A stretch of DNA of 64,000 nucleotides. Source: Hydractinia symbiolongicarpus (Eukaryota; Cnidaria; Hydrozoa; Anthoathecata; Hydractiniidae). The notes beneath the pieces are model-generated. The model was not told the origin of the DNA. It saw nothing but the letters and a program-made list of their open reading frames with translations, and did not search any database. Below, piece after piece: positions 1-64,000 of the stretch. The stretch is taken from NCBI RefSeq assembly GCF_029227915.1, contig NC_079883.1:15066001-15130000 (forward strand), read 5' to 3'. A program made the translations under genes and the position numbers. Each line of letters starts with the position of its first letter. Position 1 is the stretch's first letter.

Positions 1-3000
1 AACTATATTGGACGATGGGAAGGTAAACCCACATATGTTTTTTATCATTGTTTCTTCTTATAACTATACCTGTTCTAACTTGTACCTGCTATAACTTTGA
101 AGGTGATGCTATAACATGTAGCTAAGTAAAGAGAGTGTATTCCTTGTGAGTCTAGAATTACAAGAAGAACGTACTTCGAACAATTTTGCTTTCTTTTTAC
201 TGTTACAGGCGTATGTTTTTGCAATAAGATAATTTTAACATATTTTTTCCAATCCTAAAACGAATCACCATCATTGATGAATTTGATCAAATATTTCTAC
301 ATTGTTGGAAAAACACAAATAAGAATATTTGAGGCTGAAAGGTTTAAAGTACAGCCAGCCTCGTTTGACATTTAGACGTCTTACAAGAAGTGTAGCGACA
401 TAGTTATTTAGCGACCTTATCCATGTGAATGTAATTTCTATGAAGAAGAATATTTTCCCCATTTGTAATACTTTAATTATTCATATAGAGGCTTTTAACA
501 GAAATGACATAACCTGATATATCTGTAGTATTTTTGATAAATCATGAAATTAAATTAACTCATAAAGCAGCAGAGTAACATTAATAAAAATAAGAAAATA
601 AACTGTACTGAGGTGAAGCCCGAAGAATCTTAATAAAGTTTTTCAGTAAACACAAGAGTTGAAGTAACAGGTAAAACTGGAAATAAAAACTGCTAAATTT
701 ATCTGGATTGTCCTTTTGAATACTGTGAAAAAAATAGCGATTCTTATATATCGCAGGTAGAATAGAACTCAATACAAAATTATCCTTATATTTTTTCGCC
801 ATATTCTCAGAAGCATAATATATTTTATAAACTCTTAGCTATGGTTAAAAATTTTCTGTAAGAAATTTTTCGTGCAAGTATCCTTCCTTCTCAACCGGGA
901 TCAATTTGGACAGTCAATGAACCTATAAATTCAGGATCCTTATTTTTCGGCATTAAGAAATCTATTTATATATTTTGAAAACATGCTCTGTTATTTCCAC
1001 CTTTTTTCTTCATCGTATCCGAATCAAACAGTAGATAACAGTTGTTGTTGTTGTCGCTGTTTTTGTTGTTTTTGGTACTGATTTTACTGGTAAAATAAAA
1101 TGTCGGCCAGTGTACACCACTGAAAGAATTTAAGGTTTAGTTGCAAGTTCTTACTTTCCAATATTTTAAAGTATGTGTTACTTAAAGATAAACAGTCGCC
1201 GCAACAAAATTTGGGCACGACTGCGTTAAAACAAAATATTTCACTCATCAATAACATTAGAAACAATGAGTAAAGATGTTTTATAACGTAATAATGGTTG
1301 GGGTGAACATGTCTAATACGAAAAAGAGATTATTAAATCATGATTGAATCATCAATAGACTTGATATTTATAAATAGGTTCTCAAAAAGAGTGCAACAGA
1401 GCTTAAAAATAATTAAGTAGGTTTGACTATATCCGTTCTTTTCACATGTCACCTAGACAATAGATGGGGTGCTGTGTGAGACATTCTTATGCCTCTTATC
1501 TGATGGAAATGATAATATAGTATGCATAATTAAATATGATATGGGTTATTTTATACGTCAACATGTATATGATTGGACATGACAGTTTGCAATTAGAGAA
1601 GAGGAAAAAACAACTTTGCACTAAAAAGATCCAAAATGCTTTTAAAATCTTTCAATTAATATTTAATATATAATATTGTAAACATTTTATTGCCAATGCT
1701 AGTAGTGATGAACCTCTTTTTCATCAGTATGACCATTTGGAAATGCAACTGATCCACCAGCTCATTAATATGTCTTTTTAAAAACTTTATTTTTATTTCA
1801 TGACAATTGTAAAAGAAAACGTAAAACTGCATTCGTATTATTTGCAGTAACCTAATAAAGCTTTAAATGATCCATACAAAGATTAAATGTTGTTGTCCTT
1901 ATCAGTAGTTATTCAGTACGCTATATTTAGAGAGTAAGTAAATTGTCGATGACATGCAGGCTTGTTAATCTGCTTATATTTTAGAAATTATCATGAGACG
2001 TGACTCATTGTTAACAACTCCTACATTCTACAATAAATCCTACAACGTTATTCTTAGCAAGACAATGGTAGAAAATCCATTCCCACTTCTCATTTCTTTT
2101 AACGCGTTTCACTAAAAAACTATTTTTTTCTAGAGCTTTGAATGCATCCAAACATTTTTAGATCTCGTTGGAATAGAAATGGTTAAGTTTGTGAATTCCG
2201 CCAATAAGTTGTTTACCTATTAAGTCCCTCCCCTCTAATAATCGTGTTCTTTCAAAAGTTCTTATTTAATAAGCAGGTCAGCTAACGTATGCTATCGATA
2301 AAAGCAATGAGGATGAGAATGTAACTGATTACTTTCGCTATCATTAATATCACAAGATTTAAGTTTTCAGAATTTTTTAAGTACCCTCATTAAAGCGCCT
2401 ACCAACATCCGATCACAACCTGAGCTTAATGGACCACGGACTGCATGTTTCTTCTTTTAGTGAAATTATTTTGCAACACCTTGTTGTGTTATCGGCATAA
2501 TTATTGAGCAATGGTAATTTTTAAATAAATAAGATATAAATCATGCCTTTAACCGCTTAAACATGAAATCTATTTAAGATTACAAAAACCAAAGCACCTT
2601 TTTAAAAATTATTTGTGCCGAAGTATGAGTCGTAGAAAACTGAAGGATGTGCATATTTTCCACAGTTTAAGTACCGTCATTAAACTTTCACGTTTGATAG
2701 ATTTCGAAAAATTACAGACACTTTTCATGTGCTAAATGAGAACAAGTCCATGATAAAGTTTCACCAGCCATTACTCAGATAAGATTTTCTACTCAAAAAT
2801 GTGTTTTCTTATTTAATTTTTCCATCACTTTCACCATTCACCAAATGTCACATATCTGAAATTTTTGGAATAACGAGACTGTTTATTGACATGCTAATGT
2901 CAAGTCTTTAATAACAGATTCAATTACCTCCTGATTTAGTCGATTTTATTCCGAGTATGCAAAGTAACATATGTACAAAAATAGTAATGGCAAAAGCCAA

Positions 3001-4346
3001 ATGGTAATTTGTCATGTGCATATTTATCTTTCCCTGTTTGCAATCATGTTTATCACAAACACATTGAAACAACAACATAATACCCAATTAAGGTTATATC
3101 CTGTTTGGCTACAAATATTTTGCTAATTCCCTTGGTTATTACATTTTAGAAGAATTGAGCAATTATTTACCTTAGAGGATATTAAAAGCTGCCTGCATAC
3201 GTGACAGGCTAGCTTCATACGTAGAACACATTTCACTTATTTTGATACAAAGTTAAAATCTCTATATTTTCTACTTTCTTCTTTCTGTTCATTTTTCCTG
3301 AATATTTTCGAGCTTTTCATCCATCGTATTTTATATACGATGAATGAAAATAAAAAGAAGTAACTACACTAATGCTTTTAACTGTCCGCGTGTAGAACCT
3401 TTTTGTTCCATGAAAAAAAAAAGAATTGGTGAGGGTAGTAAGGTAGTATCAGAAACTTACTTTCATTGTTTTAGTACAAGGAGGACTCAATAAAAATTTC
3501 GAATGCTAAAAACGAGTCAGTTGGACAGAATTTCAACAAAACATCACAGATGTTTAAATGTTTGGTTAAAATGAGCATTCTCAATTTTCACGTCTTGCCA
3601 CTAAGAAGCACACTACGAAATGTCAAGATATACACTGCAAGTTATGTTACATGTCTCGATTCATTTTTGTAAGCAAAGAAGAGAAAGGAAAAAGTGGGGA
3701 ATCAAGAAAATAGGAATGTAAAAAAAAGGAAATTGAATTGTTCTTACAACTTATTGCTTTAGCTACTCTTGTGATTTTAAACTCCATTTTTGATTTTATT
3801 GCCGTCTTATATGGTAAAATTGTACTGTTGTAAGGATAATGCGAGATATTGAATGGTTAAATGGTCCAACTTTTTGAAAGCTCTTATCTGACTATACTTT
3901 TATTTATTTAAGATATTGTGTGGAATACTTTTGCAGCGTTTTTAGTTTGTCTAATACAACGAGACAACATCTAAAAAAAGGGAACCAAAAAAACATTTTT
4001 TAATTAAGGTATAATATGTCTTATATTTTATCTTTTTATATATAATAAATTGTATATATATACATTTCTTAGAAGATAAATTATTGTTAGAAATCTGTCG
4101 AAATTTCTCCGTCGGCGAATAATGTAAAATTTGTTGAAACATTCTTAACAAATATTAGTATCATTTTGTACAATTTCGTCTGGTGGTTTAATACAAATTT
4201 TTGTGTTTACGAAGCTACGAAAGAAGTAGCAAAGTAATTTTTTAGTTTTCTTGTGACGAAGTCTGCGAATGGCATTGCATAAAAATAACTTTAAGTGATA
4301 ACCATCTGATCATTCGTCTCATATTTTATTTTTTGTTTCTTTATTT
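1..4346. other. AT-rich intergenic DNA, no gene recognised
   Basis: About 4.3 kb of very AT-rich sequence. The only open frames are short (60-75 codons), rich in F/I/K/L/N/Y and without flanking splice sites or recognisable motifs, as expected by chance at this base composition. I see no RNA gene, tandem array or transposon end. It lies downstream of the minus-strand secreted-protein gene that ends at 4347. Confidence 0.6.
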
Positions 4347-7300
4347 TTATTTTTTAACGCGTTTTAATTGTGGATTTTCTTGTAGCTCATTTAACTTTTT
4401 CCTAAGTTCACTGGCTGTATACAATTTCTTGAAGGATGATGTTGCGTTTGTTTTTTCTTGACGTTCTATGGGTTCTGGTGGAATTTGCACGCATCGTGTT
4501 TTTTCTTCGCCAGTTTTTCTATCCTTGTCAACAATAGCACAAGTGAGGCCTGTCCTGCAACCACACGAAAATGTTCTGCCTCTCTAAAAAAAACAGGTTA
4601 ATTATTCATAATAGTTAAGAGATGTCTGATCAGGAAAATAGAGCAGACATGAAAAACATTTTGATCAGGATTAAGTCGTTAAGTTGTCTTAGCCTTATTG
4701 TAATACATTATAATGCAATGTCCAAAACACCGCATGTTCCTTTTGTCTGTAAATACATATTTTTACAAATGTATATTCGTTATATGGCATTTTTTAAGAA
4801 CAAGTTTTAATTAGTGCAGTTGCCATGGATACACTCTTAAATAGCTCTTGTCCAAAGTCCGCGATCGTGCTTATAATGAACGGTACTTGTTTACACGAAA
4901 CTTGTTTTTCTCGTAAAGGTGTCACGTGCAACAACAAAAATGTCGCCATAATTTAATTAGATTAACTTTAGAATGTTTTCAAAACAAAAACGAATGAAAC
5001 TTGTTGCAAAAGTGCTGCCTATTATTGTGCCACCAGTTGTAAGCATATATGTTTTCCTTTCAATAGCATTAGTCCTACAAACATCCTAAGGTTATTGAAG
5101 GTAAAAAAGTGATGCTGCTTGAATGCGTGCCAATTGAAACAATATTTTTATTAAGATGTTTAGCTCCACCCCTATTCATTCTATTCTCTTTAACATTGAC
5201 CTGATGGTAATGGTATCTTTTAATCCCTGTGAACTTCTGTCAGATTTAGAATGTCCAAGAGAAGAGGATGCAAACACTGGTACTTTGTGTACGAATTCAA
5301 AGTAAGAAGTTGTTTATCAACGTATTAGTAAGCAGGTAGACGGCATGGCAATTATCTTACCTGACGGCATGGCAATTATCTTACCTGAAAGTTTATCGAG
5401 CAAATATCTCCTAAGTTACGTGTTGGCATACAAAAACCAGCATTGTTTTTTTCACGAAACGCACAACAGGAATTTTTGTCGCAATCGTCATTACGGATGC
5501 ATGCTGACAGGGCCTGAAAAGGGAATAGGAAAACTGTAAAATAACACAAAACAAGGAATTAAGTTAGTGAAGTTTATTTTCGGACTTATTTAGAGTATAG
5601 TTTAAATATCTTAACATAAGACTTGCTTACGGTTAAGAATTTACTCTTTTTTTTTTGGATTCAACTGTTTATATTTATGAAAGTTCCAGCAGAAACTATA
5701 GATAAGTCATTATATTACATAACAATAAAACTGGTAGAAAAAACTTGATTTTAAAAAACCCATAGATCTTTAACTATTAGAAAATTTAGAACAAATAGAA
5801 TAACTTATATTTGTTTGACAAAAAAATGTATCTAGTGTTAACTAGTCGACGTATCAACTCAAGAAAGATAGCTATCACCCTATCCAGTCGAAGCTGATAA
5901 GGCTGACTACTATCCATAATTTCTTACCGTTATTTTTGTTTATTAGGCGATTTTCTGCTTAATGACTTAAAACTTCAAAGACTAAGAAACAGTAAATAAC
6001 TGAATTAAGTACAGCTGCTCGCTTAGGATGATGTAGGGCATGTTTTATTCTTAGTCACAGAAAAGTCTTTTCCACGAAAGTATAGCTCAATGAAGGATTT
6101 CAGCTACAGACAAATATGATAATAACAAATCTTAGCAATCCCACCCCAATGGTAAAAATATCCTCCTCCCAATTTGAAACATTGTTTCGGTGATTATGAA
6201 ATAATTATTTTGATCAAGCTTAACGATTTTAAAATTTGTTTGTTTTTTTTTCATCAAGGTCGAGTACGACAAAAATGTATTCCCGCGTTTTACTCTCCTT
6301 CACGGTTGTTTTGTAATGCATTTCATCTGATGACTTCGCTTGCTTTGTATATTTCATTGTGGCTTTGTGTTTTCGGAAATAAAAATAAAAAGCATTAAAA
6401 AGCTTGCTAAGAAATTTTTTGTTCTGTGTTATGAGTCACAGAGCTTAAAAATAAAATACTTACATGCTCTGAATATATGGAGGAAGGAGTGCTTCATATT
6501 AATTTGCTTATAATTGCATAATTTAATCGTTATGCGATATAATAGTTTGTTGTTTTCTTTTTTTGACTTGAATTCCGGAGTAAGGCCTACATCGATGCCT
6601 AACGGGTTCTCCATTCCCGCACGAACAAAAGGTTGTTTTGACGGACGAAAGAGATTCTCACGGATGTGGAAATTGCAAAATAGCTAATTGTCTTGCTAAT
6701 CTTACGTAAAAAATATAAATTTGTGTATTCTTGTATTTGTAGAAACGTTTTCAATCACTTGATCCATTTTCTTTTAAAGGAAATACTTCAGGACTTTCCG
6801 TTACCCATTGGCTAATAAGCCATCAAGTCGAGGCGATATGAATATGGTAGAGGCGATATGAATATGGTTTTGGGAGGTCCTTAATAACTTGTTTTTATAT
6901 TTTTTTACTTAAAAGGATTTATGTAACAAAGATAAAAAAATCTTTGTCACATTATAATAACTTTACATTTATAAGATATTTTTAGCAGGGTTATTTTCCT
7001 GTTTCTTTTCGTGAGAGGTAACATAGCTTTGTAAAACCAGTTTAGGAGTACGAAGTCCAGACATATTCTACGTGCAAACATCTACCGCTGAATACGGATA
7101 TGGATACGTTATTTTCCTTCCTTCTTCTTTCCCTAATTTAATTGGATTCTTTGTGTTACGAGTTGAAATATGTGCATGAAACTCAGTCATACACCCTCTA
7201 TTTTGTCTAAATACAACTATAACACTTCGGACAGTTTCATTTTCTGTTCCTTCATACACCCACAGTTACTGAACTGAAGCCTCAAAATAAATATAACCAT

Positions 7301-8429
7301 GTTAGCAAGATTTGTTTTAGTGTTTTGTTGGTAAAACTTGTTCAAAAATTGACGTCAGTGTTTTTGAAGTTTAAAATTATGGACTGTGTGAGTGAGTAAA
7401 ATGAAATAAAAAAAATATTCGACCCTAAAATTTTGATAATAATAATGTAAAAAATTTGAGCATACTGCACTCGTTCGTTAATTGAAATGCTTGTTAATAC
7501 GGTTCCTAAGAATTTGCCTTCTCATATTTTTGGCTCTTCTAAAGAACTTTCGACATATCAACAAAAAGACCAGTTGATATGTGAAAGGACAGTGAATATG
7601 TGTCATTATTGTGTTGAAAATAACTTATTTATAACTTATTTATAACTTATTAAACACGCATTTTCACATTACTCTCATCCGAGGTCTTTACTTGTGAATA
7701 GGAGATTATCAACAATTAACGTGTAAACAACATTAAGACAAACATGTATCGTCGTGGCCATCGCTTATTGTTTATCAGAGATACAAATGTATCGAAAGAT
7801 TTTTATCGACTTACGAATGTTATGAAGAATAAAAACAATCGTAACACTGTCGCAATCTGTTGGCACCGTTTAACCCACGCAACGCTCTCACCCACTTTCC
7901 TCGTGTTAATTTGACATTTAGGAGATGCTTCCAAATTTTTGAGTCACATCAGATTAGAGATTACTCTGATGTGTGCGTATTACACGTAAATATTGCATGC
8001 GTAAGCAAAAACAATGATAGGAATTTGTCAAAACATTGGTATCTATAATATGAATTGAACTAAGAATGTTAAAATTTCGTTTGAAATAACTTTTCCAATT
8101 ACGAGTCGTTAATAAAGTATTCCAATGCTTCCAATTCCGAATTTATAACGCTAAATATACGTAGCTAAAGCAAAACACACACACACACACACACGAAAAA
8201 AATTAGTTTTTATGGCTAATTAGACTCTTCTGATATTTTGCACAAAACATTGTAAATGCTTTTTATTTTAATACGATTGTCCATACTATGTAGCATATAC
8301 AAATCTGTGATTTGCAGAAATCTTTTTTTTAAAAAAAAAACAAGGAAATGAAACACTCACCGCAGCTTGTGTTTTCACAAGTAAACATGCAAAGTAGAAC
8401 CAAGGTATTATTGATAACCTGGAGTTCAT
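4347..8429 (-). CDS. Secreted ten-cysteine protein, Dickkopf-C2/prokineticin (colipase-fold) type
   Basis: Three exons on the minus strand, 8429-8361, 5513-5385 and 4583-4347, all in phase 0 with GT-AG introns, give 144 residues. Exon 1 is a signal peptide starting MNSRLSIIPWFYF and ending before Ala-Ala. Exon 2 has C-x6-C, a CC pair, then G-F-C-x-P and G-D-I-C. Exon 3 has S-C-G-C-x3-L-T-C and R-C, followed by a charged tail ending LKRVKK. The ten cysteines, with CC and C-x-C placed as here, match the prokineticin/colipase fold and the second cysteine domain of Dickkopf Wnt antagonists; hydrozoan Dickkopf proteins with only this domain are known. Expected role: secreted ligand or Wnt-pathway antagonist. 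Whether it is Dickkopf or prokineticin cannot be decided by eye. AATAAA motifs follow the stop. The first intron is about 2.85 kb. Confidence 0.78.
5339..5386 (-). repeat. Exact tandem duplication of 24 bp carrying the exon 2 splice donor
   Basis: Two identical 24-bp units, 5339-5362 and 5363-5386, each contain the minus-strand donor CAG/GTAAGA of the secreted ten-cysteine gene. The donor at 5385/5384 keeps frame with exon 3. The copy 24 nt downstream (exon end 5361) would add GTA AGA TAA, an immediate in-frame stop. Confidence 0.85.
8174..8194. repeat. (CA)n microsatellite
   Basis: Uninterrupted CA dinucleotide run about 200 bp downstream, in minus-strand sense, of the first exon of the secreted ten-cysteine gene, inside its first intron. 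Confidence 0.95.
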
Positions 8430-11400
8430 CTTGATTAATGCAGGTGGTTGTTTTGTTACGTCTTGTTTTCAGTCACCAACAATGGTGGCGGGAACTACTG
8501 CCTATGAAACGTTTAGCGGTCTTGTGTGTTTAACTTTCAAAAAACGAATGTTTTATATTTAATCGCTCGTATTAAAACGTCATTTATATACTTAATATGA
8601 TGACGTAATCTAGTTTCCAGACCTCTTATTTTCCGGAAGAATTCCTTCTTTTGAGCAATGAATAGAATAGAATAATATAATTATATCAAATTGCATTGGT
8701 TAGCTTTTTTAAAAGACTAAGCATGTAAATTACACATTATGGCTTACGAAGCTTTGTAGAATGAAAAGTATGTATTTGTAAAAATTCAAAACTTAAATTA
8801 CTTACAAGCAAGTGTTATGTATTGTTTTAGCTAAAAATAAAAACCATTTTAAAAATAAAGGATAGTATAGGGGTGGTAGTGGTGGTGTTTTTTTGCATTC
8901 AGTTTTTTTTTCAAAAATAATAACAATAACGAATGAATCCTATCAGTAGTTTAGGATAAGTTAAAAAAAAAAAATGAGCTGTACCTAATTAATCGTTTTT
9001 CTTAGTGACTCATGACGATATTAAAATCGCAATTGTGTAAGAACACACACACACAAATATATACAGCCCCCTGAAGACAGCAAGATGTTGCGGAGGAGTT
9101 AGCATGACTGCTAAGTAGCGTTGGGATGTTTCTATCTTATCCATTACTTTAAAAGCTTTTTATGCTTTATTTAGGGAGGGAGGGCGTAATTTCGTTGTGA
9201 ATGTCAAATGTCTGCAGGTGGACATCACCACTAATAGACTCAAAAACACGTTTAATTTATTGTCACAAACGTTTTTTAAATTTCTATGTAATTTTTGATC
9301 AATTTTCTTTTATGATAGAAAACCGTGTTGACATATATGTGTCTATCTGGAATAATACAAGACCGTACGTATGTGGCCTGGGGAGGGAAAATAATTTAAA
9401 CATAACTAAACTTATATTTTTCTCAACGTATAGGATCAGTCTAATCTCCAGGTATAACGTTACATAGCTACATTTCATAATTAGCTGTAGAACACACTGA
9501 ATATAATTACTCCATATATGGTATTTTTCACCTTGAGCAAATGAGTTGGCACTGTAGAGAATTGAGCAATTACAGTTAGACTTTAAGATTAATTAAGATT
9601 CATTTCCACCGAAAGACAATTATTGCTGTAATGTTTGCTATAAAATTTCCACCGACGGAGATTTTTAATGAAACCTTTTTAAACATTCAAAAGCACTAAC
9701 CTGGAGCGTCAACTATATTTGGTATATTATATAACTACACTATTTTGTGAATAAAAAAATGAAGACATTACCTATAAAAGCTGCCATTTTTCCTGACCGC
9801 GTACATTTTAAGCTACCATTTTGGTTTCAAAGATTCCTTCACTAAAAATATTGATGTTTAAAATGATCGTCCAAAAAATTTTAATGATACTGTCTATATT
9901 TTTCCACATTCTTTGTTTTTAATGACGTTGCGATTTAAAATATAAAGTGGCAGTTTTAATTTCTAACGAGAGCTGTTTTTATTATTTTTCTTCTTCATAA
10001 GGTTGTGTAAAAGAGATTTGTTTGTTAAAAGTTGCATTGCTGTTCTAATATGATGGAGACATAGTTCGTTTGGAATGCGCATATTAAACGTTCTGAGTGC
10101 TTTTTAAGAGGGGTTAATGTGCTTTTTAACTTGACAACTGATTTAACGTTAACGTCATCAATCTTAGTAATAAAATCACACCAAAGCCAATGGCTATGGG
10201 AAATATTTAAATAATTTATCGTCATAAGCGATAATGAAAACAAGTTAGCACGGAAACAGCACAAATGATATTATCAGAACGGAAAAAAGTTCAAAGAAAG
10301 AATGATGGACAGTATCATTGTAAATTAATTTTTTTTAAACTTTTTGTAGCTAGTTGGAGGGATTTTGCTTTTACTGAACAAGGTTGAACCACCTTCATAA
10401 TTTTAAACACATAAATAAAATACATCGGTATAATGATAAAATTTATAAAATTAAATCGATGTATAAAAAAGGTATCCTGTTCCTATGGTAGCTAACATTT
10501 TTTAACATATTTTTGGTTTTTAATTATAACTGACGCATGCAGTCCTGATAAGTTCTAGCACAGGAATTTTTACTCGCCATATTTACACCTTAATTAAATC
10601 CTTGGTTTCTTATTAACGAACCTGAAGCACTTCTATTCCACAAACAGGTGAAATCCAAAAGAAGAATTTGAAAAATTTAAATTTCTGCTTTGCACGTTTT
10701 GTAGCTAGTTAGAAAATAAACAAGTTGAAAGTTTTAACTTAAAAAGACTGACAGCACAATCATGAGTTATTTCAACCAGCGCTCCAAAAAATTAAAAGCG
10801 GAGAAAACGCATATTAAGAATTTTAGTTTGGAGTTTACGAGTTGTAAAGTGACTGGGGAAGTCTGACACCTCCAGTTTAACTTCTGCAGCCCTTCGCACA
10901 TTTGAGTTCACTTTCCACGGTTACTGTGGCTTAATTAAACTTGGCATTATATGGAGTCCCGAAATTCATTTATAGATGGGAACGCATGAAACACGGTTCA
11001 AGTGGTGAAAACGGTTGCTATTGGTGTTGTAATGCATTCAATAACTTATTTGGCCGAAAGAGGGGGCCCAAATATCAATTTGATAAAAAATTTCTCTTTT
11101 ACATCAAATTCTCTGATAAATTTCGTGTTCTAGCTATAAGGACCAAAATTTTTTGAAGTGCCTCATTCCGAGTTAAAGTATTACAAATATTTGGGTTGAG
11201 CAGTAAAATTTTTTTTTTGTTTTGTTTCTATACTCTAGTGTGATATTATCATTTACTCAAATTTTTTCGTATAGAATTCTTTCGTACAGGAGAATTGCTT
11301 GATTGGAATCAGCCATTGCACAGTAGATATGCATACCAATAATAAAGAGATTAAAAAGATGGAACAGACATCTTAAACATGATTTAATTATAAAATGAAG

Positions 11401-12927
11401 AATACTTTTTATTGCATCTATCTATGTTCGACATAATAGAATCTTTTTTTTCTGACAGGATTAATTTGTTACCTTCTTCTTCACTTGCAAGAGTAACACA
11501 TCGTAAGACCATTTGACCAAATTACCAAAACAATGTTGAAATATAAATTGCGTCATTTCGATAAACTTAGCATTTATAGAAGCTTAACATAAAAAATGAA
11601 TCACTGAAAATAAAAAGCTGCGTTATTACTTAATCAACTCCAATTGCACTGGGAAAATTTTCGATAGAACTTTTGTTTTCTTCTGCATTTGTTTATCCTT
11701 ATTTATAAGAGCATTTTGAACAACCAATTTAGTTCATTTTTATCAAACCTGTTGGAGCAAATAGGAGAAAAAATGGTAATGTGAGAACCTATGCTTGTTA
11801 CAAAATGAAGCTGATAAAAATTGTTTCTGTGCTTCAAATTTATATTTCCACCTCTTTAGATAAGTTAATATGGACACACCTTTTTGATAAAAAAAACATA
11901 AATTCTTAATAAGGATTGTTGTTGCGTAGTACTCCACTTGTGATCAACTCGTTTGCTTGCTGAGTTAGGCTATTGCACCAATCGAAATTAAACCTTAAAC
12001 TTATTTACACAAAATTTAGAACAAGTTATGTCTTAAAAAGAATTTTATATTTGTGTTTGCCCTTTTTTTCTTTTTATATTTAACCGCCTTAGATTGGGCT
12101 CTTGATTAGCCATTGGTTTGTTTTTTGAAGGATTTAAGACGACTTATGTCGCTTATAAATGTTGTTTATAAATTAAGCGTGTTTTGTGAAACTTGCGCAA
12201 GATATTTCTGTTTTATCTTAAGAAAATTGAAATATGTTGAAGTAATTTTTTATTTCAGTTAAGAAGGATCAACTTCAACGTCTATGCATCGATCCATCAA
12301 ATTGAATTGTTCAATACTTAGGCTATTGTTGCTAATACATTGATTTCAAGTGCAAGTTTACGTTATATGTTATATGCAGTATTTATCTTTACGACGACTT
12401 ATGTATCTAGCCACGAAATACCGCGCATTCCCGTATTTCACCTTCTGTGAAAAGGTGTAACTTTCACGTAGAATGTGAAAAGTTCGTTTTTTTCTTCTTC
12501 AGTTATTAAAAAACGCTTAACGAATGTATAATGAGAATCCATGAAATCACTAATTTGTTGTTTTTTATGCCGAGTGTATCATTATGTTATATTCATGCCA
12601 TACCACGAGTGGGTACATGCACGTTAATATCATTTTAAAACGATTTTAAGTGGTGTTATTTTTTATTTATTACCATACCAGTGTAAAGTTGTAAACAAAC
12701 ACTGATTTTTTCTTCTTCTAGGAAGAGTTCAATTCTTCAACTTATATTGTGTTTAAGAAAGGAATCAAACATGTCATTAAAATTAAGAAATAATATTTTG
12801 TAAAACAGACAAAACCGTGACAAATCATGATAATTTTCTCCGTATCGTTCTTATATAATGCATGTGACACTGTTAGGGTTGTATTATATTTCACAGGGTC
12901 TTAATTAAAACCAACTGTAACTCTCTC

Positions 12928-12958
<31 letters not shown>

Positions 12959-15900
12959 GCACACCTCACCCCATACGTGTTTACCCTCCAGCTGTAGTAA
13001 AAATCGCATCTTTCTAACTCTAGGTTTTGTAAAAGAAAATTGAAAAAAAAAAAAAAGGATTCTGATTATGACAATCTACAAGAATTGTTTATCAATAATT
13101 AGTACTGTATATTTAATTAATTAAAACACCTAAACAAAACAGACGAAATCAAAATCCGTCGGGTAAAAATGTGGTATTGCGTTATACCAATAAAACTTTA
13201 ATAGTTGTTTTGTTGAATTTTCTGTTACACAAGTAAATCGATTGTTATAAGTAGTCCAAACTTGACCGAGTCTTTTTTTAACATTTTTCCATTTTTGCTT
13301 GCTTTTAGAGCTATAACATATTCTACAGTTAGGTGTTTGAAATACGAAAAGTAAATCTTGTTTAGAAATTTATTAGAAAAAAGATATGCCCTTTTCATAT
13401 TAGCCTACGGCTGAGGGACATTCGTAAGGAATGCTGTTTAGCAATTTCAAAAACTGCCCAAAAACTGACAGTGCCAAAAAGTTAGTAGGCATTTTATTTG
13501 CAAGTATGTAAAAGATTAAAAAGAAAATTATGCTCGATCCCAGCAGTGGTGAAAAAGGTCTGGATCTATAACCATCCCCGTAACTGTCGGTGATTGTGGA
13601 GAAAATATCTCGTGAATAATTAAGCATCAAATAAATAATCGTTGCAAAATAAAAACAAACAACATGCTGGAGACAGTACGTTGGTAACACATGGTAAGAA
13701 TTAAATTGTAACGACATGAGAAAACTGCTAAATAATTGACGATTACAAATATGTGGCAGACATAACCACAACGGCTTGTGTGGCAAAGAGTGTCTTGGCA
13801 AAGCTATGAAGAAGGCTTGGACTTTACTTCTCCTAATGAGGAACTTTTAACAATACTGTTGAGTCGAAATCATTTCAAATTTTGATCCGAAACAAAACAG
13901 GAAATAAATTTATAAGCATGGGGGCAATTGTAGTTGATAGAAAAGAATAGGAATAAGGAATAAACCGAATGATTAAAAATTGTCAATCCAGATACAGTTG
14001 TCATTTTCCTGTTACGTACATTCAGAACTTCACAACGTTTTGTTAGTTAATGATCAAAAAAAATCCCGGTATAAAATATGCACTATGTGTTTTTAATTCA
14101 AATCTTAAAATTAATTGGCATTAGTCGCAGCTAATCTTCTTAAAAAGTTCGTCATATACAACTTTTTATAAGAGTATTACTCATTGTAAACAATTTTTAT
14201 AATTCCGTTTCGCTACTTGGAATAACATTAAAGTTTTCATCATTGTGTTGTATGAAATACACACAGAATATTAAATTCACTATAGTATTTGTTTCATAAT
14301 TAACGGAATAGTTGTATGTATATGACAAAAACACAGTGGGTCGCGACGATGCCCCCCCCCCATATACATAAACACAACACAAGATAAAGCACATTTTAAA
14401 GTGAAAAATAAGCTTTTTTAGTGGACCACAGTGTTTTTGAAGTGAACAAAAGCTATTCGTCATCCCATGGTGCAAAAGCATCCACGGTTGAAACAATAAA
14501 CTAAGTATTTACCGAATTCTTCTAAGTTAGTGGGTCCTCTAGCGCAAATAGGCTTTTTTTCGAAAATTGAACAATTTTTTCTATCTTTTTTTTTAGGTAG
14601 TGCATGTATGTTTTGGGAGTTTTTCTGTTATATAGTATGGCAAAGGTCGAAATTTTTCTAATTGTCGATCAGACTGACTCTCTCCAAGCAGATACAAATA
14701 GAATCGACACATTTTTGACTTTTTATCGTTTCGTTTTCTTTTATTTTATAATAGGAAACATTACGAAATAAATGGATCGTATTCAGCGACTCAATCGTCA
14801 TTTTAAAGACTTTTGCATGCATTCTCTACGTAATTGTTAAACATAAAAATTGCATTTGTAAAAAGTGCCATGTAAAAATGATAGATAAAAATTTGGTATT
14901 GTTCTCCCTCTAATTTAATGCAGTAATGATCAAATTTACATGCCTAAAAAATTATTTTTTTGGCCGCATTAAATCAGAAAAACTACGGTACATTGCAACC
15001 ATCATAGTAAAAAAAAACTCTATGATCCGGTTATGCCTAACAAACGGCTATTATTATGGAGAAGTGTTTTTTTTTAAAAAAGGTGTTAAGTGTTTGTCTA
15101 TACGATTTCTAGTTCAAGCGATTGAAAGATAACGCTATTAATGGGCAGGGATTAAAAGAACAAGGTGTACGCTACATGGCAATTGCTTTATAACTAAAAT
15201 GACTCAAATATAAGAATAACTCTTGCTTAATTAATTTTACGCAAAGGATTATATCTTTGTAATGTTTTGACGCCAGAATTTATAGTCGTCTTACCGACAA
15301 CCATTAAGGTTTTTTTTGACGTTGCTAAAGGGGTTAGCCCCATCTTAGGTTTCATCTTGGGTGTAACCTATATTTCATAATTTTTGTGTTGCCCCTAACT
15401 ACAATATATGTTGTCTACTACGCGACACCGGTAATAATGAAAATAATGAGAATTATCATTACTTAAAATCCTCTCTAAAAACATTAAGTTACATTGTTTG
15501 CTTGTGATATGACATAAATCTATCTAGCAAAACATTCGGCATGAAAAACAACAAAGTTATATCTTCATAAATGCGCATTAAAAGTTTATTAAACGTTTTT
15601 TAATAAGTGAAGAAGAAAAGAGCGGTTTCCGGCACGTTTTATGTGTGTGTGACGGTGTTATGTCATAACATTCTGCCGATACCAGACAGGGAGCTTAATT
15701 TGCGTTGGCAAAAGAATATAAATGGGCTATTAGGTGTTGTCCTTAAATGAGGCGCAAGTTTGTGATAACCAAAACTGGGTGAGTAATATATACCGCAGTG
15801 GATTACCAAAGAGTCTCAAAAATGATTAATGGCTGATATTGGCTCAGGCGGTAACCTTGCAACCTTGCAAAATTCAGTTTAGTAAAAAATAGACGTTTCT

Positions 15901-18888
15901 AAATTTATTAATGCATTTTTCCTAAACGTTGCGGCATTTATAAAAGTCAACGTTTATTGCAAGGCAGGTTTTGCTTCGAAAGAATGACATAAGTAACAAG
16001 AAACGTAATCTTTTTGTACATATAATCCCTAACACAACCGGATAACAACGAAAATGAAATGCGCAAAAGAATAGGTAGTGGACCTAAGTATATGGTTTTT
16101 TTTCAGAGTCGAAATGCCACAATTTTAAATTGAATGGTTGACACTTGGGTATGTCGTAAATGCTACTGTGGTCACTCTGTGTGACTGTCTTGTGTTGAAA
16201 CAAACGTCGCAAAGTTGTTTTAACTGGTTAAATCGTCAAACGTTGCTTTGAAAAAAGATTTAGATAGAGAGGCACTCTCCCTTTCATAAAAATCATTTTT
16301 TACAAAATATAAAGTATTTGTAGTAAAGAAAAAAATAATTAAACTATAAGGTAAACGTCAGTTTAATTTGATTGGATTTAATACCCTTCGTAAGCTCAAG
16401 AAATAAAAATGCTTATCTACTGCAATTTTGCTTAAGTATCTGAATTCATCGCAAGAAAATTTCACTTTTTAAGAACCTTTTTAAATACTATTGTTCATTC
16501 TGGCTGAATTAAATCATGTGATGTAATGGGGAGAAGAGTTTGTGTATCTAGAGCTCTTTGACATGAAACATCAGGGCCTAACTTTAAAGATTTGTCGCAA
16601 AGTAAGTAATTACGAATAACAGAACGTTCAACATTCATCTTAATGGAGGATTTTCCTCCCTTCTAACTGTAACAAGCAATTATATTACACTCTATAGAGA
16701 AATGCACTTTGGATTTAGCTTATCTAGTTGAAACTAAAATCTTAAACGGTTATTTTTTTTATCAGTTTTAAAATGCGGACGCAAACATTGCAAATCTTAT
16801 TTTCTTTACGCATCTTCTAAGAAGGTATCGAAAAGATGATCCTGTGCTGTAATTTCAATCAACACACAGTTGCCGTTCGATATATGGAACCCCGGACAAG
16901 TGGAAATTTTAGTAAGTGCATATATTTTCTCAAACTTGGATATGTTTTATCAAACTGTCCTAATTTCTCCACTTATTGAGTGGCAACTAAAGTTGTAGAT
17001 ACTATGATCGTCAATGGACAGCAACTTTTGTGCAAAACTTTAACGTTCAAATATACAAAGAAAACAAAGTGTACAGTGGGTTTAACAAAAGAATTATTAG
17101 TAACATACCCATTAGCATATCGCAACATTGGTTTTCATTTACATTTTCCTATCTGTCATTACAGCAGCTAAAATTTTAAATTGAGAAACAAAGTTTGCTT
17201 TTTGTTTACAAATTAAGATGTCCAATCAATCTGTCATAACTGACAATATTATCTGTCACTGTGTATTAATTGGCTTACACATATACATACATATATTTAT
17301 AACATTTAATAAGTTTAGTATTCGAGCTATTTAAATGAGAATCGGATTTAAGTTGTTATTTTTGTGATGTAAATACATTCAGAGCAAGTTGGAGAACAAA
17401 CAGCAAAACAGTGAACGTAGTTGCTTGCTTTTTTCCAAGCGTCGGTCAACAAACCGTCCCAAAAACAATTATTTTAGCTGTAAATAACACTTTTTGTGTC
17501 TTTTTTTTTTTGCGAAAAATATCACTCAAATATGTGGTAATGTGTTAATTTGACCATAGAAGCCAAAATAGTTGATTGTGAACTAAAAAAAACTTGTCTT
17601 TATGTAACAGACCAGTTAATTTAAAAACTTTTTATTTTTCTGAAAATGTCAGGTTAAAAGTAAGGACAGCACTTCAAAACTTGTGTTTTGTATTTCAACC
17701 ATAGTGTGGTCATTATATCTAATGTGGGCATTGGTTATGTGACTTTTGAAGAACTTTTATAGGACTTGCATGGAATTTAAGGAAACTAAGTTTTAGGTAA
17801 TACTGCTAGAGCAGCACGGTGTACAAAAGCAAATTTTTTTGCGGTAATTAAAGAAAATAACTGTCCCGAGTGGCCACAAGAATGAAATTTCAAAATAGAG
17901 GGAGGGATTGGTTATTGTTTGATTAGGGAGACCTTATGGTAATGCGTACCTAATGTTAGCGTTCAATTTCTTTCTTTTAAAGTACCAAATATCTCTTAAA
18001 AGAGTTTTTAGAGTGTCCAAAAACTGAGAAACAAGTTATGAGTGCTTAACACGTAAAAAAAATACGATCAAACGTAACCAATATCTACCCCTCATTTATA
18101 AACGCTATCCATAACTTACTTTCTTCCTGACATTCTAAGAAACAAACACGTGGTAAAAATACAATGATTCAGTGCACAGGCAATCCTTCTTTAATTTATT
18201 AAATCCTCAAAATCGAAAATTATAGCCAGTGAAAAGACCTCTACTTTTCAAGTTACTGCTATCCACGTTTCAAAGTTGTTCTTTCTACATAATATTGCTT
18301 GTATAAATTTTGCCGGTTGAACTTGCGTCCCACGTCAATATTATGGAAACGAGTCGTTTATTTGCACATAAAAGAGATTTATTATGCTCGATGCTCGCAT
18401 TAAATTGACTTAAAACCGTGTTTTTTATTAACTTTTATACTTCCTGAGTTTTCTAATAAAAAGGCTCATTTTGTACTCCCCTGTTCTGTAATCAAAACTG
18501 CTTTTTTTGCAAAAAAAAAGCCGACATGTTTTGTAATCACATTTCCCGAATTAGTTTTTTTTATGTACCGCTGCTATTACTAAACTTTTTCAAATCAAAT
18601 GCATCTCGCCTGATATGTGATAGAATGTGAAATCTTCGGATTTATATAACAAACAAACAAAACCTGTTACAACAGGTTTTTTGAAATTTTGTCCAGCAAA
18701 ACAGCATTTTCACTTGTCGGATTAAGTTAAAAGTTTTTACACCCAATGATGATTTTTTAATGATTTTGAATAGATCCTAAAGTCAAAACATCAAAATTCT
18801 AAAATTCTAAAAAAAAATGTAATCCGGGAAACTTGTATAAAGAAGCTGACGCGGTTTGTAATAAAAAACGGCTTCTTTTGAAATATAG
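8430..18888. other. Gene-poor intergenic DNA
   Basis: Roughly 10 kb with no coding sequence I can defend. The longest frame (minus, 13801-13400, 133 codons, hydrophobic) has no recognised motif, and its length is about what chance allows in 64 kb at this AT content. Candidate small exons with good donors, for example near 15750 after a TATAAA-like motif and near 16855, have no partner exon. Homopolymer and CA runs occur near 12930 and 14350. Confidence 0.5.
12927..12962. repeat. Poly(C) followed by (CA)n simple repeat
   Basis: About 18 consecutive C residues run directly into a CA dinucleotide stretch. Similar C-run/CA composites occur near 60730 and, without CA, near 49470. Confidence 0.95.
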
Positions 18889-19048
18889 CTACTTTTTAAC
18901 CTCGTGAAATGAAATGTTTTGGTGATTCTGTTGTTGAATTTCATGTTCTGGTAAAACTTTTGGTGAAATCACATGTTTTGATGATTCTAGCGCTGAAACC
19001 GACTTATCTGGCAAACGTTCCAGTGGCATCAAATGTTCTGGTGACTTT
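18889..19048 (-). CDS. Probable terminal coding exon of an unidentified gene
   Basis: On the minus strand an acceptor TTTTTACAG at 19049-19057 opens a frame reading KSPEHLMPLERLPDK and then SVSALESSKHVISPK, ending NISFHEVKK and TAG at 18891-18889. Composition is polar and Pro/Glu/His rich, unlike the hydrophobic chance frames of this AT-rich DNA, and the peptide contains loose internal repeats (PEHLMPLE-like and PEHEIQQQ-like segments). No family is recognised. Upstream exons are not visible between here and 19327, where the large transposon begins, so the rest of the gene, if real, would lie beyond 30927 with the transposon in its intron. It could also be a relic. Confidence 0.4.
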
Positions 19049-19326
19049 CTGTAAAAAGTGACTTTCCCAGATATATAAATAGAGAAAAGTAACTCCCAGA
19101 GTGAAAAAACCTAGAAAATAATCTTGTTTAAAAATAACTCTCTAATTAACTCCTAAAAGTAGAGTAGAGTTATAATCCACTAGTAGATAAGTATTTCCTT
19201 ATGAAGGCATTGTAGCGTAATTTCGTTTCATTCGAGTTTATTCGAACTTTTTTGTTTTTTTGTAATGTTTTGTTTGTGAAATGTGTCAATTTGCAGCGAA
19301 TATTTAATGTTAAGGGTAGCAGGCTT

Positions 19327-19338
19327 CCCAGTGGGCAC
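19327..19338 (+). repeat. Left terminal inverted repeat of the 11.6 kb element
   Basis: CCCAGTGGGCAC, matched exactly in inverse orientation at 30916-30927. No other copy of this 12-mer was seen in the window. Confidence 0.85.
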
Positions 19339-19860
19339 TTCAACGTTGAATCAACGTTGAAAAGACGTTGCTTGCGACGTTGAAAAGACGTTGATTTTAC
19401 GTTGCAAATGAAAGTTTTTTTGACGTCTTTTTCCGACGTCTATTCAACGTCGGACATCAACGTCTTTTCAACGTTGAAACAACGTCTCGCAACGTCTTTT
19501 CAACGTTGAAACAACGTCTCGCAACGTCTTTTCAACGTTGAAACAACGTTGCAGGACGTTGTTTCAACGTTGAAAAGACGTTGATGTCCGACGTTGAATA
19601 GACGTCGGAAAAAGACGTCAAAAAAACTTTCATTTGCAACGTAAAATCAACGTCTTTTCAACGTCGCAAGCTACGTTGAAACAACGTCCTGCAACGTCTC
19701 TTCAACGTTGAAACAACGTCTCGCTACGTCTTTTAAACATTGAAATAACTTCTCGCAACGTCTTTTCAACGTTGAAAAAACGTCTAACAACGTCTAATCA
19801 ACGTCGTTTGGAAATGCTCTCGCAACCGTTATTCAGCGTCTTTTCAACCTTAAGAAACAG
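19339..19860. repeat. Left subterminal array of ACGTT palindromic motifs
   Basis: Dense copies of the 12-bp palindrome TTCAACGTTGAA (about seven exact) and relatives such as AACGTCTTTTCAACG and GACGTTGAAAAGACG. The right end carries a diverged array of the same motifs. Such subterminal arrays are transposase-binding sites in CACTA elements; that role here is inferred. Confidence 0.85.
19370..19671. repeat. Perfect 116-bp inverted repeat inside the left array
   Basis: Arms 19370-19485 and 19556-19671 are exact reverse complements over the blocks I compared, separated by a 70-bp spacer made of the same motifs. A transcript would form a very stable 116-bp stem. Confidence 0.85.
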
Positions 19861-20257
19861 ACAAACTTGACCGAATCAAATCATAATCGCCATTGTGGCT
19901 TCAGTTTTATATGTCCATAGTTTACATGTCCATGTATCTATTCCCTAGCATGATTCCGACGCTTATATTTGTGTTACGTTATTTGTACATGGTTATTGCG
20001 AAAAAGAAATAAAATCATTTCTACGATATGTCATTTTTTTATTATAAACATCGGCAGTATATACAACTTCTCCGCTGAAAACTTCCTAAATGAAACTTAA
20101 CGGAGTTTTATAATACAAAATATAAAAACGATATTTCAAGTATTCACAACTGGTACTATGTGAGAATCTCCAGCGTTCCAACCCAATGCAAAAAATGTAA
20201 CGCAGCAATGACGAGGTTGTTAAACGTGCAGTATTTGCAAATTTATAGCTGCGATTT

Positions 20258-20345
20258 CATGTGCCAGGCACGCCTCCTGATAAGGCAGCCTGTTAGTATG
20301 CTCAAATCACCTAAAGTGTCAAGCAAAACTGTTGCACCGAAGTCT
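20258..20345. repeat. Diverged copy of the 162-bp-array core motif
   Basis: Sequence from GCCAGGCACGCC at 20263 through GTGTCAAGCAAAACTG is about 80% alike to the core repeated at 24460-24960 and 25788, in the same orientation. It differs by substitutions and a one-base gap. Confidence 0.75.
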
Positions 20346-20798
20346 TTAATCAAGCATTGGTTAGAGAAAAAGTATGTTTTCTTAATGAAGTCAGAGTTGA
20401 ATACAAGGGTGTTTGTTAAGGATACCAGATGCGAATAAATACGATCATGATGCTATACTTTATAAAAAGTGTGAAAAGCCACCGTCCTCACCAGGTGCAA
20501 GAAGTCCAGGAATCGAGGTTGAAAATTACAATAAAAATATAATGAATATTATATTAGCACTGTATTTCCTTAAAAAAAGCACCCACTCATGCATATTCCA
20601 TACTTTTACTAGTCACAAGTCCGATCTCTAGTAGAAACACTAAAAATTGTTGAGCTAAAATCACTTTAACATTTTGCCATTCTAATTTTCTGCCACCCAA
20701 TCAAAATTAATATAAGCTAGAAGAATTTATTACGGCGCTTGAAAAATTTATAATCCTCTCTGATATAAAAGTTGTAAATTATTTAAAAATTAATCGAT

Positions 20799-23725
20799 TT
20801 AATTTTCTTCGGCATTAGTTCTTCCCGCTCCTCCACATCTATCAGGTGCATATTTAAGGATTGATGCCGTACACGCACGAACTTCTCCTTCTGTCGCATT
20901 CTTTTGATGTTTGATAACAGTTTCTACAACGTAACAAAATTCTTATCACATATTGATGGAGGTAGTTTACAGTACAACAGCTGGACAAATAGATTTCCTC
21001 AGATTAATGTGTATTTTTCCCCCTGAACGTCGACCCCTCGAAATGGCGGGAAAAACTTAATACAAACTTGTCGGTTTGGATTAGCACTTTAATAAGAGCT
21101 ATTGTATTTATTTGTACATATTTTAACCGACAATAAATAAATTAACAACAACAAACTAAAACGCTTACAAGCACATATATAAATTGAATATTAGGAATAG
21201 GATTTTTTTACTAACCGACAACAGCTTTATATAAGTTCATCCTTGCAAACCCAACCTTTTCACTTTTTCCCTTCCCTTTCATGTTGAGTGCCGACATTAC
21301 TTCATTATTCATGATTCTATAATGAAAGTGGAATAAAAGTAAAACAATCGACATCGTAAGCGCATTTAATATATAGTTGCGAGTCCATTAGGCTGCGGGG
21401 CCGCATTCCGTAAACTATTCATTCAATTAAATAATTCTTGGACCTCGTGCACGATTTTTTTATGGAGAAGATGAAACGAAGCATGTGGGCACAACAAAGT
21501 GATTTTCCACTACCACTGTAAACTACACAACAAAGGTTAGTACATTTTAAATTCTCTAAGGGGTACTTATGCTTTGACTCACTTTAACAGAACATTTTTC
21601 ACATTTTCGCGAATTTTTGAGCCACCAACTCTTGATAACTGGGATAGCTGTAAAATGAAACATATATCAATAAATATATTTCTAGCTACAGGTGCACACA
21701 AACACAAAAGTAGAAAAGTAGTATTTAGCTAGCTATAGTTGTTTCCAGGAGGGACAACAAAGGCAGTTCTTTAAGCTGTGTTCACACTTCATTAGAAGTG
21801 TAAGAATTCTCAGATCCAGGTTAACATTATCAAATTTTGAAAAAGAAAACAAGGAACTTTTGAGAAAAATGAGTGGCATATTTGGATTTATCAGCAAAAA
21901 TTATATAACATAGGAAATTTAGAATACCAAGAGATTATTAGAACAGGATTTATTGTAATTTAAAGTTTTTAAATTTTATAAGAGTTAAAAAATTTCACTG
22001 CAGTTAATTTGTGTGGTCATTTCTTCATACAACATCAAAAGTTTGGCAGTTGTACTTAGTGTATAAACTTGAAAATTTGCATGTTTCCATAAATTTTGAT
22101 GCTGAATTTAAATATGTTGGTCATTTTTGTTAAAAATGATCAGAAAATTCCAAGCATGTTAACCCGGATCCGAGAATAAGTGAACATGCTGTCAGGCTAA
22201 ATAGTGTGTTTCATGTATCCTTTGGGAAAAAATGAATGTAAATGTTTAACTGACCAATCTATCATAGTTTGACTTGTCTTTTAATGTCTCCTCAAACTCT
22301 ATTAGCTCTTGAACACTCTTTAGCAGTTCAAATGGCTCCTGTGGTTGAGCTGTGTCCGGCTCTGCTGCTTTTTCATTTTGTCTTCCCAACAAATTCCTGA
22401 TATCGGTTAGGAGATACAATACCCTCTTCTGAAACTCTAAATCATAATTGGATTTTTTATTTACTAAATATATATATACCATGTATTTCAGTGGGATATT
22501 TTAAACATATCTATTTTATTGAATCCTGCTTTGTAATTACAACTTACTTCCTGTCGACATAGGAAAGGGATCGTTTCCAGAACTTCCACCTGCATTCTGT
22601 GATCCAGATGGTGTTTGTCTTACTGGACTGACATGCTTCCTCTTTAAACTATTTGGTGGTGTATGTGTTGGTGTTGTGTTTTGATGTTGTATCAATGGTC
22701 TGACTTCTGGTGACATGATGGATGAGTCTGTAAGCACATAAAAAAGGTATTTAATATCAATGTTGTATTAAGGGTATAAAAAAGTGCGAGAATAAAAGCG
22801 TGCAAAATAAAAAAGTGTGAAACTTGTTATCCCATGAAAACACTAAAATCGCACTTCCTAAAAATGTTGCCGATTAACACTAATTAATTCCGCCCTAATC
22901 TAAAAAAATTGAGGGACTAAAATTAATCCCACACTTTTTTTATTTTCACACTTTATACCCTTAAGGTATATAATATGCCTTATGTACTAATCTTTGTGCA
23001 TATTAAATTCCACATATTTGTGCTTAAAGAATGTACATGTATATACAAATAAGAAATCTGTTTTGAACATTTTGTAAAAAAATTATGTAAGCACTTACCA
23101 GAGTCTTGAGCATCATCTTCTATATGTCGATATGTCATTGGTGGTTCACTTGGTATTGGTTTTTCTAAAAGTTTTCATTTTTGCATAAAAAAATCATAGC
23201 AACAGTGCTTTTCAAAAATAAATGTTTGAAAACTTTGAACATTTCGAAATACACAAAGTAAAAACGTAACAAGCTTTTACGAATTGCATAAAAATTGCAT
23301 AAAAATTTCTGGAATACAAAATTAATCATACTTTTTGTAAACAATACATCACAAGACGGCGAGCTTTGTTTTTTTGTGATGACTTCTTCGTCATCCGTTT
23401 CTGCCTCCGTGAAATCAAACTCCTCACATAGTTTTCTATCTGTAAAGATAATATATAATGGTTCTGATACATGATTAGTTTTTTTTAAAGTTGTATTTGA
23501 CTAATTAATTGAAGTAAAGCCACTTAGCATCGTACCTCCTGTAATTTTAACTCGGACTAGTGGAAATTTGTGCCATAATGCTGTAGGTTCTTTTAATTCT
23601 GCAGCTGCCTTCTCGACATTCAAAAAACTTGGCCAGTAGACTAAATTATTTTTTATCCAAACTGTTGGTATTGTACCTTCTTCTTCTTGTTTGTTTTCCA
23701 ACCATATTGCTCGGCTCCAACTCAT
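20799..23725 (-). CDS. DUF4806-type protein, transposon accessory gene, eight exons
   Basis: Eight minus-strand exons with GT-AG introns and continuous phase: 23725-23536, 23439-23332, 23164-23099, 22727-22548, 22463-22255, 21647-21583, 21316-21216, 20923-20799; 1044 nt, 347 residues. The start is the ATG of MSWSRAIWLENKQ. Residues 1-63 form a compact N-terminal module with TVWI and YWP motifs, as in DUF4806-bearing proteins. Residues about 64-181 are acidic, then Pro/Ser/Thr rich. From about 224 the sequence follows the DUF4806 pattern: FELLKSVQEL, FEETL, LSQLSRVGG, a NEVMSALNMKGKGKSEK block and a closing KYAPDRCGGAG segment. DUF4806 has no known activity; such proteins often accompany cnidarian and insect transposons. 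It lies downstream of, and in the same orientation as, the transposase. A shorter form would result if intron 7 were retained (stop after KAVVG). Confidence 0.82.
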
Positions 23726-24419
23726 TTTATTCAAATATAGCTAATATAAAACAATGGTTACTCAAGGGAATTAAGGATTTAAATATTGACTTAACATGAC
23801 AAGATCAAATACCGGATTGTAAGACTGTCGAATGAGGCATGAAGTTGGCTGATAGAAAATCTCAATCTTTTTCCAGCTCTTTGCAATAATTACAAGTTTA
23901 ATAACTAAGTTTTAACCTAATTTGTATATATACATAATACTAGTGGTGTGTGCAGGTCTCTGGTATAAAGCAAGTAGTGATCACCAAGTTAATTTTCTTA
24001 TTTTTGTTATAATTTTAGTGTAAGAATTGTAATTTATCAAGCAAGCAAGCACTCTATTTTTTAATAGAATTCCACAGGTGCACAAAATGTATTGAAGGAA
24101 CCTTCAAGCAGACAATACAATCATAAGTTTTCAATCCTCTACGTTTATTTATCAGCATTTTCACTTCTGCATAGTTATGAATGTCTTTCAAGTACTTAAA
24201 TGTCACAATTTTTTGCGAATCGATCGAGTTCAGATATTTCGCGGGATTAAATTTTAGTCAATATGCCTTTTTCATGAAAAGTTGGATTTTTTAAGTCAAA
24301 ACAAATTAAAAGAATTTACATGGGCTTTGGAACAAAACATGCAGCTTTTTAAATATGATGATTTATAACTAAGAATTACTAAATACTTGATATTTAGCTT
24401 CAGCTATATATTTTTTTGT

Positions 24420-24990
24420 CACAATGTTTTCGAATAGATTGCTATAAATGCTTGCATATGCCAGGCACGCCCTCTTATAAGGCAGCCTGTTAGCATGCTC
24501 CAACCACCTGTATGTGTCAAGCATAACTGGTGCACATGAAAGCAAAATAGCAAAAATTTTAAATGGTTATTGAATCAAAAGTTATATCTTCAAATAGATT
24601 GCTATAAGTATGCTTGCATGTGCCAGGCACGCCCTCTTATAAGGCAGCCTGTCAGCATGCTCCAACCACCTGTATGTGTCAAGCATAACTGGTGCACATG
24701 AAAGCAAAATAGCAAAAATTTTAAATGGTTATTGAATCAAAAGTTATATCTTCAAATAGATTGCTATAAGTATGCTTGCATGTGCCAGGCACGCCCTCTT
24801 ATAAGGCAGCCTGTCAGCATGCTCCAACCACCTGTATGTGTCAAGCATAACTGGTGCACATGAAAGCAAAATAGCAAAAAATTTAAATGGTTATTGAATC
24901 AAAAGTTATATCTTCAAATAAATTAGTAAACGTATGCTTGCATATGCCAGGCATGCATTAATTTCGCAAATCAGTCAATGAAAATTTTTG
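24420..24990. repeat. Tandem array, 162-bp period
   Basis: The core GCCAGGCACGCCCTCTTATA starts at 24460, 24622 and 24784, and a truncated fourth copy (GCCAGGCATGC) starts at 24946: exact 162-bp spacing. Copies two and three are almost identical over the whole unit, so the amplification is recent. On the minus strand each core is open for about 38 codons (LDTYRWLEHA and LPYKRACLAH in the second copy), but in-frame stops separate units, so it is not one continuous protein. Confidence 0.9.
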
Positions 24991-25133
24991 GGAGACTTAA
25001 TTTCTCGAATGCAATGCAAATTCGCAAAAAATTCTGACAATAAATATATATGTAGAATAAAATATAAATATTTTATTGTTTTGTTTTTACATAGAGTGCT
25101 CAATAAAAATCGAGCTGAATAATATATAAATTA

Positions 25134-25556
25134 TTATAATCTACTGAGTTGAATAAGCAATTGAGACAACAAAGGTCTCTCATGTGGTTTGTTTTTTAAC
25201 ATGTTTGTTGCAATCATCAAAAGCTTTTCTGATGCAACATGTTTAGCAATACTTTCAAAGTTGTATCCCAATGTATATACATCTGTTTCACAGGAGACAT
25301 ATGAGCCAGGTACATTGCGCAATTCGAATGCCAGGTGTCTGTGAATGGTGTTGTATCTTTGATGCTTTGGAGTCCCGGGTTTTATAGAGTAACGGACTGG
25401 GTCTTCCACCAAGGTTGCTTTTCCAAAATCAATTATCTTAACATGCTTCAAATTGCGCAATAAGATGTTACGTGAATGGAGATCATTGTGTAATATCCCT
25501 TTGTTGTGTAAGTCATGTAAAGCATGTATTAAATAATAAGAAATAAAAGAAATTGA
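25134..25556 (-). CDS. Protein-kinase-like C-lobe, N-lobe not found
   Basis: A 140-codon minus-strand frame reads LHDLHNKGILHNDL, with catalytic loop HND-L-x4-N, then KIIDFGKAT (DFG motif), a variant AFEL in place of APE, and DVYTLGYN before a C-terminal helix region ending LLIQLSRL and a stop at 25134-25136. These are the catalytic and metal-binding motifs of the eukaryotic protein kinase fold. The Lys-bearing N-lobe and Gly-rich loop are not visible upstream. The frame is closed by TGA at 25559-25557 and I found no convincing acceptor in frame, so the copy may be truncated or spliced from a distant exon. It sits between the DUF4806 gene and the transposase, on the same strand. A similar kinase-like family is abundant in cnidarian genomes (recollection, not checked). 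Confidence 0.65.
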   Translation of the reverse strand, partial: SISFISYYLIHALHDLHNKGILHNDLHSRNILLRNLKHVKIIDFGKATLVEDPVRYSIKPGTPKHQRYNTIHRHLAFELRNVPGSYVSCETDVYTLGYNFESIAKHVASEKLLMIATNMLKNKPHERPLLSQLLIQLSRL

Positions 25557-25756
25557 TCAACATAATCTTCTTTTTGCCTAATATAACACAATGGTATTAT
25601 GCCTAGTTATATATTATAATACATGACTAATTTTATGTGACTGACATTGTGAGCAAAATGCAATCTATATTATGAAATATAAAGTTAATTGAAGTTCACC
25701 GATTTATATATACAACTTCAAGTACTAAACACATCTTATGAGGCAGGTTTATTTTT

Positions 25757-25880
25757 CAAATAGATTTCTATAAGTATGCTTGAATGTGCCAGGCACGCCC
25801 TCTTATAAGGCAGCCTTTCAGCCTGCTCCAACCACCTGAAAGTGTCAAGCATAACTGGTGCACACCAAAGCAAAAAAGTG
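25757..25880. repeat. Dispersed copy of the 162-bp-array core
   Basis: Core GCCAGGCACGCCCTCTTATA at 25788, flanked by the same TAGATTTCTATAAGTATGCT-type left sequence as the tandem array, about 840 bp from its last unit. The minus-strand frame stays open here too, with changes such as CAT to CAG and GAC to GAA. Confidence 0.85.
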
Positions 25881-25985
25881 ATGTTTGCTTCTAGTAAGTC
25901 GATGGAATTAGTTTAACTTAAATTTAAACTTAAAAATATATAAAGAGGTTTAACATTGAATATCAGTTATTAATAAATATATATC

Positions 25986-27869
25986 CTAATTAACATCATG
26001 ATGTAGTGGAAATAATGCTAAACCTTTCTCCGTTACAATATTTACCACTTTCCTTTTCAGCTCTGTCATTGGTATTTCCATCCGTCTCAACAATCGCATT
26101 TTGTTTTGTGGAATAAGGCAAATATCTAATTTCATTGAGTCACAAGGTGAATGAAATAAGCTTTCAGTGATCTCGTTAGCTGCTACATCACATATTACAC
26201 TTTCATTCATAATTTCCTTTATAAATATGTAACTACCATTTTTCAATAAAAAACAATTATCTCTATTTCGACTTGACATCACTGTTTTTAGCACTTTTTT
26301 TGAATATTTTGTTCCACAATTTTCAAGCTCAGTAATACGTTTGACTACTTGTACTGTAGGATTTTGTGAATTACGAACAAATTTTTTTAGAATTTGCAAG
26401 TAATTTTCAAATGGAAAGCACGACATGGCATCTAAGGGCAAGTTGAATTTCTCGACGTCAGATGATAGATGAATTAAATTATGCACGTTGTATGAGCAGA
26501 AATAATTTCCATAAAATTCTTGTGAATTTGTCACAAAATATTCCAGAAGTTGATGAGCATAATTCAAGTAAGCAGACCTGATACCACCATTAGATTCCAA
26601 CATGATTTTGATAGCAATTGATAATGATAGGAAATGAGTAAAGGCTTCCTTTGACAATATACCTTTTAATACAATTGGCCCTGTGAATAGTAAGAATTGT
26701 CTAAATTCTGTGGCCTTCCATCTGCAGAATTCGTTCAGTGATCGTGGTTGACGAACAAATTCAGATGGAAGTGTACCATTTAGCTGAACCAACTTGCTGG
26801 AAATTAACGTTATTTGATTTCTGGATAATTTGCATAGTCTTGGACCATCTTTAATCAGGAAATTCAGTAGACGTTTAACGACCCCTAGACATACCAAATG
26901 CATGTAATCTAAAACAAAGTCTGTAACACAACATATGTTATACTGTATCAGGGGGCTTAATTTGAGCTGGTGTTTTTTGTACTCATATTTTAGAAAACCA
27001 GCGTCAGTACGGGGATTTTTATCAATGTCATTAAAGATTATCCGACCTTCGATATACTCTCCAGCAACAGTACAACGTTCACAACCGTCGTATCCTGTAT
27101 GGCCTTTTATGCCTTTTAAAAATTGCCTTGCTGGGGCGTCGCAAGTGAAAAAGTGCAAAGCCACTCGTACATCAATATCATTTACGATCATGGTATCACT
27201 TCGAAGTTTATGCAGCTCTTCCAGAAATTCATGGCAAAAGTATTCAACAGGTGTTGGTTTGCTATTGCCACAAAAAAGTGCTATCACAAATGGTGTTGCA
27301 TATTCAAATTGACCTAGAATTGGCCAAAATTGGGTGCTTGATGACTTATATAAAGGTATTCCATCTATATTTATTGCAAGCTTGATATATTCTGTTACGG
27401 TGATGTTCGGATTGTTAAGAAGCATTCGTCTTATTCCATTTTCTATGCCCAAGTAAACATATTTTCCCGCACAGATTGAATCTGTGTTCACGTTTCTTGG
27501 TGTCTTGAGAAGAGTGCGACTATCTTTTGGGAGAGTATGCCCATTTTTTCTCAAGATGTCCAAAAGTTCATTAACAGAATTTCTTGTAACTCTATTTCGC
27601 ACTGCCCATGACGCAAGTTCTTCCGATAATGTGATGTTTCCCATTGCATCACTTAACCACTCTTCATCACTACTACTGCCACTGTCATTTACAGTATCAG
27701 TTGAGTCAATATCACAGTCCATGCTACATGAATTGCTTTCAATGTAACACTCTTCAAAAATTTGATTTCCCCCTTCCCTGTGAGTTTCAACTGCATCATC
27801 GCTATCACTGCTTCTTGCAAGTTTGTTCACTTCAGCAATATTTTTTCTGTATCTTTTCAAATATGCCAT
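25986..27869 (-). CDS. tnp2/CACTA-type transposase, intact frame
   Basis: Single open frame of 627 residues from ATG at 27869 to the stop at 25986-25988. The N-terminal 130 residues are acidic and Ser/Asp rich. Motifs follow the plant tnp2 (Transposase_21) order: NIDGIPLYKSSS with FWPIL near residues 168-185, a CDAPARQF-LKGIKGHTG block at about 243-259 leading into a CERC pair (263-266), and DYMHLVCLGVVKRLL near 320-335. D169 and D244 are the likely catalytic aspartates; the third acidic residue I cannot place. The enzyme would cut at the element ends. It is the most upstream gene of the element, transcribed toward the kinase-like and DUF4806 genes. No frameshift or internal stop is present, so the copy may still be functional. 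Confidence 0.82.
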   Translation of the reverse strand: MAYLKRYRKNIAEVNKLARSSDSDDAVETHREGGNQIFEECYIESNSCSMDCDIDSTDTVNDSGSSSDEEWLSDAMGNITLSEELASWAVRNRVTRNSVNELLDILRKNGHTLPKDSRTLLKTPRNVNTDSICAGKYVYLGIENGIRRMLLNNPNITVTEYIKLAINIDGIPLYKSSSTQFWPILGQFEYATPFVIALFCGNSKPTPVEYFCHEFLEELHKLRSDTMIVNDIDVRVALHFFTCDAPARQFLKGIKGHTGYDGCERCTVAGEYIEGRIIFNDIDKNPRTDAGFLKYEYKKHQLKLSPLIQYNICCVTDFVLDYMHLVCLGVVKRLLNFLIKDGPRLCKLSRNQITLISSKLVQLNGTLPSEFVRQPRSLNEFCRWKATEFRQFLLFTGPIVLKGILSKEAFTHFLSLSIAIKIMLESNGGIRSAYLNYAHQLLEYFVTNSQEFYGNYFCSYNVHNLIHLSSDVEKFNLPLDAMSCFPFENYLQILKKFVRNSQNPTVQVVKRITELENCGTKYSKKVLKTVMSSRNRDNCFLLKNGSYIFIKEIMNESVICDVAANEITESLFHSPCDSMKLDICLIPQNKMRLLRRMEIPMTELKRKVVNIVTEKGLALFPLHHDVN

Positions 27870-27949
27870 GACACTAAAAAATATTTTATAATGATAAAAC
27901 GTTTTTATATCATTTGATACCTAAGGGCAGAGATTTTGGTAGAATGAAA

Positions 27950-28020
27950 ATTTGGCGGTGCCTGCCAAATTAAATTCCCCGCCAAAATTAACTTTTTCGC
28001 CATCCGCCAATTTTTTCGTG
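27950..28020. repeat. CCCGCCAAAATTAA-type dispersed motif cluster
   Basis: Several copies of a GCCAAATTAAATTCCC/CCGCCAAAATTAA motif. The same cluster recurs at 29103-29205 in this element and at 57285-57555 outside it. Confidence 0.7.
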
Positions 28021-28271
28021 TTGCTACTGTACAAGAGGATTTCAATGGACATGCTTTTAGTATTGACGACGAATGACTTTTTTTTTATCTAAAGTTGATG
28101 GTTATTAATGTAAACAAGATGCAGGCGCTGCATAAACTATCTCGCTATTAAAAATGCACAACTATGAAACATCGACAATGCGACCCAATTCTACAATTTC
28201 TGCTAACAAAAAATACAGCCTATCATTCATGGTTACAGTGGCGCGATTGAAACGTTTATGGTCTTAAACGG

Positions 28272-28915
28272 CATTTAGGTGACAAAAAATTAACACTTTG
28301 ATGTCACTATCATGTTCAGTATACCTTTTTTGTTAACTGTGCCAAATGTTGTCGAAAATAAAGTAGTTTTAATTTTTGGGCTAATTTTGGCCTAAAATGA
28401 CATTTAGGTGACAAAAAATCCAAATTTTGAAGTTACCATCATGTTCAGCATACTTTTCTTGTTAATTGAGCCAAATTTTGTCGAAAATAAAGTAGTTTTA
28501 ATTTTTGGGCAAATTTTGGCCTAAAATGACATTTAGATGACAAGAAATCCAAATTTTGATGTCACCATCATGTTCAGCATACTTTTCTTATTAACTGAGC
28601 CAAATTTTGTCGAAAGTAAAGTAGTTTTAATTTTCGGACCAATTTTGGCCTAAAATGACATTTAGGTGACAAAAAATCAAAATTTTGATGTCACCATTAT
28701 GTTCAGCATACTTTATTTGTTCACTGTGCCAAATTTGGTCGAAAATGAAGTAGTTTTAATTTTCAGACCAATTTTGGCCTAAAATGACATTTAGGTGACA
28801 AAAAATCAAAATTTTGATGTCACCATTATGTTCAGCATACTTTTTTTGTTAACTGTGCCAAATTTTGTCGAAAACAAATACCAATTTTGGTCTGAAACGT
28901 CATTTAGATGACTTC
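28272..28915. repeat. Tandem array, 129-bp period
   Basis: CATTTAGGTGACAAAAAAT starts at 28272 and its homologues start at 28401, 28530, 28659 and 28788 (exact 129-bp steps), with a sixth, shortened copy at 28901. No reading frame stays open through the unit. It lies about 0.4-1.0 kb upstream of the transposase start. Confidence 0.92.
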
Positions 28916-29102
28916 TAAGTACTTAGAGAGTTTAGGTACGAAGTTTAAATCTGTGACGTTGCAATTGACCATTTGGGACATAGTTAGCCAGTTACGAGTT
29001 GGAAACCAATACTATCCTCGCAGGCGAGATAGTAAAAACTAATGTTGTCACATGATTTACAAAGAAACAAACAATCTTTCATATTTTTAATGAGTTTTAC
29101 GT

Positions 29103-29205
29103 TATCCGTCAAATTAAATTCCCGCCAAAATTAATAAATTTTGTTCTCCGCCAAATTTAATTTTTTTTGTTATCTGCCAAATTTTCTTCCCGCCAAAATT
29201 TTTGG
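29103..29205. repeat. CCCGCCAAAATTAA-type dispersed motif cluster
   Basis: Second cluster of the motif in the element, same orientation as at 27950: AAATTCCCGCCAAAATTAA, CTCCGCCAAATTTAA and TTCCCGCCAAAATTTT. The two clusters bracket the 129-bp array. Confidence 0.7.
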
Positions 29206-30433
29206 ATTGCAAGTATGTGTAATGTACTGTAAAATAATAAAAAAAGCTGGAAATACAAAATAACAATACCAGGCTGGAACATTAAAAAAGTAAGACCACC
29301 TCAGCCTGGGCATTATATCCATTAAATATTTTTTGAGAAATCTAGCTAGCATTGTTTTTTTAGAGATAAGTCTCTGGAAATAAATTTTTCTTACATTCTG
29401 AAGAATCCCCATCTCTCTTGTACTGAAATGTCGACTTGTTGACATGCAGACAAATAACATCACTTCGGCAATTTTTTGCCGACATGGAAAAATTTGATTT
29501 AAAATAATTTAGGGTCAAACGATTTATTTCTAGAATGTGTCAAATAAATATGCGTGAAAATTTTAGCTAACTTTTTCTTTCTTTAGATTCTGCTACGAAT
29601 GCTACCGAAGCAAAGTTTACGAATTAGCATATGCTGTACAGAAATACTTTACTCACGTCTGTGGTTCTTCGCCCTTTTCGCCTTGTGAGTTGATACGAAC
29701 TTCTTAGGGGCTTAGGCGCGAATTTCCTCATCGAAAGTTTCCCGCCAATGACTAGGAGGGATATTACATGCGACAAAGTAAAGGTTTAAATATGTGAAAG
29801 CGAAGTAAATAAACAGTTATTATTGTATTATAAATTATAATTTGACAAAATGGATTGTATTTTAAATGTCTCACATCCATAATACAAGTTGAAATATTTG
29901 TTTCTCTCAAAATACGAGGACAAAAAACCCCCTGATAAATATTACAAAAAATAAATCGAACGTTTGGTACGCTCTGTTGAAAAAAAATCCATTGAATGTT
30001 TTGTGTACATTTCATGTTTGTGTTCATTCATTCTCTGATGTTATGTCACAAAAGTTTTAACATAGCATAAGAGAATGAATGCACATTCGGCTCTTATGTA
30101 AAAAAGTACATAGATGCGGCTGTAAAGTTGCAAACAAATGGTAATATTTTGAAGTAGTAAAACTGCAGTAAAATTAGCGATATATATGAAAAACAACATA
30201 ACGTCGGCATTAATATATCCAATCGCTGACAAATTACAAAAAAATTAAGTAAAACGTGCGTTCTTTATTTCTAGTTTATGACGATCTTTAACAAACACCG
30301 AGTACGCTTCGTTATTTTGTTGGACAGTTTGGAACACTTCTATGAACGTCTGTTTGAGATATAACTTTGCAGGCCAGTGTGAGACGAACTAAAACAAATA
30401 AGATTTGAACGGAACAGATTCTCGGTAAAAAGT

Positions 30434-30915
30434 TAATTTGGTGCAACGTTGAATAAACGTCGATAAGACGTCGGTTGAATCAACGTTGCAGTGCAACGTT
30501 GAATAAACGTCGATAAGACGTCGGTTGAATCAACGTTGCGGGTGCGACGTTGAATAGACGTCGGTTGAATCAACGTTGCGGGAGTGACGTTGAATAAACG
30601 TCGATAAGACGTCGGTTGAATCAACGTTGCAGTACGACGTTGAATAAACGTCGGTTTTACGATCGTTGAAACAACGTCTTTTTTCGACGTTGTATCAACG
30701 TTGATATCACGTCGGTTGAAACAACGTTGTGGAAACGACGTTGAAAAGACGTCGATGATGCGACGTTGTATTCATGTCGGAGGGCAACGTTGAAAAGACG
30801 TTGAATTTACGTCGGTTGCATCGACGTTGCAGACCCAACGTTGATTAGACGTTGAATGTTGGTTGCGACGTCGCGACCAGAATTCAACGTCTAATCAACG
30901 TTGAAAAGACGTCGT
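30434..30915. repeat. Right subterminal array of ACGTT palindromic motifs
   Basis: Alternating AACGTTGAATAAACGTCG, ATAAGACGTCGGTTGAATC and CAACGTTG blocks up to the right terminus. A near-exact duplication of about 54 bp opens the array. The motif vocabulary is that of the left array but individual units have diverged, and no 116-bp stem like that on the left is seen. Confidence 0.85.
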
Positions 30916-30927
30916 GTGCCCACTGGG
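30916..30927 (-). repeat. Right terminal inverted repeat of the 11.6 kb element
   Basis: GTGCCCACTGGG, exact reverse complement of the left terminus. It is followed by TT, which also precedes the left end. Confidence 0.85.
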
Positions 30928-32419
30928 TTACCTTTAAATCAAAAGAAAAAAGGCAGCGCATGGTTAGTGATGTACATCAATTGGCGGTAACTGTAAAACG
31001 AAAGCATTAGCATTACATATTACAAAGATATTCTACACATTCAACAATGTTCAGAGAGATTTTGCTAGGTTATGTTCCTAAATTTGTGAAACGATGTGAA
31101 ATTATGTCAAAAACATGGGAATATGGAAAGGTTGATTTCTCCTGAATTGCGTGGTTTCTTCCGAAATAACAAAGCAAATCGGAATTGATATTCAGTGGTT
31201 TGCATTGACTACTTTTGGATATGTTCAGATGCTAAATCACTCAAAGATAAAGTTGCTAAATCGGAATTAAATTATCTGCAGACATGGATGCATGAGAATC
31301 CATGACCTAGGAAAAAAAATTGTAAACAAAGTGCCGTAGTAGATTCGAACTATTTCTCCGCATTATAAAAAATTAAAACTGGAGCAAAATTCGAGCAACA
31401 AGAAAGACAAAAGCATACTTTTTACATGAACTTATTTGCCAACACGATTTAAAAAAGAGGTACATAAACAATATAGTTTGCAAATGATGTAATTAAAAAC
31501 TTAACTAAAATAACAGGAACCTTAGAACGTCGCCCTCATCCAAATGGCTTATATGAATGACAATTAAGAGTTCCCTGATAAAAGTTTTGCAGAAAATACT
31601 GTTTCTTTACAGAGCTCACAATTCAACTACGTACACGGCAATGGTTTAAACTTTATACCGCTCTATTTTACAACTTCTTGATACGACTTCAACTTAAGTT
31701 GACAACCTGTGCCACATTTTAACCAGTACTTGGGCATCGACATAAACTGAGAAAACTAACCATGACAAAGCTGCAACAGCTGACATGAAAACACACTCCA
31801 ATTCCTCGATTTTTCGGACCTTTTCAGACCGTGGGGCAGATTGTCCTATAATGCGGACATTGTGAAAAGCGTGAATTTTGGGTTTTGTCTACTTGCTTTA
31901 CTAGGCTAAAATAAAACTTTTGAGTATCCTGTCCCGCGCAATTCATTTGTTTATTTCAATTTTCCATGATGTTTTTCAAGACAATGCAACAAAATGATAG
32001 TCGAATGCATTATATTGTGGGAAAATGCGGACATTACTCTTTAAATTAATCGACGAAATACAATGGTGTTTGTTTTTGTATAGCGCTTAAAAAAAGTTAT
32101 AATTTGTTATTTAAAGTTAAAAATACTATAATTATATGTTTTGAAAGTGTTCATGTCATAGTGGTTTAGATGTTTACAACTAAACAGAATTCTTACTTTT
32201 TAAAAGAGATACTTGCTTGAGATTAATTGGACCTGTTTGCATACGCTTCGTGATGAGAAGAGTACTCACATATCTGGGAAAGAGAGTACTGACAGAAGTG
32301 ATTTAGTTTTGGGGAAAAGAGATTTATTATTATCGAAATCATTTACCCAGGATGACTTCTTCAGTTCCTATTGGTACTGCTATCAACGAATGTCCTGCTA
32401 AGGGGGCCCTATTGCATTT

Positions 32420-32605
32420 AAAGCTCCGAAAGTCGTGCAAGCACATCAATCGCTCAACTGTACAACCATCTAAGATATCAATCCTATTCTCATGATGAGC
32501 GCTAAGCAGAAAAGTTACACTTTCATAGTTTCTGGCATGACGCGGCCGGGTTTGAACTCAAGAAAACCGCGCTGTAAGCGAACGCTCTACCACAAGGCCA
32601 GTTGG
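32420..32605 (-). mobile_element. tRNA-derived SINE
   Basis: On the minus strand the sequence begins with a tRNA-like head: GGCCTTGTGGTAGAGCGTTC (box A region), an anticodon-arm-like GCTTACAGCGCGG, then TTGAGTTCAAACCCGGCC (box B). A tRNA-unrelated tail of about 110 bp follows. RNA polymerase III would start at the head. The head cannot form a complete tRNA cloverleaf, so it is a retroposon and not a tRNA gene. Its 3' boundary is approximate. Confidence 0.72.
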
Positions 32606-33194
32606 AAGTATTAGTTCCCATTCAATAATAAGGGACTTCGTTTTTGATAAAGTAATTATTAGACCAATATGTTACCCTAAATGTTTTTGTGAACTAACAA
32701 TTCAAATAAAAAAATATGTATACACGACAAATAAACCTAAACGAAAGATGGATATGCTTATCTTACTGGTACACATTTTCCAATGTTAAGGGATATTATA
32801 TTCGTGGGTATTAAAATCACAGGTATCTAACGTTATTAATTTTTTTTACAAGAAAATGATGTTTTCCCATTAAACATTCATCACAGAAGCACACTTAATT
32901 TTTTATTATTTTTTCACGGATATTAAATCTCTCGAACGTATATTTAAAGAACGTCTCGCAGAAATCAAATATAATTGCCTAATATTTTGTAACGATAATC
33001 GGAAAAACAAAAAATGATGCAGTAATATGTACTAAGAAATCCCGTAAGGATTAAAAATATAATTTAAACTAAAATTTAAAAAAAAATATAAAAAAATTCA
33101 CTCTATATGAAAATTTCGTTGCCATGACTTAGCGTTTGAGACAATTAATTCCGATATATATTAACCCAGATATCAGTATATTTTACGGGAAATA

Positions 33195-33945
33195 TTAACC
33201 CTATTCGGTCCGTGGGTCGAGGGGGGAATCCGCCACCCTTACTTTTTTTTTTAATAACTCCTTATTGCTATATTATATGGCTATGAAACTTACTGAGTTT
33301 CAATATTTATCCATTAGACACTTGCATGTAAAATTTTTAGGTCCCATACCTTTCAGGGGTCATGATACTGGCCATTACTCTAAACTACCCCTAAAAATCT
33401 CTATGAAATTTTTATATTGGGGAAAATTTAATAACTCCTGTTAGGATTATCTTTGAAACTTTAAACTTGCAACACAACTTTTTTTTATTAAGAAGAGTCA
33501 TTTTGCAAAATTTGGACACGTGATTAACCCGATTTCCCGATTTTATCGTATTTTACCCGAAAATCGGAAAAACCGAATTTTCGGGCAATTTTTGGCACTT
33601 TTTTATGGGATCCTTGTAAAAACAGGAAAATGTGTTAAGTAACTTTTATTTAGCTTTCAGAAACTTAAAACAAAATGCAAAAATTCGCTCTGGAACAAAA
33701 GTATTTAAATTTTAAGCAGATAGTGGCATTTTTAACAAATTTCAAGCTTCTGATGACGTCACAGAAAATGTGCTGACGCAAGCAAAAATTTATTACTGCC
33801 ATTTTGTTCCTTTTATGACGTACTATAAGTGTGCCAAGTTTGATTCAATTTAAACAACCCTATGAAAAGTTATTGAGGGGGGGGGGCGGATTCCGCCGCC
33901 CCTGGTCATAGTATGTTCGAAAAAATCCGGACCGAATAGAGTTAA
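33195..33945. mobile_element. piggyBac-like MITE with TTAA ends
   Basis: TTAA at 33195-33198 and 33942-33945 flank a 743-bp element that starts CCCTATTCGGTCCG and ends CGGACCGAATAGAG, an inverted repeat with one mismatch. TTAA target duplication plus a CCC start is the signature of piggyBac transposons. GGGG-rich inverted blocks (GGCGGATTCCGCC-like) lie inside each end. No transposase frame is present, so it is non-autonomous. Confidence 0.8.
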
Positions 33946-34633
33946 AAGATGATTCTTTTGTTAGTTGGTGTCATTTATGAAGAGTGGGCCAATGGTACAA
34001 AGTTTGAGAATTTATGGGGGGGTGTACTTTTTCAAATCTCTCACCGAGAAAAAGTTTGCGTTTGAGAAAAATGCCTGATAACGGATAGACATTATACGTT
34101 TTTATTCTATGATCATAAATAAGCTATGCAACAACTTTTTTTTATTTGATCACAGATATAGTGGCCTATATTGTCAACGGTTTAAAAAATTTAGTGGATA
34201 AACGTTTTCAAATCGATGATTTAGGAAGTTTGTAGCAAATAAACCTTTGCAAATCAAGACAAAGTATATAGTTTGTACTACTCTCAGTACTGCAGGTAAA
34301 ATGCTGATTAGGTTTAACTCAATCAGTAGTAAAAACATTAAATGGCTTACCGATGTGATACATCATCAAGTTAGCAGATAGCGGAGACAACATATTTGGC
34401 CAACATACAATAACCCTGTATACCTAGCTATATACTCAAATCTTGATTGTTCACTGTTAAGAGGAGATTGTAAATACTCAAAGATCCAGCGATCTTAGCT
34501 AGCGAGCTAACTTTAATATTAAAATGACAGAATCGCCTTAAAATTTTGCTACAATCTTAGTCAATACATGAATCTAGGACATAGGATTCTAGGCTATTTG
34601 GTTAAGTCTAAACTCCTAAAATGTGCTATTTGT

Positions 34634-34647
34634 TGCTGACGTCAGCA
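34634..34647. promoter_or_regulatory. CRE-containing 14-bp palindrome
   Basis: TGCTGACGTCAGCA is a perfect palindrome with the full CREB/ATF core TGACGTCA. No gene start is recognised nearby, so a regulatory role is only possible; it may be part of a repeat. Confidence 0.35.
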
Positions 34648-35427
34648 TGGCCATTTTTAATAAATTTCGGGGCCTTCGTGGGCCCTGACGTGGAATATTT
34701 CGGTGTGCGAGGACGCTAGAAAATATGACTAGCAATTTTTAAACGCTGTCTGCCCGACATACGTGTGTGCAACAGTAGCGACTTTGTAGCCTGTCGACTG
34801 CAGCGTATGGAATGTTTGACTTTTTGTCCATATTTGAAAGAAGAAAAAACTGCCTTTGTCTCGATATTTTGTCCAAGATTGTAGCTGTTTGATATTTAGC
34901 ATAGTTTATATTAATCTATGTTACGTCTTTGTCTATACTTCGTACTTTTGAGTTTTAAGTAGTTTTTGTAGATCCCAACTGCGAATACTATTATTACTAC
35001 ATTAAAACCAAATTTTCGTAATATTTTTTATAGCCACATATAAACGTATTCTTGTATGCTTCTACTTTAAGGCATTATTTCAAAACATGAAACAAGTGCA
35101 ACTCTAGATCACTGGCTTTGTATTAGGTTGCTCAAAATCCTAAAATAAATGTTATCGAGACGTTACCATCCCTATCATCAGACATCAAAAAGGGGTTTCC
35201 CTTCTGTAATCCTCGTTTTGGGGTGCCAGATGGGTAACCCAGCTTTGAATGCCAGGTTGAGCGTTCAGGACAATGAGACCTTTACAACAGTGCGTCATTT
35301 TAGACGGGGGTGTATTTTTTAATAAAGAACAATAAAGTTACATAGGTGAATATTTCTCAACAGAGAATACTTCACCCCGATCAGACCTCTGATCATGACG
35401 GGCAAGTATAATGCGTGTAATTCATAC

Positions 35428-35566
35428 TGAAGAAGAACTACTTTCTTCATCACTAACATACTTAGTGTAGTGGGTTCTTCTGCGGCTTCCAGTTCAGGGC
35501 ACCGCGGATCGAATCCCGCTCACCGCTTGGCAGTATGTTAGTGATGAACAAAGTAGTTCTTCTTCA
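35428..35566. mobile_element. Hairpin element with tRNA-like box B in the loop
   Basis: Arms 35428-35461 and 35533-35566 are inverted repeats matching at 33 of 34 positions. The 71-nt loop contains TAGTGTAGTGGG, like box A, and GGATCGAATCCCG, a good box B. The T-stem and acceptor stem do not pair, so this is not a functional tRNA. It is best read as a small MITE- or SINE-like hairpin element. Confidence 0.6.
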
Positions 35567-36748
35567 ATATCAATAAAGTTCTCAAGTTTTTAACTTCCAA
35601 CTGTTATGATGTTGGATGTAATGGCTGCGAATACTTGTGAGGCGTTGCCAGAAAATGCGTTTTTTTTCCTCCATGGGAGGGCTTGTTTGATAGAACGTTT
35701 GAATCTTAATTAAAGAAGAATGAACCAGGTACAACAGATTCTTGAGTCTTGATGAATTAGACGTGAATATAAACCGTTTCATGTTGTGAAGAAAACGTAG
35801 GTTGTTTTTGTTTCCATTTTAAGATTTCATTGCAAAAGAGCATATCTTGCTTATCTGCGAAAAGCCATATTGTTTTATTTTCAAGGTTGGTTACATTAGT
35901 TTTGCCTACATTAGTTCTCTTTCCCTGTCTAACGGCAGTTGCCGTTCCGTGCCGTCCCATTGGTGCTGTCGTCTCAGCTGCCGTGCTTTTAACGTAAGGT
36001 CGGTTTTATTTTGAGAGCGCTGGCTTTTTCAAAGGAGGGGATGGTTATTAGAAGGGCGGGCTAGATCGAATTAAGTATATACTTAATTTACTCTCTAGCA
36101 GCTCTGACTTTTTTGCTTGTGTAAAAAAAACTGTTTCTTCAGTAATTTGGCATGTAGGATTTCTATATATTTCTATCTAGTTTATACAGTACTTACCTTT
36201 TTAATACTTCTACCGCATAGCCGTTCATATTGGTACGTTACACAACAATTTTGATTTCAACGCATTTTTAAAACAATGAAAAACTGTTTCGGCAAGTCGT
36301 TTAACGGCAGATTTAGAAACTAGCTACAAAGTTCTGAAGCATGCAACTATTTTCATATTCTTAAAGATAATAAATCAAGTTAAGCAAGAAACCGCGGTCG
36401 GTTTGAAATCACACTTATCAAAAAAAAAAATTATCGTACGCGTTCCGGCCAAGAATAGAAGAATGTGAAGCTAGGATACCGATCTGGATATCAATGGCAA
36501 AAATAATTACCTGTATCCAGTTGCATCAGTTGCATGTGCATGTAAATTCTGTAGTAGGGGCGGATAAATAAAATTAAATTATTTAAGTCAATTCAAATTG
36601 TTCATAAATATAATTATAACATGGTGTGGAAGGAGGAAGAAAAACTAGTGAAGAACATAGCTAAACTCTGACATACATTCCTCCTTTACAAAGTCGTAAA
36701 CTTCTACATGCTTTAAAGTTTTTTCAACCATTCTTATCACTCCGACAG

Positions 36749-37320
36749 GTGCCTGTTTTGAAAAAAACTGCGCCACTTGAACTGAAGATGATTGTGAAAA
36801 AATATGCTGAAAAACTTGTCTCGGACTGCTGTTTTCCAGAAGAGCTAAGAAATAAATTCTCACCAGAGAATTTTTCTTTTTCTACAGATGTGGCACAAGA
36901 ACTTTGGTGCAAAGTAAGGTCTGTTATCGATGAATTTAATGGTGATCCTGAGAAATTTTATGCAAAATGTTATTCGTTGCTTGTTAAAAATTTGTTGTTG
37001 GATAAGTTTAAAGATAAAACTGTTAGTAACACTTTACTTGCTGATGTAGCTAATGACGTTTTACTCCACCTTTCTGGTTTAAGAGTTGGTGATGTTGAAA
37101 CCTTAACTAAAAGTGCATCCTTACCTGATAAGGAAAAAGAGTTTGCAATATCTGGTTGGTTATATATTGCACAAACTGCATTCAAAGTTTCGCTTTTCAA
37201 AGAAGTGGAATAGTTCTGAAGTTTATAAGCAGTATGTATCACTACTACAAGCTTGTAAAGTAGAAAAAGATAGCACCCAGAACAAAGTAACAAAATCCAA
37301 GCAGCAAGAGCCAAACAAAT
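36749..37320 (+). pseudogene. P-element/THAP9-like transposase relic, C-terminal part
   Basis: An open plus-strand frame of 154 codons follows an acceptor-like CTCCGACAG: VPVLKKTAPLELKMIVKK, then DCCFPEELRNKF. Near 37145 it shifts by one frame into GYILHKLHSKFRFSKKW, with QYVSLLQACKVEKD, which reads as the continuation. The segment is homologous in style to the C-terminal part of P-element-like transposases of cnidarians, where a GY-hydrophobic-HK motif occurs. The frameshift and missing catalytic middle mark it as dead. It abuts, tail to tail, a minus-strand N-terminal segment of apparently the same family. Confidence 0.55.
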
Positions 37321-38101
37321 TTTTATAATCATTGGGTGATACCGAACACTGCTTGCACTTGATTCTTTTAAGTACTTCTGCTCCTCCTCCCAAAATATTT
37401 TTATAAACGGGGGGATTTTACTTTGGTCAGAGCTTGTAAATATGGATTTGAAATCATTGGAAAGCTCAGGAGTCACATTTTTGCATTGATGTTTTCATAT
37501 TATTAATTTCTTGTTCCAACTGCTTACGTCTTAAACGCTGACCTTGTATGGTAAGTTTTGTACGTTCAGGCGAAGTAAATTTTATCGGATGAGTCAGATT
37601 TGCAGGCTTGTTCAGCTTTGCCTTTTTCCAGTTACGTTCACACAAGCCCTTCACATTATGTTTATTACAAGAAATGCATATTCTCTGTCCATCATTACTT
37701 AGCAGGAGTTCACACATAGAAAAACGAAAATATTCGTCTTGGCTAACAACAGGTTTGAATTCCTTTTTTCTTGGAATAACATAGCTTTGACAGCTAAGTT
37801 TCACATCAAGATCAGGAGCTTGAATACCAATACAAAAATTAAGCTTCATAACATCAGAAATAAAATTAGAAAGTGTGACATTAAAAAATGATCTGTTGTA
37901 ATCAATATACAGTTTATGGTCATCCGGTAACATCCCACCAAAAACACGTAGACTAAATGACAACGACTGGTCAACAAAGATTTCATATCTTGGTAGAATG
38001 TGATCAGGAGAAAGTAAAATGATTAGCGAGGGTGTTTGATGTGCTGATATTCCATTCCTCGAGTTGTGGTTTTTAAATGCGTTGTTGGAAATCTGCAACA
38101 T
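37321..38101 (-). pseudogene. P-element/THAP9-like transposase relic, N-terminal part
   Basis: The minus-strand frame 38101-37466 (211 codons) ends LEQEINNMKTSMQKC. A one-base shift leads to a frame reading IPPFIKIFWEEEQKYL, then VRYHPMIIKICLALAA near 37330. The FWEEQQKYL with RYHPMIIKxCL arrangement is typical of the segment just before the catalytic core of THAP9/P-element-like transposases. A CX2C at CISCNKHNVKGLC could be part of a degenerate zinc-binding site. The frame is lost at about 37320, where the opposite-strand C-terminal part begins. Confidence 0.6.
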
Positions 38102-38898
38102 TTTTATACATACGTGGCGGTGGTAAAGGTGACAATTGCCAAAGCACTAAACATTCTTCACGTTTCTAAATGGCTAAGGTTAGGCGTGCTGCAGGCTTTG
38201 GTGTTTTAATAATTTTTTGGGGAAGATTGCTAGTTGGTATTGCACCTTCTTTTAATGATCACCATTCCAGATAACATACAGAATTACAAAAAAAATATCC
38301 TTGAGTTTTTTAGACCTTTGTTTCAGTTCTAGTTAGCTAGAAATAGAAAGACAGGAAGACAGCTTCTTGTCTGTCCAGAAGATACATTTGAAAGCTAACA
38401 ATAATGATTACAGATAAGGACACTCGCTACTTACATATCCAGAACTGGTCTTCTCTGAAGTGTCTTTCACATATATAAACTTGCCTAGTATCAATTCTCT
38501 TCTTTAGCAAGTCATCAGCAACGCGATCTTTCGTAATTATATTCAAAAGTTCACTTTTTCTCTTTCTCTTTCTCTATTTCTTGTTAAAATCATATACTAA
38601 ACTTATTCCTTCGAGAAACAAAACAACCATAAATTGAGCAATTTGGACCATGCATGATGCAAATATACTGAAAAAATATTTATATCCCCCGCCAAAGTTA
38701 ACATTTATATTTATATGGTCAAGCCTCGTGTATACAAAGTCAACTTTCTTGTAAATAGGTCAACTTTTGTGTTTATATGATCAAGCATTATGTATAAAGG
38801 TCAACTTTTATTTTTTAAATCAATTTTCATTTATATATTGCTAACTTTTTGTGTATAATTCAACAACACATAATATGTATGTTTAAATTTATTATATA

Positions 38899-38935
38899 TT
38901 AGTCGATAAAGACCCGTGGAAAAATCCACTTAGGC
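38899..38935 (-). mobile_element. Helitron-like 3' terminus
   Basis: On the minus strand a hairpin GTGGATTTTTCCAC is followed by GGGTCTTTATCGACTAA and a T. Helitrons end with a short hairpin followed by CTRR and insert before T. It closely resembles the complete small copy at 53829-53942. The matching 5' end was not found. Confidence 0.5.
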
Positions 38936-40150
38936 AATAGGACAATGAAAAAGTTGGTTTGCTGACTTGAAGCGTTGCTTTAATTTGATGTATTTTGACA
39001 AAATTACAAATGTCACCAATTTTTCAGCAAAATTTATTCTCTTAAATTAGAAAAGTTTGGTAAAAAAATTTTAAATTTATACAAGAATTGGCAAATTGAA
39101 GCTGTGCTTAAAATTTGAGATTTTAACTGGAAAACTAGTCGTGTTAAATATGGTTAATTTAAAAAGCTTTCTATCATAAAGTTTGTAAAGATTTAATGAT
39201 TTTATAGCGAACTATATATTTGCCAACATGTAATAGTTTTGAAAATATTAAAATTGATAATAATATATTAATAGTTGATGTTTTTATGTCTCTAGTTTGA
39301 TAAATAAAAAAAGATTATAGAAATCACATCCACAAAAAATCTGTTATTGTGTTAAAGCGAGTTGTAAAATATTTTTTATCATAATTAGGAAATCACAGGT
39401 CATACTTTGCGCATGCAGTATTTTTTCAACCGCTGACCGGTCTCTTAACCTATATGTCTTGTTTCATTATTTTTACAACTAATAATGGTTTTCAACTATC
39501 GCAACAGAAAGTAACGTGCGGACAGCAAATATGGCAGTAAAAAAGAAGCTAACATTTGTAAACAAATATATTAAAATGAAACGAAAAATAAATAGAAACT
39601 GTATTTAGTTCCTTTTTTCTGAAATAAATTTCAGCCAGTTGAAACTTCTAAAATACACACAAAAATAATTAGTTTCTGTACCTTGGCGGTTTTATTCACA
39701 CTATAATTTTTGTAAAGTTGTACTAGACTGAGATACTGGTTGGCGAATCATTAGTCTCGGTAGTAATGTCGGCAATAAAATGAAATCATTTTTATAGTTT
39801 CGTAAAAGCCTGGTACGATCCAGGGGGTTAAGAAAATTTCCTTGGTATAATAGTGTAAAACTACTGAATCTTTTGACATTTTAATAACAAAAATGTTTTT
39901 CTTCAATTCTTTTCTTTTAGCAATCTGTGCGCTTGAAATGATTTTAAGTTAGAGTGATTTCATTATTCCTTCAAAATTAAAAAAAAATAAATTCGCAATT
40001 CTGAAATTTCCTTTTCTCTAGCAAACCTGTGTGTTGATTTAATAGATGTAAACAATGAATACATTGCTAGACTGAAAAGAATCCAAGTTTTTATTTAAGC
40101 CAACATTTTTTATTTGTGGGCTTTTTCAAGAATGCCTTTCTTTGAGTTTT

Positions 40151-40311
40151 AAATCGGGCATGGTGTCTTTGGGTTTTCAATCGGCCACAGTATTGTTTGG
40201 GCGTTAAATCGGTCACGGTATTGTTTGGGCTTTAAATCGGCCACAGTATTGTTTGGGCGTTAAATCGGTCACGGTATTGTTTGGGCGTTCAATCGGTCAC
40301 GGTATTGTTTG
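40151..40311. repeat. Tandem array, 28-bp unit
   Basis: About 5.7 copies of AATCGGYCACRGTATTGTTT plus GGGCGTTA, spaced 27-28 bp. Two subtypes (GGCCACAG and GGTCACGG) partly alternate, suggesting a two-unit duplication step. Confidence 0.9.
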
Positions 40312-42358
40312 TTTATGTTGACAAAATAATAGGCAGATGTTCGGGAAATATTTCTTTATTTCTTATTCTTTGCTAATTTTTTAGTTCTCTACTACAAGCA
40401 GTGTTTTGTACATAAAAAATTAATTGGGTACGAGATATTTAGAATTTTTTGTTAACATGTTTTTAGGATTACATCTCCTGTGTATAGTGAAAGTTATTAA
40501 AAATTCAAATCATAACCAAGGAAACGTAAGATTTTCGTACGATATTTCAATTTTCAATTTACACCCTCATGAATTTATGTGGCAGAAACATAAAATTTAT
40601 TACTTAATATTCAAAGAAATGTTTTAATAATGAGAGCTAATCAAGATTTAATACAAATATTAAATAAAGGATTAATGTTTAGAAGAAAAGTCTGGCAGAA
40701 GATCTAACATAATACACTCCGTTGCAAGTTGTGGTATTTTTCATAATTAATATATTTGCTTAATTTGAACAACATCTTCAACAATTGATTTTTTTAAGTG
40801 ACATGAAATGCTTTTAATTCTTCTAATGCAAGAGGTAATGTTGTATTCCTACCAATCTGTTCCTTCAACGTTTTTCCTTGCACCTTTTATGTGGTTATCG
40901 GAGCTTTAGTTGGCTTAGGATAAACATTGTGCCCGAAGTATAGGAGTGGGAGAGAACTGCGCGAAACTTTGACCAGAGAAAATTTTTTTCCAATTTAGTA
41001 ATTATTAACTAGAATATTTTAGCGTGATCACTATGGTAACGTGTTATTTTGTATTGTTTGTAGCCCACTCTCTTGTGTTTATCCTTAATTAAACGTCTTT
41101 TAGTCTTTGCAAAACATAACACCAACACAGATTACGTTACATTCATTTTAATTACCTTAAAATCAGTGAATAACAGTTATTCTCCATTTTAACATTCTGA
41201 TAGCGGCTTGTCGTGGATAAATTTGATGCTCAAAAAAAGTTGTGATCACAAAGCTCTGGTGAAGAAGGTAATGATATAACTGTTACTGAAACAGTTAACA
41301 AATTATTAACACGGTTTTATGTTTGTTTTTTGCGATAGTGTAAATGTACTTGAATTTAATAAGTTTGATCAACCTACAGGCAGCAGCTGTGGTTGTTTGA
41401 TAATTTAAACAGATTACATCCTGTCTATTTTTCATATTAGGGTCACAAAGGTGTTTCGAGAACTTTTAGAACTCCAATATAAATATATATTTGCTCAACT
41501 AAAAAACTGCTTCAGAAAAGAATTCGAAACCTATACCTCTTCAGGTTGTCAAAACTTGCTTTATGAAATGAAAAGGTGGTAAAAAAAGATAACGTGTATA
41601 CTCTCAGTGCTTGCGTTATGTTTTCTAAAATGTTTAAGATACAGATTAAGCAGGGGTGGTAGGGGCGGTTGTGTGGTTATGGTAGTGCTGGTGTATTTAG
41701 AAACTTGAGCAGTAGCAAAGCAGTTGGTTCATAATAAGCCTAGAGTTGCAAGCTTATGTCACGTGACAACATTGACCTACAGATACCCCTTAGTATGTCA
41801 GGTAATTAAGGTAGAAAAAGACTCCAGTGTGTCGTGTAACATAGTACCTCAAAGGAAGAAGATAACCGAACAATATACTCGCATTTTCTGTCATTTGTGC
41901 ATGTTTATATCTCGTCGATAAGCGCGAAAGAAACTTCTTGGTTGCTTCACAATTTAAAAACATATCGATATTAACGAATTAGAAGTAAGAACTAATTTGA
42001 TTGGGTAATGGTTTACGATTTTTGAGCAAAAATAAAAGAACAAAGTGGATTTTTCGATGTGGTACCGTATATTTAATCACAACATTTACAGAATATTTTT
42101 TATTGATTGATTGATTTATGTTTTATAGACACAAATAAATTTTTTACTCTAATTTTCATAAAAATAAGCCTTTACTCTTGAAATTAATTATTTAAAAAAT
42201 CGTAAAACATATTAAAAAAATAACAAAAAAATAGTATATTAACTGTCCTACAAGAGAAGGAGAACAAAAAATAAATAATGTATATATAATTGTTTTCTTC
42301 TTCTTCTTTTCTTTATATTAAATATTTTTTTACAATGTCTCTTTTTATAAACTTCTTT

Positions 42359-42508
42359 TTCTTCTTCTTCTTCTTCTTCTTCTTCTTCTTCTTCTTCTTC
42401 TTCTTCTTCTTCTTCTTCTTCTTCTTCTTCTTCTTCTTCTTCTTCTTCTTCTTCTTCTTCTTCTTCTTCTTCTTCTTCTTCTTCTTCTTCTTCTTCTTCT
42501 TCTTCTTC
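42359..42508. repeat. (TTC)n microsatellite, about 50 units
   Basis: Uninterrupted pure TTC/GAA tract of about 150 bp. Poly-Phe and poly-Arg frames through it are artefacts. GAA/TTC tracts of this length can form triplex DNA. Confidence 0.98.
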
Positions 42509-43257
42509 GGTGTAATTTTATTCCCAATTTTACAGCTGTTTTGCTTACGTTAACAAGTAACTTTTATTACATCGACAAAGTTGAAACTTTTAACTAAAAC
42601 CCACATGTGATAACTGTTCTCTTATTGTGGAAAGGAAAAAGCACCTACATGTAGATGTTTTGGTTTTATTTAGCCCGAATAATGGCAAAATTAAGAATCA
42701 AAGGAAATTTTGCGATTTTTTGTCTTCTTTATGAAAGGGTGCTAAAAGTTACAACGATTTACTATGCTTAGGAAAGAAAATGAAAAAGAAAACACAAAGG
42801 GTATCTCGTCTTCATTTTCTTTTAGTGCATGTATTGGTTCAACGCGATATCATGACTTATTTATTAAAGAATATATATCTTTAAGCTTATTTTACTTTAT
42901 AAATAACAAAAAAGATAGCACAAAGACAAGTTCAGCTTTAGGTTTGTTTTTACCATTATCAACTATTGCATTGGTTAAAAAAATATTGTGAAAACATTTA
43001 ACTTTTTTTAAAATATCGTTAACAATAACAAAGTTTATAAAACCTGAAGTCGTGCCTTTGAGTTAAATATTAAAAAGTTTAACAAAGAAGAAAAAAAGAA
43101 GAAGATGAAAGATTACAGTTAAAAGGTTTGTATAAAGGCCAAATTTTATGGAGTATTCTGCTAATAAAATTTGCAATTTCTTAACGGATGGATATCAATA
43201 ACATTGTTGCATTGTTTTGCGAGTTATTTTTATTGCAACATCGACATCCGTTTGCTG

Positions 43258-43325
43258 TATTTGTTATCTCCAACATTTGTTATCTCCAACATTTGTTATC
43301 TCCAACATTTGTTATCTCCGACATT
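43258..43325. repeat. Tandem array, 16-bp unit, four copies
   Basis: Unit TTTGTTATCTCCAACA repeated four times, the last with one substitution (CCGACA). Confidence 0.92.
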
Positions 43326-44137
43326 TCACATCACCAATACTATCTGCAATAAGTATCCCGTCTCCTTGACTTCTGCACAAATTTAACAATTTGTATTGCG
43401 AACATTTACTATCGCATCCTTGGCCTCTTTCTTTTCATAGTTATCTAGAATGTTTCCATAGCACTTAGCTTATTTTTGTTATATTTCCGAACATTTTCAA
43501 AAAAAAGAGCACTGCATATCTTTTTTCAGAGGCGTAAGTAGCTTTTGTTTGTGTACCAGAACCACTGAGAGGGAAATTATTTTTGTATTAGTTAGAAAAA
43601 AATTAAAACTGGGCTAATTCTGTTTGTTTGTTTTTTGTTTTGTTTTTACATTTTACTTTATTTTGTAATATATTTTTTTGTATATCAATATTACTAATTA
43701 ATATAAGTTAGCGATCAGTCCTACTTTTTCTTTTCAAATATTTATTCTGAACGTAATGTTTTTTATGGCAATGCACCATCTGATGACAAGTATTTGTTCA
43801 ATGAGATACTGAGTTCAGAAGGCCTTTTTGAGCAACACATAAAAAAACACTTGCTAGTTTCGGCAACAAAAATAAATTATAATTTTCCACCGAATTATAA
43901 CGTTGTAATAATAGTTTTTTGTATAGGTGGTAAAGTCACCTGTGGTATCACCTCCTCAATCTCGTTAAAAGTGTTAGTAGCTATGTAAGTTTGAAAAATT
44001 ATGTTATTTTGTTCCTCTTAATAGCATAACTTGAGAATAACACCACAGAAAAAGTTACGGCTGCTGAAAATATATTTTGAGTATTACGTTTTTCGTTTCT
44101 ACAAAAAAAGGAAAAAAGAGGTGCCTAAAGCCTATAA

Positions 44138-44210
44138 AGGGTGTGCTTTTAATCACGTGATAAAACGCAAACCCTTCATAAAATAAGGTTTTATCACGTG
44201 ATAAAACCTT
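44138..44210. promoter_or_regulatory. Two adjacent CACGTG-centred palindromes
   Basis: A perfect 26-bp palindrome at 44185-44210 is centred on CACGTG with ATCACGTGAT core. Beside it, 44138-44177 is an imperfect 40-bp palindrome (17 of 20 pairs by eye) centred on another ATCACGTGAT. CACGTG is the E-box of bHLH-zip factors such as USF, MITF/TFEB and Myc. The pair lies about 1.7 kb upstream of the K+ channel start. Regulatory use is inferred. Confidence 0.5.
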
Positions 44211-45415
44211 TTTTTACCAATTCTTCGTTGTAGAAGCTGTTAAAAATTAGGTTTTCAATTTCTTTTTAAAAATAATTTCGACACTCGACAATAAAAAATA
44301 CTTGGCTTGGCAAATTTGAAAAAGTCAATAGAATAATTAACCGAATAAATATATATTTTCGTGATATATATTTTTTCTTTTATTTTTCCGTGTGTCTAAT
44401 TAATCTTTTATTGTATTTTTAATAATATTTTTTATTTTTTGTTGTTGTTGTTGTTTTTTATTTTTAACTTTATTAGTTTTTTTTACATTATCAAATTGTT
44501 AACTTTATGATGGAATTGAAGAAAAAAGATATGATGTTATTAAAAATTAAAATCCTGCACAAAAATCTTGCGACAAATTTCAATTTAGCATCAAGTTCTA
44601 AAACATTTCAAACATAGGCTACATGTCCCTAATGTTAATATTTTCCCCTTAGGATGGTGCTTTCACTGAACCGTAATATTTGAAATAGGGGGACGCGGAA
44701 AGAAGGGTAATATATAGATGATGCATTTTCCTTTTTTTCTACTTCGTTTTTATTCTTATATTGTTAATTAATTTTTTTTTATTAACATTTTTACAATCTT
44801 AAGGTATTTTGAAAATTGTATTTTTATATGATAACTTGTTCTAGAAAAGAACGACTTTGATGGCCTAAGAGATCGGGCTTGCATATCTAACTTGTTAATT
44901 CTCGTGAAAGTGTTTCATTTATTTCCCAAATCTGTTAGTATAACATTTGAATTTTATTTGGTGATATCTGCTTATAAATATTTGAAATGCTTGTTAAATT
45001 ACATAATTTGCAATTTGGATTCTTGGATACAATATTTGGTTTACTTATTTACAATAAAGCAACAATTCACCTGTTAGTCAAACCACTTTAAAAAAAACAA
45101 AATTTTCACGAAACAAGAATTAACCTCCACACCAACGGCAATCGTTTTCTGATTTTATTGCGAGAACTGTGTATGTGCATCAGTCAAACATGTTAGTTTG
45201 ATGGAAGATGTCTCTCACTTAATAAACATTGTTGATAATTTGTTAATGTTTTTTTGCTTTTTTTGTTATGCAATTTTATTCACGCTTTTTTTATAAGCAC
45301 AAATTTTTAACAATACGAGACTCGAATTCTTTAAAAAATAAATTTGTTTGTAAGCCAAACAGCCTGAAATTATAAAAAAAAAGCGACAGTGGTTACAAAA
45401 GCAACAAAATGGACA

Positions 45416-45453
45416 GGACATGTCCCTTTAATTTAACATTTAAGGGACATGTC
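45416..45453. promoter_or_regulatory. 15-bp-arm inverted repeat with p53-like half-sites
   Basis: GACATGTCCCTTTAA at 45417-45431 is exactly reverse-complemented at 45439-45453, with a 7-nt loop. Each arm contains a p53-family half-site pattern RRRCWWGYYY or nearly so (GGACATGTCC at 45416; GGACATGTCG opposite). Spacing between half-sites exceeds the usual 0-13 bp. It lies about 430 bp upstream of the channel start. Confidence 0.4.
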
Positions 45454-45883
45454 GTTTAGCCAGTCTGACTAAGCATGCAAACACTTGAGTGTCGCTTTTT
45501 GAAGCAAATAATAAACAAGGTACAACTAAGCATCGGTTAAGCCTATAAATAACACAAGCTTAAGCAAAATTGAGCATTATTTAAAATGTTGTGTTACTTA
45601 TAAAAGAAAGCTTGTTCTGAACCTTTTACACACAGACATGTTACTTTCTTTTTCTTCTTTGCAGTAAACATAATACTATCTAGTACCATTAAGAAAAATT
45701 GGCATTGACTAAAGGTCAAGAAAGAAAGTGAAAAAGACATAAAAAGCTTATTCACCTTTTGTGATTTTTGTGTTCTTTTTAGGAGGAATTCATAAATAAA
45801 GATTCTCCATGTCTCTTTTAGCTGTTAAACAATAGAAAGAAAGTTGAGAAGACCCAATGAAGAATATAGTATTGTAGTGAATT

Positions 45884-48800
45884 ATGAAGATAAAAGACGT
45901 CTATGCATCCTGGATAAACAAACGAAAGAAAGGTATTATAACAGACGAGACAAAAACAGCATCACTCAATCGAAAAATGACGACTTCTACCACGACAACG
46001 ACGCCACGCCAACGCAAAATTACCGTCGTTTCGCTTGCCTCCCATCAACACGGCATTAAAATTGAAGGCTCCGACGCCGAATTACGTAGCCGTTCCATGT
46101 CAACAATTAGACTAGATAAAGTTATATCTGAAATAAAAGAATTCCATTGGCGAACCGAAAACCAATTGAAAAAGAGTGTTAAAAAACAAGCCAAGGAGCT
46201 AGGGTGGTTCTTTGCCATCTTTGTAGTATATATTATGTTTGGTACTTTTCTATTTTTCTACATTGAAGAATGTTCTGGAGCTTCAACTCCCACTGATAAC
46301 AGTATACCTTATTATCCGATGGAAATTTCAAAACATAAAAATCTGAATAAAACTTGTTTTGATCTTTACAATGCATTTATAGAGGAAATCGTCAAAAAAT
46401 CAGATTTGAATGTAACATTGATCTCCAACCAAAGTGGACATTATCAACATTTCGATGCGAAATGCCAAAAACTAGTGATGGATTCGCCACAACCCTTCTC
46501 TTTTTCTGCATACATGGAGGGCAAAAGTTGTGAGGTGACAGATATAAAGCTATTAAAGTACGCTGAATTCACCATCTTCACTTTACTCACTATCGGTAAG
46601 AAATATTTGACACCTCGTACTTTTTTTGAATCGGCCTTAAACCCCGAGAATACTTCGTTGGAACTGATTGGGATATTTAAAAAGTTCATGCCAAGCTAGG
46701 TACGTAACTTGTTAATTCAAATTTTTAAATGATTCCACTTAATTTCAACAACTTTCAGAACTGATAAGATGCTTTGAATGGCAGCTTATCTTTTGCTTTG
46801 CTTGTAAAAGTGCTGTAGTGCCCCTTTGCTAAAACATATTGTAGCTGTAACGCTTAAAACTTGGGGTCAATCTATTCAAATCTTTGCTATGAACTGAACG
46901 ATTAAATTTGCTTTAAAAGTAATTTAAACTGACATGGAAGGCTATGTATTACAAAATATTTTTCCCTTTTTGAAACCACTTCGTGGACACTAGGCTACTC
47001 TAAAAGGGATGTATAATACCAGAAAAAATTACTACAAAAAATTACTTACAAAAAAACTTGTTGTTTATCTTGCCCAGACGAGATAAATATGTTGAAGATT
47101 ATTATCGGATGAGTTTAAAACCTACAACGCTGATCTCTTTTCATGTCAATTGTTTCGTTTCGTTAAATGTTGATGTGGTATACAGATAGAAAAGGTTATT
47201 GATGTGAATTTAAGAGTAAGCTTGTGCGCAAAATAGGCCTGAAAAGTTGTAACATCAATCACCAAATACTTTAGGTACATTAGAAGTATTTAGTAACAAC
47301 AGGCCTCTGTAATAATTACTAGTCGCTGGCTATGGAGTTATATGTAGGACAATATTCGTGTATGGTTTTCGTCGCGTCGTAATGCTTTTCGTCGTGTCGT
47401 ATCTTTCTTCGTCGTGTGGTTTTCTTCGCAGCGTAATGGTTTTCGTCGTGGCGTATTACTCATGTTGGTGTGATCTCATGTTTCGTCGCTTCGTGGGGTA
47501 TTTTACTTTGAGGCGAAATAGTTATGCTTTTTTTACACGGAATTACTAATTTCGTGAAGCTTTTACACAATATATTTTACTTTCTTTCTAGTGGCTTTGG
47601 TCTTTCTACTGGGTAAAGCTAGCTATTATTTTTGTCATTTTCTTTTAATAAACGATACATTCTTAGCTATATATTTTAAGCATGCTACACTTTATAATCT
47701 ATTATCTATTTTGTATTTTAAATGGATTCTGATAAAAATATCAAAATCTAAGTAACCTAACTGCATAAACATAAATTATTACATAAAACTCTTACACAAC
47801 ACATAATATTTTTTCATAATCACAAATGTAAAACTAACTTAAAAATGGAATATAATTTTTAGCACTAAACTAAAGGTTTTGTTTATTTTACTGCACTTTA
47901 TTCATGTGACTTTGATTTCTTGTAAGCGCTACACGAATTTAGTAATTTCGTGTTAAAAAAGAATGAAAATTTTCTCTACGAAGAAAATACGCCGCGAAGT
48001 GAAATACGCCACAAAGTGAAATATGCCGCGACGAACACAAATACGACTCGACGAAACGTTAAACCACCCCACAAAGAAAGATACGACGCGACAAAAACCA
48101 CACCACGAAGAAAAATACGACACGACGAAAAGCATTTACGACGCGACGAAAACCATACACGAATATCGTCTCATATATAACTCCATAGTTGGCCGGCTGA
48201 AAAATTTACAGTAATAATTCATGCATACTTAACATAAAGTAGTGATTCACTCTGCTGGGATCGCAGTCGAATGGGTACAAATATATCTCATTTGCAGTTT
48301 TATCCATGAATACCTAGTGCGTCAATTAACATGACTTGGATTTTAGTCCCAGCATTTTATTTGTGGTTTTAAGCATTTAAAACATTATTGCTTATACTTT
48401 CAATCATTTGTTTTCAGGTTATGGCAACACAACTCCTATAACAACTGTTGGTCGCGTGACGCTAGTTTTTTATGCAGTCTTCGGTATACCGTTAGCTGTT
48501 ACGATGTACAGCGTTGCTGGCAAACTTATAGTGCAAATAATAACTCTAGTTATCAGGATGATACAAACTCGAATCTTCAAAAATTCAACAGAAGTGCCTC
48601 ATATTCAATTGAAGACTTTGTTTGTCAGTATTTTTTTCATGCTGACCATTATGTTAACCGGTTGTGCAGTCACTACTTCGGATAAAATGGAAGATTTGGC
48701 GTTTACGTCCAGCTTTTATTTTTGGTTCGTCAGCTTATCTACGATTGGGTATGGCGATATACATTTCGATCGAAAAAAGCATCTGCAGAATCCACATTTG

Positions 48801-49220
48801 ATGATTCTATCATCGATGAATTTGCTATTTGGTCTCGGAATTATGGCTGCCATTATTGAAGCATTTTCATTGGCTCTTGAAAAAAAAGACTTACAAATGA
48901 GTACTATTATTATCGATGACGAAGATGTTGTAAATGAGGACGAGAGACCTGAAAGTGATAAAGATTTATGGGCAACAGCGATGAAAAGGTACAGGACATA
49001 TTCAAAGAATGGTGAGCAGGAATCGGAAACTAATTTAACTGAATTATCGAGTAAAGACGGAGATACCTCGACGTCAAATGGAAGCAATTCGTTTTCTCAC
49101 AATGTATTAAGTGACCGTTCATTAAAAGGTACTGTCAATCTAGGTCGAACTGACGATAATGAAAACCACATACCAACTAGTCATATGGCTCGGCTAAACG
49201 TATTTCAAGTTGGATCATGA
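45884..49220 (+). CDS. Two-pore-domain (K2P) potassium channel
   Basis: Exons 45884-46595 and 48418-49220 join in phase (GT-AG; the junction falls in the first Gly of the first filter) to give 504 residues. An intracellular Thr/Arg-rich N-terminus precedes TM1 (about 107-127, LGWFFAIFVVYIMFGTF). A long extracellular cap loop (about 130-222) has six cysteines and N-glycosylation sequons NKT, NVT and NQS. Pore 1 is TLLTIGYGN (filter at 236-241), followed by TM2 (VFYAVFGIPLAV). TM3 spans about 305-323; pore 2 is LSTIGYGD (346-351), followed by TM4. The C-terminal tail is acidic and Ser/Thr-rich. Two pores and four TM segments are diagnostic of K2P leak channels, which form dimers at the plasma membrane and set resting potential. 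The subfamily cannot be assigned by eye. The first ATG in frame was chosen; M32 is an alternative. AATAAA lies at 49322. Confidence 0.9.
47330..48188. mobile_element. Foldback/MITE-like element in the K2P intron
   Basis: About 240-bp terminal inverted repeats, 47330 to about 47570 and about 47928 to 48188, start CTATGGAGTTATAT and share ATTCGTGTATGGTTTTCGTC. Each arm is built of degenerate TTTCGTCGYGTCGTA-like subrepeats, and the CG richness contrasts with the surrounding DNA. The spacer of about 350 bp is AT-rich with no transposase. No clear target duplication. The pre-mRNA could fold into a long hairpin across the intron. Confidence 0.8.
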
Positions 49221-51211
49221 CATTACTTATAAAACCTGAAGATGTTTGTTGTAAAACATTTTCATTCTGTAAAAAAATGCGACTTCTTTCAGTACGGCTC
49301 TTTCAAATGCGTAGGATTTCAAATAAAATTTATTAAATTAAAGATTTCGTTTTGTTTTTTGAATTTCTAGCTGTCATAAACCAAAACAACATTTGTAAGA
49401 GAGTGTTATTTGCATAGCGTGTCTTTCACAATAAATATGTGTATCAATGGGAATTCCACCCAACACCACCCTCCCCCCCCCCCCCCCCACCCCCCCAAAA
49501 AACACCTTTTAAAAAAGTGATAGTAAGTTTTCGGGTTGTCACTTAATCTTAATTCCCCAACGCAGTATTTATTGCTTGAAAGCTGTTTTAATAACCATTC
49601 TTGTGTTAACTTGATTAGTGTGAACACACAAGATAAAAAAAATAGATGAAGTACGATCTGAGGCTCAGGTGATCTGGGGTGAGCTAGTCCGGTTGACCAG
49701 GCTGGCTCAATTAGCCAAGCTGATATTTATTTTGGGTTCATGAGGCGAGATAACCCACTTAGGCGAGCTGTAGAAAGTCACGAAAGTTGGTTTATATAAT
49801 TAACATCGCGTTCTAAAGTAACTTTAAATTACAAATTAGTTTCGATATAACAGTGGATAGAGTGAATTTTTTTGCAAGATTTGTGTTTTCTGTTATAAAT
49901 CGATCACTACATGAACCAGCATATGCAGGTAATATGTTTGATATTGGACCAGATTTTGTGGAGTTGTGACTTTCATGCAGGAATATATTGTTCAAGCTTT
50001 TATTCTCATTCTATCTATCGGAAAATAACACAACAACGTCTATGAATTATGGTTTTAATATCGGTTTTAATAACGCAATTAGTTTCATGTTTCATTGTAT
50101 CATAGATGATAAAAATGGAGGATACGATTAGAAAAGCTGCAACAGCTCATTTACTTTGTCCCATCTTGTGACAACAAAAACGGCTTTATAAAACAAACAG
50201 AATGTGGATTAGGAAAATATTTGAAGAGGAAAACAGAAGAAAAGAATGGTGATTTTTACAGCCGATATGTAAGGAATGTGCTTGACTCACAATTATGTTT
50301 TATGTTTTTGATTTAAAATCTTTAGATTTTTAGTTAAACAACGCAGGGTATTGCCAAGCAGCTTCTGACAATTCCTTGTCTTTTTCGTTCCGTCATGTTG
50401 TTTTTAGGAAATATGTTTTATTCTGAAACATATGATTTGTGACGTAAAAAATCTTAGATTTGTGACATAAACATTCGATTTTGTAAAAACATTCGGAAAA
50501 TGTTTAACAATCCTTATACCACCGACATTAAGTATTAAAAGGCTTTGATATACTAACACCGGCGCTAAAGAGAGCGCTAAAGAGATCGCTATCGGCGTTA
50601 CTTAGCTCATTAATGTTAAAGATTACATATTTATTAACGATTTTAGCGCCTTCATTGACGCCTGTAACGCCTTAAACAACCCTAAACATCACCATTCCAC
50701 CTCAGCTTTTTTTGGAGCAAAATTCAGCCACGGAACATTATTCAAGCTTTGTACTCAGATCTGCATGACGTGGAAAAGCAGTCTGCAGATTAAAAAGCTG
50801 GTTATGTTTATTATCGCAAATGAGTTGGTGATCATTCCTATTTCGTTCAGTACCCAACAAGATATTAAAATTTTCGTGTTATCGAGAGTCTCAGTCTTTT
50901 TTTAATTCGATGACCCGTCATTAAGGATTTTTCGAGAGTCAGAAGACTATTTTGAATCCCGGTATTTTATGAGACCATGAAGTAATTGTTTGTTCTCAGT
51001 TGTCTATTCGGATAGGCATAGCGATAGTCCACGTTTTCGCATTTCTAGGGTAAATATATGTTCTGTTTGTTTTGTCAAAACTTACGTAATGCACAGGCCA
51101 AAAATGCTGGAGCATTTTTAAAGTAGCAAATCGCGAGTAGACCACGTGTTCTGTTGTTTTAAACTTTTTGTTTACAAAAGATAGTAAACCACAGCACGCA
51201 GCTTGATGTTG
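49221..51211. other. Intergenic DNA downstream of the K2P gene
   Basis: Contains the K2P 3' UTR with an AATAAA, a C-homopolymer run at about 49467-49495, and a GCGCTAAAGAGA-containing imperfect hairpin region at 50550-50655 that may be a MITE relic. No coding sequence supported. Confidence 0.5.
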
Positions 51212-52645
51212 GATACACGCTTTTCTATATAAGAATAGTGTTTTTTCGTTGAGGGTGAAGTATTTTTATGATTTGGCAAAATATGAGGGTGAAGTATTCT
51301 TAATGTATTCTTATTTTTCAAAGTAAAATTTCTGTCACATGTATGCACAAGAACAACTATTTCGCGACAGCTGAATGTGTTTCTTTTGAATGAGATGCTC
51401 ACACATATTTTTTAGTATACTGTTACGTATTTACAGCATGTTTATGTTTTTCTCCCCAGAGATATTAATCAAACCAAATATAACAGGTGGTTTATTATCA
51501 AACTTCTTTCGAGTAAAAAATTTGGGCTGTCTCAACAAGTTGTTGAAAGTGTGTTGTCTGTTACAGTATGTAAATATTATTTCGCTGAGATACAAAAGAC
51601 TCTTGGATATTTTATTACAAAGTCAATCAAACACAGAGGGAAATTGACGAAAATTGATATTCCTGACGATCCCACGGAAGCCATATCAAAGTTAGTGTGC
51701 GAGTACTGTGGAAAAAATCTTCGCAGTCAACAAGGACCTAGTGCACGTGCGGACGGAAAGACTTGTCAGAAAAATCTCTCAATGATGTTGTTAAGGATGT
51801 CGTGGATTGTATGGTGACTCAAGTTGAAAAAAGCTCAATCAGAGAGGTAGAGAAAAAGGGACCAGAAGATCATATAAATTAACAACTCACACAGACGAAA
51901 CTTTTAAAAAGTCTGTAAGTGATGGGCTGTTATGGTTTGGGCTTCCAGATGCAACAGACCTGTGGAAACCCGTGGATGCTGGCTACGCTCAAGTACTAAA
52001 AAGCCTTATCGCTAAAGAACAACTGGTTCGGTAACAAGCAATCATTTTCCGCAAAAGAAAGAAGAATTTTCATTTCACAGTGGGCAGGGAAAGCATGGGA
52101 CAAGCTTTCTAATGAGAAGTATGGCAAATTTCGAGAGAACCTTTGGCAGAAAACTGGATGTTTAATGACTGTTGATGGTTCTGATGATAGTAAAATCTTC
52201 TTAGTCTTAAGGAATATTATGTACCTCCACCATCCATTATCGAACCAACATTGCTCAATCCAGTGACAATGGATCCAGAAACCGCATCCTCGTTTGATGA
52301 GTTTAAAGTTCAAGATGAAAATGCTGCGAAGGATATCACAGAGGACGAGGACGTCGAATTCTTTGTCCATTTGGAACAGGAGTCTGTCGCCGAACAGCAC
52401 GAAGAAGTAGATGACTCGAGAGAAGGAGTCTTTGATATTTTCCATTTGCTAGTTTAAGGAGTTATATTACTGTACATAATTTTGTTAAAGATTTGTCTCA
52501 TTTTGATATCCCTAATTTTTTGGTTAACAAACAATTTTATTCTAAGCAAACTCACCCTGGAAATATTCTTAAGATATTCTTACAATTTAGGCAATTTTCA
52601 CCCTGATATTCTTATAGAAGTTATTCTTATAAAAAAGCGTGTACC
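51212..52645 (+). mobile_element. DDE transposon relic with degenerate terminal repeats
   Basis: TACACGCTTTTCTATATAAG near 51214 is matched inverted at 52645 (TACACGCTTTTTTATAAGAA). Inside both ends, AGGGTGAA motifs with TATTCTTA blocks recur in opposite orientation (51247-51305 and 52553-52620). The element contains the transposase relic listed next. Termini are approximate and no target duplication was identified. Confidence 0.6.
51648..52457 (+). pseudogene. DDE-superfamily transposase relic with C2H2-like finger
   Basis: Segments in different plus-strand frames read DDPTEAISKLVCEYCGKNL (a C-x2-C finger start; the His pair is lost), LNDVVKDVVDCMVTQV, DGLLWFGLPDATDLWKPVDA, GYAQVLKSLIAKEQ, then NKQSFSAKERRIFISQWAGK, KTGCLMTVDGSDDSK and an acidic tail ending GVFDIFHLLV. 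The DLWxPVDAGY block resembles the end of the DDE catalytic domain of pogo/Tc1-mariner-type transposases. At least three frame changes and an in-frame stop near 51880 show it is dead. The family name is given with moderate confidence. Confidence 0.6.
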
Positions 52646-53209
52646 ACAACTTGCGAGTTGTTGTTGTCATAGCGATTAGTTGTATTGTAGTTCGGTAATG
52701 TTGGGAAAAGTTTATTGCAGCCATTGCACTAAACTACAAACACTTAAAAACATTTAAAATCACGAAAATGCACAAACAAGTATCTCTGCATTTTTTTTTT
52801 GTTAAATAAGCGGTAATTATTGAGAACAAGATTGCACAAAGCATTATCAATAAAAAAAATCAGTTGTTTTGATGTTAATAACAAAATCCCAGTAATACTG
52901 TGGTGTTACGGAAGCCAAGAAGGGACAATAGAAATAAATTTCAGAATACATAAATGTTTTTCAAAATACACAAATTAATTTGGGAATACGCAAATATTTG
53001 CCAAAATACACAAATCATTTTAAATGCAGAAATTATTCTCTATTTAATTTAAGGGGGCACGAGGGACATTTTCATACGCGTGCTATGCAGCATTGCTCCA
53101 TTGCACGCGCATGAAGATGTCCTTCCCTTTAGCTTTACATAAAACATTTCCAAAGTATAAATTTAAATGCAGAAGGTTAACTCTGTTTTCTCAGTTGTGA
53201 ATACATAAA

Positions 53210-53430
53210 ATGGCTACTATTGCATTTTGTTATCGATGTGGTAGGTAGTTTTACCATGTTGAATATTCCTGTCCAAAGTGTGGAACACAAAGAAGATGCA
53301 CCCTTGAAAACATAAATGTGGACACTATTGGTCTTAACGAGATCTTGAATGATATTTCTGTTAATACTAAGTGCGTCCTTTTGTCAGCTAACAACTTTAA
53401 TTCCCCTTTCATTTTTACTTTCATCACCTA
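53210..53430 (+). pseudogene. Broken small zinc-ribbon frame inside the TIR element
   Basis: ATG at 53210 opens MATIAFCYRCGR, then an in-frame TAG, then FYHVEYSCPKCGTQRR and CTLENINVDTIGLNEIL, with a stop near 53430. The C-x2-C ... C-x2-C spacing is a four-cysteine zinc ribbon. The in-frame TAG makes this copy defective unless read through or spliced. Function unknown; probably an element protein. Confidence 0.45.
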
Positions 53431-53828
53431 AATCAATTTTTCATACAACTGGCAATTCTTTGTTTTGTGGACAGGCATCTGCATGTTGTTCAATTTTATT
53501 GAAAAGGAATTTCTGGTTACAAATTGGGCATCACCCAAAAGTTCATAATTTTGTTTCAGAGTTCTAGTGCAGATATACTGATCCAATCTAGAACATGGCC
53601 TTCCCAGTTCATTTTTGTAATTTGCCACAGTAAATGGGGTATCTGTGCGTGGGATAATAATGATCTCTTTTTGGTCAGGATACAACAGTAGTCCTCAAGT
53701 GGACAGAAAACTGATCATGATCTGCATGCTTTTTTACTGCTACTAAGTCAAGAACTGATTTGGCAGAAGCATATTTTTGAACTTTTAGGGGTAGCTTACT
53801 TCCTCTTACAGACTTGAGCATTGTTTAA

Positions 53829-53942
53829 TCTATATTATAATGCCCGTATACGTCTGTCCGTCCGTCCGTCTGTCTGTCACACAAAATGGTAGCTTAGCTA
53901 CGACGGGCGAACCCGTGGATTTTTCCACGGGCTAACGACTAG
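53829..53942 (+). mobile_element. 114-bp non-autonomous Helitron
   Basis: Starts TCTATATTATAATGCCCGTA at 53829 after an A and ends CTAG at 53942 before a T. A hairpin CCCGTGGATTTTTCCACGGG lies 10 nt before the CTAG end. These are the Helitron rules: 5' TC, 3' hairpin plus CTRR, insertion between A and T, no duplication. A GTCTGTCC-type repeat follows the 5' end. It sits inside the 52909-54113 element, so it inserted later. Confidence 0.8.
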
Positions 53943-55119
53943 TATTTTTGAACACTTCGTGTATAAAGGTTCTCTTGAAAATAATGTTTCCGTATTCTGA
54001 AAAAGATTTGTGTATTTTAAAAGAGATTTGTGGATTTTGAAACATATTCGCGTATTTGAAATAAATTTGTGTATTCTGAATTTACGTTGTGTATTGTCCC
54101 TTCTCGGCTTCCATATGGTGTCCATTTTCGTGCCACATGTTGTAATTATTAACTAAGTATTGCATCTACATTGCCTGACAAACAGAATACGCACATTATT
54201 ATGACCGGCGGACCCGTGGAAGAACCTACTGCACGTCCTTTTTTTTCGCCCAGGATATCTGCACGAAAATTAAATATACTCAAAATTGAAAGTAAAATTA
54301 CACAAAAATGTTAAAATATTATAAAAATATCCTCAGTTTGAATTTATGAATATGAATGTCTTTTCCCTTACGAAAATCTACTTTCAACATAAATCTCGTT
54401 AATGTTGTTGTACGAACCTAAAGAAACACCGAACTGCATGAATAAGAGGCTGGCTAAAATACGCATGCATAATAAATTTTGGGTGCGTTTTTTTAATCAG
54501 AGGGTTTCATGAAAGTTATTGATAACCCCGTTATAAATAACCCTGTTTTAATTTTGTAAAGTCCCTGTTCTTCGACTTAGAGAGATGGACCTTTATTCGA
54601 GGGAATAAGAAAAAAAAAGACTTTTAAACAATTAAATAATCTAGAGTAGCTAGAGAGGGTTATCCAGTCATGTCTTTCATTATTATTTACCAGCTTTATA
54701 TTCTATCAAAAAAATTGCATCGTCTAAAACTGGCAAAACAAACTTTGAGTTAGCAATATAGGTCTCGGAGATCCCGCAATATACTACGTGCAATCTAATA
54801 GCGAGATTTAAAAATGGCGGCATACTATAAAAAAACGTTCCAGGACAGGAAGGAGAGAATCAAGACAGTGCTTCATTATTTGTCACACAAAAGGCATTCG
54901 TATTATAAATTTTCATACGAAATGCAATAAATTCTTTTTTAAATAAATCGAATTTTTTTATTAGGTAGCTAGCTAGCCAATATTTCAGTCATTCAGAAAG
55001 TTGCCTGTTAATGCCAAAATTTAATGTTTCACTTATAAATGAATTAAAGAGTAAAAAGTCCAATCGGATTTTCATTTGATTGAAATAAGTTTTCGTCTAA
55101 TTGTCGTTATCGTGGACAA

Positions 55120-55750
55120 CTAGCATTGTCTAGTAAAGAAGTAAACTCTTCCCTTTAAAAAAAGAAAAAGAAAAAAACTGTGCTTATTTTTCTCAACGCC
55201 TGAATAAAAAATATAGATATATCTTATAATAATATAATATATATCTCTTGAGGAGGAAGATAATATCGTTTTTAAGACATTTCCAAGGATAGCTCCTTTT
55301 GTGATTTTCAAAAACTTGTCCACAAAAACCCCCTCGATCGTCTTAGCGACTAATAATTTGTCATCCGAACTCAAATTGCAGTACGAAGGACTATCAGAGC
55401 CATATGGATGGACGTAGCAATCAACATGTGATTTGAAGGCATAGTCTTTAATCTGTTCACAGAGAGAACTCTTTTTCTTTAAAAATGGCGCCGATTTTTG
55501 TTGAAGGCAATGTCTTGTTGCGTCAACCCATTGTTTCCCTTTGTACGAAAAGCCATTGTAGTTTTTTGTGTAAAGATTGCAATAAGGCAAAGCGTACTCC
55601 AGCGCATAACCGTCATTTCCACACGGTAAAATAGGTTCGAAACAATCTTTATACCAGCTGCAGTGTTTACCTGTATATTTACCTGTAGGGTGATAACAAT
55701 TCTCCAAAGCACATTCCACAACAAACAAAAATGCCATATAGAAAATAAAC
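55120..55750 (-). CDS. Secreted cysteine-rich protein, stanniocalcin-like spacing
   Basis: Minus-strand exon from an acceptor TCCTTTAG (exon begins at 55750) to TAG at 55122-55120. An in-frame ATG is at 55737. A hydrophobic start (FYMAFLFVVECA) suggests the second half of a signal peptide, with the first exon not found. Then cysteines follow the pattern KHCSWYKDCFEPILPCGNDG, a PYCNLY segment, F-S-Y-K-G-K-x-W, ATRHCLQQ, SSLCEQIKDYAF, HVDCY and YCNL. The order of C-L/F-E, F-x4-GK, x-C-L/I and C-Y matches stanniocalcins, secreted Ca/phosphate-regulating glycoproteins, though identity is low and the match is by eye. The last 45 residues are Ile/Tyr/Phe/Lys low complexity and may be a degenerate or wrongly extended end. 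Confidence 0.55.
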
Positions 55751-58700
55751 CTAAAGGACAGGTTAGCAATTAAATTATCTGTTACTTTATCGCTAAAAAA
55801 AATCCAGGAAAAAAGGTACTAAATTTTATTCGTGTGTAGTTATGTGTGTCCGACTTTTCCAAAGAGTGTCTTTCCCTAATAATTTTTCCCTGATACATAA
55901 TTTTTCACGACAATGTAGCTTCTGAAATCTAGCTAAAAGAAATTTAGTTTTTTTTTCTGACAAATTTTTCCCAGATAAGATCATCGGTTACCAGCCTCCA
56001 ACATGAAACTATGAATTTATTTAGACAATGACAGGAAAAAAAACAACAGCAAAGAGTAGCATTACCTTTGTGTAGCATGCACCTTGAAAAAAAATGTTCA
56101 GTCCACTCGAGCTTGTCAACATTCAAAGAAATTTGATTTGGCAACTTACAAAATGATTTGCCGCACCTGGATATACTGCTGACAACGAAATGCAATTAGA
56201 AATCAGAGCTAAGTTTAGTCCAGAGAGAAGCAAAATATGATTTAAGTGTTGTTGAGCAACGATGTAAAAGGCATTTTCGACCTCAGAGCTCTTTGACATA
56301 AAGTTTTAATCTCAAACAGCTCAGGGGACGAGAATGAGTAAAAGGTTCCTTTAATTCAAAATGAAGTTCAGAAAGGTAGCATCAGATACTTAGTGCTTCT
56401 ACCGTGCGTCTTTTTTACTTTTTCTTTTTTTTGTCTGGATAGCAAGGATAAACGTTTAATAAAGGCGGAAATGTATTATGTTTGGAAAATAATATTTTCT
56501 GGTCTGCTTCTGAGGCTAAAACACGGCTTTCATGATAAAGGTACGTAAGTTATAATTTAAGGCAACATAAAAAATATGCCACAAGTATCATTTTCGGGTC
56601 AAACATAATATACAAAATTTCTCCTTATGTTCTTCTACTTTGTCTTGGGAAGACTAAAAAAGCGTTTTGAACGTAAAAAATGTCGCCCAAAATTTTTTGT
56701 GCGGACTTTAAGAAAAATTCACACTAAAAACAAAGTTTCCTGCGGCGCTTCGCTTTGCCGCATGACATTCGCGTTTTTTCTTCGCATTGGATATTTATTT
56801 TTGTATAGAATAACAAAAATCACGTGATTTCAGAAGATAAATGTTTGTATAAACTCATCCAAAAGTAGCCAAGATATACCGCGTGACCAGGAACGGAAAT
56901 TAAAAAAAAATTACGCTTGGTCGCAGTTGATTAGGTTCTTCCATCGCATGTTGAATATCGAAAAACTCTAAGTTTTTCAATGTTTTGGAAAAATGGTTTC
57001 ACTCACCCAAACAAATATTTTATTCTTAAGCTATTTAAGAAAGTAATGTATGTGACCACGCTGGGCTGGTACTTATTGGTCAATTTAAATTTGGCGTTTG
57101 GTTTAAAAAATTGATTTGGGTTTATTGGTTGACTTAAATAAGGGGTTTGCTCTGAAGACTCGTTTGCATCTAAAAGTGCCTTTTAAGTCTATGCGCGGGA
57201 TTTTACGGTACGGTAGTAAGAGTTATGCTTATCCAAACTTGATTACGCGCAAGCGAATTTCTTACTTTTACCGGCCTTGACAAATCCGCCATTAAATTCC
57301 CGCCAAAATTAAGTTTTATCGCAGTTTTATCTCCCGCCAATTTTACAAAAACTATTTGCTGTCAGAAACTAATTAATATTTTATGACGCGAACCAATTTC
57401 TTTTTTAACTAAGTTTGTTATTGTAAAAAAACTGCTGTTGTCTGATTCAAAAAGAAAAAGCAATCAACTCCATATTTATTTTTTGAAAAATTTTCGTCAT
57501 GCGCCAGAATTGTTTATTTTTTTACCGTCAAATTAAATTCCGCTAAATTTTCATGGCTTAAAGTAGTTAAAACGGTTACGTTTCGGTAAATGAAGTTAAA
57601 ACAGGTTTTAACATTGATTCAAAACTTTGTTATAATCTTAAAGACGGAGGTACAAGAAGCTATGACATGTTGCATGCTGTTTAAGAAACATGAAGAAAAC
57701 ACTAATTTATGTGAACTAAACACAAAGATATTCATTCTTTGTTTCTTAAAACAAAAATGCGTTTGTAGATGTTTATAAATGTTTCAAAATACTTTTAACC
57801 AATCAGGCATATTAAGTTTGACATGATAACTTCCCTTGAAGAATAGGAATGGAATATCATGAATTATGCGATAGAAAGCTTTGCCTATCGGTATATTAAA
57901 ATATAATTTATTCCCTTCCTATTCTTCATGAAATAACAATGCGTTTGCAGGTGTTTGCAAAATTTCCGCCCCAATCATTTTAAAATACATTAATCATAGA
58001 GTAAGCTAAAAATAAAATAAATAAATGCTTGAGCGATTTTTGAATGATTGAAATCAACATGAAATTGATTACATTTATTAAATTGGTGTGAAATATCGTG
58101 AATTTTTTGATAGATGGTTTTTGCCTACAGGTATGTAAGCATAACATTTTAACTTCACGTAAAATTTGCATTTTTTTCTAAGACTTGTTTTACTTGTTTA
58201 CAGAAACATTACGTTTTTTTTATCTGCCATTTTTAACTTATTTTTTTTTAATCCGCTTTTCTGCTTCACTAGATATTTGCACTGATATAGAATTAAACAC
58301 AATCTGTTTTACGTGTTGGTCATAATAATAGCAATATTATTAAAAGTTCTTTTTAGAATGGGTTGTGAGACATTTTTTATTTGCAGAAAAAAGAACTCAT
58401 TCAACAAAAACTGCGTGATTGTAAAAAAAAGTTACAATTGTTGGGTTGACAGTGTCTGCAAAAATAGTCGTAAAAACACATGATTTTACCTCACAAATTG
58501 AGGTGAGGGATCTAGTGATTAAGGGAAAAACTTTGAACAACGACGTTCAGAGAACTTGTCCCCTTCTTGCCCACATTACTGGACGACGGGGGAGCTGACA
58601 CGTGGCCGTCTAAGTTTCGAGGCCACTTATTTTTTTCATACTCATATTTTTTGAATTTCATGTTATTTTTTATGTTATATTAGTGCTTTTAATTGGAACG

Positions 58701-59884
58701 TTAATATGAAATTCTATTTTAAAACACTTATGTTGTAATTAGTTCCCTTATACTTATATGCTGCACAGGACGTTAATATATGTGCAATTATGGGGGAAGA
58801 TGTGACAGATCAGTGCTCCAGTCTTTGACAGTATTTGTAGTATCTTCTTCGAGTGTTTCATCGGCACCAGAGTTTTGTATTTCCTTGAAAACTGGTTTTG
58901 GATCCACGCTAGAGCTTTGTTAAAAGCTAGGATCCAAGTTTTCAGATGTTATGAAAAAATTAATACTTGAATTTAAGTCGATTAAGTTAGACATATCTGC
59001 TTCGTACTCTACGCTTTTCCCCTTTAACTGACTTGAAATACAATGTGTACATATGGATAATAGCCCGCCATTATTGAGATAATTGCAAAACTGTTAAAAA
59101 TGACGCGCAAATGTGAAAATAGCTTACGGAGATTATTCTATCGCCATAATAATTAGCTGCCGCTGAATCAAGACAACTTTGGGAAAGTCATAAGCTCTAA
59201 GGAAATACTTCTTGAATACAACTACCGCAATGCATTGCGGTTTTCGCGAATAGAGGGAACGGGGAATTGCCCCATACCCTGGCCCTAACCCGCCTGAATA
59301 GGGTTAGTAACTGTTTTTAATACCCTCTCGTATCTCGAAGTGTATATTTTAAAATATTGGTCTACAGTCAGCAAATATATTTTCAAAAATTTGTTTCCTT
59401 CAATAACAGAAAAAGCACACAGGCAAAAATATTGGTTCATAGTATATGATAAGAAAAGTATTACTTTTAAATAAAGCCTGTGGGAAAAATAGTAAGCAGG
59501 CGGCGTTAACAAAAGAATTTTACTTCGGTCCTTTTTGACAGATGAGAAAGTTCACTGCGCGGGTGTAAAAACTCCGTAAAAAGAGACCCACGTAAAATCA
59601 AGTAAAGTGATAAAATACTAACATGTACTGTAATTTGCAGAAACCTTTTTTTTTTGTAAATGAAATTATATTAGCTATGAAAGTGTTTGAACAAAGGTGG
59701 ACTACATAGGACTCAAAAGATGTATGTCGGCACTAAATTTACACGTTATATTACGCAACATTATATAAATGCAAAAGTATCATGTAACATCATTTTTACG
59801 CGGGTTTGCAATATCAACCTTATGTATGTAAAATGTTATTCTTGGGTTTCTAAGCAGCGCATTTAATATTTATGCCTGGGTAAA
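55751..59884. other. Intergenic DNA with dispersed repeats
   Basis: No coding sequence supported. It includes a CCCGCCAAAATTAA motif cluster (57285-57555), a GAAGAATAGGAATGG hairpin near 57838-57930, and a diverged duplicate of that neighbourhood at about 57940-58150. The open frame at 56627 (66 codons, Arg/Lys/Phe rich) shows no motif. Confidence 0.5.
57285..57555. repeat. CCCGCCAAAATTAA-type dispersed motif cluster
   Basis: AAATTCCCGCCAAAATTAAG, CTCCCGCCAATTTTAC and GTCAAATTAAATTCCGC occur here, matching clusters at 27950 and 29103 within the large transposon. Confidence 0.65.
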
Positions 59885-59995
59885 ATGACAGATGCAGTAG
59901 CGAGTTTTATAAATTCCACTAAAAATTCAGTATCGAGATCTTCACACAGAAAACTTGGTATGGAAGGAGCAGCACTTCTAAAGAAAATCTACCAG
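59885..59995 (+). CDS. Candidate first coding exon of an unidentified gene
   Basis: ATG at 59885 opens 37 codons, MTDAVASFINSTKNSVSRSS and HRKLGMEGAALLKKIYQ, ending exactly at a strong donor CAG/GTGAGA. Composition is balanced and Ser/Ala/Lys rich, unlike the chance frames around it. No family is recognised and no partner exon was found before 64000; if real, its first intron would contain the opsin gene. Confidence 0.45.
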
Positions 59996-61103
59996 GTGAG
60001 AAAACTTTTACCGTTTTAAGTTAGTTTTCTGATTTTATAATTTATCTCGTCTTTTTTTTAACTCTTTGCGAAAAAATTGATCGAATCGTTAAAATAATCG
60101 TTTTTGTCCTTTTGTTAAAGCATGGGCCTAAGGTTACTTAAGAATTTCTAAATCTGTAGATTTTCTATCCGTTTTTTAAACTTGTTTGAACTGTCTTCCC
60201 TCCAAAACAGTTGAAAAAATTATCAAGTGCCCCGACAAGTCTAAAAAAGTATATGTGACAACAACAACGCTTACAACTTACCACGTTTCGCAAACTTACA
60301 CGCGAATTAATTTATTTTGTATGAAATCTAAAAGAAACAAAGTGACTCAGTGCCGCAGAAAATAGAAAAATGTAGTCTATTAAAAAAGAACATAAAAAAA
60401 ACAATACTATTTCGTCGTCTTTCTGACCTGAATCTGTTGCCATCTGACAATGTGTTTTTATCCATGTATTGACGCGAGAAACAGTACACCTTAGTGCATG
60501 AAATATATAAGTTGCATCATCATTTCGATTTTTCCATCATTCATGGCTCATGTATTGCATTTCATTTGTTAAAATTTAGAAATTTAGAAATGTAAAATGG
60601 CGTTGATCAATGTTTTTTCAACTTCTTTTCAAATTGACCTGTTTTGTTTTTTCTTCTTTTTCTTTCGTTCACGAAATTTTTACCTTTAGAAACCATAGTT
60701 TACCCCCTGGAGACACTAAATTTAACCCTCCCCCCCCCCCCCACACACACACATACACACACAACACAGAATTCCTTCCTACGGCACGGTATAAGGGAGA
60801 AATGGAGAGTGGGAAATATTACGTGACTCGATTTATGGTAAAAACATTCAGTATATTATTATTTTGTACGCTATTGGAAGAGAAACGTGTGAAAATTACA
60901 ACAGGTGCAATGGAGTCTTGTATTACGTGTCAAGGTAAATATTACACGGAAACATCTGGTCAGCAATTTCAAAGCTTTTATAACACACTTGTAAACCTGC
61001 TGGGTAGGTAAGTTTATGCAACACTTCTGCTGCAAGGTAACGATATCATATTCTTTTTTGATATTGCTTGCCTACTTCTTCAATACAAATTCAGGTTCTT
61101 TTA

Positions 61104-61319
<216 letters not shown>

Positions 61320-61739
61320 AATAACCGATTACCCCGGGCTGTACTGCAAATTATCGCCCCAGGTCTAAGTATCGTCCGAGCTTGCGAGGTTGGTGGCGAT
61401 ATCGATATCTATAAATGTATTGTAGAAGTTAATAATAATTTCAAATTTTTTCAATTTTTTTTTTCTCGTGTTTATCTACATAATAAGCAACAATTTTTCT
61501 TGACGACGCGCAATACCGCTCCATATCGGGCCATATAAACATTTGTAACGCTTTCGAATATGTATGCGAAAAAGATGTTTATGCATCGCATAATTTTACT
61601 TTTCTTTAGATAAAAAGTCATTCATTGCGAAAAAATTGAACATAGAATAATAGTACAACAGTTAATCAATCAAGCCAGCTAATCAAAAAGTAACATTAAC
61701 AAATTAAAAAACAAGTATAAAAAAATATTCAATACAGAC

Positions 61740-62630
61740 ATGTCGTTCGAAGTAGAAGCAATCGCATTGAGCATGATCATAGCATTTTCCTTGGCTTTTA
61801 ACGCACTTGTTATTGTCGCATTTTGTAAATACTTTGACACAACAAAAGTCAAAGACATATTTTTAGTAAGCTTAGCTGTAAGTGATTTATTGCAAGCAGT
61901 TATTGGTTATCCCCTCGAAGTAAAGGCTCTGTTGGTTGGCACACAAGGAGTGGACATCGCAGTATGTAAAACAATTGGTTTCTTTGTAACTTTTCTTGGT
62001 CTAGTATCAATCAATCATATTGCGTATCTGGCATTGGAACGTCTTATTGCAGTTGCTTTCCCTTACACTATTTCTAAAATGCAAACCAAGCAATTTATTG
62101 TCATTTCATTGTCGGTTATATGGTTACTTGGATTGTCCTGGGCTGTTTTTCCACTTCTCGGTTGGTCAGCTTATGCAGAAGAATCTGACGGAATACGCTG
62201 TTCTATTCAATGGTATGATACATCGGTATCTGGCAGGTCATATATATATTCATTTGTCGTGTTTGAGTACGTGATCCCAGTGGCCATTATGGCCACGTCA
62301 TTTGCAGTTGTACGTAAAGTCGCAAAAAGCATGAACGAGAGGCAAAGGCAAATCAGTGGTTCACAGCATTCTGAAGATGCAATGAAAAAACATGACAAAA
62401 TGATTGTAGTTATGGCTTCGTCATATCTGATTGCATGGACGCCATATGCATTTATATCTATTTATGGTACGATAACAGGCAATCAAATATCTGTAACTTT
62501 AAGTACAGCATTCGCAATAACGGCAAAGTCGTCAACGATGTTTAACCCAATGATATATGCATTGCTTTATAATGACTTCAGAGGAAAAGTAAAGCGTCTG
62601 TTTGGTCAACGAGTTGCTCCGGTGATGTAA
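61740..62630 (+). CDS. Opsin (cnidarian-type, intronless GPCR)
   Basis: Single-exon class A receptor of 296 residues with seven hydrophobic segments. TM2 has LAVSDL (D49). TM3 starts at C76, paired with C154 in extracellular loop 2. The DRY position is E100-R101-L102. TM6 has AWTPY. TM7 has AITAKSSTMFNPMIY, with K263 at the retinal Schiff-base position and NPxxY intact. The residue equivalent to bovine 113 is I79, not acidic. E148, six residues before C154, matches position 181, the ancestral counterion. The C-tail is short (KVKRLFGQRVAPVM) with no palmitoylation cysteine. Expected role: light-activated G-protein signalling in photoreceptive or neural cells. Intronless structure fits hydrozoan opsins. 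The ATG is preceded by AT-rich 5' sequence. G-protein class is not decided by the sequence. Confidence 0.92.
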   Translation: MSFEVEAIALSMIIAFSLAFNALVIVAFCKYFDTTKVKDIFLVSLAVSDLLQAVIGYPLEVKALLVGTQGVDIAVCKTIGFFVTFLGLVSINHIAYLALERLIAVAFPYTISKMQTKQFIVISLSVIWLLGLSWAVFPLLGWSAYAEESDGIRCSIQWYDTSVSGRSYIYSFVVFEYVIPVAIMATSFAVVRKVAKSMNERQRQISGSQHSEDAMKKHDKMIVVMASSYLIAWTPYAFISIYGTITGNQISVTLSTAFAITAKSSTMFNPMIYALLYNDFRGKVKRLFGQRVAPVM

Positions 62631-64000
62631 AATTAAGTTCAACACATACACAGAAGTATTTCCGCTATTTGGTTACAAAAAATTATTTACACATTGGGAA
62701 CTTAGGAATTTATTTATTGTAATTCCCATAATCGCACCCCAGGTAAACCTTAGCACGCGATTCTTCTTTCGGACACTTTCAGGACTTGTAGTATTCACCC
62801 GTCTCTGGTTTGTTTCTTATATAAGTATTAGATTATTATATTTTTATAGTAACCGCATAATGACTTCAGATCATAATATTTGTGTTAAAATTCACTATAT
62901 AATTTCTCCAAGGTGTAACTGTTGGTTTGGATGACAAGTGGGAGAAAATGACTAAAGTGACAATGTAATGTATATATATAAAAAATCCGTATACTTTTTT
63001 GTAAGTTGTTTAGAGGTTGATTCCCACCCGAATATACCGGAAATTTCTACTTTTTTGCACCAAAGCTACGAGTTATGGTTGGAATGATTATCAGGGCAAA
63101 GCGCTTATCACATACAGTAGGAACAGGGCCTAAGAATACAGTCAGCTTTTAATTGCATTAAAACTAAATGCTTATAGATTTCTAAAATGCTTGCAAAAAT
63201 CGATGATTAAATTTCTTAAGATTCAGTTAGATATTTTTGATAAGCATTTCAAACATAATTCGCTCCTTCTTTTATCTCCTAATTGTATAAAGTTTGGAAA
63301 TTGAGAAATGTAAAATGATAATTTTGTCTTTTTAACAATGAAGAATTAGTAGCTAACTAGGCTTGGCTGTTGCAATGAATGAAAACAAAAAAAAATTCGT
63401 GCGGCTTTTTTAATTTTTAATAATTAGGACACAATGTTTGTTGGCATACTATTCGCCAAAAAGTACGCATAAAATAAACACAGCTAAGTATACAATATTT
63501 AAGTGAAAAGGTAACATAGGCATTTCATGACTAGATAAGCATTTTAAGTAGGATGTAAAAAATACTGTATTTCTTTAATATGAAGTAAGCTATAACCGTA
63601 GAATACAAATATAATAAGCATTTTTTTTCCTTCAATAATCACGGCTATATCTTCCACCTTTTTTTTACTGTAATTTTTTCACTGGATTTTGATGGTCGAA
63701 TGATTTCTAGGTGAAAAAAGCATGAGAAGACGTTGTGAAATTCTTGGTGGTGAGTGCAAGGTAAAATGAGTGTATACTGTGTTCCAAAATGCTTCTAATT
63801 TTATCCGAATAAGTAGTCTTTTTCTAACTTACCAAGAAGGCTGTGATAAGAAATCCTAAAGAAAAGATTAAAGAACAAAAATCTGATGACCAGGACGCTA
63901 AATTAGGTTCCTTAGTGTGTGGGGGCAAGGTTTGAAATTAGAATCTGAGTGTATAAATAAGGTAAAACATTGCATTATTTAGTGTGAGAAAAGGGAATTA
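62631..64000. other. DNA downstream of the opsin, no gene recognised
   Basis: AT-rich sequence without supported coding exons. A small Cys/Arg segment near 63720-63760 lies between an acceptor-like and a donor-like site, but it is too short to defend. Confidence 0.5.

Follow-up and report, generated by a model that had tools for sequence, protein, structure and literature searches.

A recently mobile transposon, probably of the TRC branch, in Hydractinia symbiolongicarpus with a DUF4806-type gene and a predicted protein kinase of its own

A young, recently mobile DNA transposon, whose past mobility is demonstrated by its copies, was found in a 64-kb stretch of the Hydractinia symbiolongicarpus genome (64,000 nucleotides of NC_079883.1; hereafter the window). 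We read it as a member of the TRC branch that encodes its own DDE transposase with a predicted RAG1/Transib fold, a coiled-coil kinase, and a DUF4806 protein, and we assign this reading, its mechanism reasoned from sequence and models, a probability of roughly 0.75. A search of the open-licence PMC literature returned no account of a DNA transposon in animals that carries a conserved kinase gene; a paper elsewhere is possible. If the kinase acts in transposition, phosphorylation control would be built into a mobile element and would be directly testable, in a host that is a stem-cell model animal and in which natural three-gene copies occur beside natural kinase-less copies. The RAG1-like fold of the transposase, for its part, bears on the relation between CACTA elements and the RAG recombinase.

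Ends, subterminal arrays, and recent spread

The initial annotation described exact 12-bp inverted termini, matching subterminal motif arrays, and three same-strand genes as one large mobile unit, and each of these points was borne out (Table 1). Both 12-bp ends are exact and unique, CCCAGTGGGCAC occurring once in the 64-kb window (start 19327) and its reverse complement once (end 30927). The left 504 bp contain 38 ACGT words and the right 498 bp contain 35, in excess of the maxima of 200 dinucleotide shuffles (16 and 20; means 10.5 and 12.2), while the 10.6-kb interior has 25 against a shuffle mean of 21.5. On the plus strand of the window, all 25 ACGTTGA words and 20 of the 25 copies of the reverse complement TCAACGT fall inside the two end arrays, and the commonest motif spacing of 11 bp is about one helical turn. 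The left array, at the end examined, also contains a near-perfect palindrome with arms of 160 bp. The minus strand encodes all three genes: first the transposase, then the kinase, then DUF4806. Elsewhere in the window lie host genes for an Ion_trans_2 channel (exon at 48381-49220) and a rhodopsin-type GPCR (61683-62630), and a spurious ORF made by a (TA)n stretch (61062-61538).

Table 1. Features of the element, in window coordinates
Feature	Position	Strand	Remark
Whole element, 11,601 bp	19327..30927		Internally deleted copy of a ~12.97-kb transposon; ends common to other copies
Terminal inverted repeat CCCAGTGGGCAC	19327..19338	+	
Terminal inverted repeat, opposite end	30916..30927	-	
Target-site duplication TT, left	19325..19326		
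Target-site duplication TT, right	30928..30929		
Left subterminal array	19339..19830		ACGT-core motifs (CAACGTCT, CAACGTTG), commonest spacing 11 bp
Right subterminal array	30440..30915		ACGT-core motifs
Palindrome inside left array	19361..19680		147/160 positions pair around element base 194
DUF4806-type gene	20799..23725	-	8 exons, 338 aa; GT/AG at each model intron
DUF4806 exons 1-4	23725-23536, 23439-23332, 23164-23099, 22727-22548	-	
DUF4806 exons 5-8	22436-22255, 21647-21583, 21316-21216, 20923-20799	-	
162-bp tandem repeats	24429..24953		Between kinase and DUF4806 gene; beside/within deletion-spared central block
Kinase C-lobe remnant	25134..25556	-	Full length in other copies
Deletion junction	25535..25538		1,363-bp deletion (kinase N-lobe removed); 4-bp microhomology
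TRC/tnp2-type transposase	25986..27869	-	627 aa, intact; putative triad D169, D244, E488
129-bp tandem repeats	28272..28878		Upstream of transposase

Querying the genome with the first 374 bases of the left end retrieved, with the window counted, at least 27 places that match the full query at ≥99%. At least 22 of these had the top score, both counts being lower bounds; all contigs C1-C15 were hit, and diverged places were found as well. Besides the window copy, we examined 22 (L038 and L039 in part); the four of the 27 left out were those at C1:19.06, C4:10.12, C5:3.94, and C10:11.64 Mb. The copies end at the same bases rather than elsewhere: the right end was found in 20 of the 22 copies that have it in reach (window included, L039 left out of the count), the exceptions being L020, which lost its last bases, and L027, which lost its right part. 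Among the 20 copies with both ends, the target duplication is 2 bp in 18 and 3 bp in two (L013 and L021). That two unrelated short elements happen to enclose host genes is a reading for which nothing was found in favor; it is refuted by shared full-length copies, with many loci showing these ends and this internal arrangement, and its probability is close to nil.

Divergence among the copies is ~0.04%, with 67 variable sites over ~178 kb of aligned sequence (the sum of 23 copy coverages, reference included). Sixty-three of these sites are private to a single copy; the 16 private differences of L014 may be inflated by a chaining artefact of the duplicated 162-bp unit. Of the four shared sites, three reflect changes in the reference copy itself, and L016 and L022 have the fourth in common. 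Such near-identity might in principle reflect assembly or gene conversion instead of a recent burst, but the flanks differ between copies, all 20 copies in which both ends are present show a target duplication, and most copies have deletions of their own, which makes that account very improbable. The recent activity previously proposed from intact reading frames is corroborated by at least 27 near-identical copies. Older end relics (L034-L037) are 85-90% identical and yield as their only protein match a DUF4806 fragment of 38 residues, present in both L034 and L035. The left 20-bp flanks are identical within the pairs L034/L035 and L036/L037, which suggests segmental duplication after insertion.

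Full-length copies and internal deletions

Full-length copies measure about 13 kb (L013, 12,967 bp; L014, 13,130 bp; L038, 12,956 bp). A stretch of 1,363 bp present in L013 is missing from the window copy, which is a deletion derivative, not a full-length element. Four loci preserve intact frames for the whole three-gene set, namely C7 (L038), C11 (L014), C12 (L013, with one residue changed in DUF4806), and C1:29.5 Mb (L028, with one residue changed in the transposase). Overall, an intact kinase is kept in five of 23 copies, and most copies have lost it yet persist.

The junction table comprised 35 rows, of which two (L014 and the second row of L027) were dropped as chaining artefacts of the duplicated 162-bp unit; the L039 deletion lies outside the table. 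Microhomology of 1-7 bp marks 24 of the remaining 33 rows (11 of them with 1-2 bp, a length often given by chance), two have none, and seven carry filler. As L016 and L022 share two junctions, 31 are distinct, 22 of them with microhomology. Each of the two longest fillers duplicates another part of the element, one of them in inverted orientation, and the 34-base filler of L021 has no match within the element. Because L016 and L022 have both deletions in common at different sites with different duplications, a deleted form has itself transposed, presumably using proteins supplied by other copies. In general, deletions would arise when the gap left by excision is repaired with template switching and the repair is interrupted, and deleted copies would move using proteins made elsewhere. 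A central block (element 4951-5223, window 24277-24549) is untouched by any tabulated deletion. A need for this block as a cis element is only suggestive, since 11 of 500 random deletion placements spare a comparable block (deletion set typed by hand, in which L022 and the deletion common to L027 and L028 count once).

Transposase, DUF4806 protein, and a transposon-associated kinase

An unbroken transposase frame is found at five loci, counting the window, and the protein displays Transposase_21 motif I and animal motif A (LDxMHx3LG) by the patterns of PMC1636069. The window protein gave no PF02992 match, its place is absent from the PF02992 matches in the genome, and its PF13960 score falls below the cut-off; a 49% identical relative, P0002, reaches 22.3 bits in PF02992 against a cut-off of 28.6. 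The predicted model of the window transposase matches RAG1 and HzTransib, ranked above the P element and Hermes, at a sequence identity of 7-10%. The RSS heptamer is CACAGTG, and the start of the terminal repeat, CCCAGTG, is one base off it, a likeness that may be chance. No transposase relatives were found in the genome_contigs or viral_contigs databases. Seven open frames of 671-672 aa on C1, C3, C5, C7, and C8 (for example C5:5403682 and C8:990694) represent a second transposase family, 44% identical and probably also a young TRC family; none of the frames lies within 3 kb of the kinase paralogues used below.

The DUF4806-type gene of the initial annotation is present and extends to 20799, its true last exon being supplied by a 1,160-base public contig that encodes exons 3-8 already joined. 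Ten of the 12 copies tested carry an unbroken frame. A grouper fish protein is related to it (34% over 46% of the query), and the predicted structure (pLDDT 44) was set aside. In plant En/Spm, TnpA binds the subterminal arrays; on the strength of a spliced second gene and a relative in grouper fish, the DUF4806 protein is by analogy likely a TnpA-like array binder. Two annotated proteins, P0001 and P0122 (NCBI LOC130656398 and LOC130635924), fuse the transposase to DUF4806 exons; by eye, no GT donor was seen at the fusion junction. Their source is likely an internally deleted copy, which was not among the copies examined.

The kinase-like C-lobe gene noted in the window proved to be the remnant of a single-exon gene of 348 aa, whose start sits in the missing 1,363-bp piece. 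The full protein is identical and its frame unbroken at five loci (C1 twice, C7, C11, and C12). It carries the motifs expected of an active kinase, with a G-loop (GSGVFGTV, 122), the VAVK lysine (141), HxD (HND, 231), and DFG (251), and across 36 aligned sequences K144 and D251 are ≥90% conserved and D233 is invariant. The protein database contained 36 matches among 51 candidates, Clytia included, whereas viral_contigs yielded none and genome_contigs three distant bacterial matches that were set aside. Full-length relatives share, besides the kinase motifs, a basic N-terminus with a coiled-coil-like stretch, and six aligned relatives conserve the basic segment followed by that stretch (coiled coil judged by eye). 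Given that bZIP proteins favor ACGT cores and that the arrays consist of such cores, the kinase rather than the DUF4806 protein might bind the arrays through a bZIP-like basic N-terminus and phosphorylate its partners on DNA. We consider this improbable, since Pfam gave no bZIP family match for five full kinases and six N-termini, and solved structures returned C/EBP-alpha alone at a chance-level E of 9.4; a bZIP identity for the N-terminus is supported by neither comparison.

Kinase matches in the genome amounted to 52 rows, 11 from copies of the element and 41 others that merged into 37 places. We used 22 of these; the 15 set aside were weak or short, and by position none lies within 4 kb of a PF02992 place. 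The 22 paralogues are 35-52% identical, six near full length without a stop and most others broken or short. A Pfam search for Transposase_21 (PF02992) identified 15 places in the genome, all above cut-off, and zero in 14 control genomes. Six of the 15 have a kinase paralogue (40-52% identical) within 4 kb, where ~0.0055 such pairs are expected by chance (~0.009, arithmetically, with all 37 kinase places). In every one of the six, both genes lie on the same strand with the transposase upstream, at gaps of 2,045-2,622 bp; the corresponding distance in the element itself is ~2,200 bp. A protein search located a seventh pair, at C1:31.69 Mb, with a match of 28% that covers residues 346-513. Among the six pairs, four show the same 40-41% kinase match and may form one family, to which the C6 pair (41%) may also belong, so that the further independent kinase-bearing families would number two to four. 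The kinase-transposase link is strong but not universal: no tnp2 relative was found within 3-4 kb of 15 of the 22 paralogue places, and no kinase within 4 kb of nine of the 15 PF02992 places, four of which are a repeated, decayed C9 locus.

These related pairs would themselves be transposons enclosing a kinase, and the recurrence of kinase paralogues beside diverged tnp2-type transposases argues that the kinase is probably an old transposon gene that has been retained and regulates transposition. Large CACTA elements are known to capture pieces of host genes, and the kinase might be a captured host passenger with no role in transposition, in keeping with its survival as an intact gene in five of 23 copies and with the 15 paralogue places that have no transposase in view. 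We regard this as unlikely, because the diverged paralogues occupy the same place and orientation beside other tnp2-type transposases, full-length relatives share the basic, coiled-coil-like N-terminus as well as the kinase motifs, and five copies retain one identical open frame. That related transposase genes in this genome have a kinase of this kind at the matching position suggests a part for phosphorylation in how such transposons work. A broader proposal is offered tentatively, at somewhat less than even odds: that a hydrozoan, perhaps wider, tnp2/TRC lineage has long used its own kinase as a phosphorylation switch coupling excision or end pairing to cell state, with the RAG1-fold transposase as target.

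Proposed mechanism and comparison with known systems

In the proposed mechanism, the transposase would cleave the CCC ends in a RAG/Transib-like way, and the DUF4806 protein would bind the ACGT arrays and pair the ends as a TnpA-like protein. Substrates of the kinase would be either of these two proteins or repair factors of the host, and this phosphorylation would set when or how the element moves.

The initial reading as one large mobile unit with a tnp2-type transposase and two companion genes holds, with a refinement of class: judged by sequence traits, the element fits the animal TRC branch of the CACTA superfamily and not canonical CACTA. Its terminal repeats begin with CCC at both ends, not with CACTA, and the 3-bp target-site duplication of canonical CACTA (En/Spm) appears in two of 20 copies only. 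The modeled transposase fold agrees with the RAG1/Transib lineage; the 5-bp duplication of that lineage is not seen. En/Spm elements have arrays of subterminal repeats and deletion derivatives that are mobilized in trans. Such arrays and derivatives recur here, the derivatives presumably moved in the same way, together with a tnp2 transposase and a putative second spliced protein (the eight-exon DUF4806 model with its splice sites and spliced public contig). An alternatively spliced second protein is also a TRC trait. Plant En/Spm elements are not known to carry a kinase. In the available text of PMC1636069, plant En/Spm-type CACTA elements have CACTA ends and TnpA-D proteins, unlike the CCC ends found here.

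Available portions of the cnidarian literature touch on these families. A Hydra genome paper lists enrichment of DUF4218 for H. viridissima and of DUF4806 for Hydra as a genus (PMC7642931), and CMC-EnSpm is among the putatively active elements of Hydra (PMC12220107). DNA transposons make up 11% of each Hydractinia genome, and CACTA, EnSpm, and CMC are absent from the main text of that paper as available (PMC11067881). The closest comparison is with the TRC elements of DeMarco et al. 2006 (PMC1636069), whose accessible text describes CCC-starting ends (A. aegypti, CCCAGTCAAC) and a 2-bp duplication. SmTRC1 is 4.5 kb, and kinase and DUF4806 go unmentioned in that text, unlike the present element, which otherwise resembles SmTRC1/TRC: its ends start with CCC, the duplication is 2 bp in most copies, motifs I and A of the Transposase_21 type are present, truncated copies occur, and spliced transcripts are predicted to yield further protein.
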